Source of the DNA: Lachnospiraceae bacterium V9D3004
GTDB lineage: Bacteria; Bacillota; Clostridia; Lachnospirales; Lachnospiraceae
Direction of reading: 5' to 3'
DNA length: 64,000 nucleotides
Assembly: GCA_000621985.1 (NCBI GenBank)
Contig: JHWW01000002.1
Span: 62,001 to 126,000, forward strand
Shown here: positions 1 through 64,000 of the stretch, piece by piece
Numbering within the stretch: position 1 is the stretch's first letter
How the letters are laid out: the number at the start of each line of letters is the position of its first letter
The notes under the pieces: model-generated
The model's input: only the letters and a program-made list of their open reading frames with translations
Databases searched by the model: none
Told to the model about the DNA's origin: nothing
Made by a program: the position numbers and the translations under genes

Positions 1-123
1 CCTACTATCATAACAGATAATCCAAAGTGGGCATGGATCGAAACTGCACCGCTTCACGGAACCGTAAGCTGGTCTCCGGATCTTACTATCCATATGTGGA
101 CTACTGCTGATGCCGCAAAATAA
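1..123 (+). CDS. C-terminal end of an unrecognised protein (5' truncated)
   Basis: An open frame runs from base 1 to a TAA at 121-123 and encodes about 40 residues, ending in a Trp-rich tail (PKWAWIETAPLHG, then VSWSPDLTIHMWTT). The start lies outside the window. The aromatic, polar tail would fit an extracellular beta-rich protein, but I do not recognise a family. It is taken as real because the frame is open to the window edge and the next promoter and gene follow in the same direction. Confidence 0.5.
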   Translation, partial: PTIITDNPKWAWIETAPLHGTVSWSPDLTIHMWTTADAAK

Positions 124-173
124 ATGCTCGATCTTCTGAAAATGCCACTTTATTAAATTTTAAGGATTTGATT

Positions 174-203
174 ATGACTATTTTAGGGAAATTGTGCTAT
201 AAT
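174..203 (+). promoter_or_regulatory. Candidate promoter for the TM2 gene
   Basis: ATGACT (174-179) and TATAAT (198-203) are 18 bases apart. The leader that follows contains a hairpin with arms ACTGCAG and CTGCAGT around 255-290, just before the AGGAGG of the TM2 gene. The -35 match is only partial. Confidence 0.45.
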
Positions 204-315
204 ACAAGATGTATGTGACAATTCATCATTTAACACAATTCTTTGTATCACAACTGCAGCTGAGTCATGAACGATGTCTGCAGTAAAAAATAATATTTTA
301 AGAGGAGGTTTTATC

Positions 316-519
316 ATGGATAAAACGACAGCAATACTTATCACTATTTTCTTAGGCGGACTTGGTGTTCACAGATTTATGGCAGGCAAGACCGGAACAG
401 GTATCATCTGGCTGTTAACAGGTGGATGTTTAGGTATCGGTTACATAATCGATGTAATCAAGGTTGCTCAGGGTAATTTCTTAAAAGCCGATGGAACACC
501 GTGGGTTATTGATCAGTAA
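316..519 (+). CDS. TM2 domain small membrane protein
   Basis: A 67-residue protein with the TM2 pattern: a first hydrophobic helix leading into GGLGVHRFMAGKTGTG, a tight turn, then a second helix (IIWLLTGGCLGIGYIIDVI). TM2 proteins are small two-helix membrane proteins of poorly known function. The start at 316 is chosen because AGAGGAGG (301-307) lies at good spacing. A longer in-frame ATG at 274 has no such site and would add 14 residues not seen in TM2 proteins. The next gene follows after 25 bases and is probably co-transcribed. Confidence 0.85.
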   Translation: MDKTTAILITIFLGGLGVHRFMAGKTGTGIIWLLTGGCLGIGYIIDVIKVAQGNFLKADGTPWVIDQ

Positions 520-544
520 TTCCCTTACCGGAAAGGAGTAATAA

Positions 545-1303
545 TTGGAAGCACAGGATAATATTACAGTGGAAAACGAAACGGATGTTGTTAATAACAA
601 CAGTAAAGAGCCGGAGAATAAGACAGAAGCAAAGCTTGAGATACTGATCGCAATATTCCTCGGTATCACTGCATTGCTTACTGCATGGGCAACGTGGATC
701 GGATCGCTTCACGGCGGTAATCAGTCAACCAATTATACAAAGAGCAATAATATTTCGACAGAAGGTAACTCATCATTCAATGAGGCATCGCAGGCTTTGA
801 TGATGGACATGCTCACATGGAATAACATAATGGATTACAAACTTGAAGTTGAGATGGCTGAGAGTAAAGGTGATGAAGATACTGCGGAGTTGTATAATAC
901 GAAGATTGATGCATTAAAGCTCAGCAGTTGCTCGGAAGATTTTCTGGCAGCAATAGAATGGGCTGAGAATGAGCTTGAGAATAATGACAATTATGTTACG
1001 CCGTTCCAGATGGAAGGCTTCATTGATTCATATTATGAAGATGCCAATGCACAGATTGAAGAAGCTCAGGTATTGCTTGAACAGGGACAGCAGGACAATA
1101 CAAACGGTGACAAGTTTGGTCTCGTTACTGTAATATACTCGCTTGTATTATTCCTTCTCGGAGTTGTTGGAATATTTAAGAGAATACCTAACCGTATGGT
1201 TGTATTCGGAATAGCAGTGGTATTTCTTGCGATCGCAACTGTATATATGTTGACGATCCCGTTGCCTACAGACTTCAGTTTCTTAGGTTACTTTACATCG
1301 TGA
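545..1303 (+). CDS. Membrane protein of unknown function, TTG start
   Basis: 252 residues. The N-terminus is polar and acidic, followed by one membrane helix (about residues 33-52), then a long acidic, helical stretch rich in Glu, Asn and Ser (about 55-190). Two further membrane helices lie at about 197-215 and 222-240. The start is a TTG at 545 preceded by AAAGGAG at 533-539; the next in-frame Met is about 85 residues in and would delete the first helix. The layout (one helix, polar middle, two C-terminal helices) loosely recalls DUF4337-type proteins, but I cannot confirm membership. It probably shares a transcript with the TM2 gene. Confidence 0.7.
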   Translation: MEAQDNITVENETDVVNNNSKEPENKTEAKLEILIAIFLGITALLTAWATWIGSLHGGNQSTNYTKSNNISTEGNSSFNEASQALMMDMLTWNNIMDYKLEVEMAESKGDEDTAELYNTKIDALKLSSCSEDFLAAIEWAENELENNDNYVTPFQMEGFIDSYYEDANAQIEEAQVLLEQGQQDNTNGDKFGLVTVIYSLVLFLLGVVGIFKRIPNRMVVFGIAVVFLAIATVYMLTIPLPTDFSFLGYFTS

Positions 1304-1340
1304 TGAATTAATATTACTGCATTTTATTAAAATGATTATC

Positions 1341-1369
1341 ATACCCCGGCTGGTTACAGTCCGGGGTAT
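1341..1369 (+). terminator. Hairpin terminator, weak T-tract
   Basis: Nine-base perfect stem, ATACCCCGG (1341-1349) with CCGGGGTAT (1361-1369), and an 11-base loop. The bases after it are not a strong T-run, so termination may be partial and the next operon could be read through. Confidence 0.5.
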
Positions 1370-1401
1370 TGTGCAATATAATCGGAAGGGGAGAATCCCG
1401 G

Positions 1402-4400
1402 GTGAACGATAAAAGCAAAACATACATTATGATCAGAACAGCTGTTATTGTGCTGTTATCAATAACAGTGAATTTTGCAGGAAGGGAATTTGCAAGTCAG
1501 ATGGAGTTGCCTGTGTGGCTTGACTCATTCGGAACAGTAGTATCGGCTTACCTGCTTGGACCGGTATGCGGTGCACTTGTCGGTGCATCAAGCAATATGG
1601 TAAGTACCATAATGAATGATTCCGAGCTGATATATTGCGTTACAAGTATATTTGTAGGATTAAGTGTGGGAATCGCTGCAAAGAAAAAATATTTCAATTC
1701 ATTTTTTCACGCAATGTCAATTGCCGGTATTGTTACGATCGCATCAACGTTGATATCCGTCTCTATAAGTCAGGGAATATACGGCGGCGAGATGGGTAAC
1801 ATATGGGGTAATGCGATCAGGGATTTTCTGTATGAAAAAGGGCTTCCGGAATTCTGGGGAGGACTCATCGCCGGATTATATCTTGAATTTCTGGATAAAC
1901 TTGTTGTAATAATGACTCTTTTCTATATCTTGTTTTTCTTCAGGTTGCGAAAAAAACATGATGAACCGGCAGACAGTGACATTGATGAAGTTGAAAAGCA
2001 GATCAACGAAGATGCCGAAGATAAGATCAGAGCAGAACATAAGGCAAGACACATATTGGGAAATGATCATCACGCAGGGATTATCCTGATGATATTATTA
2101 ACGGGAAGTATGTTGTCAGGTATGATAGGAGAGGCATTGGTGTCCGGAGTACCTGCAGAAGCTGCTGAAACCGGCAGGATAGGAGGGGCGGATGCATCGT
2201 ATATTCAGACATTATACGGTCGTGATAACGGGCTTCCGTGCGGAACCGCAAATGCGATAGCACAGACAACAGACGGAATATTATGGATCGGAACTTATGC
2301 TGGACTCTACAGATATAACGGTAGTGAATTTCAGGCAAGGACCGATTATTCTTCAGTTAAAAATGTTAACTGTCTCTATACAGATGTTGAAGGAAGATTA
2401 TGGATAGGAACCAACGATAACGGTCTTGTTGTAGCTGTTAACGATAAGATCGTCAATGAATTGAATACATCGGACGGACTGGTATCCGATTCCATTCACT
2501 GCGTTACCCAGGACAGTAAAGGCGTATATTATGTCGGTAGCGCTGACAGCCTTATGATCATGATATTAAAATCCGGCATCACTTATGACGGTACGGTGGA
2601 TGAAGTGACCAATGCGGTCAGTCTTGCGGCCGATGAAGACGGACATGTGGCTGCCGTGACTGCAGAAGGAACATTATATCTGCTTAAGAACAGAAAGATA
2701 ATAGATTCTATCAAAACAGGTTCCGATGAAGAACAGTATTCATGCTGTTCATTTGATGAAGACGGAATGCTTTTTGCGGGAACATCTAACGGTAAGATAT
2801 GTATGTATGATGTGTCTGATGAAGGCGCCAAGCTGGTTTCTGTTGTGGAATGCACCGGTCTTACCAAGCTGAATGATATATTTATTGATGAAGAAAATGC
2901 CGGAATATGCGCGGATAACGGCATTGGATTTTTGTATAATAAGAAAACGTTTGTAAAAAAAGAAACCGTAGATTTTAATTATTCGGTTGAAAATATGCTT
3001 ATTGACTACCAGGGGAATATGTGGTTTGCGTCATCAAGACTCGGAATATTGAGGTTGTGCAGATCATCATTTACCGACATATACGGCGAAGCCGGCTTCG
3101 AAAAGAGCGTGGTCAATACTACCGCCATATGGCAGAATAACCTATATGTGGGTTCCGATGACGGACTTAAGATAATCGATATATCGAATGGTTATAAAGA
3201 GATTAAAAATGAACTTACAGGTGCTCTTGACGGAATGCGTATCAGATGTATGCAGTGCGACTCTTCGGGTCATTTGTGGATATGCAGTTACGGAAGAGGA
3301 CTTATTGAGATAGATAAAAACGGCAAAGAAAAATATTACGATTCGCCTGATGACGGAATGGGCAATCGTGTCAGAGTATGCACGGAATTATCCGACGGAA
3401 CGATAGCGGCCGGGGGAGATAACGGTCTGAGTTTTATAAAAGGCGGAAAGATCATTAATACTATCCCGTACGGTGATGAATTGGGATTTGCGAAGATATT
3501 ATGTTTTCTTCAGATGGCAGACGGAAGGCTTATGTGTGGAACTGACGGAAACGGTATTGTGACCGTAAAAGACGGAAAGGTCGAATCTACGGTAACGAAA
3601 AATGACGGACTCACTTCAGGCGTTATTCTGAGGCTTGTGAAAGATATTGAAGGAGAGAATATATATGCCGTAACAAGCAGCAGTATATGTTATATTGATG
3701 AAAACGGGATAAGAGAGCTCAGTAACTACCCTTATTCCAATAATTATGACATTTACATCAAGGAAGACGGAACGATGTTCGTTCTCGGAAGTGCCGGATT
3801 ATACGTGTTTGACAGGAAAGATCTGCTCGCGGGAGGAACATTTGAATATCAGATACTTGATTCCCAGGACGGACTCGCAGGTTCTCTTACAGCCAATGCG
3901 TGGAATGCGGTTGATGAAGAGCATAATCTGTATCTTTCAACTGATCACGGCGTGTATATGGTAAATGATGACAGATATCTGGCGGAAAGGGTTAATTACA
4001 GGATCAAGATATCGGGACTTCTTATAAATGATGAGGAATATCCTATTGATATAAGTGATACGATCAATATCGGCAGAGATACCAGAAAGATAGAATTTAT
4101 ACCGCAGATAATAAATTATTCCATGGAAGATCCATCGGTATCTTATTATCTTGAAGGACTTGAGACAAACAGCAAAGTGTTGCCGCTTGCGGAACTGTCT
4201 AATGTTGTCTATACAAACCTGCCTTCGGGGGATTATGTATTCCATCTGTCTATAGTTGATAAATATTCGGGAAGCGTGCTCCAGGAGGCATCATATAAGA
4301 TCGTTAAAGAAAAATCAATGTATGACAATGCGTGGTTTGTTATGTATCTTGTTATAGTCGGAGGATTGTTCATCGGATGGTTCACATGGTTCATTACAAG

Positions 4401-5082
4401 AACCCAGATTCAGAGAACCCTGGATCTCCAGCAGAGCAGACTGCAGCTTGCCATGCAGCACGTTCAGATGGGTAATGAAGCGATTCTTGCGATCGCAAAG
4501 ACAGTCGATGCGAAAGATGTCCGTACAAGTAAGCATTCACAGAGAGTATCGGAGTATTCTGTACTTATTGCAAAAGAGATAGGATTCTCCGAGAAAGAAC
4601 AGGAGAATGTCCGAAAAGCCGCGCTTCTTCACGATATCGGTAAGATCGGAATCCCGGATTCGATTCTTAATAAACCGGACAGGCTCACCGATGAGGAATA
4701 TGCGATAATGAAGTCGCACGTGACTGTGGGATCTCAGATCCTTAAGGATGTAACCATGGTTGAGAATGTTGTGGACGGTGCAAGGTATCATCATGAAAGA
4801 TATGACGGAAAAGGATATCCCGACGGACTTAAGGGAGATTCCATACCTTTATACGGCAGGATAATTGCCGTTGCAGACGCATTTGATGCGATGACTGCCA
4901 ACCGAATATACAGGCGCAAGCAGGATTTTGATTATGTGTTCGAAGAACTTAAGAAAGGAAGGGGAACCCAGTTCGATCCCCGTCTGCTTGATGTATTCTT
5001 TAAGCTCATCGAAGATAAAAAGATAGATCTTGACTGGCTGTATTCAGCAGATTATAAGCAGGGAGATGGTATGGATGACTGA
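1402..5082 (+). CDS. Membrane sensor: ECF-S-like domain, Reg_prop propeller, HD-GYP
   Basis: About 1226 residues from a GTG at 1402, with GGAAGGGGA upstream. Residues about 8-190 form several membrane helices in a layout resembling ECF transporter S components (motif LPVWLDSFGTVVSAYLLGP, then GALVGASSN). After a charged segment and another helix come repeated two-component-propeller blades (for example DGILWIGTYAGLYRY and EGRLWIGTNDNGLV) to about residue 850. A Y_Y_Y-like strand domain, a last membrane helix (about 975-998) and a C-terminal HD-GYP domain follow. The HD-GYP signature is intact: LLHDIGKIGIPD with H1077-D1078, and HHERYDGKGYPDG at about 1129. HD-GYP domains hydrolyse c-di-GMP. 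The propeller is predicted to be outside and the phosphodiesterase inside. No kinase or receiver domain is present, so the signal should pass directly through the membrane. Confidence 0.85.
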   Translation: MNDKSKTYIMIRTAVIVLLSITVNFAGREFASQMELPVWLDSFGTVVSAYLLGPVCGALVGASSNMVSTIMNDSELIYCVTSIFVGLSVGIAAKKKYFNSFFHAMSIAGIVTIASTLISVSISQGIYGGEMGNIWGNAIRDFLYEKGLPEFWGGLIAGLYLEFLDKLVVIMTLFYILFFFRLRKKHDEPADSDIDEVEKQINEDAEDKIRAEHKARHILGNDHHAGIILMILLTGSMLSGMIGEALVSGVPAEAAETGRIGGADASYIQTLYGRDNGLPCGTANAIAQTTDGILWIGTYAGLYRYNGSEFQARTDYSSVKNVNCLYTDVEGRLWIGTNDNGLVVAVNDKIVNELNTSDGLVSDSIHCVTQDSKGVYYVGSADSLMIMILKSGITYDGTVDEVTNAVSLAADEDGHVAAVTAEGTLYLLKNRKIIDSIKTGSDEEQYSCCSFDEDGMLFAGTSNGKICMYDVSDEGAKLVSVVECTGLTKLNDIFIDEENAGICADNGIGFLYNKKTFVKKETVDFNYSVENMLIDYQGNMWFASSRLGILRLCRSSFTDIYGEAGFEKSVVNTTAIWQNNLYVGSDDGLKIIDISNGYKEIKNELTGALDGMRIRCMQCDSSGHLWICSYGRGLIEIDKNGKEKYYDSPDDGMGNRVRVCTELSDGTIAAGGDNGLSFIKGGKIINTIPYGDELGFAKILCFLQMADGRLMCGTDGNGIVTVKDGKVESTVTKNDGLTSGVILRLVKDIEGENIYAVTSSSICYIDENGIRELSNYPYSNNYDIYIKEDGTMFVLGSAGLYVFDRKDLLAGGTFEYQILDSQDGLAGSLTANAWNAVDEEHNLYLSTDHGVYMVNDDRYLAERVNYRIKISGLLINDEEYPIDISDTINIGRDTRKIEFIPQIINYSMEDPSVSYYLEGLETNSKVLPLAELSNVVYTNLPSGDYVFHLSIVDKYSGSVLQEASYKIVKEKSMYDNAWFVMYLVIVGGLFIGWFTWFITRTQIQRTLDLQQSRLQLAMQHVQMGNEAILAIAKTVDAKDVRTSKHSQRVSEYSVLIAKEIGFSEKEQENVRKAALLHDIGKIGIPDSILNKPDRLTDEEYAIMKSHVTVGSQILKDVTMVENVVDGARYHHERYDGKGYPDGLKGDSIPLYGRIIAVADAFDAMTANRIYRRKQDFDYVFEELKKGRGTQFDPRLLDVFFKLIEDKKIDLDWLYSADYKQGDGMDD

Positions 5083-6286
5083 ACGTGAGATAAGATATAT
5101 TACAACTGTTATAGCATCATGTGTTGTTATCGGAATATTTTTCATAATAAGAATGGTAGCAGGGGAGAATTATCTGACGCTTGACACAGTTAAAGCCGGA
5201 TTCGTGCTTGATGGTGACGAGAGTTCACCGTATTCGGCTAATTTTCTTAATGCGATCAATGTTGTAAGGAATGAATATGATGACAAATTAGAAGTTGTAA
5301 TAAAGACTAATGTGCGGGCAGGCAATCTTGAGGAAACGATCAACGAACTGTTGGAAAAGGATAATTGTGATCTGATAATTTCAAACAGTTCCGTATTCGG
5401 AGAAACCTTAAAGAACTGCGCCGCAAAATATCCGGATGTACAGTTCTGTGCGGCAACATGCGACAATGCCAATACAGATCCGGTATACAGCAATTATCAC
5501 ACATTTATGGGTGAGATATATCAGGGCAGATACGTTGCGGGAATTGTTGCGGGACTCAAATTGAATGAAATGATATCAGAAGGAGAGATAACAGAGGACG
5601 AGGCTCTTGTAGGATATGTCGGAGCATTTCCCTGTGCCGAAGTAATATCCGGTTACACAGCTTTCATACTCGGCGTGCGTTCGGAATGCTCGTCGGCAAA
5701 GATGCTTGTAAGATATACCGAGTCATGGGGCGATTATGCGCTCGAGAGAGATCTGGCGCGAAAGTTCATAGAAGAAGGATGTGTGATCATATCACAACAT
5801 TCCGATACGATAGGCCCGGCGATAGCCTGTGAGAAAGCAAGAGTGCCTCATAATGTATACCATATCGGATACAACCAGGATATGATAAATGTTGCGCCGA
5901 CCTCATCGCTTACGGGCTGTAAGATTGACTGGTCATCTTATATAAGCTCGGCGATCAATTCTTTGCTTAACGGAAAGAGTATAGAAAAAGAAGTTGAAGG
6001 AGATGTTCACGGTAATGATTCCGGAGCCGGTTTTGCGGACGGCTGGGTCAAGATGCTTGATATTAATAAAGCCATCACTCCGGCAGGAACGGATACGATC
6101 GTGGAAAATGCAATAAAAGCAATAGAAGAGGGACGTATCAATGTATTTGAAGGTGATTACACCGGCGTTAAGTTTGATGATCCCGGTGATAAGATATCAT
6201 TGTCTTCAGGCTACAAAGAGAATTACAAGTCATCGGCACCGACATTTTCATATATACTTGATGATGTGGTGACGGTGGAACAATAA
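5075..6286 (+). CDS. BMP-family (PnrA-like) solute-binding protein, membrane-anchored
   Basis: 403 residues. An N-terminal hydrophobic helix (about 9-27) anchors a periplasmic-binding fold of the basic membrane protein family, with motifs KAGFVLDGDESSPYSANF, CDLIISNSSVFGETL, GRYVAGIVAGL, and HNVYHIGYNQDM. The family is best known for nucleoside binding in ABC uptake (PnrA) and in sensing (Med-type proteins). There is no lipobox cysteine and no ABC permease or ATPase nearby, so a sensory role is likely. The ATG at 5075 has AGGGAGA nine bases upstream and overlaps the end of the HD-GYP gene by eight bases, which implies translational coupling. An earlier in-frame ATG at 5066 is possible. Confidence 0.82.
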   Translation: MTEREIRYITTVIASCVVIGIFFIIRMVAGENYLTLDTVKAGFVLDGDESSPYSANFLNAINVVRNEYDDKLEVVIKTNVRAGNLEETINELLEKDNCDLIISNSSVFGETLKNCAAKYPDVQFCAATCDNANTDPVYSNYHTFMGEIYQGRYVAGIVAGLKLNEMISEGEITEDEALVGYVGAFPCAEVISGYTAFILGVRSECSSAKMLVRYTESWGDYALERDLARKFIEEGCVIISQHSDTIGPAIACEKARVPHNVYHIGYNQDMINVAPTSSLTGCKIDWSSYISSAINSLLNGKSIEKEVEGDVHGNDSGAGFADGWVKMLDINKAITPAGTDTIVENAIKAIEEGRINVFEGDYTGVKFDDPGDKISLSSGYKENYKSSAPTFSYILDDVVTVEQ

Positions 6287-6369
6287 CTGATCAGCGAAGC
6301 AACGATGAATTAGGGGTGCTGACAGGTAGTTACCCAGAAATAAGCATAATAAGTTAGGAGTGACAGCTG

Positions 6370-8736
6370 ATGGAGTATACCAGAGTGGAAAATGCATATA
6401 AAAAACTGAAACGTGCCTATGAAGGCATGCTTCCCGTTGTCGTTATGGGAGCTACCGGAATAGGTAAAACTTCTGCAGTTGAAAACTTCTATCAAAGACG
6501 GAGTCATCTTGTATTAAAATGCAGAGACGGTTATATCACCAATATGCCGGAAACTTCAGAGATAACGCAGAAAACAGTTATCATAGACGATGCGCAGTGG
6601 TTAGCTGATGAAAAGTGTATAAAATTTGCAATTGATATACTTGAAAAACCGGATATACAGCTTGTTGTTATCACAAGAGGAATGTTTCCGAAGAGATTTG
6701 CCGTGTATGAACTTGATTATGATTTTGTGCGTATAGTTGAGAAGGATTTCATGTTCGGACCCGGGGAAGTAAAAGCATTTTTTAAACACAGGGATATTGA
6801 GATAGATGATGAAGATTGCATTAAAGTAGCCGAAGCATCCAGAGGGTATCCGTGGGCAGTGTTTTATTATGCAAAACGCATGGAAGACGGCAGAAAATTT
6901 GATCAGCATATGGGAGAAGATATATGGCATGATCTGTTTCGTCTCTGGGACGGTTCGATATATACGCAGCTTGATCCGGACTTTGTGGATTTTGCAATGA
7001 GCATGTGCAGATACGAATGGTTTACGGTGGAGATGGCGGAATTCATAACCGGAAGTTCAAGAGTCGGAGAGATTATTGAAACGTGCCGTAATACAACTAG
7101 TCAACTTAAATATGTTTCCGAAGGACGGTACAGATTCAGAGATGAACAGAGAGCGTTCTATATATGGAAACAGAATCAGATTTGGGATAAAGAAAAGATC
7201 AATGACAATCTGTGTAAGGGCGGATATTATTTTGAGATCAACGATGATATTCCTGTTGCACTTGAATACTATAAACAGGCCGGCGCCATTAGAAACATTA
7301 GGGAACTTTTGATCAAGAATTCAAGGCAGCATCCCGGCATTGGACATTATATAGAGACCAAGGATTATTATTTTATGCTTGATGAATCCGACATAAAAGA
7401 CAGTCCGGTGCTAATGACGGGAATGAGTATGCTGAATTCATTGATCGTCGATCCTGACGAATCGGAAAGATGGTATAACGAGCTTGCCTTATATGAGAAA
7501 GATCATACCAATCCGAAAGACATGAGAAAAGAAGCCCGTATAAGGCTTGCTTATCTTGATATAGCTCTTGCTCACAGAGGAACCAAGGGAATAATCCGCA
7601 TCATGAGAAATGTATTCTCAATGATGAAAAATGACGGCATAAAGATACCCGAAATGTCGGCAACCGGTAATTGTCCGTCACTTATGAACGGCGGTCTTGA
7701 TTTCAGCGAGTGGGCTAAAAATGATACGTATATTGCCAGATTTATGGGTAAGCCGCTTGAAGCACTGCTCGGAAAATATGCAAGCGGACTTATCACACTG
7801 GGTCTTGCCGAGAGTGGTTTTGAAAGAGGCAGGATGGAACCTTATGAAGTAATGACAAGATGCAACAACGGTTATGATGAAGCGCTGTGTGACGGAAGGA
7901 TAGAGATGTGTTTTGTTGCAGTCGGTATACAGATCAGACAGCATATTGTTGAGGGACAGATCCCTTCGGCATGGAGAATGTTTAATTCTTTCATGAACAA
8001 GATTGAAAAAGAAGGGGTTGATCGTCTGATCCCGAACCTTAACGCATTTCGTGCATGGATCTCGTTATATGACACAGGAGAGTATGTTGCGGGTTATCTT
8101 GCCGGTGCTCCGGATGAAAGGCAGTTCTTCAATATTCTTGACAGATATCGTTATATGATCAAACTTCGTTGTCTGATATATGAGAACAGGCTTGATGAGG
8201 CATTTCAGTTGTCGGAATATCTGTCAGGGTATGTTGAGAGATATGAAAGACATTTTTATCAGATTGAAAATGAACTGCTTAAAGGTATCATACTGTACAG
8301 AATGAACAGTGTGCACTGGAAGGAACATATTACTTATGCGGTGAATAAGGCTTCAAATTATCATTTTGTAAGAGTTATCTCGCTTGAGGGCAATGCGATA
8401 CTGCCTCTTTTAAGGGAACTTGAAAATGAGGAGGCATTCAGTGATATACCGGAGGAATACTATGAACAGGTTATAAGAGAGGCTGAGAGGATAGCGCTTG
8501 AATATCCTGATTACCTTAAGTTCATTCCAAAAGAGGAGATCAAACTGACCAGGAGAGAGACTCAGATCCTCGGAATGTTGTGCAGAGGTATGTCAACTGA
8601 AGATATATGTAAAGAATGTTCGATCACCTATGCCGCACTCAAAAAGCATAATCGTAATATATACAGTAAGCTCGGCGCCAAAGACCGTGCGGAAGCCGAG
8701 AGAAAAGCTGTTCATCTGGGTCTTGTGAACAGATGA
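6370..8736 (+). CDS. MalT-like LuxR-family transcriptional regulator with P-loop domain
   Basis: 788 residues. A Walker A loop (GATGIGKTS, residues 27-35) and a Walker B-like VIIDDAQW (about 70) begin a STAND-type NTPase domain. A long helical repeat region follows, probably TPR-like and suited to ligand or partner binding. The C-terminus (about 718-788) is a LuxR-type helix-turn-helix: LTRRETQILGMLCRGMSTED, then NRNIYSKLGAKDRAEA. The size and order match the MalT/LAL group, in which ATP and an inducer trigger oligomerisation and DNA binding. AGGAG lies just before the ATG at 6370. The gene lies 83 bases after the BMP gene and is likely in the same operon, so it may transcribe targets in response to the same cue. 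Confidence 0.85.
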   Translation: MEYTRVENAYKKLKRAYEGMLPVVVMGATGIGKTSAVENFYQRRSHLVLKCRDGYITNMPETSEITQKTVIIDDAQWLADEKCIKFAIDILEKPDIQLVVITRGMFPKRFAVYELDYDFVRIVEKDFMFGPGEVKAFFKHRDIEIDDEDCIKVAEASRGYPWAVFYYAKRMEDGRKFDQHMGEDIWHDLFRLWDGSIYTQLDPDFVDFAMSMCRYEWFTVEMAEFITGSSRVGEIIETCRNTTSQLKYVSEGRYRFRDEQRAFYIWKQNQIWDKEKINDNLCKGGYYFEINDDIPVALEYYKQAGAIRNIRELLIKNSRQHPGIGHYIETKDYYFMLDESDIKDSPVLMTGMSMLNSLIVDPDESERWYNELALYEKDHTNPKDMRKEARIRLAYLDIALAHRGTKGIIRIMRNVFSMMKNDGIKIPEMSATGNCPSLMNGGLDFSEWAKNDTYIARFMGKPLEALLGKYASGLITLGLAESGFERGRMEPYEVMTRCNNGYDEALCDGRIEMCFVAVGIQIRQHIVEGQIPSAWRMFNSFMNKIEKEGVDRLIPNLNAFRAWISLYDTGEYVAGYLAGAPDERQFFNILDRYRYMIKLRCLIYENRLDEAFQLSEYLSGYVERYERHFYQIENELLKGIILYRMNSVHWKEHITYAVNKASNYHFVRVISLEGNAILPLLRELENEEAFSDIPEEYYEQVIREAERIALEYPDYLKFIPKEEIKLTRRETQILGMLCRGMSTEDICKECSITYAALKKHNRNIYSKLGAKDRAEAERKAVHLGLVNR

Positions 8737-8834
8737 TCCGGCCCTAACTTTCTCGTTCCCAGTAGATTAAAATAGTATAAACAATATATATTATACATAA
8801 AATAACAACAATTCTTTTGTTAAATATCAAAAAG

Positions 8835-8860
8835 GTAGCCCTAGGGTTACTTTTTTTTTT
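8835..8860 (+). terminator. Rho-independent terminator after the LuxR gene
   Basis: GTAGCC and GGTTAC (one G-T pair) form a six-base stem around the loop CTAG, followed directly by ten T residues (8851-8860). This closes the 1402-8736 operon. Confidence 0.85.
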
Positions 8861-8941
8861 GAGGGGTCTTATATAAACTGTAACATGTACTGACATACCA
8901 GAGTCAGTTCAAAAAAAACGCATTTCTTAGGAGAGCGGAAA

Positions 8942-8983
8942 GTGATTTTTCAGGGAATAGAGACCGGGAGAGTGAAGTTATGA
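8942..8983 (+). CDS. Possible 13-codon leader ORF, coupled to the next gene
   Basis: GTG at 8942 follows AGGAGAG (8929-8935) at ideal spacing and opens a 13-codon frame (VIFQGIETGRVKL). Its TGA overlaps the ATG at 8980 in an ATGA arrangement. The product resembles no known attenuator peptide. It may only serve to deliver ribosomes to the downstream start. Confidence 0.3.
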   Translation: MIFQGIETGRVKL

Positions 8984-9246
8984 AGTGGAAGTCCAATGTA
9001 TTATTCGAAAAAGCTGATGGAATGTGGATCAGACGTGGTAGTTTGCGCAAACGTGTTGAAGACGGAGATCTTCAGATCGTTGAATTGTTAAATAATGGTA
9101 ATACTGAGGATCTGGAACTTACAAAAGCTGTAACCGGTCTGGAGAATAATGACGAAGTTTCGGCAGGACTTAGGCTTGCACAGTTTGTTCAGGATTACGG
9201 TGATTTTCTTGATGAGGGAATAAAAAGCAGGATAATCGATGCATAA
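8980..9246 (+). CDS. Small acidic protein of unknown function
   Basis: 88 residues, starting MKWKSNVLFEKADGMW. It is soluble, acidic and predicted helical, with no membrane segment or recognised motif. The start at 8980 has GGGAGAG a few bases upstream and overlaps the stop of a possible 13-codon ORF. It stands alone between two terminators (8835-8860 and 9254-9280). A short inverted repeat, ACTGAC (8889-8894) and GTCAGT (8903-8908), lies upstream and could be an operator. I do not recognise the family. Confidence 0.55.
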   Translation: MKWKSNVLFEKADGMWIRRGSLRKRVEDGDLQIVELLNNGNTEDLELTKAVTGLENNDEVSAGLRLAQFVQDYGDFLDEGIKSRIIDA

Positions 9247-9253
9247 GAATATG

Positions 9254-9280
9254 ATGCCCCGTGGCTTTGCCGCGGGGTAT
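9254..9280. terminator. Hairpin between convergent genes
   Basis: ATGCCCCG (9254-9261) pairs with CGGGGTAT (9273-9280), with one G-T pair. It sits in the 38 bases between the stop of the small gene and the stop of the glycosyltransferase, so it may serve both transcripts. The T-tracts are poor. Confidence 0.55.
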
Positions 9281-9284
9281 GTTG

Positions 9285-9980
9285 TTATCTGGATATAATA
9301 TAGTTAAGATGTCTTAATCCGTCACGAACTGCTCTCAGATGGGAAGTTCTGTCAACCGATGCACGGTGAAGAGTGACAGGAACCTCAGAGATGTTCAGCC
9401 CGCACCGTGAACCTTCGGCTATCATTTCTGTTGCGAATTCCATTCCGGTGGAACGGCAGTTAATATTCATGGCGGCACTCCTTGACATACCGCGCAATCC
9501 GCAATGAAAATCTCTAACGTCAGTACCAAAACGCAGTCTTCCGAGATATGACAGGGTATGTACACCGATCCGGTGTGAAACGCTCATTGCGTCTCGTTCC
9601 ATATCGGTGGCAAAACGATTTCCTATTACCATATCCGCGCCGGTTTTTAAGGTGCTGTATAACGGATATATTTCTTTAAAATCATATGTTGTATCGCAAT
9701 CTCCCATTATTAAATATCTGCCGCGCGAACTGTATATACCATGTCTTAAAGCAATACCGTATCCGGACCTTTTTTCTTTTACGACTCTGGCACCGCATGA
9801 TAATGCGACTTTTGCGGAATTGTCTGTGCAGCCGTTGTCAACGATTATTATCTCACCGTTTATCCCGTATTTTTTTAAAAAGGAATGAGCATCGTTCACA
9901 CAGGAACGCACACTTTTTTCTTCATTCAGACAGGGCATTATTATCGAGAGTTCAAGACTTTCTTTTTCTTTTATCCTCAT
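9285..9980 (-). CDS. Family 2 glycosyltransferase, DPM1-like
   Basis: 231 residues. GT-A fold motifs: LSIIMPCLNEEKSV at the N-terminus, EIIIVDNGCTDNSAKVA, the acidic GDCDTTYDF (DXD-like), and GIYSSRGRYLIMGD. This layout fits enzymes that load a sugar onto polyprenyl phosphate (dolichol-phosphate mannose synthase type); no C-terminal membrane helices are present. The start at 9980 is chosen because GGAGGTG lies eight bases upstream; a longer in-frame start at 10031 would extend further into the upstream gene. It overlaps the membrane protein gene by 29 bases, so the two are translationally linked. By inference it supplies lipid-linked sugar to that partner. Confidence 0.85.
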   Translation of the reverse strand: MRIKEKESLELSIIMPCLNEEKSVRSCVNDAHSFLKKYGINGEIIIVDNGCTDNSAKVALSCGARVVKEKRSGYGIALRHGIYSSRGRYLIMGDCDTTYDFKEIYPLYSTLKTGADMVIGNRFATDMERDAMSVSHRIGVHTLSYLGRLRFGTDVRDFHCGLRGMSRSAAMNINCRSTGMEFATEMIAEGSRCGLNISEVPVTLHRASVDRTSHLRAVRDGLRHLNYIISR

Positions 9981-11292
9981 GGAATACACACCTCCAATCC
10001 ACGATGCCGGCCATGAATACAGATATCGCAAGGATACCTGCCATCTGCGCTCTGAAAGTGAAAAAATAATGCAGATAAGAATGGTTTAATACGAGCATGT
10101 ACCTGAGATATGGTACAATACCTATGATCAAAAGAACAGAAGCGGCACGTATGTCAGCGTCTTTTTTTCTGTATACAAAACATATATATATTATGATGAT
10201 CAATGCCATGATACCGATGGCAACACCGATCTCCCCGAAGCAGAATGGGATAAGGCTTCTGATATTATTTCCGAGAGATGCGAATATATTGCCGATAATA
10301 TTGTCGGAAACACTGCCGCCGATTCGCTCGCTTATATGTGAAGTGACATAAGGCATGACATTTTCACCAAGAATAGCAGCGGCCAAAGCCCATTTGGAAA
10401 GCCACATGAATACATAACCGAAAATCCAGTGAGTGCCCAGGGAGAAAGCGGTTTTGATCATATATACGGCTCGGTTTTTATATCCGGATGGAACAGGGAT
10501 ACGTTCAGTGAGCTTAAGGAGTATTATAAGCGGTACAAGAAGTGTTAATGTCTCGGTCGTCAAAAAATCAAAAAAACATGTTAACATTCCGCATATAAGA
10601 AACAGATATACCGGTGCTTTTGTGTTGGGCAATTTTTTGAATCTGAATATTATGATGTTGGAGATAACGAGTGTTAACATTATCGTCCATGTGTATTCGA
10701 GAGTAAAAGGTATGAAGCATGCCATGGTCATTATGAGCGCGACAATTATACCGATGGAAAGAGCATATTCTCCTGAACGAAAAAGCTGCATGAGCAGTAA
10801 TCCTGCAAGTACGATCAGTACGATAAGATGCCATATATATATCCCCTGAATGGAAAATATACAGAATAACGGGCGCAGAAATATTATGGATCCGTGCCAG
10901 TAACGCATATATTGTGTGTTCGGTTCATAATTTCCGGTTACCGAAGTATAGAGATTTTCATTTTCATTTTGTAACTTGCCTTTATAATACATATCTTTCA
11001 TGACCGATGAAAGAGGCGAAGAAGGATCGATGTTCCAGACAATCGAAGTAAGTATTGAGTCAGCATAATGATCCTGTCTGCTTCCCGGAAGATAAGGTAT
11101 GGCGTAAGAAAACATATTCTCTTCATTTACAAAATATTCAGCCGATCTTGTGACATTATCCTTTATAGCCGAACGGGGTATCATGGCCGAAAGAACGAGA
11201 AGACAGACTGCCGTGGCAAGGGTGATCAAAAAAACTGCTGCGCACCGCAGTATGTGAAACAATATATTATGGTTATCAGCTTCTGTGTTCAT
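9952..11292 (-). CDS. Polytopic membrane protein, possible GT-C glycosyltransferase
   Basis: 446 residues. There is one N-terminal helix, then a roughly 100-residue extracytoplasmic loop (rich in Tyr and Asn, with DQ/DH-like acidic pairs around PGSRQDHYADS), followed by about nine more membrane helices and a basic tail. The long first loop after helix 1 followed by many helices is the layout of GT-C enzymes that use polyprenyl-phosphate sugars, and the overlapping downstream gene is a DPM1-like GT2. I cannot identify a named family. A candidate promoter on this strand lies at 11340-11368. Confidence 0.65.
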   Translation of the reverse strand: MNTEADNHNILFHILRCAAVFLITLATAVCLLVLSAMIPRSAIKDNVTRSAEYFVNEENMFSYAIPYLPGSRQDHYADSILTSIVWNIDPSSPLSSVMKDMYYKGKLQNENENLYTSVTGNYEPNTQYMRYWHGSIIFLRPLFCIFSIQGIYIWHLIVLIVLAGLLLMQLFRSGEYALSIGIIVALIMTMACFIPFTLEYTWTIMLTLVISNIIIFRFKKLPNTKAPVYLFLICGMLTCFFDFLTTETLTLLVPLIILLKLTERIPVPSGYKNRAVYMIKTAFSLGTHWIFGYVFMWLSKWALAAAILGENVMPYVTSHISERIGGSVSDNIIGNIFASLGNNIRSLIPFCFGEIGVAIGIMALIIIIYICFVYRKKDADIRAASVLLIIGIVPYLRYMLVLNHSYLHYFFTFRAQMAGILAISVFMAGIVDWRCVFHEDKRKRKS

Positions 11293-11339
11293 ATGGCAAA
11301 ACTCCGGGTTTTGTAACTGTTATTTTAAGTATATCAACA

Positions 11340-11368
11340 AGAATACAGTATTTTTATGACGTTTGCAA
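11340..11368 (-). promoter_or_regulatory. Candidate promoter for the membrane/GT2 pair
   Basis: On the minus strand, TTGCAA (11368-11363) and TATTCT (11345-11340) are separated by 17 bases, about 50 bases upstream of the start at 11292. It is back to back with the rpmF promoter. Confidence 0.4.
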
Positions 11369-11396
11369 GAGTGAATGACAAACCTGTAAAAAGTCC

Positions 11397-11425
11397 TTGA
11401 CAAAGGATAGGCTAACCCTTATAAT
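11397..11425 (+). promoter_or_regulatory. Sigma-A promoter for rpmF
   Basis: A perfect TTGACA (11397-11402), a 17-base spacer and a perfect TATAAT (11420-11425). This is a consensus promoter about 60 bases upstream of rpmF, as expected for a ribosomal protein gene. Confidence 0.9.
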
Positions 11426-11486
11426 AATTCGAGTATGAGCGAAATAAAGGTATATTTCGTATTAGATAGACAGGAGGTGTAATGAT

Positions 11487-11672
11487 ATGTCAATATGTCC
11501 TAAGAATAAATCGTCAAAATCAAGAAGAGATAAGAGACGTGCTAACTGGAAGATGAAGTCAGTTAATCTTGTAAAATGCAGCAATTGCGGAGAACTTATG
11601 ATGCCGCATCGTGTATGCAGAAGCTGTGGTTCCTATAATAAGAAGGAAGTTATCGCCACAGAGGAAGCTTAA
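11487..11672 (+). CDS. rpmF: 50S ribosomal protein bL32
   Basis: 61 residues with the bL32 N-terminus (MSICPKNKSSKSRRDKRRAN) and a zinc-ribbon pair CSNCGE and CRSCGS. It is a structural protein of the large ribosomal subunit, and the four cysteines bind zinc. AGGAGG lies about nine bases before the ATG at 11487. In many bacteria rpmF follows a DUF177 (yceD) gene and precedes plsX or fab genes; here it stands alone between its own promoter and a terminator. Confidence 0.97.
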   Translation: MSICPKNKSSKSRRDKRRANWKMKSVNLVKCSNCGELMMPHRVCRSCGSYNKKEVIATEEA

Positions 11673-11702
11673 TAAATGACCTATAATATGTATTTTTCGA
11701 AG

Positions 11703-11731
11703 AAGCCGGTTTGTTTGACCGGCTTTTTTTC
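11703..11731 (+). terminator. Rho-independent terminator of rpmF
   Basis: AGCCGGT (11704-11710) pairs with ACCGGCT (11718-11724) around a seven-base loop and is followed by a T-run. Confidence 0.9.
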
Positions 11732-11758
11732 ACTTTTTTTCTATTGTTCATTATTCTC

Positions 11759-11785
11759 TTGAAAAAACCATAAAATCAGTATAAA
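11759..11785 (+). promoter_or_regulatory. Possible promoter for the kinase operon
   Basis: TTGAAA (11759-11764) and TATAAA (11780-11785) with a short 15-base spacer, about 80 bases before the first kinase gene. Confidence 0.3.
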
Positions 11786-11862
11786 ATATACATAACTGTA
11801 CATGGCTGTTTAGCGCATTTGGACAGAAAGGAAATGCCCATATTGCGGGTTATGGTTGATAT

Positions 11863-14022
11863 ATGAAAAATAATCAAAACAAATATTCAAAATGGCATAT
11901 TATAATATTTGTATTTATAGTATTATTTTTTGTCGGTATAATCATAATTTATTACCTGATGTTGTACTCAACGACAAGGGATAATATCATGAACAGGGGC
12001 AGGATCAATGCTACAAGTTCTTCGAAGCAGATTGATAACTACCTGTCTGCAAGTGTGGATGCGCTTAAACTTACTGCGTATTCACTTGATAATATGATCA
12101 GGGATAACCGGTCTCAGCATGAGATACGAGATTTTCTGATGAATCAGACAGTTGCGGTCAAGAATACGTTGTTGGGGGATACTACCGGATTATATGGGTA
12201 CATTAACGGTGAATTCATGGATGGTTCGGGTTGGGAGCCCGAAGATGATTATATGGCAACGGAGAGACCATGGTATGTTGATGCAAGAGCCAACAGCGGA
12301 AGTATAACGTTAGTTGATCCCTATCTTGATCTGTATACCGGAGATGTAATGATATCAATCGTGAAGACGTTGTGTGATGCCAAGAGCGTAGTGGCTATAG
12401 ATGTATCCATGCAAAATCTTCAACAGATAACCGAAGACCATGCAAAACATGATGCATCGTATTCGGAGATCATAATAAGCGACAGAGGACAGATCATAGC
12501 AAGTTCGGATAAGCAGGGAATTGGAGAAGATCTTGCAAAAGAACGCGGTTCGCTTGGAGAAGAGATATCAAAAGAGATCAATTCATCGGGTGAGAATAGT
12601 TTTTATCTCAAACACGATAGTACGGATTATATAATATATGTCATGCCGCTTGGAAACGGATGGACATGTATATCGGTATCAGATGCTACCGGAGAATATT
12701 CAAAGTTAAAAATTCCGCTTATAACTGTCATAATATCGGCAGCGTTATTAATAGCAGTTCTTGTATTCTTCATGATTACGTCTGACAGAAAGAGTAACGA
12801 AGCAAGGAAGATGTCAATGAGATCGGAACGTGCTATTGCGGCCAATGAGGCAAAATCGGCATTTTTGTCGAATATGTCCCATGAGATAAGAACACCTATC
12901 AATTCAATACTCGGAATGAATGAGATGATACTTCGCGAATGTGAAGATGATGATATAATTAAGTATTCACAGAATATTGAATCATCAGGTGCCACATTGC
13001 TCAGTCTTGTTAATGATATACTTGATTTTTCGAAGATTGAAGCAGGGAAGATGGATATCATTCCGGTAGATTATAACATCGGTTCGCTGATCAATGATCT
13101 GATCAATATGGTACATACAAGAGCCGATGAGAAAGGCTTGAAGTTCAAAGCCGATATTGATGAGAATATTCCGGCAGGACTTCATGGTGATGAGATAAGG
13201 ATCAAACAGGTTATAACCAATCTTCTCACCAATGCCGTAAAATATACCAACAAAGGCAAAGTAAAGCTGAGTATAGGATATGAGGACATTGAGAATGATC
13301 CCGATTCGATACTGATCAAAGTGGCAGTTAAGGATACGGGAATAGGAATAAAACCAGAAGATATTGAAAAGCTTTTCATAAAATTCGAGCGTATAGAAGA
13401 AGAAAGAAACAGAAATATAGAAGGAACAGGTCTGGGACTTAATATAGCAAGCATGCTTCTCGGAATGATGGGAAGTGAGCTTAAGGTTGAGAGTGTATAC
13501 GGTGAAGGATCGATGTTTTATTTCACCATGGTTCAGAAGGTGGTTGACAGAACTCCGGTCGGAGACTTCGGATCATCATTCTCCGGTGCGTCAAGACATA
13601 ATGCGAAAAATGAAGCAAAGTTCATCGCTCCTTCGGCCAATATTCTTGTTGTTGACGATGCAAAGATGAATCTGTTCGTATTCAAGAGCCTGTTAAAGAG
13701 AACGAAAGTACAGATAGACACGGCTAACTCCGGTGATATAGGAATAACCATGGCAGGAAAGAAAAAGTATGATATTATATTCCTTGATTATCTGATGCCC
13801 GAAAAGAACGGAATAGAAACACTGAAAGAGATGCGTGAAGACGAAAAAGGAATGAATCATGATACACCTGTGATATGTCTTACTGCCAATGCTATATCGG
13901 GAGCAAGAGAGACATATATTAATGCCGGTTTTGACAATTATCTATCAAAGCCAATAGATTCCGTAAGGCTTGAGGAGATGATGATAGAATATATGCCGGC
14001 TGAAAAAGTCAGTATGCTGTAA
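11863..14022 (+). CDS. Hybrid histidine kinase with extracellular Cache-type sensor
   Basis: 719 residues. A membrane helix at about 10-33, a PDC/Cache-like extracellular sensor (about 35-285, with WYVDARANSGSITLVDPYLD), a second helix (about 286-306), then HisKA with FLSNMSHEIRTPINS (H340). The HATPase domain has NLLTNAVKYT, DTGIGI and GTGLGL, and the C-terminal receiver has Asp at 642 (IIFLDYLMPEKNG). All catalytic motifs are intact, so autophosphorylation and intramolecular transfer are expected; there is no Hpt domain here. The start at 11863 lacks a strong ribosome binding site. It is the first gene of a five-gene operon in which the third kinase supplies an Hpt domain. Confidence 0.88.
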   Translation: MKNNQNKYSKWHIIIFVFIVLFFVGIIIIYYLMLYSTTRDNIMNRGRINATSSSKQIDNYLSASVDALKLTAYSLDNMIRDNRSQHEIRDFLMNQTVAVKNTLLGDTTGLYGYINGEFMDGSGWEPEDDYMATERPWYVDARANSGSITLVDPYLDLYTGDVMISIVKTLCDAKSVVAIDVSMQNLQQITEDHAKHDASYSEIIISDRGQIIASSDKQGIGEDLAKERGSLGEEISKEINSSGENSFYLKHDSTDYIIYVMPLGNGWTCISVSDATGEYSKLKIPLITVIISAALLIAVLVFFMITSDRKSNEARKMSMRSERAIAANEAKSAFLSNMSHEIRTPINSILGMNEMILRECEDDDIIKYSQNIESSGATLLSLVNDILDFSKIEAGKMDIIPVDYNIGSLINDLINMVHTRADEKGLKFKADIDENIPAGLHGDEIRIKQVITNLLTNAVKYTNKGKVKLSIGYEDIENDPDSILIKVAVKDTGIGIKPEDIEKLFIKFERIEEERNRNIEGTGLGLNIASMLLGMMGSELKVESVYGEGSMFYFTMVQKVVDRTPVGDFGSSFSGASRHNAKNEAKFIAPSANILVVDDAKMNLFVFKSLLKRTKVQIDTANSGDIGITMAGKKKYDIIFLDYLMPEKNGIETLKEMREDEKGMNHDTPVICLTANAISGARETYINAGFDNYLSKPIDSVRLEEMMIEYMPAEKVSML

Positions 14023-14098
14023 TCCGGAGTATAACGGTTACAGTAAAATAGGGAAATAAGATAAGCGGATAATATGACGGAGAGGAAGGGTAAGACTT

Positions 14099-14908
14099 AT
14101 GAGAAAAATTATCTTGAACAGATTGATAGCATCGTTAATAATGATAGCGCCTGTCGTAATGTGTACAGCGTGTGCGGGAGGTTCATCAGGCGACGAGTCT
14201 CTTGATAAGGTATTAGAGGCCAAAAAACTGGTTATAGGACTGGATGATAATTTTCCACCGATGGGATATGTTGACGAATCCGGAGAGGTAGTAGGTTTTG
14301 ATATCGATGTAGCTAAAGAAACATGCAAAAGACTCGGAATAGAGCTTGTTCCAAAAACGATCGAATGGGAAGATAAAGATGATCTGCTTAATAAAGGAGA
14401 GATTGACTGTATCTGGAACGGAATGTCGGTTAACGATGAAAGAAGAGAGACAATGAGTCTTTCGGAACCCTATATGAAAAACAATCTGGTGTTCGTTGTG
14501 TCAAAAAACAGCGGAATAAAATCGTCAGATGAACTTAAGGGAAAAAAGATCGCGCTTCAGGACGGAACGACCGGTGCTGATGAATTAATGAAATCGGATA
14601 TGAATTCCGATGTTGAGACCGTAATGTTTAATGACAGCGTGAAAATGCTTGAATATCTGGAAGAAGGAAAAGTGGATGCAGTACTTACCGATTCCGTATT
14701 TGTATATTATTATATCGCAGAAAACAATAAAGAATTTTATGTACTTCCCAATGAATTAAAAACAGAAAAATTTACGATCGGCTTCAGGAAAAATGATGAA
14801 GCTCTGCGCGATAAGATCCAGGAAGTGTTACATGAAATGAAAGTTGACGGCACACTTGCTGATATTTCCACCAAATGGTTTGAGACCGATATTACAACAG
14901 TGAGATAA
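14099..14908 (+). CDS. Family 3 solute-binding lipoprotein (amino-acid type)
   Basis: 269 residues. A hydrophobic signal ends at a lipobox-like CTAC with Cys25. The SBP_bac_3 fold follows: LVIGLDDNFPPMGYVDESGE, GFDIDVAKETCKRLG, DCIWNGMSVNDERRE, and the closing GTLADISTKWF. Family members bind polar amino acids or opines. AGGAAGGG precedes the ATG at 14099. No permease or ATPase gene is near; it is flanked on both sides by hybrid kinases, and the next gene starts four bases after its stop. A sensory role, presenting ligand to a kinase, is more likely than uptake, though it could also serve a distant transporter. Confidence 0.88.
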   Translation: MRKIILNRLIASLIMIAPVVMCTACAGGSSGDESLDKVLEAKKLVIGLDDNFPPMGYVDESGEVVGFDIDVAKETCKRLGIELVPKTIEWEDKDDLLNKGEIDCIWNGMSVNDERRETMSLSEPYMKNNLVFVVSKNSGIKSSDELKGKKIALQDGTTGADELMKSDMNSDVETVMFNDSVKMLEYLEEGKVDAVLTDSVFVYYYIAENNKEFYVLPNELKTEKFTIGFRKNDEALRDKIQEVLHEMKVDGTLADISTKWFETDITTVR

Positions 14909-14912
14909 ATAT

Positions 14913-16967
14913 ATGGAAGAACGAACTAATAATCATATTACCGTAGTTTCCGTCCTGACACTAGGATGTGTGGGACTCATAATAAAAAGCATTATGGAGG
15001 GTTGGGAATTCTGGATGCCTCCACTTCTTATTGCCGCTTTGGTGATAATGTGGGTTATTCATATTACCGAATATCCCGGAGAAAGATTCAGAGAGAATTA
15101 TTATCTTTCATATGCCATGCTTGGAGCCTTGTATCATGGTGTTCATGAGACAAGTTTTTTTGATATTGCTCTGGTTGCAATATTTATAATCATTGTATTT
15201 TCTGTTATAGATCGCATTAATTTTCTTGGTTTTATTCTTACGGAATATTTTGTGCTTATGATAGTACAGATAGTCCTTGCTTCGTATTCGGGAAATGTAG
15301 AGTTCACCTTCAATGACAGATCGGGGATCGCTCTTCAGTCCGTTGTTGTTCTGGTCGCATTTTACATATGCAGAAAAAATATGTTCCTTAGGACGGAGAT
15401 GACCGGAGAACTTGTTGATATGGAAGAAAGGATCAACAATGCCAGAAGTGATATGGAGGATTTCCTTGTTAATATATCTCATGAGCTCAGGACGCCTGTT
15501 AATGTTGTAAACGGAATATCGACTCTTATGCTTAAAGACGAGGAAACCGAAGATGTAACTGCAATAAGGAATGCGGGTATAAGACTGTCACGTGAGATAG
15601 AAAATATACAGGATTATACGGAAATCAAAAGAGGTACGGTTGTTATCGAAGAAGAACAGTATGCGATCACTTCTCTCATAAATGATTTGCTGTACAGTTT
15701 CAGGATTCAGGAAAAAAAAGACCGGCTTGAATTTGTTGTCGACCTTGATCCTCTCGTACCTATGATGATGAAAGGTGATATTAAAAAACTTCATAAGATA
15801 TTGAGGCATCTGATCGATAATTCGATGAATTTTACAAATGAAGGCGGAGTGTATGTCAGGATCGCCTCACTTAAGAGGCCTTACGGTGTGAATCTTGAGA
15901 TAGAAGTCACAGACACCGGTATAGGGATGTCAAGAAAGGATATCGCAAATGCTTCGAAAGGCCTGTATCAGGCTAACGGAAAACGTAATCGTAATATCGG
16001 TGGAATAGGTCTCGGATTAAGTATCGTGTACGGCTTTGTTCATAAGATGAAAGGTTTTGTAGCCGTTGACAGTATAAAAGGTTACGGAACAACCGTTCGT
16101 ATAACCGTTCCGCAGGAAGTATCGGATCCGAGTCCATGCTTAAGGATCGATAAGAATCTTGCAAAGAATATCATATTCCACGTGACACCGGAAAAATATA
16201 AGGTGCCGAGAGTAAGGGAATTCTATCAGGATATGGCTGTAAGCATTGCTTCTGGATTGAAACTTAATCTGTATTCCGCAGTTACTACATCGGATGTTGA
16301 TAAGATTCTTGACAGGATGGAAGTATCACATATATTCACGGGAAGCGAAGAATATGAGAGTGATCCGGAATACTATGATGAGCTTAGCAGGAAAGGTATA
16401 GTTGTTGTCGTATCCACAACAACAGGGTTTGTCAGGACAAACTCAAAAGGTGTGATCTTTATTCCAAAGCCGCTCTACGGATTCCCAATAACCAAGATAT
16501 TAAATGAAGGAACCGGAGCGAAGAACTTTGAGATATTCGAAGAGAAAAATGTACCGGTGCTTGACGGGTTAAGAGCGCTTATTGTTGACGATGAACCGAT
16601 GAATCTTGTGGTGGCCGCAGGATTATTTAAGAATTATAATATGATAACGGATACTGCCGGAAGCGGACAGGAATCACTGGAAAAATACAGCAACAATGAT
16701 TACGACATTATATTCATGGATCATATGATGCCTGAAATGGACGGTATCGAAGCCATGAAGAGGTTAAAGAGGATCGCTCTTGACAGCGGCAGAAGAGTTA
16801 AGATAGTAGCGCTTACGGCAAACGCGGTAAGCGGTGCAAAACAGATGTTTTTGTCGGAAGGATTTGACGGATTCATAGGAAAACCGATAGATATCGGAGA
16901 ATTTGAGAAAGTAATGTGTAATGTGCTTCCACATACGGTAAAAGAATATGCGGGAGGTGATCATTGA
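14913..16967 (+). CDS. Integral-membrane hybrid histidine kinase with pseudo-receiver
   Basis: 684 residues. About six membrane helices fill residues 8-155 with no large external loop. A short coiled segment leads to HisKA with FLVNISHELRTPVNV (H190), then HATPase motifs (IDNSMNFT, DTGIGM, GGIGLGLSI). Residues about 395-520 look like a receiver fold that has lost its phosphorylation site (no DxxMP motif, but it keeps a KPL segment near the end). A genuine receiver follows with D603 (IIFMDHMMPEMDG). The membrane part resembles no sensor I can name. It starts four bases after the binding-protein gene and its stop overlaps the next ATG (TGATG), so the genes are coupled. Confidence 0.85.
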   Translation: MEERTNNHITVVSVLTLGCVGLIIKSIMEGWEFWMPPLLIAALVIMWVIHITEYPGERFRENYYLSYAMLGALYHGVHETSFFDIALVAIFIIIVFSVIDRINFLGFILTEYFVLMIVQIVLASYSGNVEFTFNDRSGIALQSVVVLVAFYICRKNMFLRTEMTGELVDMEERINNARSDMEDFLVNISHELRTPVNVVNGISTLMLKDEETEDVTAIRNAGIRLSREIENIQDYTEIKRGTVVIEEEQYAITSLINDLLYSFRIQEKKDRLEFVVDLDPLVPMMMKGDIKKLHKILRHLIDNSMNFTNEGGVYVRIASLKRPYGVNLEIEVTDTGIGMSRKDIANASKGLYQANGKRNRNIGGIGLGLSIVYGFVHKMKGFVAVDSIKGYGTTVRITVPQEVSDPSPCLRIDKNLAKNIIFHVTPEKYKVPRVREFYQDMAVSIASGLKLNLYSAVTTSDVDKILDRMEVSHIFTGSEEYESDPEYYDELSRKGIVVVVSTTTGFVRTNSKGVIFIPKPLYGFPITKILNEGTGAKNFEIFEEKNVPVLDGLRALIVDDEPMNLVVAAGLFKNYNMITDTAGSGQESLEKYSNNDYDIIFMDHMMPEMDGIEAMKRLKRIALDSGRRVKIVALTANAVSGAKQMFLSEGFDGFIGKPIDIGEFEKVMCNVLPHTVKEYAGGDH

Positions 16968-19900
16968 TGTTACTGTTTAAAGGCTTGTTCATAAAAGGAG
17001 ACAAAAGTGAGATATCGTTTGAGCAGCGTATAGTGTCATTCATCGTATTTTCGGGTGAGATATCACTGCTTATTGCGATGCTCTTTGATATCGCTATAGA
17101 TGAGAATATTATCGAGATCATTACTCTTGCGATGCTTCTTGCGGCACTTCCCATATCGGCATATATATGTCTGAGGTTAAATAAAGCGGCCGCATGTGTA
17201 AAACTTCAGATATTTTTCCTGGTATTTCTTGTTATGCCGGTAACGTTTTTCTTCGGAGGAGGTCCGAGGGGAGGCGGAATAATATGGACGGCGATAACGT
17301 ATATGTATATCGGCGTAGTGTTAACCGGGGCATGGAAGACAGCCATGACCGCATCGCTCACGCTTGTGGTCATATCCGAATACGCCATGTATTATTTTGA
17401 TCCGAATCTGATATATAATCACAACGATATCGAATTCATCATAGATACACTGGTGTCAATCATTCTTGTAGGCGGCATGATCTATTCAATGGTATGGTTT
17501 CAGGGTATCATGTACAGAGAAGAAAGGTTGCGTGCCCAGGCCGAGACAAGGCGTGCCGAGGAGCTAAACCGCACACAGAATCAGTTTTTTTCGAGTATGA
17601 GTCATGAGATAAGAACCCCCATCAATTCAATACTCGGTCTTAATGAGATCATAATGAGGCAGGAAGATGCTTCCGAAGAGATAAAAAAAGATGCGGCCAA
17701 TATTCAGGGAGCGGGTAAGATGCTTCTTGCTCTTGTTAATGATATCCTTGATATAAGTAAGATAGAAGCCGGAAAGATGGATATAGTTCCCGTCAATTAC
17801 AGTGTCGGTTCACTTGTGTCGGATATTGTTAATATGGTATGGCTTCGCGCCGAACAAAAAGGTCTGAAAGTTGAAGTTGACATAGATCCTTCAATACCGT
17901 CCGAATTGTACGGAGATGAGATGCGTATCAAACAGATACTCATCAACCTTCTTAATAATGCGATAAAATATACCAATGAAGGGACAGTGAGTCTCCATAT
18001 AGAGAAGGAGGCTGAAGAAGATTATAAAGTTCAGCTTATAATATCTGTATCGGATACCGGAATAGGGATCAGGCAGGATGCTCTTCCTTATCTGTTTGAT
18101 ACTTTCAGGAGAGTGGATGAAGAGAGAAACAGATATATCGAGGGAACCGGGCTTGGTCTGTCAATTGTAAAGCAGTTAGTCGAACTTATGGACGGAAGTA
18201 TCGATGTAAACAGTGTATTCGGTCAGGGATCGACATTTACGGTCACGTTATGGCAGGCTGTTACCAATAATAATCCTCTTGGTGCGGTTGAGCTTTCGGG
18301 TATCGGTGATCCGTCATATGAGCAGAGATATAAGAGCGGATTCAGTGCTCCCGACGCAAGAATTCTCATTGTAGATGACAGTCCGATCAATCTTGAGGTG
18401 GAAAAAAGACTTCTTGACGATACTGACATGTTAGTTGATACGGCATCCGGAGGGGTTAAGGCTCTTGAAATGACGTTAAGATCCCGTTACGATCTGATAT
18501 TCATGGATCATTTGATGCCTGATATGGACGGATTGGAATGCCTGTCGCGTATAAGAAAACAGAGCGGAGGACTTAATAACAGTGCTCCGGTGATCGTGCT
18601 TACAGCCAATGCCGGAGGAGAAAACAGAAGTCTTTACAACAAAAGCGGATTTGACGGATATCTTGTGAAGCCGGTATCAGGAAGGCAGCTTGAGGAGATA
18701 ATCATAAAACATCTTCCTAAAGAAAAGGTAATTTTGTCCAAAGCCGCCGAATTCTCCGGTATTGAGATGAATACTGCAAGCGGTTACAGAAGAAAGGTTC
18801 CGATACTCATTACAACCAGCAGTATGAGTGACCTCCCTCTTTCAATGATCAGAGAACTGAATATTGATATTATTCATTTCAATATACATATGGGTGACCA
18901 CACTTTCTGGGATAATCTTGAAGCGGATGCGGACGGCCTGATAGATTATATGAAAGAAGATGATGTGGAATTCTTCTCAGAGCCCCCCGTTGTCGAGGAC
19001 TATGAGAGATTCTTTGCAAGTAAACTTAAGAAAACCCACCGTATCATTCATATTGCGATCACTTCAAGCATGAGTGTGGAATATGAAAGGGCACTTGCGG
19101 CAGCCAAGAATTTTGATAACGTAACGATCGTTAATTCGGAGAAACTTTCAAGTGCTACCGGGCTTTTAGTTCTTGCGGCTTATCAGATGGCAAAACAGAA
19201 TGAACCGGTTGAAAAGATCGTGGAAGAACTTGAGCTTTTAAAGAAAAGGATCAATTGCAGTTTCGTGATCGCGGGAACGGATTTTATGATGAGAAGAGGA
19301 TTCATAGGTCAAAAGGTTCATATGATCCTAAAATCCCTCAATATAAGGCCGTGTATACAGGTAAAGAACAATAAATACGGAGTCGGTGGTTTATTTTTCG
19401 GAAACCGTAAGAAATGCTTCGAAAAATATATTGCATACGCTCTTTCGAAAAAGGCATCTCCGGATCTTGATATTCTGTTCGTGACATATGTAGATGTAAC
19501 TGTAGAAGAACTTGCATGGATCGAGAAGGAGATCAAAAAAAGATTCGACTTCAAGCATATTGTATTCCAGAAGGCATCGGCAGGAATATCACTTAACAGC
19601 GGGCCGGGAACATTCGGACTTCTGTATATGGATAAGGGAAAGAATTCATATAATCTCTCATCTCTTCTTACAAAAGAAATTGAACCTCATGACAATGAAA
19701 ATGATGAGGTTCGGGATCTCACAGATGACGGTTATCCTGTTATGAGACAGGCTCATTACGGGGCGGCACGATCCGAAGATATGGATATGGGATACATACC
19801 GGGAATAAGGGAAACAGGTTCGAATCGACGCCAAGCTTTAAGAGAGCTGCCATGGTATAAAAAAATAGATGGTATAGATGGTGATACGGCTATTGGTAAC

Positions 19901-20461
19901 AATGCTTCCGAAGATGCTCTTAATATGGTTCTTAAGATGTTTTACGAGACCATTACCGAAAGAGAAAAAGAGCTTAATGATTACTATGAAGCAAAAGACT
20001 GGGGCAGATATACGGTAAAGGTACATGCACTTAAGAGCGCTGCAAAACTGATCGGGGCAATGAAGTTATCAGAAGAGGCTGCCGGGCTTGAAAAAGCAGG
20101 CAAGGTTGAAGATGTTGATTATATCCGAAGCAATCATCATAGCACAATGAAAGAATACAGACGATATCTTGATATTCTCGGAGAATTGTACGATAATACT
20201 GATGGGAACAGAGAAGTACCGGGTGATGATACCGATGTTAAGATCGCAGACATGGATCTTTTGAGATATGTCTATGACAGGATCCATCGTGGCGCAGGAG
20301 AACTCGATTCAGACAGGATAGAAGAAGCATTTCGTGTACTTGATGGTTACATGGTACCTGAAGAAGAAATTGAATTTTTTGAATCACTAAAGAAAATGCA
20401 TGATAATTTTGATTATGACGGTCTGTATTCCGCTATAGAAAACAGAGGAGGTGTGGGATGA
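16967..20461 (+). CDS. Hybrid histidine kinase with DegV-like domain and Hpt
   Basis: 1164 residues. Five to six membrane helices (about 18-185), HisKA with FFSSMSHEIRTPINS (H213), HATPase (NLLNNAIKYT, DTGIGI, GTGLGL), and a receiver with D514 (LIFMDHLMPDMDG). Residues about 605-890 then match the DegV (EDD) fold of fatty-acid-binding proteins: TTSSMSDLPLSMIRELNID, an ITSSMSVEYERAL segment in the place of SSxLSGTY, ATGLLVLAAYQMAK, RRGFIGQ in the place of GGRIG, LNIRPCIQVK, and NSGPGTFGLLYM. An Hpt domain follows with VKVHALKSAAKLIGA (H1020), plus an acidic helical tail. So the phosphorelay order is complete in one chain, with a predicted lipid-binding domain between receiver and Hpt. The ATG at 16967 has GGGAGGTG upstream and overlaps the previous stop by one base. 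Confidence 0.87.
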   Translation: MLLFKGLFIKGDKSEISFEQRIVSFIVFSGEISLLIAMLFDIAIDENIIEIITLAMLLAALPISAYICLRLNKAAACVKLQIFFLVFLVMPVTFFFGGGPRGGGIIWTAITYMYIGVVLTGAWKTAMTASLTLVVISEYAMYYFDPNLIYNHNDIEFIIDTLVSIILVGGMIYSMVWFQGIMYREERLRAQAETRRAEELNRTQNQFFSSMSHEIRTPINSILGLNEIIMRQEDASEEIKKDAANIQGAGKMLLALVNDILDISKIEAGKMDIVPVNYSVGSLVSDIVNMVWLRAEQKGLKVEVDIDPSIPSELYGDEMRIKQILINLLNNAIKYTNEGTVSLHIEKEAEEDYKVQLIISVSDTGIGIRQDALPYLFDTFRRVDEERNRYIEGTGLGLSIVKQLVELMDGSIDVNSVFGQGSTFTVTLWQAVTNNNPLGAVELSGIGDPSYEQRYKSGFSAPDARILIVDDSPINLEVEKRLLDDTDMLVDTASGGVKALEMTLRSRYDLIFMDHLMPDMDGLECLSRIRKQSGGLNNSAPVIVLTANAGGENRSLYNKSGFDGYLVKPVSGRQLEEIIIKHLPKEKVILSKAAEFSGIEMNTASGYRRKVPILITTSSMSDLPLSMIRELNIDIIHFNIHMGDHTFWDNLEADADGLIDYMKEDDVEFFSEPPVVEDYERFFASKLKKTHRIIHIAITSSMSVEYERALAAAKNFDNVTIVNSEKLSSATGLLVLAAYQMAKQNEPVEKIVEELELLKKRINCSFVIAGTDFMMRRGFIGQKVHMILKSLNIRPCIQVKNNKYGVGGLFFGNRKKCFEKYIAYALSKKASPDLDILFVTYVDVTVEELAWIEKEIKKRFDFKHIVFQKASAGISLNSGPGTFGLLYMDKGKNSYNLSSLLTKEIEPHDNENDEVRDLTDDGYPVMRQAHYGAARSEDMDMGYIPGIRETGSNRRQALRELPWYKKIDGIDGDTAIGNNASEDALNMVLKMFYETITEREKELNDYYEAKDWGRYTVKVHALKSAAKLIGAMKLSEEAAGLEKAGKVEDVDYIRSNHHSTMKEYRRYLDILGELYDNTDGNREVPGDDTDVKIADMDLLRYVYDRIHRGAGELDSDRIEEAFRVLDGYMVPEEEIEFFESLKKMHDNFDYDGLYSAIENRGGVG

Positions 20462-21741
20462 TGGCAGGAGTCTCAAAGAATTCCGGAGACAAGTCATCGG
20501 ATTTTAAAAAAGCAACAATGTTCATTGTTGCCGGTGTGGTAATATCGCTTGTGTATGTCGTGATATTTGCATATACAATGACAATGATAAGCGCAAAAAT
20601 GACGTACGATACAACGCTTGCAGTTAAGAAGGATATGTTAAGTGAGAATGTTGGCAATATGATCATATACCTTGATAATGCCGCCGGAGAATACAAAGAG
20701 GAACATCCGTCCGCCTCAAAGAAGGAAGTTGAGGATCATTTATACAATATCGCCCACGAAAGGATGCATTCCGAGAAATATCTCGACGGTTCTTATATGT
20801 GGGTTGAAAAAATTCTCAATTACGATGGCGGAGATAATTATGCAATACGTCTTATTCACCCGAATCTAAAAGATACCGAAGGAGATTACCTTACTACCAA
20901 CGAAGTTAATCCAATGGGTATAAAGGCATATGAAGAAGAACTTGAAGGTATAAAAAAAGACGGAAGCCTATATCTCACATATGAATTCAAGAAACTTAAT
21001 TCGGATGACGTGACGAAAAAGGTCACATTTTCAAAATTATATAAAGATTATGACTGGATAATCTGCATGGGCGTTAATATTGACGAGCTTGAACACTATC
21101 AGGATCAGGCTGAAGAGAATATGCAGTTATATCAGATAATCGTTCTTTCAGCAATTGTAGCTACATGGATAATTCTTCTGTTTGTTATGTTCCATGGGTA
21201 CAGAAAATCCACGATTGAAGCATACGAGAAACGAAACAGAGAGCTTCACGCCAAAATTAACACGGATAAGTTAACAGGTGCGGGATCAAGAGAATTCGGA
21301 GATGCGATTCTTAATAATGAACTTGAGGAATTCCGCGCCGGCAAAAAGAATACTCTTGTTCTTATGATGGATGTGGATTATTTTAAGCAGTTCAATGATA
21401 ATTACGGACATGATGTAGGAGATATAGTATTAAAATTATTTGTTGCCGCGGTAAAAGAATGTATAACGGATAATGATGATGTTATCAGGTGGGGCGGTGA
21501 TGAATTCGTTGTGATCCTTCAGAATATCACGAGGGAAGCTCTGCCTGCGGTGGGCGACAAACTTCTTAACGCTATCAGAAATATTACAATAGAAGAGATG
21601 GATAAAAAACATCCTGTTACGACTTCAATGGGCTTTGCATATTTTGAAAAAGGCGACAGAGATGTTAAGGAAGTACTTAACAGAGCGGACGAAGCGCTCT
21701 ATAGAGCAAAGGAAGCAGGAAGAGATAACTGGAAAGTATGA
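20458..21741 (+). CDS. Diguanylate cyclase with Cache sensor
   Basis: 427 residues. Membrane helix at about 20-42, an extracellular Cache-type sensor (about 45-220, with GSYMWVEKILNYDGG and YDWIICMGVNIDELE), a second helix (about 222-244), then a GGDEF domain. The domain has an intact RWGGDEF (346-350), DVDYFKQFNDNYGHDVGD and the NRADEALYRAKEAGRD end, so it should make c-di-GMP from two GTP. GAGGAGGTG precedes two adjacent ATG codons (20458 and 20461); the first overlaps the kinase stop by four bases. It is the last gene of the five-gene operon and its likely output. It has no receiver, so a link to the kinases would be through a shared ligand or shared control. Confidence 0.9.
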   Translation: MMAGVSKNSGDKSSDFKKATMFIVAGVVISLVYVVIFAYTMTMISAKMTYDTTLAVKKDMLSENVGNMIIYLDNAAGEYKEEHPSASKKEVEDHLYNIAHERMHSEKYLDGSYMWVEKILNYDGGDNYAIRLIHPNLKDTEGDYLTTNEVNPMGIKAYEEELEGIKKDGSLYLTYEFKKLNSDDVTKKVTFSKLYKDYDWIICMGVNIDELEHYQDQAEENMQLYQIIVLSAIVATWIILLFVMFHGYRKSTIEAYEKRNRELHAKINTDKLTGAGSREFGDAILNNELEEFRAGKKNTLVLMMDVDYFKQFNDNYGHDVGDIVLKLFVAAVKECITDNDDVIRWGGDEFVVILQNITREALPAVGDKLLNAIRNITIEEMDKKHPVTTSMGFAYFEKGDRDVKEVLNRADEALYRAKEAGRDNWKV

Positions 21742-21769
21742 TTACGATGTCCTTTTGAAGCAGGAACAT

Positions 21770-21852
21770 CCCCCACGCCCCATGGCAATAAGCATCGAAG
21801 CTGGAGCATATGCGAAGCAGATGTGCATGTATCAAGGGCGTGGGGGTTTTTT
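21770..21852 (+). terminator. Long-loop hairpin terminator
   Basis: An 11-base perfect stem, CCCCCACGCCC (21770-21780) with GGGCGTGGGGG (21836-21846), is followed by a T-run (TTTTTTCTT). The 55-base loop is unusually long and may fold itself (it contains GCATATGC). Confidence 0.8.
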
Positions 21853-21888
21853 CTTGCAAAAACAAAATTGGTGTGATAGAATGTCTAT

Positions 21889-21941
21889 GGTTAGATGTTG
21901 CTAACCGAAGTTTTGTGTAACTAATTTTATAAAAGTATAAT
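21889..21941 (+). promoter_or_regulatory. Promoter and inverted repeat for the ABC/FtsX pair
   Basis: TTGTGT (21913-21918), a 17-base spacer and TATAAT (21936-21941). Just upstream is the inverted repeat GGTTAG-N6-CTAACC (21889-21906), a possible regulator-binding site. Confidence 0.5.
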
Positions 21942-21962
21942 CAAAAAAGGGAGATAGAAGCG

Positions 21963-22661
21963 ATGTTTCTTGAGATCAATAATCTGAAAAAAGGTTTTGG
22001 ACAAGGTTCAAGTCGTGTGGAAGTGCTTAAGGGAATAACGTGCGATATAAAAAAAGGAGAGATATGTGTACTGCTCGGACCTTCGGGCTCCGGTAAGTCG
22101 ACTCTCCTTAATATTATTGGAGGGATTGATGCTGCAGACAGCGGATACGTGGCCATCGAAGGGGAAAAGATGGCGGATATGACCGAAAAGCAGCTTACGG
22201 GATACAGAAGAAAGCATCTCGGATACATATTCCAGATGTATAATCTTATACCTAATCTGAATGTGAAGGAGAATATTGAGGTCGGAGCTTATCTGAGTGA
22301 CAATCCTCTTGATATCGGAGAACTTCTTAATACATTGGGGCTTTATGAGCACAGGCATAAGCTTCCGAATCAGTTATCGGGCGGACAACAGCAGAGATGT
22401 TCGATCGGACGTGCGATAATCAAGAATCCCGATATTCTTCTGTGTGACGAGCCGACCGGCGCGCTTGATTACAATACTTCAAAAGAAGTTCTTAAGATCA
22501 TAGAGCAGGTTAACCGTAAGTACGGTAATACTGTGGTTATGGTCACTCATAACGATGCCATCAAGAATATGGCCGACAGAGTGATCAAACTTCGTGACGG
22601 TATGATAAGACATGATATCAGAAATGAACAGAAGATATCCGCAGAGGATCTTGACTGGTAG
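21963..22661 (+). CDS. ABC transporter ATP-binding protein, MacB/LolD type
   Basis: 232 residues. Walker A GPSGSGKST (39-47), Q-loop YIFQMYNLIPNLNV, signature LSGGQQQRCSIGRA, Walker B ILLCDEPTGALD and the H-loop VMVTHN are all intact. The sequence type is that of ATPases pairing with FtsX-like permeases (MacB, LolD, BceA), which move lipids, peptides or antibiotics outward or remove them from the membrane rather than importing solutes. GGGAGA precedes the ATG. The permease gene follows after 19 bases. Confidence 0.93.
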   Translation: MFLEINNLKKGFGQGSSRVEVLKGITCDIKKGEICVLLGPSGSGKSTLLNIIGGIDAADSGYVAIEGEKMADMTEKQLTGYRRKHLGYIFQMYNLIPNLNVKENIEVGAYLSDNPLDIGELLNTLGLYEHRHKLPNQLSGGQQQRCSIGRAIIKNPDILLCDEPTGALDYNTSKEVLKIIEQVNRKYGNTVVMVTHNDAIKNMADRVIKLRDGMIRHDIRNEQKISAEDLDW

Positions 22662-22680
22662 TTTGAAGGAGGAGAATATC

Positions 22681-25032
22681 ATGCGTAACCCGCTTATGAA
22701 AAGAATTCCCAGGGAACTTATCGGAGAATTCGGAAAATATATTGCTATTTTTCTGTTCATGGTTGCGACCATCGGATTCATATCCGGATTTCTTGTTGCA
22801 ACGCAGGGACTTAAGATAGAATATGATAATTCATTTGAAAAATATAATGTTGAATACGGACATTTCGTATTAAAAAAAGAAGCGACCGAAAAACTTACGG
22901 AAAAAATATCGAATCATGGAATAAAGTTATATGAGCAGAATTACAATGATCTTGATGTTACGGCAAAAGGTGAACCCCACGGTATAATGAGGGTGTTCAA
23001 GCCGAGGGATGAAGTAAATAAGGTCGATCTTCTCGACGGAAGAATGATAGAATCCGACGATGAGATAGTTGCGGACAGATTATATCTTAGCAACAATGAT
23101 CTTGAGATCGGCGATGTTATAACTATGCAGGGGAATGACTTTAAGGTGGTCGGTATCGTTGCGCTTACCGATTACAGTACACTTTATAAGAATAATAACG
23201 AGATAATGTTTGATTCCGTGGCATTTGGCGCAGGTATCGTAAGTGAGAGGGCATTTGATGATTTCGGAAAGGGCAATCTCAATTATTCATATGCATGGCT
23301 TTATGACAAGGTACCCGAAGATAAGCAGGCTGAAAAAAAAGATTCCGATGATCTTGCATATGACATTTCAATGGATTGTCTGAATGAAGATAACGAACTC
23401 ACGATATTTATTCCGAGATATGCAAATAAGTCCATTAATTTTGCAGGAGAGGATATCGGTAAAGACAGGCCTATGATGCTGGTACTGTTGTATATCCTCA
23501 TTGCCATAATGGCATTTGTTTTTGCTGTTACCATCAATCATTCAGTTGTTAAGGAAGCCAATGTGATAGGTACGTTAAGAGCCTCCGGATATACGAAGAG
23601 AGAGATATTCGTTCATTACATGATCTCGCCGATGCTTGTTACTTTTATTGCTTCGATCATCGGTAATATTCTAGGTTATACCGTATTTGAAGATATTGCA
23701 AAAGAAATGTACAGGGGAAGCTACGGTCTAACACATTATGTATCGTATTTTAATATGGATGCATTTGTAAGGACCACAGTCGTTCCAATGATAATAATGA
23801 TCGTTGTCACGGGTATCGGTTTGTGGCGTAAACTGTCATATTCGCCTCTGAATTTTATAAGAAGAGACATTGTAAAACACAGAAGAGAAAAAGCGGTAAA
23901 GCTTCCTAAGATAGGTTTCTTTTCAAGATTCAGACTCAGAGTGATCATTCAGAATATTCCCAATTATGTTACATTATTTTTTGGAATATTATTCTCATGT
24001 CTGCTTCTCATGTTCGGCATGATAATGACACCGCTCTTACATACCTACAGTGATAATGCCGTTGCATACAAACCTGCGAATTATCAGTATATACTGTCTT
24101 CCAAGCAGGAGGTTGATCCTGAGATCGCCGAAAAATACTGTGTGACATCACTTAAAATGATCGACAGTTTTTTTAATCCCGAAGAGATGAGTATATATGG
24201 AATAATGGAAGATTCAAGATTCTATAAGAATCTTGAACTGCCAAAGGAAGGCGTCGTGGTGACTGCAGATTTTGCGGAAAAGTACAGAGTCGGGGTAGGA
24301 GATATAATCAATCTTCGGGAAGAATACGGCACCGGTCTGTATGCCTTTGAGATCAAAGGGATATATGAGACAAAATCTTCTCTCGGAATATATATGAGGC
24401 AGAAATATTTTTGTGAAGTATTCGAGAAAATGATCGATGAACACTCAGACAGTATGGACATGTTCGGAAATGCCCTAAGTAAGATAATGGGTGAAAGAGA
24501 TGAAAGTTACTACAACGGATATCTTTCGGATATAGATCTTCGCGGCAAATATCTCAATGAGGAAAATATTGCGGCTATGATCACTGAAGACGATCTTACA
24601 AGTCTTGCGAGACAGATGGATGTATCAATGGGAGATCTGTTCAATATGTTGTACATATTCGCCCTTGTGCTGTTCGCATTGCTTATATTCCTTTTAACCA
24701 AGATAATACTCGAAAAAAATATCACTTCCATATCAATGACCAAGATACTCGGTTATTATGACGGAGAGATAAGCAGACTGTATCTTCTTGCATCGGTATG
24801 GGTGGTAATAATCTCATCAGTATTGTCCATGGCGATCAATACGGCCCTTTTCCATGTGATATTAAGAATATTCATGAAAGGTTACGGAGGCTGGTTTGAA
24901 CTTGTGATTCCATTATCTCTGTACTTTAAAATATTCATAATGATGGTGCTTACATATCTTGTGGTGGCCGTATTCCAGTTCTTCAGGATAAAGAAGATAC
25001 CCATGGATGAAGCTCTTAAAAATGTGGAATGA
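22681..25032 (+). CDS. FtsX-like ABC permease
   Basis: 783 residues. An N-terminal helix (about 15-40) is followed by an extracytoplasmic domain. Then come three helices (about 262-400), a second extracytoplasmic domain after a further helix (about 425-450), and a C-terminal FtsX block of three helices (about 645-775). Two FtsX domains in one chain means a single gene can form the permease with the upstream ATPase. The start at 22681 follows GGAGGAG; longer in-frame starts would lie inside the ATPase gene. Substrate is unknown; peptides or membrane lipids are usual for the family. Its stop is only four bases from the stop of the convergent dehydrogenase. Confidence 0.9.
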   Translation: MRNPLMKRIPRELIGEFGKYIAIFLFMVATIGFISGFLVATQGLKIEYDNSFEKYNVEYGHFVLKKEATEKLTEKISNHGIKLYEQNYNDLDVTAKGEPHGIMRVFKPRDEVNKVDLLDGRMIESDDEIVADRLYLSNNDLEIGDVITMQGNDFKVVGIVALTDYSTLYKNNNEIMFDSVAFGAGIVSERAFDDFGKGNLNYSYAWLYDKVPEDKQAEKKDSDDLAYDISMDCLNEDNELTIFIPRYANKSINFAGEDIGKDRPMMLVLLYILIAIMAFVFAVTINHSVVKEANVIGTLRASGYTKREIFVHYMISPMLVTFIASIIGNILGYTVFEDIAKEMYRGSYGLTHYVSYFNMDAFVRTTVVPMIIMIVVTGIGLWRKLSYSPLNFIRRDIVKHRREKAVKLPKIGFFSRFRLRVIIQNIPNYVTLFFGILFSCLLLMFGMIMTPLLHTYSDNAVAYKPANYQYILSSKQEVDPEIAEKYCVTSLKMIDSFFNPEEMSIYGIMEDSRFYKNLELPKEGVVVTADFAEKYRVGVGDIINLREEYGTGLYAFEIKGIYETKSSLGIYMRQKYFCEVFEKMIDEHSDSMDMFGNALSKIMGERDESYYNGYLSDIDLRGKYLNEENIAAMITEDDLTSLARQMDVSMGDLFNMLYIFALVLFALLIFLLTKIILEKNITSISMTKILGYYDGEISRLYLLASVWVVIISSVLSMAINTALFHVILRIFMKGYGGWFELVIPLSLYFKIFIMMVLTYLVVAVFQFFRIKKIPMDEALKNVE

Positions 25033-25036
25033 CCTG

Positions 25037-26017
25037 TCAGTTAACCACATTAACAGGTTTTCCTGAAAGGTAGGCTTTTACATTACCTGCCACTACGTCT
25101 ATAAGTCTTTTTCTTGCCTCTAAACTTGCCCATGCAATGTGCGGGGTGATGGTCATATTCGGCGCGGTAAGAAGCGGATTGTCGGCTTTCATTGGTTCTA
25201 TGGATACGACATCTGCCGCCGCGCGGGAAACTTTGCCGGATATCAAGGCTTCGGCAAGATCTTTTTCATTAACAAGCCCCCCTCTTGAGACGTTGATAAT
25301 AATAACTTCGTCTTTCATTTTTGCAATATTTTCTTTGCATATGATCCCATCGGTCTCTTTTGTCATCGGACAGTGAAGCGATACAATATCGGACTTTTCG
25401 AATAATTCGTCGATGCCTGTGAATCTGAACGAATATCCGCCGACTGTATTACAACAAGTCTGATCTTTGTATTTATCGGGATGTGCGGTATTAACAAGCA
25501 CATTCATATGAAATGCGGCAGCGATCTCGGCCATTCTTCTTCCGATATTTCCATAACCTACGATTCCAAGAGTCTTTCCTTCAAGCTCGATTATTGATTC
25601 AAGCTGATAACAGAACGTCTCACTTTTTACCCAGTCGCCGTTATGTACGCTTTTGTCATGTACGCCTATACGGGAGGTACAGTCCATAATAAGACCCCAT
25701 GCCAGCTGCACAACGGATTCGGTACTGTATGCCGGAACATTGGTAACCGTAACATTGTGCCTCTTTGCTGCTTCCGTATCCACCACATTGTATCCTGTAG
25801 CGCATACACCCACATATTTTAGGTTCGGAAGTCTATCAAAAGTCTCTTCATCGAATATTACTTTATTGGTGAATACGATCTCGGCGTCTCCTATATGATC
25901 GTATTTGTCATCTTCGGTAGTATTGTCATATATTACGGTATCAACAACCGATGTGATCTGTTCAAATGATATGTCATTGTTATTAACTGCCGCTTCTTCA
26001 AGATAAACTGCTTTCAT
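25037..26017 (-). CDS. D-isomer-specific 2-hydroxyacid dehydrogenase
   Basis: 326 residues. The NAD(P)-binding motif is TLGIVGYGNIGRRMAEIAAA (about 151-170), and the catalytic residues sit in NVSRGG (Arg), SIEP (Glu) and ITPHIAWAS (His). The enzyme interconverts a 2-oxoacid and a D-2-hydroxyacid, most like glycerate/hydroxypyruvate reductases in overall pattern. The residues after the second strand (VNTAHPDKY) lack the usual Asp that selects NAD, so NADP use is possible. GGAGG precedes the ATG at 26017 and a clear promoter lies at 26115-26143. Confidence 0.9.
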   Translation of the reverse strand: MKAVYLEEAAVNNNDISFEQITSVVDTVIYDNTTEDDKYDHIGDAEIVFTNKVIFDEETFDRLPNLKYVGVCATGYNVVDTEAAKRHNVTVTNVPAYSTESVVQLAWGLIMDCTSRIGVHDKSVHNGDWVKSETFCYQLESIIELEGKTLGIVGYGNIGRRMAEIAAAFHMNVLVNTAHPDKYKDQTCCNTVGGYSFRFTGIDELFEKSDIVSLHCPMTKETDGIICKENIAKMKDEVIIINVSRGGLVNEKDLAEALISGKVSRAAADVVSIEPMKADNPLLTAPNMTITPHIAWASLEARKRLIDVVAGNVKAYLSGKPVNVVN

Positions 26018-26114
26018 GAGCTTATATCCTCCGTCTTTCCCAGTGTTTTTACTTTAGGTTATGCAGTACCAACCCGGAGGGAGTGTGCCATGCCGGAATG
26101 GTTTTGCAAACATG

Positions 26115-26143
26115 ATTATACCACTTTCGGGAAGATGCGACAA
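26115..26143 (-). promoter_or_regulatory. Promoter of the dehydrogenase gene
   Basis: On the minus strand, TTGTCG (26143-26138), a 17-base spacer and TATAAT (26120-26115). The leader is about 90 bases. Confidence 0.65.
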
Positions 26144-26168
26144 GCAGAGTAAAATATACAATAAATGA

Positions 26169-26197
26169 TTGTAAAGGCATACGTTTTGTAGTATAAT
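26169..26197 (+). promoter_or_regulatory. Promoter of the EF-G paralogue
   Basis: TTGTAA (26169-26174), a 17-base spacer and TATAAT (26192-26197), about 30 bases before the start. Confidence 0.75.
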
Positions 26198-26230
26198 TAA
26201 TACAACTAATTTTGAAATGGAGGGGTTTAT

Positions 26231-28318
26231 ATGAATGTATTTACAACTGATAAGATACGTAACGTAGTTTTGCTCGGTCATGGTGGCAGCGGCAAGACTT
26301 CACTTGTTGAAGCGATGGCGTATCTTGCAGGGGAGACACAGCGTATGGGAAGCGTTGATGCCGGTAATACGATCAGCGATTATGAGAAGGAAGAGATCAA
26401 GCAGAAGTATTCTATCAAGACTTCTCTTGTTCCTATAGTTTTCGATGATCATAAGCTCAATATTCTTGACACACCGGGCAGTTTCGATTTCATTGGGGAA
26501 GTTGAAGAGGCTGTCAGCGTTGCTGATTCTGCCATAATCGTTATATCGGGTAAAGCCGGAATAGAAGCCGGCACTAAACGTGCGTGGGATATTTGTGAGA
26601 AATACAAATTGCCGCGCATTTTTTTCGTTACTGATATGGATGTGGATGAAGTAAGTTACAGGCAGATCGTTGAAGATCTTCAGGGCTTTTACGGTAAGAA
26701 GATCGCTCCGTTCCACCTTCCGATCCGTGAGAGTCAGGAATTCGTAGGATATGTTAACGTTATCCAGCAGACAGCCAAGAAGTGGAATGATAAAGGAACC
26801 GTAGATAAGTTCGATGTGCCTGATTATTCCAAAGAGAATCTTGCATTATGCAGGGATGCTCTCGTTGAGTCTGTGGCAGAGACAAGTGAAGAATTCATGG
26901 AGAGATATTTTGATGGGGATGAATTCTCTGAGAATGAGATCAGACAGGCTCTGCGTGTTAATGTGTGCGATTGTTCGATAATGCCGGTTCTTATGGGCTC
27001 CAACCTCCTTGCAAGAGGTATGTATACTCTTATGGCTGATATTATCAAATATCTGCCGAGTCCTGATCATTGTAAGGTAGCCGGAATCAATACGACCAAT
27101 AATGAAGTATTTGAAGCCAACTATGATTTCTCGAAGCCGAAGTCGGCTTATGTATTCAAGACACTTATCGATCCGTTCATTGGAAGATATTCATTTATCA
27201 AGGTTAATTCAGGTGTCCTTAAGGCTGATGATGTACTGTTCAATTATCACAGGGATATTGAAGAAAAGATAGGTAAGTTATATGTACTTCGCGGAAGCAA
27301 GGCTGAACAGGTTGCAGAGCTTCATGCAGGTGATATAGGTGCTCTTGCAAAATTATCGGGAACCCAGACTACAGATACATTGTCAACCAAGAAGAACCCT
27401 ATAACATATATTCGTGCAACAATATCAAAGCCATATATCGATATGCGCTATGTTGTTAAGAAGAAGGGTGATGAAGATAAGATATCACAGGCACTCGGTA
27501 AGATGACGGCAGAAGATCTTACGCTGGTTCATGTGAATGACAGTGAGAACGGACAGATGCTCATATATGGAATAAGTGAACAGCATCTTGAGATCACGAA
27601 GAACATTCTTGCGGAGAAATACAAAGTTGATATCGATCTGCTTCCGCCTAAGATCGCTTTCCGTGAGACCATTCTCAAAAAATCCGATTCTGAATATAAG
27701 TATAAGAAACAGTCCGGCGGTCACGGACAGTATGGTCATGTTAAGATCATATTCGAGCCGTCGGGAGATCTTGAGACACCATATATATTTGAAGAAAGAA
27801 TCGTCGGCGGTGCGGTACCAAAGAACTACTTCCCGGCAGTTGAGAAGGGTATAGCCGAAGCTGTCAAGAAGGGACCTCTTGCCGCATATCCGGTACTCGG
27901 TGTTAAGGCAACATTGTATGATGGTTCATTCCATGCAGTAGACTCTTCGGAGTTTGCATTCAAGGCTGCTGCACAGATGGCATTCAAGAAGGGCTTCATG
28001 GAGGCTTCACCGGTTCTGCTTGAGCCGATCGCAGCAATGAAGGTGGTTGTTCCCGATGCCAACACCGGTGATGTTATGGGCGACCTTAATAAGCGCCGTG
28101 GACGTGTTATGGGAATGAATCCTATCGATAACGGATATCAGGAGATCGTTGCAGATGTTCCTTATGTTGAATTATTCGGTTATGATACCAATCTTCGTTC
28201 AATGACGAGAGGTTACGGATCATTCTCATATGAATTTGCACGTTACGAGCAGGCACCGAAGGAAGTTGCAGATGAAGAGATAAAGAAGAGACAGGACGAA
28301 CTTAGTGAAGATGCTTAA
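26231..28318 (+). CDS. Elongation factor G paralogue (translational GTPase)
   Basis: 695 residues with full EF-G domain order. G1 is GHGGSGKTS (about 17-25), G3 is DTPG (80-83). Domain IV has SGGHGQYGHVKI and domain V has MGDLNKRRGRVMGM. The G4 guanine-recognition motif, NKxD in housekeeping EF-G, reads TDMD here (about 133-136). The gene is not next to rpsL, rpsG or tuf. These points suggest it is the second EF-G-like protein common in Clostridia, not the main elongation factor; roles proposed for such paralogues include ribosome recycling or stress translation. GGAGG precedes the ATG at 26231. Confidence 0.85.
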   Translation: MNVFTTDKIRNVVLLGHGGSGKTSLVEAMAYLAGETQRMGSVDAGNTISDYEKEEIKQKYSIKTSLVPIVFDDHKLNILDTPGSFDFIGEVEEAVSVADSAIIVISGKAGIEAGTKRAWDICEKYKLPRIFFVTDMDVDEVSYRQIVEDLQGFYGKKIAPFHLPIRESQEFVGYVNVIQQTAKKWNDKGTVDKFDVPDYSKENLALCRDALVESVAETSEEFMERYFDGDEFSENEIRQALRVNVCDCSIMPVLMGSNLLARGMYTLMADIIKYLPSPDHCKVAGINTTNNEVFEANYDFSKPKSAYVFKTLIDPFIGRYSFIKVNSGVLKADDVLFNYHRDIEEKIGKLYVLRGSKAEQVAELHAGDIGALAKLSGTQTTDTLSTKKNPITYIRATISKPYIDMRYVVKKKGDEDKISQALGKMTAEDLTLVHVNDSENGQMLIYGISEQHLEITKNILAEKYKVDIDLLPPKIAFRETILKKSDSEYKYKKQSGGHGQYGHVKIIFEPSGDLETPYIFEERIVGGAVPKNYFPAVEKGIAEAVKKGPLAAYPVLGVKATLYDGSFHAVDSSEFAFKAAAQMAFKKGFMEASPVLLEPIAAMKVVVPDANTGDVMGDLNKRRGRVMGMNPIDNGYQEIVADVPYVELFGYDTNLRSMTRGYGSFSYEFARYEQAPKEVADEEIKKRQDELSEDA

Positions 28319-28346
28319 GATTGCATAATTAGAGATGGAGATTTTT

Positions 28347-28377
28347 GCCGGCACGTTCAGACATAAGAGCGTGCCGG
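28347..28377 (+). terminator. Hairpin after the EF-G gene
   Basis: CCGGCACG (28348-28355) pairs with CGTGCCGG (28370-28377), with only a TTGTTGT tract after it. A second copy of CGTGCCGGC at about 28409-28417 could pair with the same 5' arm, giving two alternative folds before the EAL gene. Confidence 0.5.
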
Positions 28378-28447
28378 TTGTTGTAGGTGCACTGGGCCGG
28401 AGGGCTACCGTGCCGGCAAGAGCGGATATTTGCCGCGAGGGCTTATT

Positions 28448-30496
28448 ATGAGTGATAACAAGAAAAAACGATTCAAAAAAATAAAGGGAAATAATCTGTG
28501 GATCACGATAATTGCATTCGTATTGATAGCTGTAGTATTTGAGAATCTGTTTGTTTTTACAGTGAAATCATTCAGCTTATATATTGTTGAATCCAGATTC
28601 ATATCCGAATATGACATTGTGAATGTCATGACAAATATGTATGACAACAACTCAGACGATGCCGATAAAGCATATAAGATGCTTGATGAAGGGAACAGGG
28701 ATTATATAGTCTGTGACAAAAGCGGAAAGATTCTTCACAGCAAGGGAGAAAACACCTGTAGTGATGAAGGTGCTTTAATAAGAACATCCCAGTCTAAGGA
28801 AGAGATACAGGTATATAAAGATTCCGAAAGAGGATATGTATATCCTGAAGACGATAAACTTGCACTGGATTTTTTGTCTTTCAGAGACTGGATAAGTGAA
28901 GATGTTGTTGATGAATCATCCATTACTATGGAAGCACATGAAATGGATGATGACATTGAAAGCGGAATATCTTTTGTGCAGGATTCAGAACTGATAAGTC
29001 TTCCTATATGGATCGCTGTCGATCTTGACGGTGGAGAAAAAGTGCTTAAAGTCAAAGCACTGTTGAATTCCAATGCAGGTGATATTATCCTGTTGGTTGA
29101 AATTGTCGGAATAATGGCTATTATAGTTGTTGCTATTCTGATATATATGCTTGTGAAAGCAATAATGAGCTTTGTAAGACAAAGAAGGCTTATAAGGTTA
29201 TTTTATACGGATCCCGTTACCGGCGGAAGCAATTGGATGTGGTATCTGTATAAAGGAGAACGGACTCTTAGAAAAAGAAGTAGTGCGGGAAAAAGTTTTG
29301 CACTGATCGATCTAACCTTTGTGAATTACAGGAATTTTTGTGTGTGTCATTCCGTATCCGAAGGAGAAGAGCTGTTAAAAAGAGTATATAATCTGATTAT
29401 TTCCGATATGAATAAAAAAGAAATATGTGCGCATATTTCTTCGGCAAATTTTGCGATTCTTATCGGTTTTGATAACGAGGAAGAGTTAAAATACAGGATT
29501 AATAATATGTTCAGAAGACTCGAAAAAACCGATGAACATCATAAGCTCTGTTTTCAGGCGGGAATCACATACGTAGTACCTGTTATCAACAGTAAAGGCA
29601 AGGCAGTGCGCAGAAAATATATCAATATTGAAGAAGAATATAACAAGGCATGTACTGCAAGCGCTACTTTGACCGATTCAATGGAGTCGCAATTCGCATT
29701 TTTCGATGACAGACTGATCGAAGAGCAGAAGTGGATGGATATAGTTCATGAGAATCAGGAGAGAGCGCTTGCAAATGAAGAATTTGTGGTATATTATCAG
29801 CCGAAATATGATCCTGTCACCAATGAATTGAAAGGTGCGGAAGCACTTATCAGATGGGTATCGCCGATATTCGGTTTCGTGAGTCCCGGAAAATTCATCC
29901 CCCTGTTTGAAAAGAACGGATTTATCACGGAGATAGACCATTATATGATCACTCACGTTGCAAGAGACCAGAAGATGTGGCTTGATAAAGGGATGAAATG
30001 TGTTCCGGTATCCGTTAATGTATCAAGAGCTCATTTTATTGAGAGTGAGCTTGCGGAGCAGATCCGTGATATGGTCGATGCGGAAGGAATACCTCATGAT
30101 CTTATTGAGATAGAACTTACCGAGAGCGCATTCTTTGATGATAAAAATGCAATGATCGAGACTATCAACAGACTGAAAGGTTATGGTTTTTCGGTTTCGA
30201 TGGATGATTTCGGCTCCGGTTATTCTTCACTTAATTCTCTTAAGGACATGCCGCTTGACGTATTAAAACTGGATGCAGAATTTTTCCGCGGGAAAAATGA
30301 AGACAACCGTGGCGAGATAATAGTATCCGAAGCTATAAGGCTTGCAAGAAGTCTTAATATGAGAACAGTTGCCGAAGGCGTTGAGATCAAGGAACAGGTT
30401 GATTTTCTGGCTTCGGAAGGCTGTGATATGATACAGGGATTTTATTTTGCAAAACCGATGCCAAAAGAAGAATTCGAAGGACGGATGAAGTCATAA
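28448..30496 (+). CDS. Membrane EAL phosphodiesterase with degenerate GGDEF
   Basis: 682 residues. One helix at about 18-38, an acidic extracellular sensor (about 40-210), a second helix (about 215-238), a GGDEF-like domain and a C-terminal EAL domain. The GGDEF fold is degenerate (SANFAILIGF occupies the active-site strand), so it should not make c-di-GMP. The EAL domain has EALIRW (465-467), ELTESAFF, the DDFGSGYSSL loop and VAEGVE, which fits an active c-di-GMP phosphodiesterase. The ATG at 28448 has GAGGG upstream; an earlier in-frame ATG at 28430 has no clear site. The degenerate GGDEF may bind GTP and regulate the EAL domain, as known for other tandem proteins. Confidence 0.88.
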   Translation: MSDNKKKRFKKIKGNNLWITIIAFVLIAVVFENLFVFTVKSFSLYIVESRFISEYDIVNVMTNMYDNNSDDADKAYKMLDEGNRDYIVCDKSGKILHSKGENTCSDEGALIRTSQSKEEIQVYKDSERGYVYPEDDKLALDFLSFRDWISEDVVDESSITMEAHEMDDDIESGISFVQDSELISLPIWIAVDLDGGEKVLKVKALLNSNAGDIILLVEIVGIMAIIVVAILIYMLVKAIMSFVRQRRLIRLFYTDPVTGGSNWMWYLYKGERTLRKRSSAGKSFALIDLTFVNYRNFCVCHSVSEGEELLKRVYNLIISDMNKKEICAHISSANFAILIGFDNEEELKYRINNMFRRLEKTDEHHKLCFQAGITYVVPVINSKGKAVRRKYINIEEEYNKACTASATLTDSMESQFAFFDDRLIEEQKWMDIVHENQERALANEEFVVYYQPKYDPVTNELKGAEALIRWVSPIFGFVSPGKFIPLFEKNGFITEIDHYMITHVARDQKMWLDKGMKCVPVSVNVSRAHFIESELAEQIRDMVDAEGIPHDLIEIELTESAFFDDKNAMIETINRLKGYGFSVSMDDFGSGYSSLNSLKDMPLDVLKLDAEFFRGKNEDNRGEIIVSEAIRLARSLNMRTVAEGVEIKEQVDFLASEGCDMIQGFYFAKPMPKEEFEGRMKS

Positions 30497-30531
30497 AATG
30501 GGCCTTTAAATCATTTTTTATAACATAAACA

Positions 30532-30690
30532 CGGCAAGCATCTGTCGTGCCCTGGCGATCAGACATTTTCCGAGGGGGGGAAAACATGGAGCATGATACT
30601 GCGGAATGTCCACAGTTGAAAAAACGAGTAGGGGGAATGAAATACTCCCTACTCGTTTTGTACTGACCCGGCAAGTGTCTGCCGTGCTCG
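30532..30690. repeat. Two copies of a CGGCA hairpin flanking the terminator
   Basis: CGGCAAGCATCTGTCGTGC (from about 30533) and CGGCAAGTGTCTGCCGTGC (from about 30670) are near-identical direct copies. Each is a short hairpin (CGGCA with TGCCG or TGTCG). They flank the bidirectional terminator at 30621-30659 in the space between the EAL gene and glnA. Confidence 0.5.
30621..30659. terminator. Bidirectional terminator between EAL gene and glnA
   Basis: A 13-base perfect stem, AAAACGAGTAGGG (30621-30633) with CCCTACTCGTTTT (30647-30659). On the minus strand it ends in TTTTTT, so it is a strong glnA terminator; on the plus strand it ends in TTTTGT. Confidence 0.88.
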
Positions 30691-30736
30691 ACTGTGTAAC
30701 AGTCCGTCGCCACGTTTCATTGTCAGTAAAGACATT

Positions 30737-32167
30737 TTACAAGTCATAATAAGTCATGAATTCTGCAGGATGAGGAATCTGGTTGATCGCAGCAGAATCT
30801 TTTCTTCTTCGTTCGATATGCTGATCAATGAGTCTCTGTGGGAATACTCCGCCTGCTGTAAGATATTCATGGTCTGCTTCGAGAGCATCAAGCGCTTCAT
30901 CAAGCGATGCCGGAAGTCCGGTGAGCTTGGCTTTTTCTTCATCAGACAGATTATACAGATTGAAGTCGTAAGGTCCCCATCCTTTTGCGTGAGGATCTAT
31001 CTGATTCTTAATTCCGTCAAGACCTGCCATAAGGATTGCGGCATATGCATAATAAGGATTGCAGGTTGCGTCAGGGTTACGAAGCTCAAAACGTTTGCTG
31101 TCAGGAGTCTTGGCATATGCAGGGATACGTACTACAGCGCTTCTGTTAGCCATTGCATATCCGATAGTGACCGGTGCTTCGAATCCCGGTACAAGTCTCT
31201 TATATGAGTTGGTTGACGGATTGGTGATCGCACACAGTGACCTTGCATGCGTAAGAAGACCTCCGATAAACCAGTGGGCTTCTTTACTTAACTGTGCATA
31301 GCCTTCCGGATCGTAGAATACCGGTTTGCCGTCTTTGAAAAGGAGCATATGTACATGCATTCCACTTCCTGCTTCATTTGCAAGAGGCTTAGGCATAAAT
31401 GTTGCGGTCTTATCGTATTTTACAGCTTCGTTTTTAATGATATATTTTGCTGACATAGTGCCGTCTGCAAGAGAGAGCATATCGCTAAGTTCAACCTCGA
31501 TCTCCATCTGTCCGCATCCGCCGACTTCATGATGGTGATATTTTACATTAATTCCCCATTCTTTCATTGCAAGACACATCTTGCTTCGAAGATCATTGCA
31601 GATATCCATCGGAAGAGAAGTGTGATAACCTGCGCCGTGCGGAACCTGATATCCGTTATTGCTGTTATCGGAAGCAGCAGCCCACGGAGCCTGCTTTGTA
31701 TGTATATTCGAAGCTACATGATTCGGTCTTATATCATATTCCACTCTGTCAAACAGATAGAATTCATATTCGGGACCGATGAGCATCTTATCGGCAACAC
31801 CCTGTTCTTTCATGTATTCAAGAGCACGGATGGCAACATTTCTCGGATACTGATCAAAAGGTCTGTTCTCCGGAAGATCTATGATCTTGACATCGCCTAT
31901 CATTGACAGTGTCGGAACTGCAGCATAGCTGTCTATAATAGCAGAATCAAGAACGGGAACGAAAACCATGTCGCTGTTTTCGATAGGAGCGTATCCGTAA
32001 TTGGAACCGTCAAAACCGATTCCGTTTTCCATTGTACCTTCGTTAAGTCTCTCTGCCGGAATGCTTAAATGACGCCATCTGCCGTCAATATCCGTCAGTT
32101 TAAAATCGACAATCTCAATCTGATTTTCTATGATCATATTTTGAATGTCTTTCAATGTCTTACCCAT
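30737..32167 (-). CDS. glnA: Glutamine synthetase, type I
   Basis: 476 residues. The family I pattern is clear: GFDGSNYGYAPIENSDM near the N-terminus, the metal-binding GPEYEFYLF, the ATP-site KPLANEAGSGMHVH, and NPSTNSYKRLVPGFEAPV with the glutamate-binding loop. The enzyme makes glutamine from glutamate, ammonia and ATP in the cytoplasm. GAGGAGGT precedes the ATG at 32167. It is a single-gene transcript with its own promoter (32340-32368), a structured leader of about 165 bases and a strong terminator. The leader suggests regulation at the RNA level; no GlnR-type operator is obvious. Confidence 0.96.
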   Translation of the reverse strand: MGKTLKDIQNMIIENQIEIVDFKLTDIDGRWRHLSIPAERLNEGTMENGIGFDGSNYGYAPIENSDMVFVPVLDSAIIDSYAAVPTLSMIGDVKIIDLPENRPFDQYPRNVAIRALEYMKEQGVADKMLIGPEYEFYLFDRVEYDIRPNHVASNIHTKQAPWAAASDNSNNGYQVPHGAGYHTSLPMDICNDLRSKMCLAMKEWGINVKYHHHEVGGCGQMEIEVELSDMLSLADGTMSAKYIIKNEAVKYDKTATFMPKPLANEAGSGMHVHMLLFKDGKPVFYDPEGYAQLSKEAHWFIGGLLTHARSLCAITNPSTNSYKRLVPGFEAPVTIGYAMANRSAVVRIPAYAKTPDSKRFELRNPDATCNPYYAYAAILMAGLDGIKNQIDPHAKGWGPYDFNLYNLSDEEKAKLTGLPASLDEALDALEADHEYLTAGGVFPQRLIDQHIERRRKDSAAINQIPHPAEFMTYYDL

Positions 32168-32197
32168 AAGTAAAAGTTACCTCCTCTATTCATTATA

Positions 32198-32334
32198 TAA
32201 TTGTAATTGGAAGCACTTCATAAAATAATAAGAATTATAGTCGAAAAGCTTGCTTTTCAGATAGAATTCTTATTATTTTTATGGGGCGGACAAGACGCTA
32301 AAAGTCTATGACGCCCCAAGGTTGCTTACAATTA
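32198..32334 (-). promoter_or_regulatory. Structured 5' leader of glnA
   Basis: Read on the minus strand, the transcript begins near 32333. A closing stem TAATTGTAA (32334-32326) pairs with TTACAATTA (32206-32198). Inside are two hairpins: GGGGCG with CGCCCC (32317-32312 and 32288-32283, with an inner AGAC/GTCT stem), and a 14-base arm pair (32278-32265 with 32236-32223) topped by GAAAAGC/GCTTTTC. The 3' closing arm ends about 10 bases before the Shine-Dalgarno sequence. This is a multi-branch fold right after the start site. It does not match a riboswitch I can name. Confidence 0.65.
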
Positions 32335-32339
32335 CTTAT

Positions 32340-32368
32340 ATTATACAACATGTGTGATGAATTCGCAA
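32340..32368 (-). promoter_or_regulatory. Promoter of glnA
   Basis: On the minus strand TTGCGA (32368-32363), a 17-base spacer and TATAAT (32345-32340). Confidence 0.75.
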
Positions 32369-32390
32369 CGAAAAAGGAATCCTATCCCGC

Positions 32391-32419
32391 TTGAAATAAT
32401 CCCTTGTATAACATATAAT
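32391..32419 (+). promoter_or_regulatory. Promoter of the small membrane protein gene
   Basis: TTGAAA (32391-32396), a 17-base spacer and TATAAT (32414-32419), divergent from the glnA promoter. Confidence 0.75.
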
Positions 32420-32475
32420 AGTAACTGTTTTAACACATAATTCAGAGATATAGTAGAAGAAAAGAGGAACCGAAT

Positions 32476-32817
32476 ATGGGTGAAAAGATAAAAAAATACA
32501 TAAAAGAGATTGATGAGATGCTCGCAAAAGATGAAGAAGGACGTGACTGGGAAAATGAAAGAAAAAAACACCTTGTGCAGATAGGATTCTTTGCACACGA
32601 GAGACTGATCCATCTCATCGTCACGGTGTTATTTGCAGTTGTAACGATAATGGTATTTTTATATCTGCTTACGGAATTCTCTATAGCGGTGGGAATCCTG
32701 CTGCTTCTTCTGCTTGTGCTTCTCATCCCTTATATCAAACACTATTATCTGCTCGAAAACAGCGTACAATATATGTATGAACAATACGACGAGCTCGTAA
32801 AACGCTCCGAACGCTAA
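32476..32817 (+). CDS. Small two-helix membrane protein of unknown function
   Basis: 113 residues. A charged, helical N-terminus (about 1-43, Lys and Glu rich) precedes two adjacent membrane helices (about 44-64 and 68-86) and a polar tail. GAGGAA precedes the ATG at 32476. It has its own promoter and is followed by a hairpin (32824-32858). I do not recognise the family. Its divergent pairing with glnA may be accidental. Confidence 0.65.
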   Translation: MGEKIKKYIKEIDEMLAKDEEGRDWENERKKHLVQIGFFAHERLIHLIVTVLFAVVTIMVFLYLLTEFSIAVGILLLLLLVLLIPYIKHYYLLENSVQYMYEQYDELVKRSER

Positions 32818-32823
32818 AGGAGG

Positions 32824-32858
32824 GGCGAGCGTCTCTGCAAACGCAGTGTCACCTCGCC
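32824..32858 (+). terminator. Hairpin after the small membrane protein gene
   Basis: GGCGAG (32824-32829) pairs with CTCGCC (32853-32858), with an inner CTGC/GCAG stem, followed by ATCTTTCTT. Confidence 0.55.
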
Positions 32859-32909
32859 ATCTTTCTTAACAAAAAATCAACAGAAAATAAAAAAATTATC
32901 AACAACCCC

Positions 32910-32938
32910 TAGACTCACACCTGATTGTTTGGTATAAT
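32910..32938 (+). promoter_or_regulatory. Promoter of the FIST/kinase operon
   Basis: TAGACT (32910-32915), a 17-base spacer and TATAAT (32933-32938), about 35 bases before the FIST gene. The -35 element is weak. Confidence 0.5.
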
Positions 32939-32972
32939 AAACCTAACTATATATATCGGGGAGGGGAGTAGT

Positions 32973-34151
32973 ATGAGGTCTATTGCTGCGTATACAGAGG
33001 AAATAGATGATCTTGAGTTGGCCGTTGAAGAATTGTTTTCGCAAATTGACGGTTTTGATCTGGCATCTGAAAGTCTCGGGATCATTTATATTGATGTTGA
33101 GGTTGATTATTCCGAATTATACCGGCTTCTCAGAGTCAGATATGATTTTCCAATAATTGGTTCAACTGCTTTGGCAATGTTCACAGACAGTCATAATGTT
33201 AATAATACCGGAATCGCAATGCTTATTCTGACAGCTGACGACTGTTCATTTTCGGTTGGAATGACACAGTCTCTCAACCTTGATAATTACGTGGAAGAGA
33301 TCAGACATACTTACGGCGAGATTGCAAAACCGCTCGATAACAAAGAAAAGCTTGTGATTCATTACAGCACAATGGGAATTATCGGAGATTATATATTATC
33401 GGCAATACAATCATCCAATAAAGAAGTATCAATATTCGGCGGCAATGCTTCCGATGTATATACATTTAATGAATTTCGCGTTTTTTGCAATGAAAAAGAA
33501 TCATCGAATTCAACGGTGCTTGCTCTAGTTTCGGGTAATATCGATCCGAGGTTTTTTGTGATAGGTTCTGTTGCGGGAAAGGCCAATGTATCTTATAAGG
33601 TTACAGAGGTTAATGATAATAAGGTGTACAAGATCGGTAATGATCCTTTTATTAAAGGACTTGAAAAGATTGGAATGGGAACTGACAAGACAGATCTTGA
33701 TATGGATTTTGTTATGTCTCCTTTCATTATGACTCTTGAACCTACAGAGGGTGACAGAATTAAAGTTGCGCGTGTCCTCTCAGAGATCGATCAGGAAAAA
33801 GGTGCGGGAATATTCACCGGAGCTGTATCAAAAGGTTCATCGTTAGAGATAGGAATAATGAATGTTGACAATCTTAGGGATTCTTTGGAAGAAGCCCTTG
33901 ACGGATTATTTGACAGCATTTTGCAGTCCGGAAAAGGATACAATACTATATTATGTATATCCTGTGCTTCAAGACATATGACACTAATCGGAAATGCCGA
34001 CCTGGAAGCAAAAGCATTATTAGAGAGAACGAGGGAAGGATGCACTGTTACGGGAATGTATTCTTATGGTGAATATTGTCCTGTGACAAGTGCGAAGAAG
34101 AACAGATACAACATATATCACAATTATACTTTTACATTATTGCTGCTGTGA
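32973..34151 (+). CDS. FIST-domain sensory protein
   Basis: 392 residues. FIST_N and FIST_C features: YDFPIIGSTALAMFT near residue 60, a central IFGGNASD segment, and VTGMYSYGEYCPV near the end, where FIST proteins typically have GxxxxGE. FIST domains are thought to bind small ligands such as amino acids and occur beside kinases and c-di-GMP enzymes. No signal peptide is present, so sensing would be cytoplasmic. GGGGAGGGGAG precedes the ATG at 32973. It is first in an operon with a soluble hybrid kinase and an HD-GYP regulator. Confidence 0.85.
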   Translation: MRSIAAYTEEIDDLELAVEELFSQIDGFDLASESLGIIYIDVEVDYSELYRLLRVRYDFPIIGSTALAMFTDSHNVNNTGIAMLILTADDCSFSVGMTQSLNLDNYVEEIRHTYGEIAKPLDNKEKLVIHYSTMGIIGDYILSAIQSSNKEVSIFGGNASDVYTFNEFRVFCNEKESSNSTVLALVSGNIDPRFFVIGSVAGKANVSYKVTEVNDNKVYKIGNDPFIKGLEKIGMGTDKTDLDMDFVMSPFIMTLEPTEGDRIKVARVLSEIDQEKGAGIFTGAVSKGSSLEIGIMNVDNLRDSLEEALDGLFDSILQSGKGYNTILCISCASRHMTLIGNADLEAKALLERTREGCTVTGMYSYGEYCPVTSAKKNRYNIYHNYTFTLLLL

Positions 34152-34224
34152 TGAACATATGATGTATGAACGGGAACGCAGAGCAAAAGACTCTACGGTG
34201 GGTCTTTACCTGATGGAGGCGCTT

Positions 34225-36384
34225 ATGGATAAGACAGAAGGCTTCAATTCAATTGAAGAAGAACTGAAGAAACTTAAGCTAGAGAATAAAAAGTTAATAA
34301 GGGCCAATGCTCGTCTTAAAAAGGACTGTGAATTTCTTAACGGATTAAAGGAACAGATCTCACGTACCCAGGATTATATCCAGAAAGAAAATCTGAAGCA
34401 GAATTTTTATAATACGCAGCTTCTCAATACCTATCCGTATCCTCTTATTATGGTAAACCGGAATATGATCACGGTTATGGCATCTAAACCATATTATGAT
34501 CACTCCATATACGGTCAGGATGATATCACTGAGGGTGTTCCTTTGGAGGATGCTCTGGTAGGGCTTTTAAGCAGGGAACAGATAAGGCAGCTTATTTTCA
34601 AGTGCAATAATGTTCTTACCAATCGTAAGGAAAGATCGTTGCTGATTGAATTCATGTATGATGGAGAAATGAGGAGCTTTCAGATCAATATCAACAGCAT
34701 GATTCAGGACGGAGAAGTATTTGGCCTGAATATTATGTTCGTAGACATGACAGAGGTTGTCAATGCAATGGAAAAAGCGGAAGCTGCCGACAGGGCCAAG
34801 AGTAATTTCCTTGCTAACATGTCACATGAGATTCGTACGCCTATGAATGTTATCTCCGGAATGGCAGAATTCATAATAAGAGACAGCAAGGATGCTGAAG
34901 CAAAGAAAAATGCTTCTATGATCAAGTCGGCATCAAAATCATTGCTTTCAATAATAAATGATATACTTGATTTTTCCAAGATCGAATCCGGTAAGCTTGA
35001 GATAATAGAAGGACCGTATCATTTTCCATCGATGATAAATGATATTGCGACAATGATTAGAGTACGACTGCAGGATAAGGATGTAGCGCTTACTCTTGAT
35101 ATAGATAAGAGCACCCCAAGTATGCTGTTTGGTGACGAGATCAGGGTTAAACAGGTTCTTATCAATCTTCTCAATAATGCAGTTAAGTTCACTAATGAGG
35201 GTATGATAACACTGACTTCCGAATGTAAGAAGATCGATGATGAGAACTGCCGTCTGACATTCAGGATAAAAGATACCGGAATCGGCATAAAAAAAGAAGA
35301 TATAAAGAAGATATTCAACAGTTTTACACAGGTGGATACAACGAGAAACCGTACTGTTGAGGGAACGGGCCTGGGGCTTGCCATAAGCAGGAGACTCGTT
35401 GATATGATGGACGGTACGTTAAATGTTGAGAGTGTTTACGGTGAAGGGTCCGTATTCACATTTGATATTATTACAAAAGTTGAAGAATGGGAGCCTATGG
35501 GAGAACTGGCTGAATCCATTAAGAAGGTTAAGCAGAGGGCGTTCCAGGTGACATTCACAGCACCGGATTGCAGAGTGCTAGTTGTTGATGATAATGTTAT
35601 GAATCTTAAGGTGGCTGAAGGTGTTCTCAAACCTTATGATATCAATATCGACTGTGCCAAGAGCGGTGCAGAAGCTATAGAGTGCTTCGAAGAAAATGAT
35701 TATGATATTATATTCATGGATCATATGATGCCGGTAATGGACGGTGTTGAAACCATGAAGCGAATCCGCAGTATGGAAGGCGGAGACAGGGTCGTTATTG
35801 TGGCGCTAACAGCCAATGCTATAAGCGGTGTCAGGGCAAAGTACGTAAAGGAAGGTTTCAATGATTTTTTGGCGAAACCGATAGGTATATCCGCAATGGA
35901 TGATCTGCTCAAAGAATATATACCGCCTGACCTGAAAAAACCGGCTACCAGATTCGGAACTGCTTTCAGTGAAGATGAAGATACAGACGAATATGATGAA
36001 GAATATTATGATGAGGAATCATATGATGAAGATGATATCATTGACAGTCTCAGTCATATCAGATATCTCAATGTGAAGACCGGAATGGAATATTGTATGA
36101 ACAGTGAAGACTTCTATGTGATGATGCTTGAAGAATATATCAACAATTCAAAGGTCTTAGAACTTAACGAATATTTTGAAAATAAGGACTGGGAGAATTA
36201 CAAGATAGTGATCCATTCCGTCAAGAGTACGTCGCTTAATATAGGGGCCGAGAGATTGTCGGATGATGCAAAGGCTCTTGAGATCGCATTGAACGATAAC
36301 AATTCGGAGTACGTGGAAGTGCATCATGAAGAGACTATCGAAGAGTATGTTCAGCTTTTGGAAGAGATTGAGAGGCTTCTGTAG
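34225..36384 (+). CDS. Soluble hybrid histidine kinase: PAS, REC, Hpt
   Basis: 719 residues. An N-terminal coiled coil (about 8-60), a PAS-like domain (about 65-170), HisKA with FLANMSHEIRTPMNV (H201), HATPase (NLLNNAVKFT, DTGIGI, GTGLGL), a receiver with D499 (IIFMDHMMPVMDG), a very acidic linker rich in Asp, Glu and Tyr, and a C-terminal Hpt with VIHSVKSTSLNIGA (H664). There are no membrane helices, so it should respond to a cytoplasmic signal, plausibly the FIST protein. The start at 34225 is preferred because GGAGG lies five bases upstream; ATG codons at 34159 and 34162 would add about 20 residues but lack a site. Confidence 0.87.
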   Translation: MDKTEGFNSIEEELKKLKLENKKLIRANARLKKDCEFLNGLKEQISRTQDYIQKENLKQNFYNTQLLNTYPYPLIMVNRNMITVMASKPYYDHSIYGQDDITEGVPLEDALVGLLSREQIRQLIFKCNNVLTNRKERSLLIEFMYDGEMRSFQININSMIQDGEVFGLNIMFVDMTEVVNAMEKAEAADRAKSNFLANMSHEIRTPMNVISGMAEFIIRDSKDAEAKKNASMIKSASKSLLSIINDILDFSKIESGKLEIIEGPYHFPSMINDIATMIRVRLQDKDVALTLDIDKSTPSMLFGDEIRVKQVLINLLNNAVKFTNEGMITLTSECKKIDDENCRLTFRIKDTGIGIKKEDIKKIFNSFTQVDTTRNRTVEGTGLGLAISRRLVDMMDGTLNVESVYGEGSVFTFDIITKVEEWEPMGELAESIKKVKQRAFQVTFTAPDCRVLVVDDNVMNLKVAEGVLKPYDINIDCAKSGAEAIECFEENDYDIIFMDHMMPVMDGVETMKRIRSMEGGDRVVIVALTANAISGVRAKYVKEGFNDFLAKPIGISAMDDLLKEYIPPDLKKPATRFGTAFSEDEDTDEYDEEYYDEESYDEDDIIDSLSHIRYLNVKTGMEYCMNSEDFYVMMLEEYINNSKVLELNEYFENKDWENYKIVIHSVKSTSLNIGAERLSDDAKALEIALNDNNSEYVEVHHEETIEEYVQLLEEIERLL

Positions 36385-36403
36385 ATATGAGAGGGAGATG
36401 CTT

Positions 36404-37792
36404 ATGAAACGGATACTTGTAGTAGACGATGAAGATATGAATCTTATGAGCACCAAATTTATCTTAAGTAAAACGGGGTATGAAGTGGAAACTGCGGATT
36501 CCGGTGCGAAGGGGATCGAACTGCTCAAAGAAAGTAAGTTTGATCTGCTCCTTCTTGATGTTGAGATGCCCGAAATGAACGGTATTGAGACACTTAGGAT
36601 AATAAGATCGATACCTGCTATCGCTGATATAAAAGTATCTTTTCTTACAGCTTCAAGTTCCCAGGAGCATCTTGCGGAAGCAGTACATCTCGGCGCAAAA
36701 GAATTCATTAAGAAGCCCTGTATGCCTGATGAACTGATCAAGACTATTGAGAAGACATATGAAGAAAGAAATGATCTTGTTATGCTTGTGGTTGATGACG
36801 AGCCGCTTAATCTTGAGCTGCTTCGGATGACATTTGAATCAAGCTATCATGTTGAATGCGCGTCTTCCGGAAAGGAGGCTGTGGCATTTGTAAAGAATAA
36901 TATTCCCGATATTATAATTCTTGATCTTAATATGCCGTTCATGGACGGTAATGAAACATATGAAACAATTAAAAAGATAGATGGTTGTTCCAATATACCC
37001 GTTGTATTCCTTACCGCTTATGATGATGAGGAAACGGAGATTGAATTATTCAGAGCGGGAGCCATGGAATTCATAAGTAAGCCTTTCATTCCCGAGATAA
37101 TGAAAGAAAGGATAAGAAGACTGATAGAACTGACCAATCTGCGTAATGTGCTGCATGAAGAAGTGCTCCGTAAGACCAATGATCTTGTTAACAGCAACAG
37201 GAAGATCAAAAAACTATCGGAACAGATCATACAGGCTCTCACAAGCGCGATAGATGAGAAAGATACCTATACCAACGGTCACTCAAACAGGGTTGCAGCT
37301 TACGCAAAAGAGATCGCTGTAAGGATGGGTAAGTCCGAAGAAGAAGTAAATGACATATTCTATGCCGCAATGCTTCATGATGTCGGTAAGATCGGAATAG
37401 ACAATGTGATAATAAATAAACCCGGAAAGCTAACGGCTGAAGAATATGATGAGATAAAGCAGCATCCCGTAAAAGGCTCGACAATATTGAAGCAGATATC
37501 CGAGCTTCCGAGTCTTCCTTGCGGCGCAAGATGGCATCATGAGAGATATGACGGTGCCGGTTATCCGGACGGCCTTAAGGGAGAAGATATTCCCGAGATA
37601 GCAAGGATCATATGCGTTGCCGACTGTTATGATGCCATGAGTTCAAACCGCAGCTACCGTAAAGCGCTGCCGCAGGAGGTTGTGAGATCGGAGATAGAGA
37701 ATGGAATGGGAACACAGTTCGATCCGGACATCGCCGCGATAATGCTTAAGATGATCGATGAGGATAAGAATTATGTTATGAGAGAAAAATGA
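36404..37792 (+). CDS. Response regulator: REC-REC-HD-GYP
   Basis: 462 residues. Two receivers in tandem with phospho-acceptors D52 (LLLLDVEMPEMNG) and D174 (IIILDLNMPFMDG). A short coiled linker leads to an HD-GYP domain with MLHDVGKIGID (H325-D326) and HHERYDGAGYPDGLKG. It should hydrolyse c-di-GMP when phosphorylated. GAGGGAGA precedes the ATG at 36404, 19 bases after the kinase stop, so kinase H201/D499/H664 and these receivers form a plausible phosphorelay. Two receivers would allow input from a second kinase. Confidence 0.92.
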   Translation: MKRILVVDDEDMNLMSTKFILSKTGYEVETADSGAKGIELLKESKFDLLLLDVEMPEMNGIETLRIIRSIPAIADIKVSFLTASSSQEHLAEAVHLGAKEFIKKPCMPDELIKTIEKTYEERNDLVMLVVDDEPLNLELLRMTFESSYHVECASSGKEAVAFVKNNIPDIIILDLNMPFMDGNETYETIKKIDGCSNIPVVFLTAYDDEETEIELFRAGAMEFISKPFIPEIMKERIRRLIELTNLRNVLHEEVLRKTNDLVNSNRKIKKLSEQIIQALTSAIDEKDTYTNGHSNRVAAYAKEIAVRMGKSEEEVNDIFYAAMLHDVGKIGIDNVIINKPGKLTAEEYDEIKQHPVKGSTILKQISELPSLPCGARWHHERYDGAGYPDGLKGEDIPEIARIICVADCYDAMSSNRSYRKALPQEVVRSEIENGMGTQFDPDIAAIMLKMIDEDKNYVMREK

Positions 37793-37827
37793 TCAATAAA
37801 TATGTTATGATATGTATATCGATAATG

Positions 37828-37858
37828 TTGACAGTGAAATACAAAAAAAAGATATAAT
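37828..37858 (+). promoter_or_regulatory. Promoter of the secreted protein gene
   Basis: TTGACA (37828-37833) and TATAAT (37853-37858) with a 19-base spacer. The spacing is longer than ideal, but both boxes are perfect. Confidence 0.65.
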
Positions 37859-37890
37859 TATATTACATATATTAAAGGAGGCATTAAACA

Positions 37891-39789
37891 ATGAAGAGTA
37901 TTAAAAAGTTACTGGCAGTTTTGTTGGTATGCGCACTTGCGATACCTGTGTATACGTCAACAGTGAATGCGGCATCACTGGCTGATGTGAAGCTTCCGTT
38001 CACTTTGGAGGCTCCGAAGTACACAGCTCTGAAATGGTTGGAAGGTCATGATTCGGCCACTACCATGCAGTTCACTTATTCCATGAATGAAAGTATGATC
38101 GCATATCTTCAGTCGGGAGATCTCGGAACCAAGGCAGATAAGTTAAAAGAAGCAGGATACAATCCCGATACCGATGCAGTCTGGTTTAGTGCACAGGTAG
38201 ACTGGGCGATAGACGATCCGACTAACGGTTGGCATTATAATAAATATTGGGATGGTTCCGACGGTAAATATGAACCGGGAAAAGATGAGAATTTGCGTAA
38301 CAAGCTTGGTGATTGGGATACTTTCCTGACTTTGTTCGGTGCCCAGACAACCAATGAGGCATGGATATTCAGAGGTATCATGGGAATGGAGTATAGCGAT
38401 AAGGACGATCCCAATTATAGTGCATCGTGGTATGGAAGTGATGATAATCCGGGGCTTAAGAACCAGCTTAAGGAAGGTCAGTATGAGATCAGGACCAATT
38501 CTGAAGGTGAACAGTATCTGGCTATTGATTATACACAACATACCGTATATACAAGGATGCGTTATTATGCTACAGTCCAAAAATATAACTCAGTGACCGA
38601 TACTACGGATGAGTTCTATGTATTTTCCGACTGGTCACCCGTAGCAGCATACGGTAAGGATGCACAGCCTGCAGATATTACGTCGGCAAGTCTTCCTGTA
38701 CCTGCAACTTCGGGTCTTACCGTTACAACAGAGTCGTTCAATGATAATCCTGTGATATCATACAATCTTGCAGTGCCGGATTCACTTGCCAAGCTTCAGA
38801 CTGAAGCAGTTGCACTCGGCGGTGTGATATTCATTCAGGTTCAGGGCCGTATTCAGGGTCATACTGCATGGATAGAGCTTCAGGGCGACAGGGATCTTAA
38901 GACAGGAGTTCTTAAGTCTGATCTTGTTAGTATAGCGGATGCCCAGTACGGAGCTGTCAATGGAGATAACAATATTGAGATAAGAATGAGATACTGGTGC
39001 AGCTTATACAACAAGTACGGTAGTTATGATCATGATGCATATTCCGAGTGGACTGTTCCGCAGTTGATCACCGCAAAGCTTAAAGTGGCCGGGGCAGCAG
39101 CTCCGTCAGATACGGGAACAGGTTCAACTGTTGTTAACGAACCTGCCATCAAGTCGCTTGACGGCGGTGCGTCATATAACCAGGTTAAGCAGTTCGTTAC
39201 CGGACTTAAGACCGATAACGATCCTAAGGGTTCAACATTCTCATTCCTGTTTGGAAGACAGAAGAAGGCTACGAAGAATGCGATAACCATCACATGGCTC
39301 AAGCCTAAGAATGCTTCATATTATGTTATCTACGGCAACAAATGCGGCAAGAAGAATCATTATGCTCAGATAACAAGCGTAAAGGGTAATTCATATACTC
39401 AAAAGTCACTTGCCAAGGGAACATATTATAAGTATCTCGTTGCGGCATTTGACAAGAACGACAAGTTACTCGGGGTATCGAATACGATCCATATTACTAC
39501 AGACGGAGGCAAGTATACCAACTTCAAGAAAGTTACGACAGCAGCAAAGAAGAACAAAGTTACTCTTGATAAGAAGACCAAGACTTTCAAGCTGAAAGCA
39601 AAGGCGATACTTGCATCTGCAAAGCAGGGCGTTGATGTACATCGTCCGCTCAGATATGAGACTAGCAACAAGAAGGTTGCAACAGTTGATAAGTCCGGTA
39701 AGATCAAGGCTGTTAAGAAAGGAAACTGCTTCATATATGCATATGCTCAGAACGGAGCATATTGCAAGGTTAAGGTAACGGTTAAGTAA
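37891..39789 (+). CDS. Secreted protein with fibronectin-like and Big_2-like domains
   Basis: 632 residues. A clear signal peptide (Lys-rich start, hydrophobic core to about 22, cleavage near VNAAS). The first 400 residues are Trp- and Tyr-rich and beta in character, with no family I recognise. A fibronectin type III-like segment follows (about 450-530, with AITITWLKPKNASYYVIYG), and the end is a Big_2-like domain (about 560-632, with YETSNKKVATVDKSGKIKAV). There is no LPxTG motif or transmembrane anchor, so it is released or held non-covalently. AAAGGAGG precedes the ATG. Likely an extracellular binding or adhesion protein. Confidence 0.75.
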   Translation: MKSIKKLLAVLLVCALAIPVYTSTVNAASLADVKLPFTLEAPKYTALKWLEGHDSATTMQFTYSMNESMIAYLQSGDLGTKADKLKEAGYNPDTDAVWFSAQVDWAIDDPTNGWHYNKYWDGSDGKYEPGKDENLRNKLGDWDTFLTLFGAQTTNEAWIFRGIMGMEYSDKDDPNYSASWYGSDDNPGLKNQLKEGQYEIRTNSEGEQYLAIDYTQHTVYTRMRYYATVQKYNSVTDTTDEFYVFSDWSPVAAYGKDAQPADITSASLPVPATSGLTVTTESFNDNPVISYNLAVPDSLAKLQTEAVALGGVIFIQVQGRIQGHTAWIELQGDRDLKTGVLKSDLVSIADAQYGAVNGDNNIEIRMRYWCSLYNKYGSYDHDAYSEWTVPQLITAKLKVAGAAAPSDTGTGSTVVNEPAIKSLDGGASYNQVKQFVTGLKTDNDPKGSTFSFLFGRQKKATKNAITITWLKPKNASYYVIYGNKCGKKNHYAQITSVKGNSYTQKSLAKGTYYKYLVAAFDKNDKLLGVSNTIHITTDGGKYTNFKKVTTAAKKNKVTLDKKTKTFKLKAKAILASAKQGVDVHRPLRYETSNKKVATVDKSGKIKAVKKGNCFIYAYAQNGAYCKVKVTVK

Positions 39790-39819
39790 AGAAAGTAACA
39801 TTAAAGTTAAACATTATAC

Positions 39820-39847
39820 TTGACATAATACACCTATATGCTATAAT
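39820..39847 (+). promoter_or_regulatory. Promoter of the acp-acc-fab operon
   Basis: TTGACA (39820-39825), a 16-base spacer and TATAAT (39842-39847). The roughly 140-base leader contains an inverted repeat TTCAC-ATTAA-GTGAA (39878-39892), a possible operator. A second TATAAT at 39961-39966 has only a poor -35. No classical FapR site is visible. Confidence 0.75.
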
Positions 39848-39992
39848 TTGCTTGAATTATATTCCCATATGTTGTTATTCACATTAAGTGAAAGACATAT
39901 TGATTGTTGTATTTTACAGGAATCAGGTGGGATGTGATTCAAGCATCTTATATGTTATACTATAATTGAGAGATTAAAAGGAGAATGGGAAA

Positions 39993-40223
39993 ATGACATT
40001 TGAAGAGGTAAAAGAGGTAATCGTTGATACTATCAGTTGTGATGAGTCACTTGTAACTTTGGAGGCAGATCTTGCAGACGATATCGGAATTGATTCACTT
40101 GATGCAGTAGAGCTTGGTATGGCACTTGAGGAGAAGTTCGGAATCAAGATCCCTGATGAGGAACTTGCCAATTTCAAGACAGTTAAGGATATAGTTGAAT
40201 ATATCGACAAAATTAATGAGTAA
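39993..40223 (+). CDS. acpP: Acyl carrier protein
   Basis: 76 residues, acidic, with the DSLDAVEL motif; Ser35 carries phosphopantetheine. It holds the growing acyl chain in type II fatty acid synthesis. AAAGGAGA precedes the start at 39993. It is first in an operon running to fabK and would be the partner of FabH and FabK encoded in it. Confidence 0.96.
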   Translation: MTFEEVKEVIVDTISCDESLVTLEADLADDIGIDSLDAVELGMALEEKFGIKIPDEELANFKTVKDIVEYIDKINE

Positions 40224-40260
40224 TGTATAGAAAATATACATTTGATCTATAGGTGATAAT

Positions 40261-40728
40261 ATGAATATTGATGATATATATCGTATCATGGATAAGTTCG
40301 AGAGCAGCAGTATTAATGAATTCGAACTTGAAATGGATGATGTAAGTATCAGTCTTAAGAAGGGTGTCGTAAGCGGTATGCCGGCAGGAATGAACTGTAT
40401 GCCGCCGATGCCTGTTGCTGGGATGCCTGTAATGCCTGGAATGAATATGAGTGTTAACGAAGAAACGGATAAAGAAGCCGCTGAGGTTAACGAGGGAAAA
40501 GTCATCAAAGCACCGCTTGTCGGAACATTTTACGTAGCACCGTCGGAAGATTCCGATCCGTATGTAAAACCGGGAGACAGCGTCAAAAAAGGTGATATTA
40601 TAGGCATTATCGAGGCAATGAAGCTGATGAATGAGATTGAGGCTTCCGAAGAAGGAATTGTGGAAAGCATAGAAGTAAATAACGGCAACATGGTCGAATA
40701 CGGCCAGGTGCTGATCAAATTAAAGTAA
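40261..40728 (+). CDS. accB: Biotin carboxyl carrier protein of acetyl-CoA carboxylase
   Basis: 155 residues. The N-terminal helical part is followed by a linker rich in Met, Pro and Gly (about 40-65) and a biotinyl domain with EAMKLMNE; Lys121 is the biotin site. It carries biotin between AccC and the AccDA carboxyltransferase. AGGTGAT precedes the ATG at 40261. In many Firmicutes fabZ lies between accB and accC; here accC follows directly after 16 bases. Confidence 0.96.
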
Positions 40729-40744
40729 TCGGGATGGAATTATT

Positions 40745-42094
40745 ATGTTGAAAAGAGTATTGGTGGCTAATCGCGGAGAGATAGCACTGAGGATCATCAG
40801 AAGTCTTAGGGAGATGGACGTCGAGACTGTGCTTGTCTATTCTGAACCGGATAAGAACTCGCTACCGGTAATAACAGCTAATTACGCTGTATGTATAGGT
40901 CCCAAAGAACCAGTCAACAGTTATCTTAATGAGAATGCTATTATTGAGACTGCCATACATTACGGATGTGAAGCAATACATCCGGGGTATGGCTTCTTAT
41001 CTGAAAATGCGGAATTTGCAAAAAAATGTGAAGAAAATAATATCATTTTCATCGGGCCTTCGCATGAAGTGATCGCCATGATGGGTAACAAACAGGCTGC
41101 AAGAAAACTAATGATCGAGAATAACGTGCCGGTAGTGCCGGGATCCGAAGATGTGCTTGAAAGTGTTGAGGAAGCATATGAATGTGCGGAGAAGATAGGC
41201 TATCCTGTGCTGATCAAAGCATCAAGCGGCGGCGGCGGTAAAGGAATGAGGCGCGTTTATGGAAGGGATGAACTTGAGAAGGCATATCTGACCGCAAAAT
41301 CAGAGGCAAAAGCTGCCTTCGGAGATGATTCCGTATATATGGAAAAACTCATTATCAATCCGAGGCATATAGAGCTTCAGGTATTGGCGGATCATTACGG
41401 AAACGTTATATCGCTTGGCGAGAGAAACTGTTCAATACAGAAGAATAATCAGAAGCTTCTTGAAGAGGCTCCTGCTTTTGGCGTGTCAGAAGCTACTGTT
41501 AAGAAGCTTAACGATACGGCAATACTTGCGGCTAAGGCAGCAGGTTACAACAGTGTCGGAACAGTTGAATTTGTTATGGATGATGATGAGAATTATTATT
41601 TTATTGAAATGAATACAAGAATCCAGGTTGAACATCCCGTAACGGAGATGGTGACAGGGATAGACCTTGTAAGATGGCAGATAAGAGTAGCTGCCGGAAT
41701 GAAACTTGCAATGGATAAGGCCGAAGTAAAAGGACACAGTATAGAGTGCAGGATCAATGCACTTACATCAGGTGTGATAACTAATCTTCATATACCTTCG
41801 GGATATGGTGTCAGAGTTGAGACACATCTGTTTACCGGATATGAGATAACACCGTTTTATGATCCGATGATCGCAAAAGTAATTGTATACGGAGATACAA
41901 GACTTGAAGCAGTGAGAAGACTGCGCAGGGTTCTTGAAGAACTTGTGATCGAGGGTGTCAAGACCAATGAGGAATTCATGCATATTCTGACATATCAGAA
42001 GGATTTCATAAGAGGATATTATGATACATCATTTTATCAGAAAAATGAGAAGAATATTAATCAGCTTATAAAGGTAGGTAAACATGGAGCTTAA
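40745..42094 (+). CDS. accC: Biotin carboxylase
   Basis: 449 residues, normal for the family. ATP-grasp motifs: ASSGGGGKGMRRV for nucleotide binding and EMNTRIQVEHPVTEMVTG for catalysis, and the N-terminal MLKRVLVANRGEIALRIIR. It carboxylates biotin on AccB with bicarbonate and ATP. The 3' end overlaps accD by 11 bases. Confidence 0.97.
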   Translation: MLKRVLVANRGEIALRIIRSLREMDVETVLVYSEPDKNSLPVITANYAVCIGPKEPVNSYLNENAIIETAIHYGCEAIHPGYGFLSENAEFAKKCEENNIIFIGPSHEVIAMMGNKQAARKLMIENNVPVVPGSEDVLESVEEAYECAEKIGYPVLIKASSGGGGKGMRRVYGRDELEKAYLTAKSEAKAAFGDDSVYMEKLIINPRHIELQVLADHYGNVISLGERNCSIQKNNQKLLEEAPAFGVSEATVKKLNDTAILAAKAAGYNSVGTVEFVMDDDENYYFIEMNTRIQVEHPVTEMVTGIDLVRWQIRVAAGMKLAMDKAEVKGHSIECRINALTSGVITNLHIPSGYGVRVETHLFTGYEITPFYDPMIAKVIVYGDTRLEAVRRLRRVLEELVIEGVKTNEEFMHILTYQKDFIRGYYDTSFYQKNEKNINQLIKVGKHGA

Positions 42095-42935
42095 GGATAT
42101 ATTCACTCTGCGAAAGAATCAGTGGGGTAATATTAAGAATATCGGAAATAAAAGCGATTCGGAAGTTGAATGTCCCGATTGCGGTGAAGTTATCGATACG
42201 GATATCATTAAAGGCAACTATATGGTATGCCCAAATTGTAAGCATTATTATACAATGAGTACAAGGCGAAGGATCAATTCCATCGTGGATTCAGACAGTT
42301 TCAGGGAATTATATTCCGATATAGTCAGTTATGATCCGTTAAAATTTCCAAATTATAAGAACAAATTAAAAGAGCTTAACAGCGGAAAAAAACGTGACAG
42401 AGAAGCTGTTGTCACCGGAACGGCATGTATCGCCGGAATACCTGTGTGCATAGGTGTTATGGACTCAAGATTCCTTATGGGAAGCATGGGGTATGCCGTA
42501 GGTGAGAAGATAGTAAGACTTGCAGAAAAAGCTTCGTCTTCTGATATGCCGCTTATATTATTTGCGGCAAGCGGAGGCGCCAGGATGCAGGAGGGAATGT
42601 TCTCCCTTATGCAGATGTCAAGAACAACTGCTGCAATCGAAAAGTTCAAAGCTCAGGGCGGATTATATATATCATATCTTACGCATCCCACAACAGGCGG
42701 TGTAAGCGCAAGTTTTGCTTTTCTTGGAGACATCATCATTGCCGAACCGAAGTCGCTTATATGTTTTGCGGGTCCGAGGGTGATAGAACAGACTATAGGA
42801 CAAAAGCTTCCTGAAGGTTTCCAGAGAGCCGAGTATCTGCTTGAACACGGAATGATCGATATGATAGTTGACAGACGCGATTCAAGAAAAATGCTTGAAA
42901 AAATATTAAGAGTGCATGGATGTGGTAAGAAATGA
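42084..42935 (+). CDS. accD: Acetyl-CoA carboxylase carboxyltransferase subunit beta
   Basis: 283 residues. An N-terminal zinc ribbon (CPDCGE and CPNCKH) is followed by a crotonase-type carboxyltransferase domain with FAASGGARMQEG and HPTTGGVSASFA. With AccA it transfers the carboxyl group from biotin to acetyl-CoA, making malonyl-CoA. It overlaps accC upstream and accA downstream (ATGA), which favours equal synthesis of the two subunits. Confidence 0.96.
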   Translation: MELKDIFTLRKNQWGNIKNIGNKSDSEVECPDCGEVIDTDIIKGNYMVCPNCKHYYTMSTRRRINSIVDSDSFRELYSDIVSYDPLKFPNYKNKLKELNSGKKRDREAVVTGTACIAGIPVCIGVMDSRFLMGSMGYAVGEKIVRLAEKASSSDMPLILFAASGGARMQEGMFSLMQMSRTTAAIEKFKAQGGLYISYLTHPTTGGVSASFAFLGDIIIAEPKSLICFAGPRVIEQTIGQKLPEGFQRAEYLLEHGMIDMIVDRRDSRKMLEKILRVHGCGKK

Positions 42936-43723
42936 AAAAGAAAAAATCAGCTTATGACAGCGTGTGTCTGGCAAGAGATAAGAACAGACCGGGCATATAT
43001 GATTATATAGATAATCTGTTCACTGATTTTATAGAGCTACGCGGTGACAGGGTATACGGTGACGATAAGAGTATGATAGGCGGCATCGCATTATTTCATA
43101 AAAAACCGGTTACGATAATCGGACACCGCAAGGGAAGAAATACCGAAGAGAATATTGAATACAACTTCGGAATGGCATCACCGTGGGGATACAGAAAAGG
43201 AATAAGACTTATGGAACAGGCTGAGAGATTCGGAAGACCTGTCATAACATTTATAGATACACCGGGAGCATATCCGGGGCTTGAAGCAGAGGCAAACGGT
43301 CAGGCTGTTGCGATCGCAGAGAGTATTGCATGTATGTCAAGACTTAAAGTGCCGACGATCGCGATAATAACCGGTGAGGGCTGCAGCGGCGGTGCGCTCG
43401 CCATTGCAACGGCAGACAGAGTATGTTGTCTTGAGAATTCAATATATACCATATTGTCGCCGGAAGGATTTGCTGCCATATTATGGAAAGATGCAAAGCG
43501 TGCCGATGAAGCAAGTGAACTTATGGGACTTACGGCATCGGAGCTTCATGCTCATGGAATTATTGATGACGTGATAAAAGAAGGCGACGGTTTGTATGAC
43601 AGACTTGACAGATATATCCGTAAGGAACTGTCTGTATTATGCAGGTATAAGCCTGACAGACTGATCGAGAAGCGATATGAAAAATATAAAGCTATGACGA
43701 CAGCAGAAAGGACGATCGAATAA
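42932..43723 (+). CDS. accA: Acetyl-CoA carboxylase carboxyltransferase subunit alpha
   Basis: 263 residues, short compared with the roughly 315 of E. coli AccA but usual for Firmicutes. Motifs FIDTPGAYPGLEAEANGQ, ITGEGCSGGALAIATAD and ILSPEGFAAILWKD are those of the alpha subunit. It pairs with AccD. Start and stop overlap both neighbours by one to four bases. Confidence 0.95.
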   Translation: MKKKKSAYDSVCLARDKNRPGIYDYIDNLFTDFIELRGDRVYGDDKSMIGGIALFHKKPVTIIGHRKGRNTEENIEYNFGMASPWGYRKGIRLMEQAERFGRPVITFIDTPGAYPGLEAEANGQAVAIAESIACMSRLKVPTIAIITGEGCSGGALAIATADRVCCLENSIYTILSPEGFAAILWKDAKRADEASELMGLTASELHAHGIIDDVIKEGDGLYDRLDRYIRKELSVLCRYKPDRLIEKRYEKYKAMTTAERTIE

Positions 43724-44664
43724 TGAACGGAGTAACAATATTATCAACGGGAACTGCACTTCCGAAAAGATGTGTTACCAATGATGAATTATCAAAGACG
43801 GTTGATACGAGTGATGAATGGATAAGGCAAAGAAGCGGAATAGGTTGCAGATATATGTGTGGTGAGAATGAGAATACATATACGATGGCGATTGAAGCCG
43901 GCAGGAAGGCAATAGAAAAAGCCGGTATCAATAAAGAGGATATCGCCCTGGTCGCGATCACAACATCTTCATCCGATTATCTGTTCCCTATGAATGCCAG
44001 TATGGTTCAGGCAGGTCTCGGACTTAACGAAGAGATAATGTCATTTGACCTTACGGCAGCCTGCAGTGGTCTTATATACGCTATTGAGCTTGCCAGAGGT
44101 TATCTTACGATGAACAACAAAAAATATGCACTTATCATCGGTTCGGAACACCTGACCAGAATAACCGATTATACCGACAGAAGCACATGTATCCTATTCG
44201 GTGATGCAGGCGGAGCAATAATCGTCGGACTCAACGAAGGAGCCGCTTATGCCAACAAGCAGTGGACAAGAGGCAATTTTGACGTATTATGGTGTGCCGG
44301 TGCAAGCGGTAACGGACAGAAGATCCACATGGACGGAAAAGAAGTGTTCAAATTTGCCGTAGGTGCGATGGATCAGGGCATCCGTGAGGCGCTCGAAGCC
44401 AGCGGACAGACTCTTGATGACGTAAAATATATCATATGCCATCAGGCAAATCTTCGAATAATCGATCACGTTAAGAAGAGATATAAAGGATATGAAGATA
44501 AGTTCTTCAGTAATATCGAAAGATATGCAAATACCTCAACGGCAAGTATCCCGATCGTTCTTGAAGAGTTGTTTGATAAGGGCGAGCTTAACAAGGGAGA
44601 CAAGATCATACTTGTAGGATTTGGCGCAGGACTTGTGTGGGGATCGGCGTTTATAGAGTTATAG
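43723..44664 (+). CDS. fabH: Beta-ketoacyl-ACP synthase III
   Basis: 313 residues. The triad is visible: Cys114 in LTAACSGLIYA, His in ICHQANLRI and Asn in RYANTSTASIP. It condenses an acyl-CoA primer with malonyl-ACP to start chain synthesis. The ATG at 43723 overlaps the accA stop (TAATG). Acyl primer preference cannot be told from sequence by eye. Confidence 0.96.
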   Translation: MNGVTILSTGTALPKRCVTNDELSKTVDTSDEWIRQRSGIGCRYMCGENENTYTMAIEAGRKAIEKAGINKEDIALVAITTSSSDYLFPMNASMVQAGLGLNEEIMSFDLTAACSGLIYAIELARGYLTMNNKKYALIIGSEHLTRITDYTDRSTCILFGDAGGAIIVGLNEGAAYANKQWTRGNFDVLWCAGASGNGQKIHMDGKEVFKFAVGAMDQGIREALEASGQTLDDVKYIICHQANLRIIDHVKKRYKGYEDKFFSNIERYANTSTASIPIVLEELFDKGELNKGDKIILVGFGAGLVWGSAFIEL

Positions 44665-44696
44665 AAAAAAATCGTTTAAAAAAGGAGCAGATCATT

Positions 44697-45632
44697 ATGA
44701 TGTTAAATGAGATTCTTGGTACTAAATATCCGATAATCCAGGGTGGAATGGCAAATATCGCAACAGGTGAATTTGCTGCTGCGGCTAGTAACGCCGGAGC
44801 TCTCGGACTGATCGGAATAGGTGGAATGAATGTAGATATGTTGCGTGACAATATCCGTATATGCAAGGAGAAGACAGATAAGCCTTTCGGCGTCAATCTT
44901 ATGCTCATGCATCCGGAGATTGATGATATGGTAGCGGTAGTGCTTGAGAGCGACGTTAAGTTCGTTACGACAGGTGCCGGACTTCCAAGCAAATATATGC
45001 CTGATTTCAAGAAAAAAGGAATAAAGGTAATGCCGGTAGTTGCTAACGTAACATTTGCTAAGAAGATGGAAGACTTAGGTGCAGATCTTATAATCGCAGA
45101 AGGAACCGAGAGCGGCGGACATGTAGGAGAGATGTCAACAATGGCACTTGTACCGCAGGTTGTTGATGCAGTTAATATTCCGGTAGTTGCAGCGGGAGGA
45201 ATCGCAGATTCAAGACAGTTAGTTGCTGCTTACGCACTTGGTGCGATCGGTGTTCAGATAGGAACATGTCTTCTTACATCGGTTGAATGTCCCATCCATG
45301 AGAATTACAAGAATGCTGTTATCAAGGCAAAGGATTCAGATACTGTAGTAACAGGAAGAATTGCCGGTACCCCGGTACGTATCCTTAAGAATAAGATGAC
45401 AAGAGAGTATATCCGTCTTGAAAAGCAGGGCGCAGATGTTATGGAGCTTGAAAAATATACTCTCGGAGCCTTAAGAAGAGCAGTATTCGATGGAGATATC
45501 GCAACAGGCTCCGTTATGGCAGGTCAGGTTGCCGGAATGGCTAAGGAGATCAGACCTATGGAAGATATCCTTAAAGATATGTATGAAGGTACCGCAAAGG
45601 TGCTTGAAGACGTGAAGAGTAAGCTCGGGTGA
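44697..45632 (+). CDS. fabK: Enoyl-ACP reductase II (FMN-dependent)
   Basis: 311 residues. A nitronate monooxygenase/FabK-type TIM barrel: PIIQGGMANIATGEFAAAAS at the N-terminus, IAEGTESGGHVGE, and VVAAGGIADSRQ with the flavin phosphate site. It reduces the enoyl-ACP double bond and gives the triclosan-resistant route typical of Clostridia. AAAGGAG lies before two adjacent ATGs (44697, 44700). Earlier in-frame starts would lie inside fabH. It is the last gene of the operon; its stop abuts the stop of the convergent lipoprotein gene with no base between. Confidence 0.95.
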   Translation: MMLNEILGTKYPIIQGGMANIATGEFAAAASNAGALGLIGIGGMNVDMLRDNIRICKEKTDKPFGVNLMLMHPEIDDMVAVVLESDVKFVTTGAGLPSKYMPDFKKKGIKVMPVVANVTFAKKMEDLGADLIIAEGTESGGHVGEMSTMALVPQVVDAVNIPVVAAGGIADSRQLVAAYALGAIGVQIGTCLLTSVECPIHENYKNAVIKAKDSDTVVTGRIAGTPVRILKNKMTREYIRLEKQGADVMELEKYTLGALRRAVFDGDIATGSVMAGQVAGMAKEIRPMEDILKDMYEGTAKVLEDVKSKLG

Positions 45633-46316
45633 TCATTCTTTGATCTTCAGCGATTCCAGAACACCCTTCACTTCCGGACTGTCGAAACCGAAGGTTGCGG
45701 ATATGCGGACATATTTCTTTCCGATCGTTGTATAGAGTTCGCATCCGTATCCTCCGAAACCGTCACTGTACTGGAAACCTGTCCATGAGATGTCACCGTA
45801 TGTGCCGCTTACATCTTTTTGTTCGTTGGTATAGGTTTCCTTGTTATAATTATAATGATTCATGATGTTTTCTTCAGACTCATCCATTTTCAGATCTATG
45901 GAATACAGATCATTTTTGCATACGGAGCAATATCTTGTGTCCGCTTCATCAAATGTATCCCCTTCTTTAAAAGTCCATCCGGAAGGTACCGATACGGTGT
46001 AATCGCCCCATTCTTTGACTTCGGCGCCATCCATTGTAAAGTCCGAAGCAGTTGTGTCGGATGTATCCCACAAGCCATCTGTATCTGACATGTCAGCTGT
46101 GTCAGTGTCAACAGTGCCGGTATCAGCATTATTATCAGATGTGCCTGTTTCCTTGGCAGTATCTGATCCGTCGGTTGTTTCGTCGGTAGCACTGTTATTC
46201 TCAGTAGTCTTTGTTGAATCCTTATCCGAACTTCCACCACATGCCGTAACCGTTACACACATCATTGTCGCGAGTGCGATTGCACCAAGTTTTTTGATCA
46301 ATTTAGTATTCTTCAT
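45633..46316 (-). CDS. Lipoprotein with acidic Thr/Ser/Asp linker
   Basis: 227 residues. A lipoprotein signal ends at VTAC with Cys26, then a low-complexity spacer rich in Thr, Asp, Ser and Asn (about 29-90). A compact C-terminal domain (about 95-227) begins WGDYTVSVPSGWTFKEGD, a form seen in small surface lipoproteins of Firmicutes with no assigned function. GGAGGAAT precedes the ATG. It has a consensus promoter at 46409-46437. No terminator separates it from fabK. Confidence 0.78.
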   Translation of the reverse strand: MKNTKLIKKLGAIALATMMCVTVTACGGSSDKDSTKTTENNSATDETTDGSDTAKETGTSDNNADTGTVDTDTADMSDTDGLWDTSDTTASDFTMDGAEVKEWGDYTVSVPSGWTFKEGDTFDEADTRYCSVCKNDLYSIDLKMDESEENIMNHYNYNKETYTNEQKDVSGTYGDISWTGFQYSDGFGGYGCELYTTIGKKYVRISATFGFDSPEVKGVLESLKIKE

Positions 46317-46408
46317 AATATTCCTCCTGTATTACAAATCATTGCTGTTCAACATACGCTCGTTTGGGACGCACTGCGTACTGTCGCCCCCATGAACTGT
46401 TACTATGA

Positions 46409-46437
46409 ATTATATAATCAGATAATTTCGATGTCAA
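46409..46437 (-). promoter_or_regulatory. Promoter of the lipoprotein gene
   Basis: On the minus strand a perfect TTGACA (46437-46432), a 17-base spacer and a perfect TATAAT (46414-46409). The leader contains the palindrome ACGCA-G-TGCGT near 46370, a possible operator. Confidence 0.85.
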
Positions 46438-46502
46438 ATGAAATGAATAATAATAATTCTATTAATATGATCTTAAAAAATGTTTCCTTACAGTTAATTA
46501 TA

Positions 46503-46511
46503 TGGTATAAT
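46503..46511 (+). promoter_or_regulatory. Extended -10 promoter of the giant surface protein gene
   Basis: TGGTATAAT (46503-46511) is an extended -10 element; no good -35 is present. The start codon is about 85 bases downstream. Confidence 0.5.
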
Positions 46512-46597
46512 TATTGTTGAATTGTGAATGGAACATGAAAATGTTGCGATTCATATTTATAATAGCGGTGAAGACAAAAGAAAGGAGCTACCGGACT

Positions 46598-49500
46598 ATG
46601 AGGAAACATTTTAAACGAACAACAAGTATAATTCTTAGTTTGGCAATGGCAATATCCCTGTTACCGGGACATTCAGCCGGTGCTGCGCAGTCAAAAGAGG
46701 ATATGACAGATGCACAGATGAAAGAGTATCTGAGGACTGCGGTAAGTGATGAAGAATATCCTGACGGGGTGTTCGGTATCGCTGAGACAAGACTTACCGT
46801 CAAAGAGGGTAAGGAACAGACGATAACTATCCTAAGACAGGGTAATACAGACACTGAACAGAAGGTAAGATTCAAGGCTGTTGATGTATCTGCAGTCTAC
46901 GGACAGGATTATCTTCTTAATGTCAAACATTCCGATTTGAAAGAGGAACAGTTGAAAGGAACGGGAGATGGTCATACTCTTCTGGAAGAAAAAGGATATA
47001 TCGGAGATGAAGGATTAAGTATATCAGCCGAATCCGAAGCATATGCAAAAGATGAAGGAACCGGTTCCGAAGCGATCACAACCGGTATTAAGGAAGAAGA
47101 ATTCCCTGAAGCAGAGAGTTCGCTTATGAACGCTTATGCAGCTCAGAACAATGGAGAGGAGATCTCTCAGTCTGACTGGAAAGAAGTCAATCCTAAGGAT
47201 GTATCCGATGAGGATAAGGATCAGTTTGACAAAGCAGGGAAGAAAGTTAAGGCAAGTGTCAGTAAACTTAAGGGTGTTGAGACTATCCTTAATTTTGAAC
47301 CGGGTGAATATAAGAAGGATATTGTTGTTGAGACGATTAATGATGACAGATCCGAATCCGACGAGCAGATCGCCTTCTTTATCTTTTCAGAGGGTGGTTC
47401 CACTGTCGGTGAATATTATAATGGTTATGTGAATATTGAAGATAATGACAAATCTGAAAAGGTTACCTTCGAAGTAAAAGAAAAGAAAGTTAATGTTGAT
47501 GCAAATGAAGATAAGGCAAAGGTTACTATCGTAAGGAAGAGCGGACTTGACCAGATAGCTGTAGTTAAGGCAGGTACTAAGGAACTCAGTGCGCTTGCGG
47601 GAGAAGATTATGAAGTGACTACGGAAGACATTCTCTTTGCACCCGGTGTTGAAGAGAAGGACTTTTATGTGCCTATAACCGGTGACCGTAAAGCAGTTAA
47701 GAAATTCTACGTAGGCATTATGCTAAATGGTGAAGTTGCCGAAGAAGACGGACAGGCAGCTGTTATTACGATCTGCAAACAGGGAGATAAGAAAGATGAG
47801 AGTCTTACAGGACAGTCAAAAACGAAAGACGTTGAAATGTACGATAACTGGTTGAATTTGTCCGGCAGGTGGGGATCTCATTCCAGAGTTCTGTTAGATG
47901 CAAGGGCAGCAACCAAGATTACCGTTAATTACGATGTTAAAGGTTCGCATGAATACAAAGACGGCTGCAGCACAAAAACATCATACAGTAAATCAGCAAA
48001 AATAGGTATAACCAGAAATTATGACTGGCAAGAATATGTTGTGGAATATGTTGAAGCACCGTCAAAAATATCAAGTCAATATGAAACCAAGGGACTTACG
48101 GCCACATTTACAAGAGATCTTAATGATGTTGACAGGTGGTCTGCTTTAAATATGCTTAGGATCGTCAGCAGAACCGACAGCGCCAACACATATGTAAAGG
48201 TCAATTCTGTCAAGGTAGAATACGGTGATTACACATTCTATATTAATAATGATTCGGGAAACGGTCATTATAAAGAACAGCAGATTACCGGATTTATTAA
48301 TAAAGACGTTGTTAAGAATGCTATTAATAATGACAGCGACGATGGAAAGTTTGGAATACGTCTCGGAACCGTTTATGTAGGAAATGATAATACTAAATTC
48401 ACATCGGCGGTATCTATAGGTCAGTCGCTTAATCTGAATTATGAATTTACAGGTAAGAAGAACAGTCAGAAAGTGGAAGCAAATGGTAATACGGTTGATT
48501 TCAAAGGATATTATCTGGCATTACCAAACTCAACATCCAGTCAGCATTCTGAATTGATGAGTCTGCCAAGCACTTTAACGTATGATTTCCTTTCAAAATA
48601 TAAAAAATATCTTTTTAATAACGGAACTTTCCAGATATATCCGGTATTTGAGCCAAAGCCGGCTACGGTCACACTGAGCAATTATGATAAGAATAAAGGA
48701 TTATTCCTTAATTTCTCTAATCAGTCTCAGAAGATCGAACTTACCAAGATGGATTCCATCAAGGTAGACGGAGCGGCTAATCCCGGTAACGGCGTTAAGC
48801 TCATGGAACTTATATCTACCAAGGGTAAGACGGCCGGAACCAATAAGGATTCGGCATACAAATCAAGACTTGTGTCGGGTCTGGGTAAAGATTTTGCTGA
48901 TTCTGATTTCAATCTTAATATGTCATATGAACAGGCTAAGATCAAGGTTATGTACGATCCTTCATATGATAAAGATGAGGAATTAAAGGATAAAGGTCAG
49001 ATTCTTTATACCGAAAAGGATGCTAACGGAAAGACAAAGATCATTGCAAAGGCAAACATGTCAACCGGATACAAGATGGAATTGAATAATATTTCCATAG
49101 GAAAGACATATAATTTTATAAGTGATACCGATGATGTAAAAGATCCCGTTACCGGGGATACAATTGAAATGTATGAAACCCATTGGAGAGACGGTAATAC
49201 CGATTATGATGAAGATGGTCAGTTTGAGTCAACGGTTGGCAGTTATAAGGTATTCACGCCGGTTATAGGTAATGTCATGCCGTTGGTTACAAAGACTGCA
49301 ATGAGCAGGGTTTATTTTAATTTCCAGACTCATTCCAAGGTTACAAAGCCTCAGGATGTTATAGGACATGTGTTGCTTCAGGATAAGTACATTCTTACAG
49401 GTTATGTTCCACCCAAAAAAAAGGCCAAAGGTTTGAACGGTGTTACGGTTACTTGTGATGGAATTCAGGAAATGACTACAACGGGTTCTTTTGACGGTAA

Positions 49501-52500
49501 GAATGACAGAGATGGTTTCTTCCGTATCAAGAGCCGGTATTTCGGAGCAAATGATTACAGACTTGTTCATGTCATGTGTGATTATGGTGAAGACGGCAAG
49601 ATCAATACATGCTTTGTTGTCAATCCGGCCATAGAAGCACCATGTTATGTTGATACTGAAGATGAAGTGAAAGTTGATAATGCACATATATATAAATACG
49701 ATTCGTCTGATGCAGATGATCCTTGGAAGGAACTGAAAGTATCAGCGGATAAGGATGGTTATTATGGCAGTCTGACTAACGGTAATAATACATACAAGGT
49801 TACTCTTCATGCAGCAAGAGAAGGAATGACTATCAAGAAGGCTACAATGAAGTTCTATGATATAGAAGGACATGAACTTCTCGGTAAGGAGATTATCGGT
49901 AAGGAAGAGAATGAGGGTGCCAATTCGGGGGTATTCTCTTTTGAATTCAATCCGGCGGAAGATGTTGATGGAGGACTTGGTCTTCCTGCAGGAACAACTG
50001 TTCGTGTTAATTTTGTGGACAATAACGGTAATATCTCAATACAGAGAGAACTTGGACTTAAGTTCAAACAGTCACTGGGACCGATCGAATTGTTGAACAG
50101 TTTCTCTTTTGGTGGCGCAGATAAGGTGATCAAGCTTATCGGATCAATTGACGGTGTATTCAATCTGGGATGGTCAGGTAAGTTCGATGAAATGGCAGAA
50201 GATGTTGTTGATGATAATGGTGTTACTACCGGAGAAAAGAGGATATCATACGGTTACAGCAAGGAACTTATCAATAAGTCCTACGGCGGCGAGAATCCAA
50301 TAGGAAAAGCTGCAACAAATCTGGGAAAAGCAGATCAGGCAATTGCTACCGCCAATCAGGATCTTACAGAGCTTATGAATAATATTGCTGACGGTAAGTA
50401 TGACGGCAAGTTTAAAGGCGAAGAAATGTCTTCCGATAAAGCTATGGAAAAAGCTATTAAGGCTGTAGAAGATGCAACCGATGCTCGTGATAAAGCGAAG
50501 AAGAAGTACGAAGACACAGCTAAGACAGAGCAGACCAAGGAAAAGAGCAATACCAAGGTCACTGCTAATGTTAAACTTGAACTGGGCGTAAGTTTTGCTG
50601 TTACTTTTGGCGAGCAGGATTGCAAGTATTATTTTGAAAATATGATGGTAACCGCTACTGTCAAAGGTGAATTCAGTGTTAAAGTCGAATTTGCCACACC
50701 GATAGGAGTGACTATCTATATGAAACTTACTGCAGGCGGCGAAGGCAGTGCTTCATTCATTATTGAGGAGAGAACGGATGCCCTTACGAAGTACTTTATT
50801 GCCGATCTTGTAGATGCAAATAATAATCAGCTTGATATATTTGATTGCAATCCGAAAAAGGCAGATCGCAAATTCAACGGATACGGACAATTCTCATTGA
50901 AACCGTTTATTGATATAGCGGTAGGAGCCGGAATAGTAGGTTGTTCTGTTGAACTTGGCGGAAGAGCGGATTTTGATATGAAATTCTATACATCCGCAAC
51001 AGAGAATACAGGTAAGGTTAATCTGTCTGCCAGACTGACTGTGACGATATTATGCTTCGACCACAGTTGGCCGTTTGTCAGCAAAGATTTCCAGCTTTTC
51101 GGTTCTTCGGGATCTGCTCTTGATGAGATAGAGAATAAAAACTATCTCTATCAGACATCGGATGTATTGGAGCCTGTTAATACAGATTATATGAAGGACG
51201 GAACCAATTGGAATGATGCGGGAATCTCGGCACAGAGCCTTGATGAAGACGAAGAATCATTTGCAGAACAGGCACTTGGTGACAAGATTAAGGAGCATCC
51301 GGGATTTGAGATGATCACACTTGATGATACTAAGGGAAGTGAGAAATATCTTGCAGTATTCTTAAGTGCCGGTGATCCTGCCCAGACAGTTGCTCGTGAC
51401 GCTAATAACGATCAGGCTGCATATTATTGTTACTATTCAAACGGTGCATGGAGCACTCCTGTTATGATCGAAGATGACGGGTCATTTGATCAGGAAGTTC
51501 GCGCGGAATCGCTCGGAAGCAGAGGCGCGATCATAACGTGGTCCACGGCTCCGGAACCATATACAAGTGATATGGATAAGACAACCGGACAGAATAAGCT
51601 TAATATACATGCGGTATTCGTAGGAAAAGACGGTCAGATCTCAGGTGATATTCAAGAGGTAACTCATGAGACTGCCGGTGATGAGATTGATGATTACGAT
51701 GATTTTGCCGCAGATGTGGCAGCCAATGTATCATACGATGAAGCTTCGGGAAGAATGGTTGTTTACTATCAGAAGAAGGAATATTCATATACCGGAGAAG
51801 AACTTCTCGGTGATGTTATATATCCGAGATTCGCTGTGATGTCTGCAAGATTCTATGACTTTACAAGCGATACGGGATTTGCAGGAAACTGGAAGAATGA
51901 TTACAGTGATCAGTTGGAGTCTGATATCAAAGCCGAGATAAAAGCAAAACTGAAACAGAATAATCCGACAATGACAGATGATGACCTTCTTACAGAGACC
52001 AATAAGTATTATGCAGCATATGTTGAAGGATTCTATGGTCAGGATTTCTTTGAATATCTTCCTGCCATAGACTTGGACGAAAAGCTTGATGAGATGGGAT
52101 TCTGGGAAGAAGAACCCGTAGTACAGAATATCTCGAGCGCAAGATCGGTTATTATTGACAGTGACGCTGTTGAATATGACGGTCAGGGATTATTTGCTTA
52201 TACTATCGATAAAGACGGAGATCTTAAGACACTCGGCGACAGAGAGATAATCCTGCAGAGATATAATTTTGCAGATTATTCATTCAATCATCCGATCGTT
52301 ATTACAGCTGACAACGTAGAAGATGCTAATGTAAGATTTGTAGAAATAACCGGTAAAGATTCAGATCAAAAGAATATATATCTTGCATGGCTTCATAACG
52401 GTGATATTGTTGGAATGAATGTATCGCGTATCATAAAGAACAAGGATAAACTTCTTGTAAAATATGACAGAGACAATAACGGAAATACAGATGCATACTA

Positions 52501-54958
52501 TCTGAATAAGACAGCACCGTCATCTACTTCGCAGGAGGATGTACAGATATCATATATTCCGCCGGTGACTTATGTTAAGGGTGAGGTTGCTGATGTAGAC
52601 GGTGCCAAGAGTGAGATTACCGGTTTTGATGTTAATGCGTCAGACAGTTATGTATACTTTGTATGGACTCAGAACGGGTCAGTCCTTGAAAAAGGTATTG
52701 AAGAGAATTCGGCAGCTGCTTCGGATCCTGTCAATACAAGAAATGAAGAACAGCTATATACGGCTCGTTATGATATAACAAACGGGGATATGACCAAGCC
52801 GGTACAGGTTACAAGCAAATTCGGTACATATTATCGTGATGTTGATTTCGTGGTTGAAGGCGAAGATCTTGTGGGACTTGTATACAAAGCAGGCTCAAGA
52901 CTTATTGACTGGCAGGAATTCAACCGGATCGTAAAGAAGAATAATCAACAGGCAGAGGAACTTAACGACGTTCATGATACAGGGCTTGTTGAGAAGAATG
53001 AGGTTGTGGAAGAAGTAACCGAGGACAGTTATACTCCGTATTATGTTCCGGATATCGAGAATGCAAAACCTGTTACATTCCGTATGAATCCGATAGGAAA
53101 AGTAAAGATTAAGAATGCCGAATTCGTTGAGGCAGTAAGCCAGCCTTCACAAGAAGGTGAAGAAGATGATGAAGAAGGCGGAACAACAGTAGATGAGATC
53201 AAGGCCGGTGACACAGCTTCGCTTAAGTTTGATATTCTGAATGATGGTGTCGGAACGGCTGCAGATCTTACCGTAACGGCAAAAGATAATAAAGGTAGCA
53301 GTGTTCTTTACGAAAATGATCAGACTGAAAGTGCGGATAATAGCAATGTTACAGCCGGATCAAAGAAAGTTAATGAGATTAAGATATCATCTATTCTCGG
53401 TGGAGACAGTGAACAGAAGAATTGTTATGTAGATATTCCGGAAGATGCAAAGTCGTCAACAGTGACAATACAGATCAGGAATAAGAATGGCGATCTGCTT
53501 GCATCAGAGACGGTAACAAAAGAATTGGAAGGTGCTTTAGACATTAGCGATCTTAAGGTTGAGTCTACCGAAAATCGTAACGAATATATTGTAAGCGGTA
53601 AGGTGGAGAATACCGGAACGGCAAAAGTTGATGCAGGAAGCATAGATATCGGCGCAAGAAAGCAGACCGGAAAAGACGCCGAAGGTAATGCTGTATATTC
53701 ATACAGTAAATATGCCGAGGTGGCTCATGATGCTCTGATACCGGGACAAGTGATTGAATTCACTAAGACAGTTATTGTTAATCCTACAGCGGATTTCGTA
53801 ACAACTGCAGACGAGTCGGGTAATGTGACGGAAACAGGCGAGTTATACGCTAAAGCATCTGACAGTGTCAGCGCCGAAGTTGTAACAAGAGAGTCTCCGT
53901 ACCTGAATGCACGCTGGGTAAAAGAGATTAAGGATCTTAAGATAGCAGGTACAAGCAACAATACAGTAGATACGTCAGTAGGAGAGACTATATTACTCAG
54001 TCCGCAGATCACAAGCAATCTTACCGATAAGGATGGAGGTATTGTTGGTGATGAGGGACTGCAATACAGATATGAATCTGAAGATGAAAGTATTGCCGAT
54101 GTATCAAATCAGGGTGCGTTAACCGGTAATAAGATCGGAACAACAAAGATTAAGGTATATGCTTTTGCTAAGGATTCTGAATTCGTAACTTCGGCTAATA
54201 CCGGTTCTGATACTATTGACGGAACTTATGTAAGTTCATACTTGAATTCTCCTGAAAGTCTGATATACTCAAAGGAGATTACTGTGAAAGTTGCAGCAAT
54301 GAAAGAAGCAACGGCGACACCTACTGTAGCTCCGACACAGGTACCTACAGCAACGCCTGAACCGGATGTCACAGCAACGCCTGAACCGGATGTCACGGCA
54401 ACACCTGTACCGGACGGCACGGCAACGCCGGTACCTGATGGTAAGGCAACACCTACGCCGGATAGTAAGGCAAGCGCAACGCCTGCTCCTTCAGGTAATG
54501 GAGCAACGCCTGCACCTACAGCTGATGTAACAGCACAGGCAACACCTGTACCGGGAAGCTCGGATACAACAGGAACTCTTAAGACCGGATCAACATTCAA
54601 GGCCGGTAACGTAAGCTATAAGGTGGTATCTGCCGATAAGAAGAATGTAAGCGTTACGGGAGGTAAGAATAAGAAGATCACTAAGGTTACCATCCCTGCA
54701 AAAGTAAAGAAGAATGGCGTTACATATAAAGTTACAGCGATTGCACCAAAAGCTTTCAATGGATATAAGGCACTTAAGACGATCATTGTCAAGTCGGCGT
54801 CGATTAGCAGTATTGGAGACAAAGCTTTTAAGGGAATATATAAGAAAGCTGTGTTCAAAGTTGTTGTAGCTAAGAAAAAGAAGAAAACAGTAAAGAGAAA
54901 GCTTAAGAAGAAGCTTACTTCAAAGACAGGATTCCAAAAAACCATGAAAGTCAGATAA
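46598..54958 (+). CDS. Giant secreted surface protein with Calx-beta, Big and LRR_5-type domains
   Basis: 2786 residues. The ATG at 46598 has AAAGGAG upstream and opens a normal signal peptide (basic, hydrophobic, ending near AGAAQ). Calx-beta-like repeats lie at about 47-105 and 250-395 (AVYGQDYLL, SALAGEDYEV). A helical Lys/Glu-rich segment lies at about 1240-1320, followed by a beta region. Two CARDB-like domains (about 2200-2410, with NDGVGTAADLTV and VENTGTAKVDAG) precede a Big_2-like domain (about 2440-2530). The end is a linker built on repeats such as TATPEPDV (about 2570-2655) and a short module ending in a basic tail (TKVTIPAKVKKNGVTYKV, AFNGYKALKTI). No LPxTG motif is present. Function is probably adhesion or a surface scaffold. 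The 38 bases after it lead to a double-glycine peptide gene that is probably co-transcribed. Confidence 0.82.
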   Translation: MRKHFKRTTSIILSLAMAISLLPGHSAGAAQSKEDMTDAQMKEYLRTAVSDEEYPDGVFGIAETRLTVKEGKEQTITILRQGNTDTEQKVRFKAVDVSAVYGQDYLLNVKHSDLKEEQLKGTGDGHTLLEEKGYIGDEGLSISAESEAYAKDEGTGSEAITTGIKEEEFPEAESSLMNAYAAQNNGEEISQSDWKEVNPKDVSDEDKDQFDKAGKKVKASVSKLKGVETILNFEPGEYKKDIVVETINDDRSESDEQIAFFIFSEGGSTVGEYYNGYVNIEDNDKSEKVTFEVKEKKVNVDANEDKAKVTIVRKSGLDQIAVVKAGTKELSALAGEDYEVTTEDILFAPGVEEKDFYVPITGDRKAVKKFYVGIMLNGEVAEEDGQAAVITICKQGDKKDESLTGQSKTKDVEMYDNWLNLSGRWGSHSRVLLDARAATKITVNYDVKGSHEYKDGCSTKTSYSKSAKIGITRNYDWQEYVVEYVEAPSKISSQYETKGLTATFTRDLNDVDRWSALNMLRIVSRTDSANTYVKVNSVKVEYGDYTFYINNDSGNGHYKEQQITGFINKDVVKNAINNDSDDGKFGIRLGTVYVGNDNTKFTSAVSIGQSLNLNYEFTGKKNSQKVEANGNTVDFKGYYLALPNSTSSQHSELMSLPSTLTYDFLSKYKKYLFNNGTFQIYPVFEPKPATVTLSNYDKNKGLFLNFSNQSQKIELTKMDSIKVDGAANPGNGVKLMELISTKGKTAGTNKDSAYKSRLVSGLGKDFADSDFNLNMSYEQAKIKVMYDPSYDKDEELKDKGQILYTEKDANGKTKIIAKANMSTGYKMELNNISIGKTYNFISDTDDVKDPVTGDTIEMYETHWRDGNTDYDEDGQFESTVGSYKVFTPVIGNVMPLVTKTAMSRVYFNFQTHSKVTKPQDVIGHVLLQDKYILTGYVPPKKKAKGLNGVTVTCDGIQEMTTTGSFDGKNDRDGFFRIKSRYFGANDYRLVHVMCDYGEDGKINTCFVVNPAIEAPCYVDTEDEVKVDNAHIYKYDSSDADDPWKELKVSADKDGYYGSLTNGNNTYKVTLHAAREGMTIKKATMKFYDIEGHELLGKEIIGKEENEGANSGVFSFEFNPAEDVDGGLGLPAGTTVRVNFVDNNGNISIQRELGLKFKQSLGPIELLNSFSFGGADKVIKLIGSIDGVFNLGWSGKFDEMAEDVVDDNGVTTGEKRISYGYSKELINKSYGGENPIGKAATNLGKADQAIATANQDLTELMNNIADGKYDGKFKGEEMSSDKAMEKAIKAVEDATDARDKAKKKYEDTAKTEQTKEKSNTKVTANVKLELGVSFAVTFGEQDCKYYFENMMVTATVKGEFSVKVEFATPIGVTIYMKLTAGGEGSASFIIEERTDALTKYFIADLVDANNNQLDIFDCNPKKADRKFNGYGQFSLKPFIDIAVGAGIVGCSVELGGRADFDMKFYTSATENTGKVNLSARLTVTILCFDHSWPFVSKDFQLFGSSGSALDEIENKNYLYQTSDVLEPVNTDYMKDGTNWNDAGISAQSLDEDEESFAEQALGDKIKEHPGFEMITLDDTKGSEKYLAVFLSAGDPAQTVARDANNDQAAYYCYYSNGAWSTPVMIEDDGSFDQEVRAESLGSRGAIITWSTAPEPYTSDMDKTTGQNKLNIHAVFVGKDGQISGDIQEVTHETAGDEIDDYDDFAADVAANVSYDEASGRMVVYYQKKEYSYTGEELLGDVIYPRFAVMSARFYDFTSDTGFAGNWKNDYSDQLESDIKAEIKAKLKQNNPTMTDDDLLTETNKYYAAYVEGFYGQDFFEYLPAIDLDEKLDEMGFWEEEPVVQNISSARSVIIDSDAVEYDGQGLFAYTIDKDGDLKTLGDREIILQRYNFADYSFNHPIVITADNVEDANVRFVEITGKDSDQKNIYLAWLHNGDIVGMNVSRIIKNKDKLLVKYDRDNNGNTDAYYLNKTAPSSTSQEDVQISYIPPVTYVKGEVADVDGAKSEITGFDVNASDSYVYFVWTQNGSVLEKGIEENSAAASDPVNTRNEEQLYTARYDITNGDMTKPVQVTSKFGTYYRDVDFVVEGEDLVGLVYKAGSRLIDWQEFNRIVKKNNQQAEELNDVHDTGLVEKNEVVEEVTEDSYTPYYVPDIENAKPVTFRMNPIGKVKIKNAEFVEAVSQPSQEGEEDDEEGGTTVDEIKAGDTASLKFDILNDGVGTAADLTVTAKDNKGSSVLYENDQTESADNSNVTAGSKKVNEIKISSILGGDSEQKNCYVDIPEDAKSSTVTIQIRNKNGDLLASETVTKELEGALDISDLKVESTENRNEYIVSGKVENTGTAKVDAGSIDIGARKQTGKDAEGNAVYSYSKYAEVAHDALIPGQVIEFTKTVIVNPTADFVTTADESGNVTETGELYAKASDSVSAEVVTRESPYLNARWVKEIKDLKIAGTSNNTVDTSVGETILLSPQITSNLTDKDGGIVGDEGLQYRYESEDESIADVSNQGALTGNKIGTTKIKVYAFAKDSEFVTSANTGSDTIDGTYVSSYLNSPESLIYSKEITVKVAAMKEATATPTVAPTQVPTATPEPDVTATPEPDVTATPVPDGTATPVPDGKATPTPDSKASATPAPSGNGATPAPTADVTAQATPVPGSSDTTGTLKTGSTFKAGNVSYKVVSADKKNVSVTGGKNKKITKVTIPAKVKKNGVTYKVTAIAPKAFNGYKALKTIIVKSASISSIGDKAFKGIYKKAVFKVVVAKKKKKTVKRKLKKKLTSKTGFQKTMKVR
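54310..54560 (+). repeat. In-frame tandem repeats coding the Thr/Pro linker
   Basis: Degenerate tandem units of about 24 bases encode TATPEPDV, TATPEPDV, TATPVPDG and related peptides. They form a wall-spanning linker. Slippage could vary its length. Confidence 0.75.
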
Positions 54959-54995
54959 TGGCAATATAATAATACTTTAAGGAGGAACAAAAAAA

Positions 54996-55226
54996 ATGGG
55001 AGAAAATAAGGAAAGATCATCAAAGAAAATTGATCTCGAGAATATGGATTCTGTTACCGGAGGTTCAATAGATAACGGACATATGAATAATACTACCGAT
55101 ATTGAATCTACAGGAACATTAAATAATGAGGAGCTTGATGGTGTGTCCGGAGGAGGGGGAATAGAAAAAAAAGGAGTTTATAAAACAATTATTAACGGAC
55201 ATACAGATCCTACGAAGGATATTTGA
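54996..55226 (+). CDS. Small peptide with two double-glycine leader-type motifs
   Basis: 76 residues, starting MGENKERSSKKIDLENMDSV. AAGGAGG precedes the ATG. Two motifs resemble double-glycine processing sites of bacteriocin or RiPP leaders: MDSVTGG (residues 17-23) and LDGVSGG (47-53). Each is followed by a short polar stretch containing NGH (SIDNGHMNNTTD and IINGHTDPTKD), so the peptide looks internally duplicated. There is no signal peptide and no Cys, so lanthionine or disulfide products are excluded. No C39 peptidase-transporter is in the window. It may be a secreted signal, a bacteriocin-like peptide or a modified peptide precursor. Confidence 0.6.
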   Translation: MGENKERSSKKIDLENMDSVTGGSIDNGHMNNTTDIESTGTLNNEELDGVSGGGGIEKKGVYKTIINGHTDPTKDI

Positions 55227-55274
55227 AACTATGAATTCAGATTTTTGAGTATTTTGAACAGTAGGTAAAATTAA

Positions 55275-55315
55275 GCTGTTGCACCGGGTGATTGGTGCAA
55301 CAGCCTTATTTTTAT
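55275..55315. terminator. Bidirectional terminator between peptide gene and NRPS
   Basis: An 11-base perfect stem, GCTGTTGCACC (55275-55285) with GGTGCAACAGC (55294-55304), with T-rich flanks on both strands (CTTATTTTTAT on plus, TTAATTTTACC on minus). Confidence 0.9.
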
Positions 55316-58300
55316 AATCTGTATGAATGATTGATGAACCGCGCCAATTCCCGTGGATTCGTAATATTCAAAAAATGTTTGCCGTTTTTTACGTGATATG
55401 ATCTATGGATTCCTTTGCATTGTTTTTTTATCAAATTAATGATATTTTTTTGATTCAAAGTAAATATATCTCTGTCGCCGAATATCGTTACGGTTCCCTT
55501 GCGTGGATGAATGTTTGGCATGGAAAAGAGACTGCTTTTAAAATATATATCGGTATCTTTTCTGAATTTTCGGATCACATTGTTACCTGATGATTCAAAG
55601 TCGTTACTGCCTGCAAGGCGAAGAATACCTGTGATCACTCTGTCGGGTACGTGCTTCCACACCGACGGTTTTACCTCAGAGTTGAGAGAAGGCGCCACAA
55701 GGATCATTCCTGCTATACCAGCGGCATATTTTGAGGCAAATGAAAATGCATTCATACACCCGATGCACTGACCGTAAACGTATACCTCTTTATACTTATC
55801 AATTGGAAGAATATGGATAAGCATTTCGGCCATTTTATCCTGTGTCGTATTATGACTGAAAGCAGAAGTATATATCCCTATCACGTCGGCATGCAGATAT
55901 TTTGCAAGTCCCGTATAATTCTGAGGCTCTCCGGAAGCATAAGGAAAACATATTACTACACGGTCATATCCGGTTTTTTTCAGGAATGTGTAATAATGTT
56001 TTTTGAAAAGATTGGCTGCAATCTGTCTTATCGTCAGATTTTCATAGAAGTCACTGTAGTCTATATCAATTCCCTGTTCTCTCAGATGTTCAACAATTTC
56101 AATTGTTGTAAGAGAATCAAGACCATGATAGAACAGATCGTCGTCTATGGAAACATTGATATATTTTGATACTTCGGTAAGAATCTTTGCGGTAAGTGAA
56201 GTGTTCGGTTGTTGATTTTTCTGTGTGTTTTTTCCTCTTTTCATATAATTCTCATATATGCCTGTAAGTGTTACAATGTCGGTTTTTCCGCTTGAATTGA
56301 CCGGGAATTCCGTGACCGGGAGAAATACCGACGGGATCATATAACCTGGAAGTGTTCCGGTAAGGGATTCACGTAGTTCAATGCTTTTTTTGTGCGTATC
56401 AAAAGAATTATTAGCTTTATAAAAACATACAAGTCTGTTGTCTTTTTTTATTATATGAATATCCTCAATTCCGGAGCAGGACAGTAGCACATTCCGGATA
56501 TCTGACATATTAATACGGATACCTCTGATCTTAATCTCATTATCTTTTCTGCCGTATATGTATATATTACCGTCGTGACCGATCTTTCCCATATCACCGG
56601 TCTTATATGCACGTTTCCCGTTGACGGTTATAAAACCGCCGGTATCGGTAACGGTTTTTCCGTCAGTATATCCCTTGCCGACAAGATTACCCATAATGCA
56701 TATTTCTCCGGTTATATCAACGGGAAGAAGCATATTTTTATCATTTATTATACAGATCTGAGTATTGTCTGCAGGTTTTCCTATGGGAATATCATCCGGA
56801 AGATCATCACGTGAACACTCATAAGAAGTTACATCAATACTGCATTCTGCCGGACCGTAATAGTTGATAAGTCTGACTCCGGGAATGATATTAAAGAAAC
56901 GTTGTGCCAGTGAGCGCTCAAGTTTTTCGCCGCTGACATAGACTTCTTTAAGATGTGGAAATGTAATATTTTCGCGCTTTACATATCCAAGGAACATCGA
57001 TAAAAATGAAGGAACGAAATGTACTTTTTCGATCTTATTTACATTAAGAGCTTTCGCAATCTTGTCCGGGTATTTTTCTTCGCCGGATGGCAGAAGATAT
57101 AGGTCTGCACCAAATGCCACACTGAAGACCTCCCATATGGACACATCGAAAGTATTAACGGTTTTTTGAAGTATTCTTCCGTTAAGACCATAAGTGTTAT
57201 CTGCCCAGACAAGTCTTGTAAGCAGGGAATATCTGCTTATCTCAACACACTTCGGGTTGCCTGTGGTGCCTGAGGTGCGTATCATGTAGGCGGTACTGTC
57301 GGGAGAATATTTTTTGTTCTTAATATATGATATATTTTCTTCTTCGGCCCGGATTTTCTTGTTGGGATCGCTCATATATTGACATATATTTTCTTTCGTA
57401 ACAATATAGTCAAGACCGGTATTTTTTTTGATGATTTCAATATGATCACTGAAAGAATTATTGGTAATATTATCAGGATATATATCGTTATAAGGAAGAA
57501 CAAGGAAAGGTATCTCTGCAATAAAGCAGCCGGTCATTGCAAGTATCATCTCCGGGCAGCGTTCCATGTAGATGCCGACTCTGTTATAATGATCCTGTTC
57601 AAGCCCCATAGAGATCTGTATGCATTTTATGATAGTATCTTCAGGCATATGTTTGATCATCAGTTCTGTAAGATCTTTATTACGGATATACTTAGAAGTA
57701 CTGTTAAGTTTTTTGTAACAGTCTTTGTCATAATCCGATCTTATATCAATATTATCTGCCGAAGAAAGTGCTTCATCGGGATATTGAAGCTGCTTTATGA
57801 CAGATATAAGACATTCACCCATATTATTAATATATGTTTTATTGCAGAGTTCTGTCTGCCATATGATAGAAAACTTCAGTTCGTCACCTGCTTCGTCGGC
57901 AAATATCCTTACAGGAACATCCGAACAGCCGTTGAAGCATTCGTATACTTCTCCAATATCGACTTTTGATAAATATTCTCCGGTTCTGTATGTAAGCGAC
58001 ACATCGAACAGATTTAAGACAGACGGATAATTTTTTCGAATATCTTCAAGCGGATATCCACGAAAGCGGATAAGGGATATGAGATCTTTTTTAATCTGTC
58101 TTCTTAAAGCGGTAAGATCATCTTTGACGTCGATAATAAGAGGAAGGGTATTAGCAAACATTCCCATCATATCCATCTGTTCATTCGACCTGTTGGCAAG
58201 CACAAAACCGATGGATATTTTTGATACATTAAGTATATTTGACATATATATACCCAGTGCCATTAAAAAATAGTCAGTCATATTTTTCTTCCATAACGGC

Positions 58301-58929
58301 ATGGTAAATGTCATTTTTTCAGCTGAAGGGTTCGTACATTTTTTATCAAATAAAGAAACGCCCGAATAACCGTTGATCTTACTTTCAAAATATGTTTCAA
58401 AGCGGCTGTTTTTATATGTTTCGGCATTGGGATATACTGCAGGAATGTACTTATATGAATAATCTTTCCCGGCTTTTTTTTCTTTGAGGCACATATCAAC
58501 GGCAGAAGTAAAGAGAGCAAAGGACCTTGAATCATATATGAGATGATGAGCCTTAAGCATGCACATCTGTCCGTCGGAATAATTAATAAAATATGCTTCA
58601 TAGAGAGGAGAACCATATATGCTCTTAAACGGTGTCGCCATAAGTTTGTCGGCCTGCTTCAGAGCATCGGCTTTATTTCCACCCATGATGATGTGTTTCA
58701 TTTTGAAAACATCATCGTCACATACATACAAAGCGCCGGTTTTATCAAGACGAATCCGCAAGGCAGGAGTATTCATTATAAGAAATGACATGATATCGAA
58801 CATTTCTTTGTAAGTGATGTGAGAATAGTAGTCAATGAGCCCGCCGATATTTGATATGGCGGAATCCGGATATACATGCTCCATGTTCATTATATTTTTC
58901 TGATAAGAAGTAGGATGGGTCTTTTTCAT
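55312..58929 (-). CDS. Single-module NRPS (C-A-PCP-TE), predicted serine-activating
   Basis: 1205 residues. Condensation domain with HHLIYDS (about 127-133, canonical HHxxxDG with the last Gly changed). Adenylation domain with IRTSGTTGNPKC (about 550), NYYGPAE, YKTGDMGKIG, GRKDNEIKIRGIRIN and the lysine in SSGKTDI. By eye its pocket residues read D-V-W-H-Y-S-Y-I-D-K, close to the EntF serine code DVWHFSLVDK; HFVPS and VSGEKL align with EntF HFVPS and CSGEAL. Carrier domain with FYHGLDSLTT (about 930). The C-terminal thioesterase resembles type II TEs (CFPYASG) with His1185 (GKHFL) and an Asp in GDRD. The nucleophile motif is GQCIGC, so Cys1055 replaces the usual Ser. The size and order match EntF, but no catechol genes are near. 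The start has a weak ribosome binding site, 21 bases after the protease gene. Confidence 0.88.
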   Translation of the reverse strand: MKKTHPTSYQKNIMNMEHVYPDSAISNIGGLIDYYSHITYKEMFDIMSFLIMNTPALRIRLDKTGALYVCDDDVFKMKHIIMGGNKADALKQADKLMATPFKSIYGSPLYEAYFINYSDGQMCMLKAHHLIYDSRSFALFTSAVDMCLKEKKAGKDYSYKYIPAVYPNAETYKNSRFETYFESKINGYSGVSLFDKKCTNPSAEKMTFTMPLWKKNMTDYFLMALGIYMSNILNVSKISIGFVLANRSNEQMDMMGMFANTLPLIIDVKDDLTALRRQIKKDLISLIRFRGYPLEDIRKNYPSVLNLFDVSLTYRTGEYLSKVDIGEVYECFNGCSDVPVRIFADEAGDELKFSIIWQTELCNKTYINNMGECLISVIKQLQYPDEALSSADNIDIRSDYDKDCYKKLNSTSKYIRNKDLTELMIKHMPEDTIIKCIQISMGLEQDHYNRVGIYMERCPEMILAMTGCFIAEIPFLVLPYNDIYPDNITNNSFSDHIEIIKKNTGLDYIVTKENICQYMSDPNKKIRAEEENISYIKNKKYSPDSTAYMIRTSGTTGNPKCVEISRYSLLTRLVWADNTYGLNGRILQKTVNTFDVSIWEVFSVAFGADLYLLPSGEEKYPDKIAKALNVNKIEKVHFVPSFLSMFLGYVKRENITFPHLKEVYVSGEKLERSLAQRFFNIIPGVRLINYYGPAECSIDVTSYECSRDDLPDDIPIGKPADNTQICIINDKNMLLPVDITGEICIMGNLVGKGYTDGKTVTDTGGFITVNGKRAYKTGDMGKIGHDGNIYIYGRKDNEIKIRGIRINMSDIRNVLLSCSGIEDIHIIKKDNRLVCFYKANNSFDTHKKSIELRESLTGTLPGYMIPSVFLPVTEFPVNSSGKTDIVTLTGIYENYMKRGKNTQKNQQPNTSLTAKILTEVSKYINVSIDDDLFYHGLDSLTTIEIVEHLREQGIDIDYSDFYENLTIRQIAANLFKKHYYTFLKKTGYDRVVICFPYASGEPQNYTGLAKYLHADVIGIYTSAFSHNTTQDKMAEMLIHILPIDKYKEVYVYGQCIGCMNAFSFASKYAAGIAGMILVAPSLNSEVKPSVWKHVPDRVITGILRLAGSNDFESSGNNVIRKFRKDTDIYFKSSLFSMPNIHPRKGTVTIFGDRDIFTLNQKNIINLIKKQCKGIHRSYHVKNGKHFLNITNPRELARFINHSYRL

Positions 58930-58950
58930 AATATGATTTGCTCTTTTCTT

Positions 58951-61545
58951 TTATAATCGGATCTTGCGGCCTTTTTTCAGCCGGACGATCATATTTTTTA
59001 CAGTAATATTTTCAGGCTTTTTTTTCGTTTTGATTTTTATAATATTAATACAATTCTTAAATGCATTTTTTTCTATGACATTAATGTTTTTGCCAAGCGT
59101 AATAGTTTGTATGGATCTGTTATTAATAAATGCTTTGCTTTTTATTCCGGTGATCCTGTATTTTTTCCCTTTGTATGTTATTGTGTCCGGAATTACAAGA
59201 TGTTTTTTTGTTCGATATTTTTTGGCGGAATATCCTGTTACGGATAAAGCGCCGGCATTTAAATGCTGATATGTGAAAATGCCTTTTGTGATATATTTTC
59301 CGCCTGTCCGGTCTGAAGGTTTGGATGTGTCTAATTGTGAAGGGGAGGTCGTTTGTGAGTTCGTCTTGGCCGTATTGGAAGTCTGTAAAGGATCTGCTGC
59401 AGAAACGGCTGTCAAATCTGGGGTGGAATTAGAATCTGAAGTCTGCACGGGTGTCATGGAAGTAATATCTGCAGGCACCGTCGTGGGTGAAGAAGCAGGG
59501 CCTTGCGTCGGTGACTCTGTGGGAATGGCTGCAGGTATTGCGGCAGGTGTGTTGACAGGCATCTGTGTCGGTGACTCTGTTGGAATATTTGCTGGTACTG
59601 CAGTTGGTGTAGATGCAGGAATCTGCGTTGGTGCCTCAGTAGAATCGGGCCTCTGAGAAGGTTTTACTGAGCACCACTTTGACAGATCATTTTCTATCTG
59701 TTTCAATGAGAACAGAGGATAGTGATAGCAGACACCGCCTGAATTATGTTCCAAAGATTCATCCATGTATTCTAGGAACAATTCTTTAAGTCCGGGTGCG
59801 TCATAACTGTCTCCGACAAGTGATTTCAATATTGCAACACCGCCGGATACGATCGATGCCGACTGAGACGTTCCTTTTCCGTATTTTAAAGTACCTCCTT
59901 TTGTCATTTCCCATATATGAGAGCCGGGAGCGACAATATCGTATCTTGGAGTTTCACTGTAATCTCTGTTACTGAATGACGACAGCGTCCGACCTTCATC
60001 GCAAGACATAACGCCGATCACATTATCCCATCCGGCAGGATATCCCACACTCCCTGTCGAAGCATCTTTTGACTGGTTGCCGGCTGAGGCAACGACAACG
60101 CAGGATTTTGAAGCATTTTTTACAGCATCTTTTAGATCAGAATTCTCTATAAATGTTACGCAGGAGAGGTTGATTATATCAGCGCCCATTTTGACAGCGT
60201 AATTGATACCTTCTATCATCTTTGCAGTCGGAAAATTAGTGTCGGTCGATACGCGTACGGGCATTAATTTTGCACCGTATGCAATTCCTGTGAACAGTTC
60301 ATCTCCTTCATTAGATGAAACAGTCTGTCGTCCCGCTATGATTCCCGCCATCTCGGTTCCATGACCGTCCGTATCGATCATTTTCGTATAGGAATTAGCG
60401 AGATTCAATCCGTTGATATCGTCAATATACCCGTTTCCGTCGTCATCCACGCCTTCTGCACCATCACGTTCGGCTTCGTTTACCCAGAGAGCATCCTCGA
60501 AAGCGTTGCAGGAGATATCAAGACCGGTATCGATCACTGCAACAACAACATCCTGACCGGGCTTTTTGTTGTCTTCTTCCAGCTTGGACCAAAGAGATGG
60601 ACAACCGGTATCCGTAATATGCCAGGGGAGATCATATGAATCGCCTTCTACGGTCATATCGTAAGAGGAAGCGTGTACACCTGAATATGCCATGGCATAG
60701 TTTACAGGACATTCATATATGCATTGTGAAAATACACAGAATACAATAATTATCGATAGAATACTTTTCTTCCGGAAAGTAAACTTGCCAAAGATGAATA
60801 TCAAAAATGCTATCATAGCAAGAATTATCGCAATATATTGGATTGCGGTCATGCCTGCGTACGTAATTATTCCGGATCTGTCCATATAGAATTCGGATAT
60901 GAATATTGCGACAGCAAAACCGACGAGTGTAATCTCGAATACATGCTTCATTTTTCTGATCAAAAGTATTATGACGATTAAAAGCAGCACAACCATGAAT
61001 ATTGCTTCAAAAATCTGAGTTGGCAATACTTTATTGGTGGATACTACGTCGGGAAACTTGATGCCGGGGAATGAATCCACAGGTTTTCCGTAACAGCAAC
61101 CGTGAAAAAAACAACCCAAACGATTCCCGATGTGCTGGATGGGAATAAATAAAGCGATATAATTAATTACGATATGCCATTCATTTTTGCCGTATATTAT
61201 TCTGAATACCGGTGGAAGAATGATCGCAAGGAAAAGTATGCGGCCGATAAAGTGCGTGCCGCCATAGTCTGCAATAACGGAAATGTTCATGGAACTAATG
61301 TCCATTGTATCATTGAGATATCTGGCTGCCCTGCCAAAGAAGGCTCCGATAGTCATGAGAGAAGTAAATGTAATGACTACGGGGAGAATAACATATTTAA
61401 AAATGGTTAATGATCTGCTACCTTTTTTTTTGAAGTGCCTGAATAATAAAACCGCAATCAATAAGACAGCGATAATACTTGCTGATGTTTCGGTTATATC
61501 TCTTGTATATATGCTGTTATCGCCGATCATTATTTCCGGATACAT
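58951..61545 (-). CDS. Lgt-like membrane domain fused to subtilisin (S8) protease
   Basis: 864 residues in one frame. Residues about 20-285 form seven to eight membrane helices with an Lgt-like signature (IGNRLGCFFHGCCYGKP, about 140-156, plus LPTQIFEA); true Lgt transfers diacylglycerol to prolipoproteins. A complete S8 domain follows with Asp339 (VVAVIDTGLD), His395 (DGHGTEMAG) and Ser560 (GKGTSQSASIV), predicted outside the cell. Then comes a Thr/Pro linker (about 630-720) and a C-terminal module like that of the giant protein (LVIPDTITYKGKKYRITG, KAFINNRSIQTI). No propeptide is obvious before the protease. GAGGTG precedes the ATG at 61545. The NRPS gene lies 21 bases downstream on the same strand, so the two form an operon from the promoter at 61629-61657. 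Confidence 0.87.
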   Translation of the reverse strand: MYPEIMIGDNSIYTRDITETSASIIAVLLIAVLLFRHFKKKGSRSLTIFKYVILPVVITFTSLMTIGAFFGRAARYLNDTMDISSMNISVIADYGGTHFIGRILFLAIILPPVFRIIYGKNEWHIVINYIALFIPIQHIGNRLGCFFHGCCYGKPVDSFPGIKFPDVVSTNKVLPTQIFEAIFMVVLLLIVIILLIRKMKHVFEITLVGFAVAIFISEFYMDRSGIITYAGMTAIQYIAIILAMIAFLIFIFGKFTFRKKSILSIIIVFCVFSQCIYECPVNYAMAYSGVHASSYDMTVEGDSYDLPWHITDTGCPSLWSKLEEDNKKPGQDVVVAVIDTGLDISCNAFEDALWVNEAERDGAEGVDDDGNGYIDDINGLNLANSYTKMIDTDGHGTEMAGIIAGRQTVSSNEGDELFTGIAYGAKLMPVRVSTDTNFPTAKMIEGINYAVKMGADIINLSCVTFIENSDLKDAVKNASKSCVVVASAGNQSKDASTGSVGYPAGWDNVIGVMSCDEGRTLSSFSNRDYSETPRYDIVAPGSHIWEMTKGGTLKYGKGTSQSASIVSGGVAILKSLVGDSYDAPGLKELFLEYMDESLEHNSGGVCYHYPLFSLKQIENDLSKWCSVKPSQRPDSTEAPTQIPASTPTAVPANIPTESPTQMPVNTPAAIPAAIPTESPTQGPASSPTTVPADITSMTPVQTSDSNSTPDLTAVSAADPLQTSNTAKTNSQTTSPSQLDTSKPSDRTGGKYITKGIFTYQHLNAGALSVTGYSAKKYRTKKHLVIPDTITYKGKKYRITGIKSKAFINNRSIQTITLGKNINVIEKNAFKNCINIIKIKTKKKPENITVKNMIVRLKKGRKIRL

Positions 61546-61853
61546 GTGACACCTCGATTGTTTGATATATTTATATCTGGTAACAGTTCCTTATCACGGT
61601 TAATTGCCTTATACGTGAACATGAAATTATTATATCATTATGGGAAATAAATAACAAGGAAGGCTTATTATAAGAACGACATTGATAATATGTCATGAGT
61701 TACTGTTTTATTCTATTGGTTATATATTTTTTTGTTGAACTGCTGTCATGATAATATTATTATAATCTATATACAGAAAAACAGTTGCTGTAGCTAATAA
61801 ATTACGGCTCGGGGGTTACAAGCCGGATGAATATTCAGGGGGGTTAAGACAAT
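61546..61853. promoter_or_regulatory. Divergent intergenic region (308 bases)
   Basis: It holds the promoter of the protease/NRPS operon on the minus strand: TTGTTA (61657-61652), 17 bases, TATAAT (61634-61629). On the plus strand there is a weaker set for the surface-protein gene: TTGAAC (61735-61740) and TATAAT (61761-61766), 20 bases apart. A small hairpin (CGGCT and AGCCG around 61807-61825) sits in the plus-strand leader. I see no small gene here. Confidence 0.6.
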
Positions 61854-64000
61854 ATGAATTCTACATTATTCAGATCGATCATGGCAATAGTGATCATATT
61901 GGCGGTCGTAGTTACCGTCATATTCAGAAACAATTCCACACAGGCAGATTCCGGTGAAGTTACGAATACCGGCGAGGTATTGAATTCCGGCGGAACACAG
62001 TTCATGGATTTCATTAAAGAGATGCCGATCGTTGAAGAACTTACTACAGACTGCTGGGGTTCGGTAGTCGGACCGCGTGATCAGGGCAACGGCCTCGAAG
62101 ACAGGGAGAATAAAGATTATTGTTACTGGGATGGCAAGATCATACGGGATGAAGATACGGGAAAGTATTATCTGTTCGGAAGCAGATGGGCCGAATCCGA
62201 AGGACATAACGGATGGTATGGTTCTGATGCAGTATATGCCACAAGCGATAATCTGTACGGTCCTTATACCGAGCATGGGAAGCTCTGGCCGACGGATCAG
62301 AACGGTAAGGGTCATAATGTATGGCCGTTGAAATTGCATGACGGAGATCCTCATGGCAAATATGCGATCATAGTCAGTGAAACGAGAGACGGTGACTGTT
62401 TTGTATCAGACAGTCTTGACGGCCCGTGGGAGAATATTGGCAAGTTAAAAGTCGATGAAGATTACTGGCAGTCCAATACATGTCTTATAGCAAGGCCGGA
62501 CGGCAGATATGAGATAATCAACAGAAGAGGAGATATAGCAATATCCGATGATCTTCTTGGAACGTATGAAGTTAAAGGACGCAATCTGTGGCTTACCGTA
62601 AGGGGAATGCCTACGGATATCGAGAAGATTGAGGATGCGGTTGTGTGGTATTGTGACGGACTATACCATTGTACCGTTAATAAATGGGATTCAAGGCAGG
62701 CATATTATCTTACATCAGAGGATGGTATTGATGACTGGCAGCTTAATCCGGGCGTGGCATATATGCCTGATGAAGATTTCATAAGATATGAAGACGGAAC
62801 GGTAAACCATTGGAATAAGATTGAGAGACCGAATGTGTATATAGAAGATAATGAAGTAAAAGCAATGACATTTTCCGTGATCGATGTTCCAAAGGATGAT
62901 GATAAAGGTCATGACAGTCATGGAAGTAAAGTGATCGTTGTGCCGTTTGACGGAAAAGGACAGAATGAATTCGCTCATGCGAACAGGGATGAATATAACA
63001 GTCTGTTAGATTCCAAATCTCCTGTTGCGGATTCTACGGCTATGTTCGGCGGAGAAGATAATAAGCTTAATTCCGGAGCAAGTGATATGATCCGGGTTCA
63101 GAAGAATATCAATCCCAGTTACGGTCTGTTCGGAGAAAAGCTTTCTTCAGATGATCCGGATAAGGGAACATGCAAGATAGGATATCTGAAGTTTGATCTG
63201 TCTAACTATAATCCCGAGGAAACCGGAAAAGTCGTATTGTCGTTAATATATGCCAAAGACATATCAGGATCTGATACGAAAAACAGTGTTGTAGTCACTC
63301 TTGCCGATAATAAATGGCAGGAAGGAACAGGTAAGGGAAGTACAGGCGATGAAGTCGGATCAGAAGATATGACATGGGATAATAAGCCGGAGCTTAACTA
63401 TGATGCGGATAATATTGAAGTTACGACAGCTGTATCGGAAGAGTTCGGCACAAAAGATATTAACGATCCGTTCAATAATATTCAGATAGATGTTACCGGA
63501 CTTATCCGTTCATTAGTAAGAAATGAAAAATATGTCACTTTCGCAATATGTGAAGAAGAAGGAGATAACTGTCTTGGATTCTTCTCAAAAGAATCCGGCG
63601 TTAATACACCACTGCTTAATTTCTATCCTAAGGAAGAACCTACTCCTACACCGACACCACAGCCCGTTCTTAATGATCAGGGACAATCCGGACAGCAGGG
63701 ATCACAGGCACAGAACCCGCAGGGCAATTCTTCGATTCAGGGTTTGGCTCAGAATACACAGAGCCTGCCGGGAATGACTTCGCAGGCTACAGCAGATTTA
63801 GGACAGGGTAATTCCGGCTCGTTAAATGAATTGAAAAAAGGTGATACATATAAGGATAAAACTTCAGGACTTACTTATTGCATTACATCGGCATCTTCAG
63901 GGAAAATGACCGTTGCTTTTGTTTCTTCCGGTAAAGAATCAAAAAGTGTAACAATCCCTTCCACAGTCTCCGTTAACGGCAAAAAATATAAGGTCACTGA
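61854..64000 (+). CDS. Surface beta-propeller (GH43-like) and DNRLRE protein, 3' truncated
   Basis: The frame is open from ATG 61854 to the window end (715 codons). There is an N-terminal signal-anchor helix (about 8-25), then a region with GH43-like five-bladed propeller features (about 55-330). These include YWDGKIIRDEDTGKYYLFGS, LYGPYTEHGKLWP, the SETRDGDCFVSDSLDGPW blade, and NRRGDIAISDDLLGTYE. A DNRLRE/CBM96-like domain follows (about 385-600, with GYLKFDLSNY, MTWDNKP and IDVTGLIRSLV). A Pro/Thr then Gln/Gly-rich linker leads into the start of the same C-terminal module as in the two preceding surface proteins (SVTIPSTVSVNGKKYKVT). It probably acts on or binds a polysaccharide outside the cell; catalytic residues cannot be assigned by eye. 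Confidence 0.75.
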   Translation, partial: MNSTLFRSIMAIVIILAVVVTVIFRNNSTQADSGEVTNTGEVLNSGGTQFMDFIKEMPIVEELTTDCWGSVVGPRDQGNGLEDRENKDYCYWDGKIIRDEDTGKYYLFGSRWAESEGHNGWYGSDAVYATSDNLYGPYTEHGKLWPTDQNGKGHNVWPLKLHDGDPHGKYAIIVSETRDGDCFVSDSLDGPWENIGKLKVDEDYWQSNTCLIARPDGRYEIINRRGDIAISDDLLGTYEVKGRNLWLTVRGMPTDIEKIEDAVVWYCDGLYHCTVNKWDSRQAYYLTSEDGIDDWQLNPGVAYMPDEDFIRYEDGTVNHWNKIERPNVYIEDNEVKAMTFSVIDVPKDDDKGHDSHGSKVIVVPFDGKGQNEFAHANRDEYNSLLDSKSPVADSTAMFGGEDNKLNSGASDMIRVQKNINPSYGLFGEKLSSDDPDKGTCKIGYLKFDLSNYNPEETGKVVLSLIYAKDISGSDTKNSVVVTLADNKWQEGTGKGSTGDEVGSEDMTWDNKPELNYDADNIEVTTAVSEEFGTKDINDPFNNIQIDVTGLIRSLVRNEKYVTFAICEEEGDNCLGFFSKESGVNTPLLNFYPKEEPTPTPTPQPVLNDQGQSGQQGSQAQNPQGNSSIQGLAQNTQSLPGMTSQATADLGQGNSGSLNELKKGDTYKDKTSGLTYCITSASSGKMTVAFVSSGKESKSVTIPSTVSVNGKKYKVT

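Follow-up and report, generated by a model that had tools for sequence, protein, structure and literature searches.

In the LadS/GacS network, more than one hybrid kinase feeds one relay. This Pseudomonas system serves as an example of a multi-hybrid-kinase network in the available text of PMC4866733. With respect to FakB proteins, the accessible part of PMC8892158 gives Arg173 and Arg205 as completely conserved and describes FakB1 Arg205 as binding FakA and orienting the protein on the membrane. Fatty acids also reach two-component signaling. Specifically, fatty acids regulate SaeRS, and FA kinase affects it by an indirect route, through a decrease in the fatty acid pool, according to the available portion of PMC5539427. 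Here, we describe a locus in which a DegV domain lies inside a hybrid kinase encoded directly behind a second hybrid kinase. The window is the whole 64,000-nucleotide stretch of Lachnospiraceae DNA that was analysed, and the features of the locus are collected in Table 1.

Table 1. Features of the DegV-kinase locus, in positions of the window
Feature	Position	Strand	Basis or remark
Another hybrid kinase, HisKA-HATPase-REC	11863..14022	+	gene call, Pfam
SBP_bac_3 solute-binding protein	14099..14908	+	gene call, Pfam; 4 bases before partner kinase
Partner hybrid kinase, 684 aa, HisKA-HATPase-REC, no Hpt	14913..16967	+	gene call, Pfam
DegV kinase, TM-HisKA-HATPase-REC-DegV-Hpt	16967..20461	+	1164 aa, single open frame
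Hydrophobic N-terminal region, residues 1-190	16967..17536	+	
HisKA, residues 204-269, phosphoacceptor H213	17576..17773	+	Pfam
HATPase_c, residues 316-429	17912..18253	+	Pfam
REC (receiver), residues 466-579, D514	18362..18703	+	Pfam
DegV domain, residues 613-888	18803..19630	+	PF02645, TIGR00762, AlphaFold, Foldseek
S671, at FakB1 Thr62, head-group hydroxyl	18977..18979	+	alignment
S703, at FakB1 Ser95, head-group hydroxyl	19073..19075	+	alignment
F779, at FakB1 Arg173, catalytic Arg lost	19301..19303	+	alignment
F811, at FakB1 Arg205, FakA/membrane docking Arg lost	19397..19399	+	alignment, uncertain by one column
N877, at FakB1 His270	19595..19597	+	alignment
Linker, residues 903-959, predicted disordered (pLDDT <50)	19673..19843	+	structure model
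Hpt, residues 988-1046, H1020	19928..20104	+	Pfam, alignment, structure model
Cache-GGDEF protein	20458..21741	+	gene call, Pfam; 4-base overlap with DegV kinase stop

A DegV domain inside a hybrid kinase

With HisKA, HATPase and REC all above their Pfam cut-offs, the DegV kinase is a hybrid histidine kinase, and its best NCBIfam kinase matches are of the TorS/BarA/EvgS type, far under their cut-offs. The first-pass annotation of this DNA had the frame, the phosphosites D514 and H1020 and the location of the DegV domain between receiver and Hpt right (Pfam order REC-DegV-Hpt). The hydrophobic N-terminal region resembles the N-termini of the three further DegV kinases in this genome and of one 778-aa frame. 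The Hpt scores 24.5 bits, just below the Pfam cut-off of 24.6. We nevertheless accept it because the H1020 column holds His in all 26 Hpt-bearing members of the alignment and because the stretch is modelled as helices with high confidence. The pTM of the structure model, 0.48, leaves the arrangement of the domains undefined.

The central domain is a true member of the DegV superfamily by profile and by fold, as the profile search and the structure prediction proposed in the annotation bear out. Specifically, PF02645 matches at 144.1 bits (E 7e-42, cut-off 27) and TIGR00762 at 147.6 bits (cut-off 99.7). The AlphaFold model of the domain adopts the FakB fold with high confidence (pLDDT 94.6, pTM 0.91). 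Foldseek placed DegV/FakB chains at each of ranks 1-45 (TM by query 0.75-0.87), the ten best of them at TM 0.79-0.87, and the closest solved structures include fatty-acid-binding DegVs.

Fused DegV kinases form one clade, of which 99 non-redundant members were examined, four of them from the genome of the window. By alignment column, H213 is His in 95 of the 99 (four gaps) and D514 is Asp in 97 (one gap, one Asn). The chain terminates at the DegV domain in 73 members and bears an Hpt in 26. Repeats were left out (L119 and L129, equal to L040 and L039; L088, equal to L085; L006, equal to the window protein), and two fused proteins lie outside the 99: L044, missed by the gene caller, and L048, cut before HATPase. 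Among 10 genomes of the genus, only that of the window carries a fused DegV, and some copies in other genomes are broken, for example L213. The survey suggested earlier thus supports a recurrent fusion within a conserved gene pair, whereas the Hpt placement expected on the DegV chain holds for only the 26. The annotation knew of no described fusion; likewise, we found no description among the matches listed from an open-access library.

The residues that define FakB are altered in the fused domains (99 fused versus 25 stand-alone DegVs, in the larger of two alignments). Arg205 survives in 1 of 99 fused members versus 25 of 25 stand-alone proteins, and Arg173 in 43 of 99 versus 25 of 25, with only 3 of the 26 Hpt-bearing members retaining it. 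The His270 column holds Asn in 98 of 99 fused members and His in 24 of 25 stand-alone DegVs (one gap); in the window protein this Asn precedes GPGTFGL. The Thr62 column is Ser/Thr in 93 of 99 and the Ser95 column in 78, another residue standing there in 21. Fifteen positions separate the two groups, and the named head-group residues account for two of them. A first alignment (113 fused rows, some repeats, and five stand-alone proteins) gave the fused forms Gly in the Arg205 column. In the larger alignment this Gly shifts by one column and hydrophobic residues stand there; Arg205 is lost in both. The window protein accordingly has Phe at both FakB arginines, and of the FakB carboxylate network Thr62/Ser95/His270 it keeps the two hydroxyls (Ser671, Ser703) with Asn877 in place of His. 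Judged by sequence, the fused DegV is a pseudo-FakB rather than a FakA substrate carrier: docking to FakA and most catalytic residues are lost, and the ligand site is altered yet conserved. These counts do not support the annotation's DegV working like FakB. Ligand sensing stays plausible because the hydroxyl residues are kept and a new near-invariant Asn has appeared. Fatty acids themselves could have ceased to bind, since His270 is gone and the Hpt-bearing members have mostly lost Arg173 too. The changes to Asn877, F811 and F779, along with the second hybrid kinase upstream, had been overlooked earlier.

A partner kinase and a single Hpt

The two kinase genes overlap by one base, the partner ending on the A of the DegV kinase ATG. 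Between HATPase and REC, the partner carries about 150 residues without a Pfam match. The window pair thus comprises two chains with one Hpt, on the DegV kinase. An upstream partner was called for 84 of the 99 members, and exactly one chain has the Hpt in 83 of these 84 pairs. Specifically, the Hpt lies on the DegV chain only in 24 members, on the partner only in 59, on neither in one (L087, Treponema) and on both in none; the partner was not called in 15. For five of these 15, an upstream partner with Hpt pieces is present, either intact and missed by the gene caller (L084, L103, L106) or broken (L052, L064). The genome of the window has one Hpt in each of its four pairs, two each way, and the partner N-terminus occurs there exactly four times, always at these pairs. 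Of 397 family genomes, 65 contain the partner N-terminus, 69 a long DegV frame and 60 both, leaving nine genomes with only the long DegV frame and five with only the partner match; 80 of 92 partner matches are followed by a DegV match no more than 6.5 kb downstream.

Few evolutionary events lie behind the Hpt pattern, so the 83 of 84 pairs are not independent. Twenty-four Hpt rows form one clade, which L134 joins (support 84/86); L137 falls elsewhere. A FastTree of 108 Hpt domains speaks against a physical move of the Hpt from partner to DegV kinase. Independent gain and loss seems more likely because the nearest other Hpt for 25 of the 26 DegV-chain Hpts belongs to hybrid kinases of a third kind rather than to a partner, although the tree is weak and built on a short domain.

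Split forms exist as well. An unfused DegV lies behind a partner-type kinase alone in four cases and as a kinase-less DegV-Hpt protein in two. All four stand-alone Asn-type DegVs with flanks begin directly after an HK-REC-Hpt kinase that is related most closely to partner kinases; none of 13 His-type control DegVs does so (14 were fetched, and L204 gave no DegV frame). In L208 and L209, an Hpt-less partner is followed by a DegV-Hpt protein with no kinase or receiver of its own. Thus, if the relay works there, transfer must occur between chains. These unfused forms, alone or as DegV-Hpt, make an inter-chain relay likely. L138 and L212 join the partner N-terminus and DegV on a single chain, and some relatives have an N-terminal DegV or no receiver. 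The 20 short-frame DegVs were hand-picked from match listings and are a non-exhaustive sample; six loci were selected by coordinates because their DegV seemed to begin immediately behind the partner or within the partner's reading frame. L185, cut by a contig end, was excluded from the split count and from a tree.

Regulator genes often lie nearby. In 66 pairs, the gene preceding the partner encodes REC-HD-GYP in 19, a single REC in 19, REC-GGDEF in four and REC plus another domain in two, and no receiver gene stands there in 22. The Cache-GGDEF protein of the window is a candidate c-di-GMP output or parallel sensor. No fatty acid synthesis genes were recognised among the sampled neighbours scanned with Pfam, and a PHROGs search added nothing specific.

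What the DegV domain may do

We think it probable that a receptor module derived from FakB passes a lipid-like signal to a phosphorelay of two chains with one Hpt; genes for c-di-GMP regulators are frequent neighbours. Fold, residue changes, pairing, the single Hpt of each pair, the split forms and the regulator genes nearby are read from sequence, whereas the physical complex, the class of ligand, the direction of control and the output are proposed. The notion is that DegV is a ligand-binding module taken over for signaling. Partner and DegV chain, encoded back to back, would probably form one complex with a single common Hpt, which may sit on either chain. Whether DegV holds its ligand, most likely a lipid-like molecule, would set how the complex phosphorylates its receivers and hence the Hpt. 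From the Hpt, phosphate would move on to a receiver on another protein, in many cases the adjacent REC-HD-GYP, single REC or REC-GGDEF.

The first-pass annotation had suggested that fatty acid or lipid status gates transfer from D514 to H1020; on this model, DegV would bind a long-chain fatty acid like FakB and control a phosphotransfer within one chain. The position of DegV between REC and Hpt, the mostly retained head-group Ser/Thr and the fatty-acid-binding DegVs among the closest structures accord with that model, as does the precedent, in the available part of PMC5539427, of fatty acids inhibiting the S. aureus histidine kinase system SaeRS. However, 73 of 99 chains end at DegV, so such gating cannot be general. 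Moreover, the family has lost His270 and Arg205, 57 linker residues predicted to be disordered stand between DegV and the Hpt, and two DegV-Hpt proteins have neither receiver nor kinase. We consider the model quite unlikely. The kinase-less proteins slightly lower its standing, and that of DegV as an output, and slightly raise that of the two-chain reading. As an output, DegV would change its lipid loading or release upon receiver phosphorylation, and a C-terminal place behind REC in the 73 chains is that of an output domain. Yet the loss of Arg205 removes the known lipid delivery routes (by the role given to it in the accessible part of PMC8892158), the single Hpt of each pair and the receiver genes nearby suggest an end point of the relay other than DegV, and in some relatives DegV is N-terminal or the receiver is missing. 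Such a role is very improbable.

An unlikely reading makes DegV a scaffold, for docking or dimerisation, that would hold the two chains (or a separate receiver) together and bind no regulatory ligand. It would explain why the FakB-specific Arg and His are gone, why pairing is strict with split forms as separate subunits, why the Ser95 site varies in 21 members and why 13 of the 15 group-specific positions lie outside the named head-group residues. Against it, Asn877 and the Thr62-site hydroxyl are conserved as expected under selection. Finally, a chance fusion or decaying relic would fit the patchy distribution (one of 10 genus genomes) and the broken copies, but is hardly credible: the 99 non-redundant members belong to one clade and conserve both signature and neighbourhood, and the fold is predicted with confidence.

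Beyond the receptor reading, we tentatively propose a history that is quite possible: a FakB paralogue left fatty acid kinase to become a dedicated phosphorelay receptor for a lipid-like signal, as a separate subunit behind a hybrid kinase before fusing to a second kinase or an Hpt. Now widespread in clostridia and some spirochaetes, it would couple lipid state to c-di-GMP via two chains and one Hpt. If so, DegV proteins have a role beyond phospholipid synthesis, many Lachnospiraceae and Oscillospiraceae carry a candidate cytosolic lipid receptor, and a natural phosphorelay is split over two chains with the Hpt on either. Loci in which DegV or DegV-Hpt is separate from the kinase offer small soluble proteins suited to questions of ligand and transfer.

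Relation to described systems

The DegV domain shares with FakB/DegV proteins (PF02645, TIGR00762; S. aureus FakB1 and FakB2) the fold, the domain length, the head-group Ser/Thr and the GPGT motif. Unlike FakB, it is part of a hybrid kinase or the product of a gene behind one, with His270 replaced by Asn, Arg205 lost and Arg173 mostly lost in the Hpt group. The kinase core, the receiver and, in 26 of 99 members, the Hpt recall hybrid kinases such as TorS, BarA and EvgS (TM-HisKA-HATPase-REC-Hpt), in which no DegV follows REC and each chain has its own Hpt rather than one per two adjacent chains. As in LadS/GacS, more than one hybrid kinase would serve each relay, but here the kinases are adjacent genes and exactly one carries the Hpt in 83 of 84 pairs. 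Fatty acids regulate SaeRS, and a lipid-like ligand is proposed for the DegV pair; the SaeRS kinase is not known to carry a DegV domain. Control of SaeRS is, in contrast, indirect, through FA kinase and the fatty acid pool, as far as the available portion of PMC5539427 describes it. The two-chain, one-Hpt module with its proposed DegV receptor may be an undescribed input for a lipid-like signal.

A hybrid kinase with an internal DegV domain

The DegV kinase of the window is a single 1164-aa protein (table). The first-pass annotation placed a DegV domain between its receiver and its Hpt domain, and called for a profile search and a structure prediction. Both bear out the assignment. Specifically, the Pfam DegV score of 144.1 bits lies well above the cut-off of 27, the NCBIfam DegV model agrees (147.6 bits versus a cut-off of 99.7), and the predicted structure of the domain (pLDDT 94.6) has DegV/FakB structures as its best matches: 1pzx, 2dt8 and 4x9x (FakB2) lead, and FakB1 structures are also among the matches listed. 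D514 and H1020 were correctly positioned as phosphorelay residues; the kinase phosphoacceptor is H213. In a model of REC-DegV-Hpt, the modules fold well and their mutual arrangement is undefined (pTM 0.48). Residues 903-959 are predicted to form a disordered linker.

Features of the DegV kinase pair in the window and of rearranged loci in other genomes
Feature	Position	Description	Basis
Partner kinase	window 14913-16967 (+)	hybrid kinase without Hpt
DegV kinase	window 16967-20461 (+)	hybrid kinase with DegV domain
HisKA	residues 204-269	DegV kinase	Pfam
HATPase_c	residues 316-429	DegV kinase	Pfam
REC	residues 466-579	DegV kinase	Pfam
DegV	residues 613-888	DegV kinase	Pfam
Hpt	residues 988-1046	DegV kinase	Pfam, 24.5 bits, cut-off 24.6
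S671	FakB1 position 62	DegV kinase	alignment
S703	FakB1 position 95	DegV kinase	alignment
F779	FakB1 position 173	DegV kinase	alignment
F811	FakB1 position 205	DegV kinase	alignment
N877	FakB1 position 270	DegV kinase	alignment
L137	4122-8855 (-)	DegV N-terminal in second kinase, 1578 aa; Hpt-less partner upstream
L138	6225-8834 (+)	870 aa: partner N-terminus, HATPase match, DegV; no HisKA/REC match
L208	3240-4694 (-)	DegV-Hpt, 485 aa, without kinase or receiver; right behind Hpt-less partner, 685 aa
L209	3390-4631 (-)	DegV-Hpt, 414 aa, without kinase or receiver; right behind Hpt-less partner, 559 aa
L210	2450-5329 (-)	DegV N-terminal in second kinase; Hpt-less partner upstream
L211	5431-8304 (+)	DegV N-terminal in second kinase, truncated by contig end; Hpt-less partner upstream
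L212	3290-5875 (+)	862 aa: partner N-terminus, HATPase match, DegV; no HisKA/REC match

The protein belongs to a family of fused DegVs. Of the eight DegV matches in its own genome (3.42 Mb), four are stand-alone and the other four lie in frames of 893-1170 aa; this is the one genome of 10 in the genus, itself counted, with a long-frame DegV. Among the matches listed, a DegV match within a frame of 700 aa or more occurs in at least 69 of 397 family genomes, and a long-frame DegV in at least 9 of 391 class genomes. Two short patterns, scanned against 84,980 species genomes, yielded 288 relatives, not necessarily all fused, and the best 80 of these were retrieved for analysis. A fused frame is present in 114 of 118 loci examined, some of which duplicate one another. 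Irrespective of Hpt, 110 of the 114 show HisKA, HATPase, REC and DegV; in the other four at least one of these matches is missing, in some cases at a contig end. Source records include Lachnospiraceae, Butyrivibrio, Acetatifactor, Oscillospiraceae, Oscillibacter, Treponema and Spirochaetaceae. A tree that also contains six outsiders places the 99 non-redundant fused DegVs together, set apart by one branch (support 100/99, with a long-branch warning). Three Treponema and Spirochaetaceae rows (L067, L087, L113), in which the fusion has longer kinases of 1006-1012 aa, are nested among clostridial rows, a placement that points to horizontal transfer or to mis-binned contigs. A fifth match to the N-terminal region of the DegV kinase in its own genome (G000:C1:9681-10175) lies in a 778-aa frame outside the genome's DegV matches.

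The fusion was new to the first-pass annotation, and among the papers listed in searches of open-access literature, a scope mostly excluding subscription papers and preprints, no title or abstract opening describes it. Excerpts of PMC3091722, PMC9912610 and PMC3533761 name DegV solely within lists of genes or as one individual gene; neither the abstract and outline of PMC5539427 nor the title of PMC8175560 describes a fused DegV kinase.

A kinase pair with one Hpt

The DegV kinase is one half of a gene pair. Immediately before it lies a second hybrid kinase, the partner, whose final base doubles as the A of the DegV kinase ATG. The 170 N-terminal residues of the partner have exactly four matches in the genome, all at the four DegV kinases. 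Searched as an alignment of 12 partner N-termini, the region matches 92 times, in 65 of the 397 family genomes. Sixty of these genomes also belong to the 69 that have a long DegV frame in the family matches listed; of the five others, three have a high-scoring DegV in a shorter frame. Among the matches listed, nine genomes have a long DegV only and 323 of the 397 have neither. Whether relatives share an operon had been asked at the outset: DegV kinases are recurrently encoded behind a partner. For 80 of 92 partner matches, a same-strand DegV match lies no more than 6.5 kb downstream, and a partner lies upstream of 77 of 97 long DegV frames among the matches listed. In several unpaired exceptions, the two lie on separate contigs.

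Across 99 non-redundant members (the window and loci L039-L141), Hpt resides solely on the DegV chain in 24, solely on the partner in 59, on neither in one (L087) and on both in none; an initial count over 66 pairs gave 7, 58, 1 and 0, respectively. The partner was not called in the remaining 15. In seven of these (L042, L049, L057, L067, L078, L079, L125), the upstream gene is absent or beyond the contig end, in two (L047, L054) an upstream Hpt piece is truncated at the contig end, and in L138 the partner N-terminus is on the DegV chain itself. The last five fit the pattern of one Hpt per pair. Specifically, six-frame searches found an intact partner frame of 805-824 aa with Hpt, dropped by the gene caller, in L084, L103 and L106, and partner pieces with Hpt, in broken frames, in L052 and L064. 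In the proteins inspected, Hpt-less partners stop soon past REC and Hpt-less DegV kinases soon past DegV. The genome itself holds two pairs of each arrangement. Hpt-bearing DegV rows form a 24-row clade (support 100/99), with L134 adjoining (84/86) and L137 elsewhere in the tree; thus, few evolutionary events account for them.

Two side observations concern these chains. L087 has an Hpt-less pair, but an Hpt kinase sits beside it on the opposite strand. In the window partner, about 150 aa (residues about 403-555) without a Pfam match separate HATPase from REC; longer partners have this spacer too, possibly a pseudo-receiver.

The putative ligand site of fused DegVs

Excerpts of PMC8892158 report that in FakB1, Arg173 is required for catalysis and Arg205 for FakA binding and orientation of the protein on the membrane. 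We compared the 99 fused DegVs with 25 stand-alone DegVs (four from the window's genome, one from L096, 20 from the genus). In the alignment, position 270 is Asn in 98 of 99 fused DegVs versus His in 24 of 25 stand-alone ones, with one gap. Arg205 is kept in 1/99 versus 25/25, and Arg173 in 43/99 versus 25/25; among fused DegVs, Arg173 is kept in 3 of 26 with Hpt versus 40 of 73 without. Ser or Thr occupies position 62 in 93 and position 95 in 78 of the 99. By a chosen threshold of 75% in fused and no more than 15% in stand-alone DegVs, 15 positions distinguish the groups (FakB1 numbering): 14, 32, 35, 38, 62, 70, 73, 75, 81, 108, 123, 215, 264, 270 and 276. Two of the 15 are named head-group residues. 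The genome has one FakA-type match, and its stand-alone DegVs retain Arg173 and Arg205.

We read the fused DegV, from these alignments, as a putative ligand site that has been kept and re-tuned and has ceased to serve FakA. Part of the residue change may mark a docking surface. Asn in place of His270 suggests a ligand bound without the full carboxylate network (Thr62, Ser95, His270), perhaps, as a guess, a neutral acyl compound.

Split forms, neighboring genes and a candidate mechanism

Among 20 short-frame DegVs selected from the genome matches listed, five, one truncated by a contig end, have Asn at position 270 and no Arg205. In L188, L189, L191 and L192, separate DegV genes of 283-302 aa start where an HK-REC-Hpt kinase ends, and the stretches read contain no second kinase. 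The top six BLAST hits of each such kinase in the loci set are DegV kinase partners (24 of 24 rows); the N-termini of these four kinases match the partner profile poorly (E 0.013 at best). No kinase lies directly upstream of any of 13 readable His-type control DegVs, nor at L193. In a FastTree phylogeny rooted on FakB1, the four split DegVs form a clade (support 0.951) that is sister to the 99 fused DegVs (0.947 for both together). This suggests that DegV may originally have been a separate subunit of a partner-type kinase.

Six further loci, L208-L213, were chosen for unusual coordinates; the rearrangements of L208-L212, and those of L137 and L138, are in the table. L208 and L209 each pair an Hpt-less partner with a kinase-less DegV-Hpt protein behind it; if such a pair works, phosphate must cross chains. 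Behind the DegV domain of L137 come about 470 aa without a Pfam match and a dCache domain. L213 combines an Hpt-bearing partner with a broken DegV kinase. Genes of 459 aa and 553/554 aa lie behind the DegV proteins of both L138 and L212.

Of 66 pairs, 19 have a REC-HD-GYP gene before the partner and 19 a single REC; the gene there is REC-GGDEF in four, REC plus other in two, another kinase in two and another gene in 11, and six have an opposite-strand gene and three a contig end. Pfam confirmed the assignment for one gene each of the REC-HD-GYP and single-REC kinds. In the window, the DegV kinase overlaps at its end with a Cache-GGDEF gene. A solute-binding protein akin to the window's adjoins the module in L140, L046, L048, L059 and L064, and a sodium:alanine symporter family protein is next in order in L141. 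The N-terminal region of the partner is hydrophobic and, in the partners scanned, without a Pfam match above cut-off, which makes it plausible that the partner receives a membrane or nutrient input and DegV a cytosolic one.

Other neighbors recur. Behind Hpt-bearing DegV kinases lie genes of 507-508 aa (L141's is the symporter) and of 321-339 aa, similar in length to a DUF6976 gene at L124:6015-7001 (-) assigned by Pfam in L124 alone. One DegV pair of the window's genome has as its neighbor a sensor kinase (L141:12782-15937 (-)) that contains an iron-hydrogenase-like domain and 4Fe-4S motifs.

Our analyses establish the architecture and fold, the residue switch, the pairing with one Hpt for each pair, the split forms and the adjacent regulator genes. 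The notion we propose is that the partner and DegV chains would assemble into one complex, that a lipid-like ligand in DegV would shift its kinase/phosphatase balance, and that the single Hpt would relay phosphate to a receiver on another protein, in many cases a c-di-GMP enzyme. The earlier suggestion that lipid status gates transfer from D514 to H1020 on the same chain cannot hold across the family, since 73 of 99 DegV chains lack Hpt. DegV proteins off the usual path have a precedent: as excerpts of PMC10138225 report, deletion of a fourth FakB in S. pyogenes leaves phospholipid composition unchanged.
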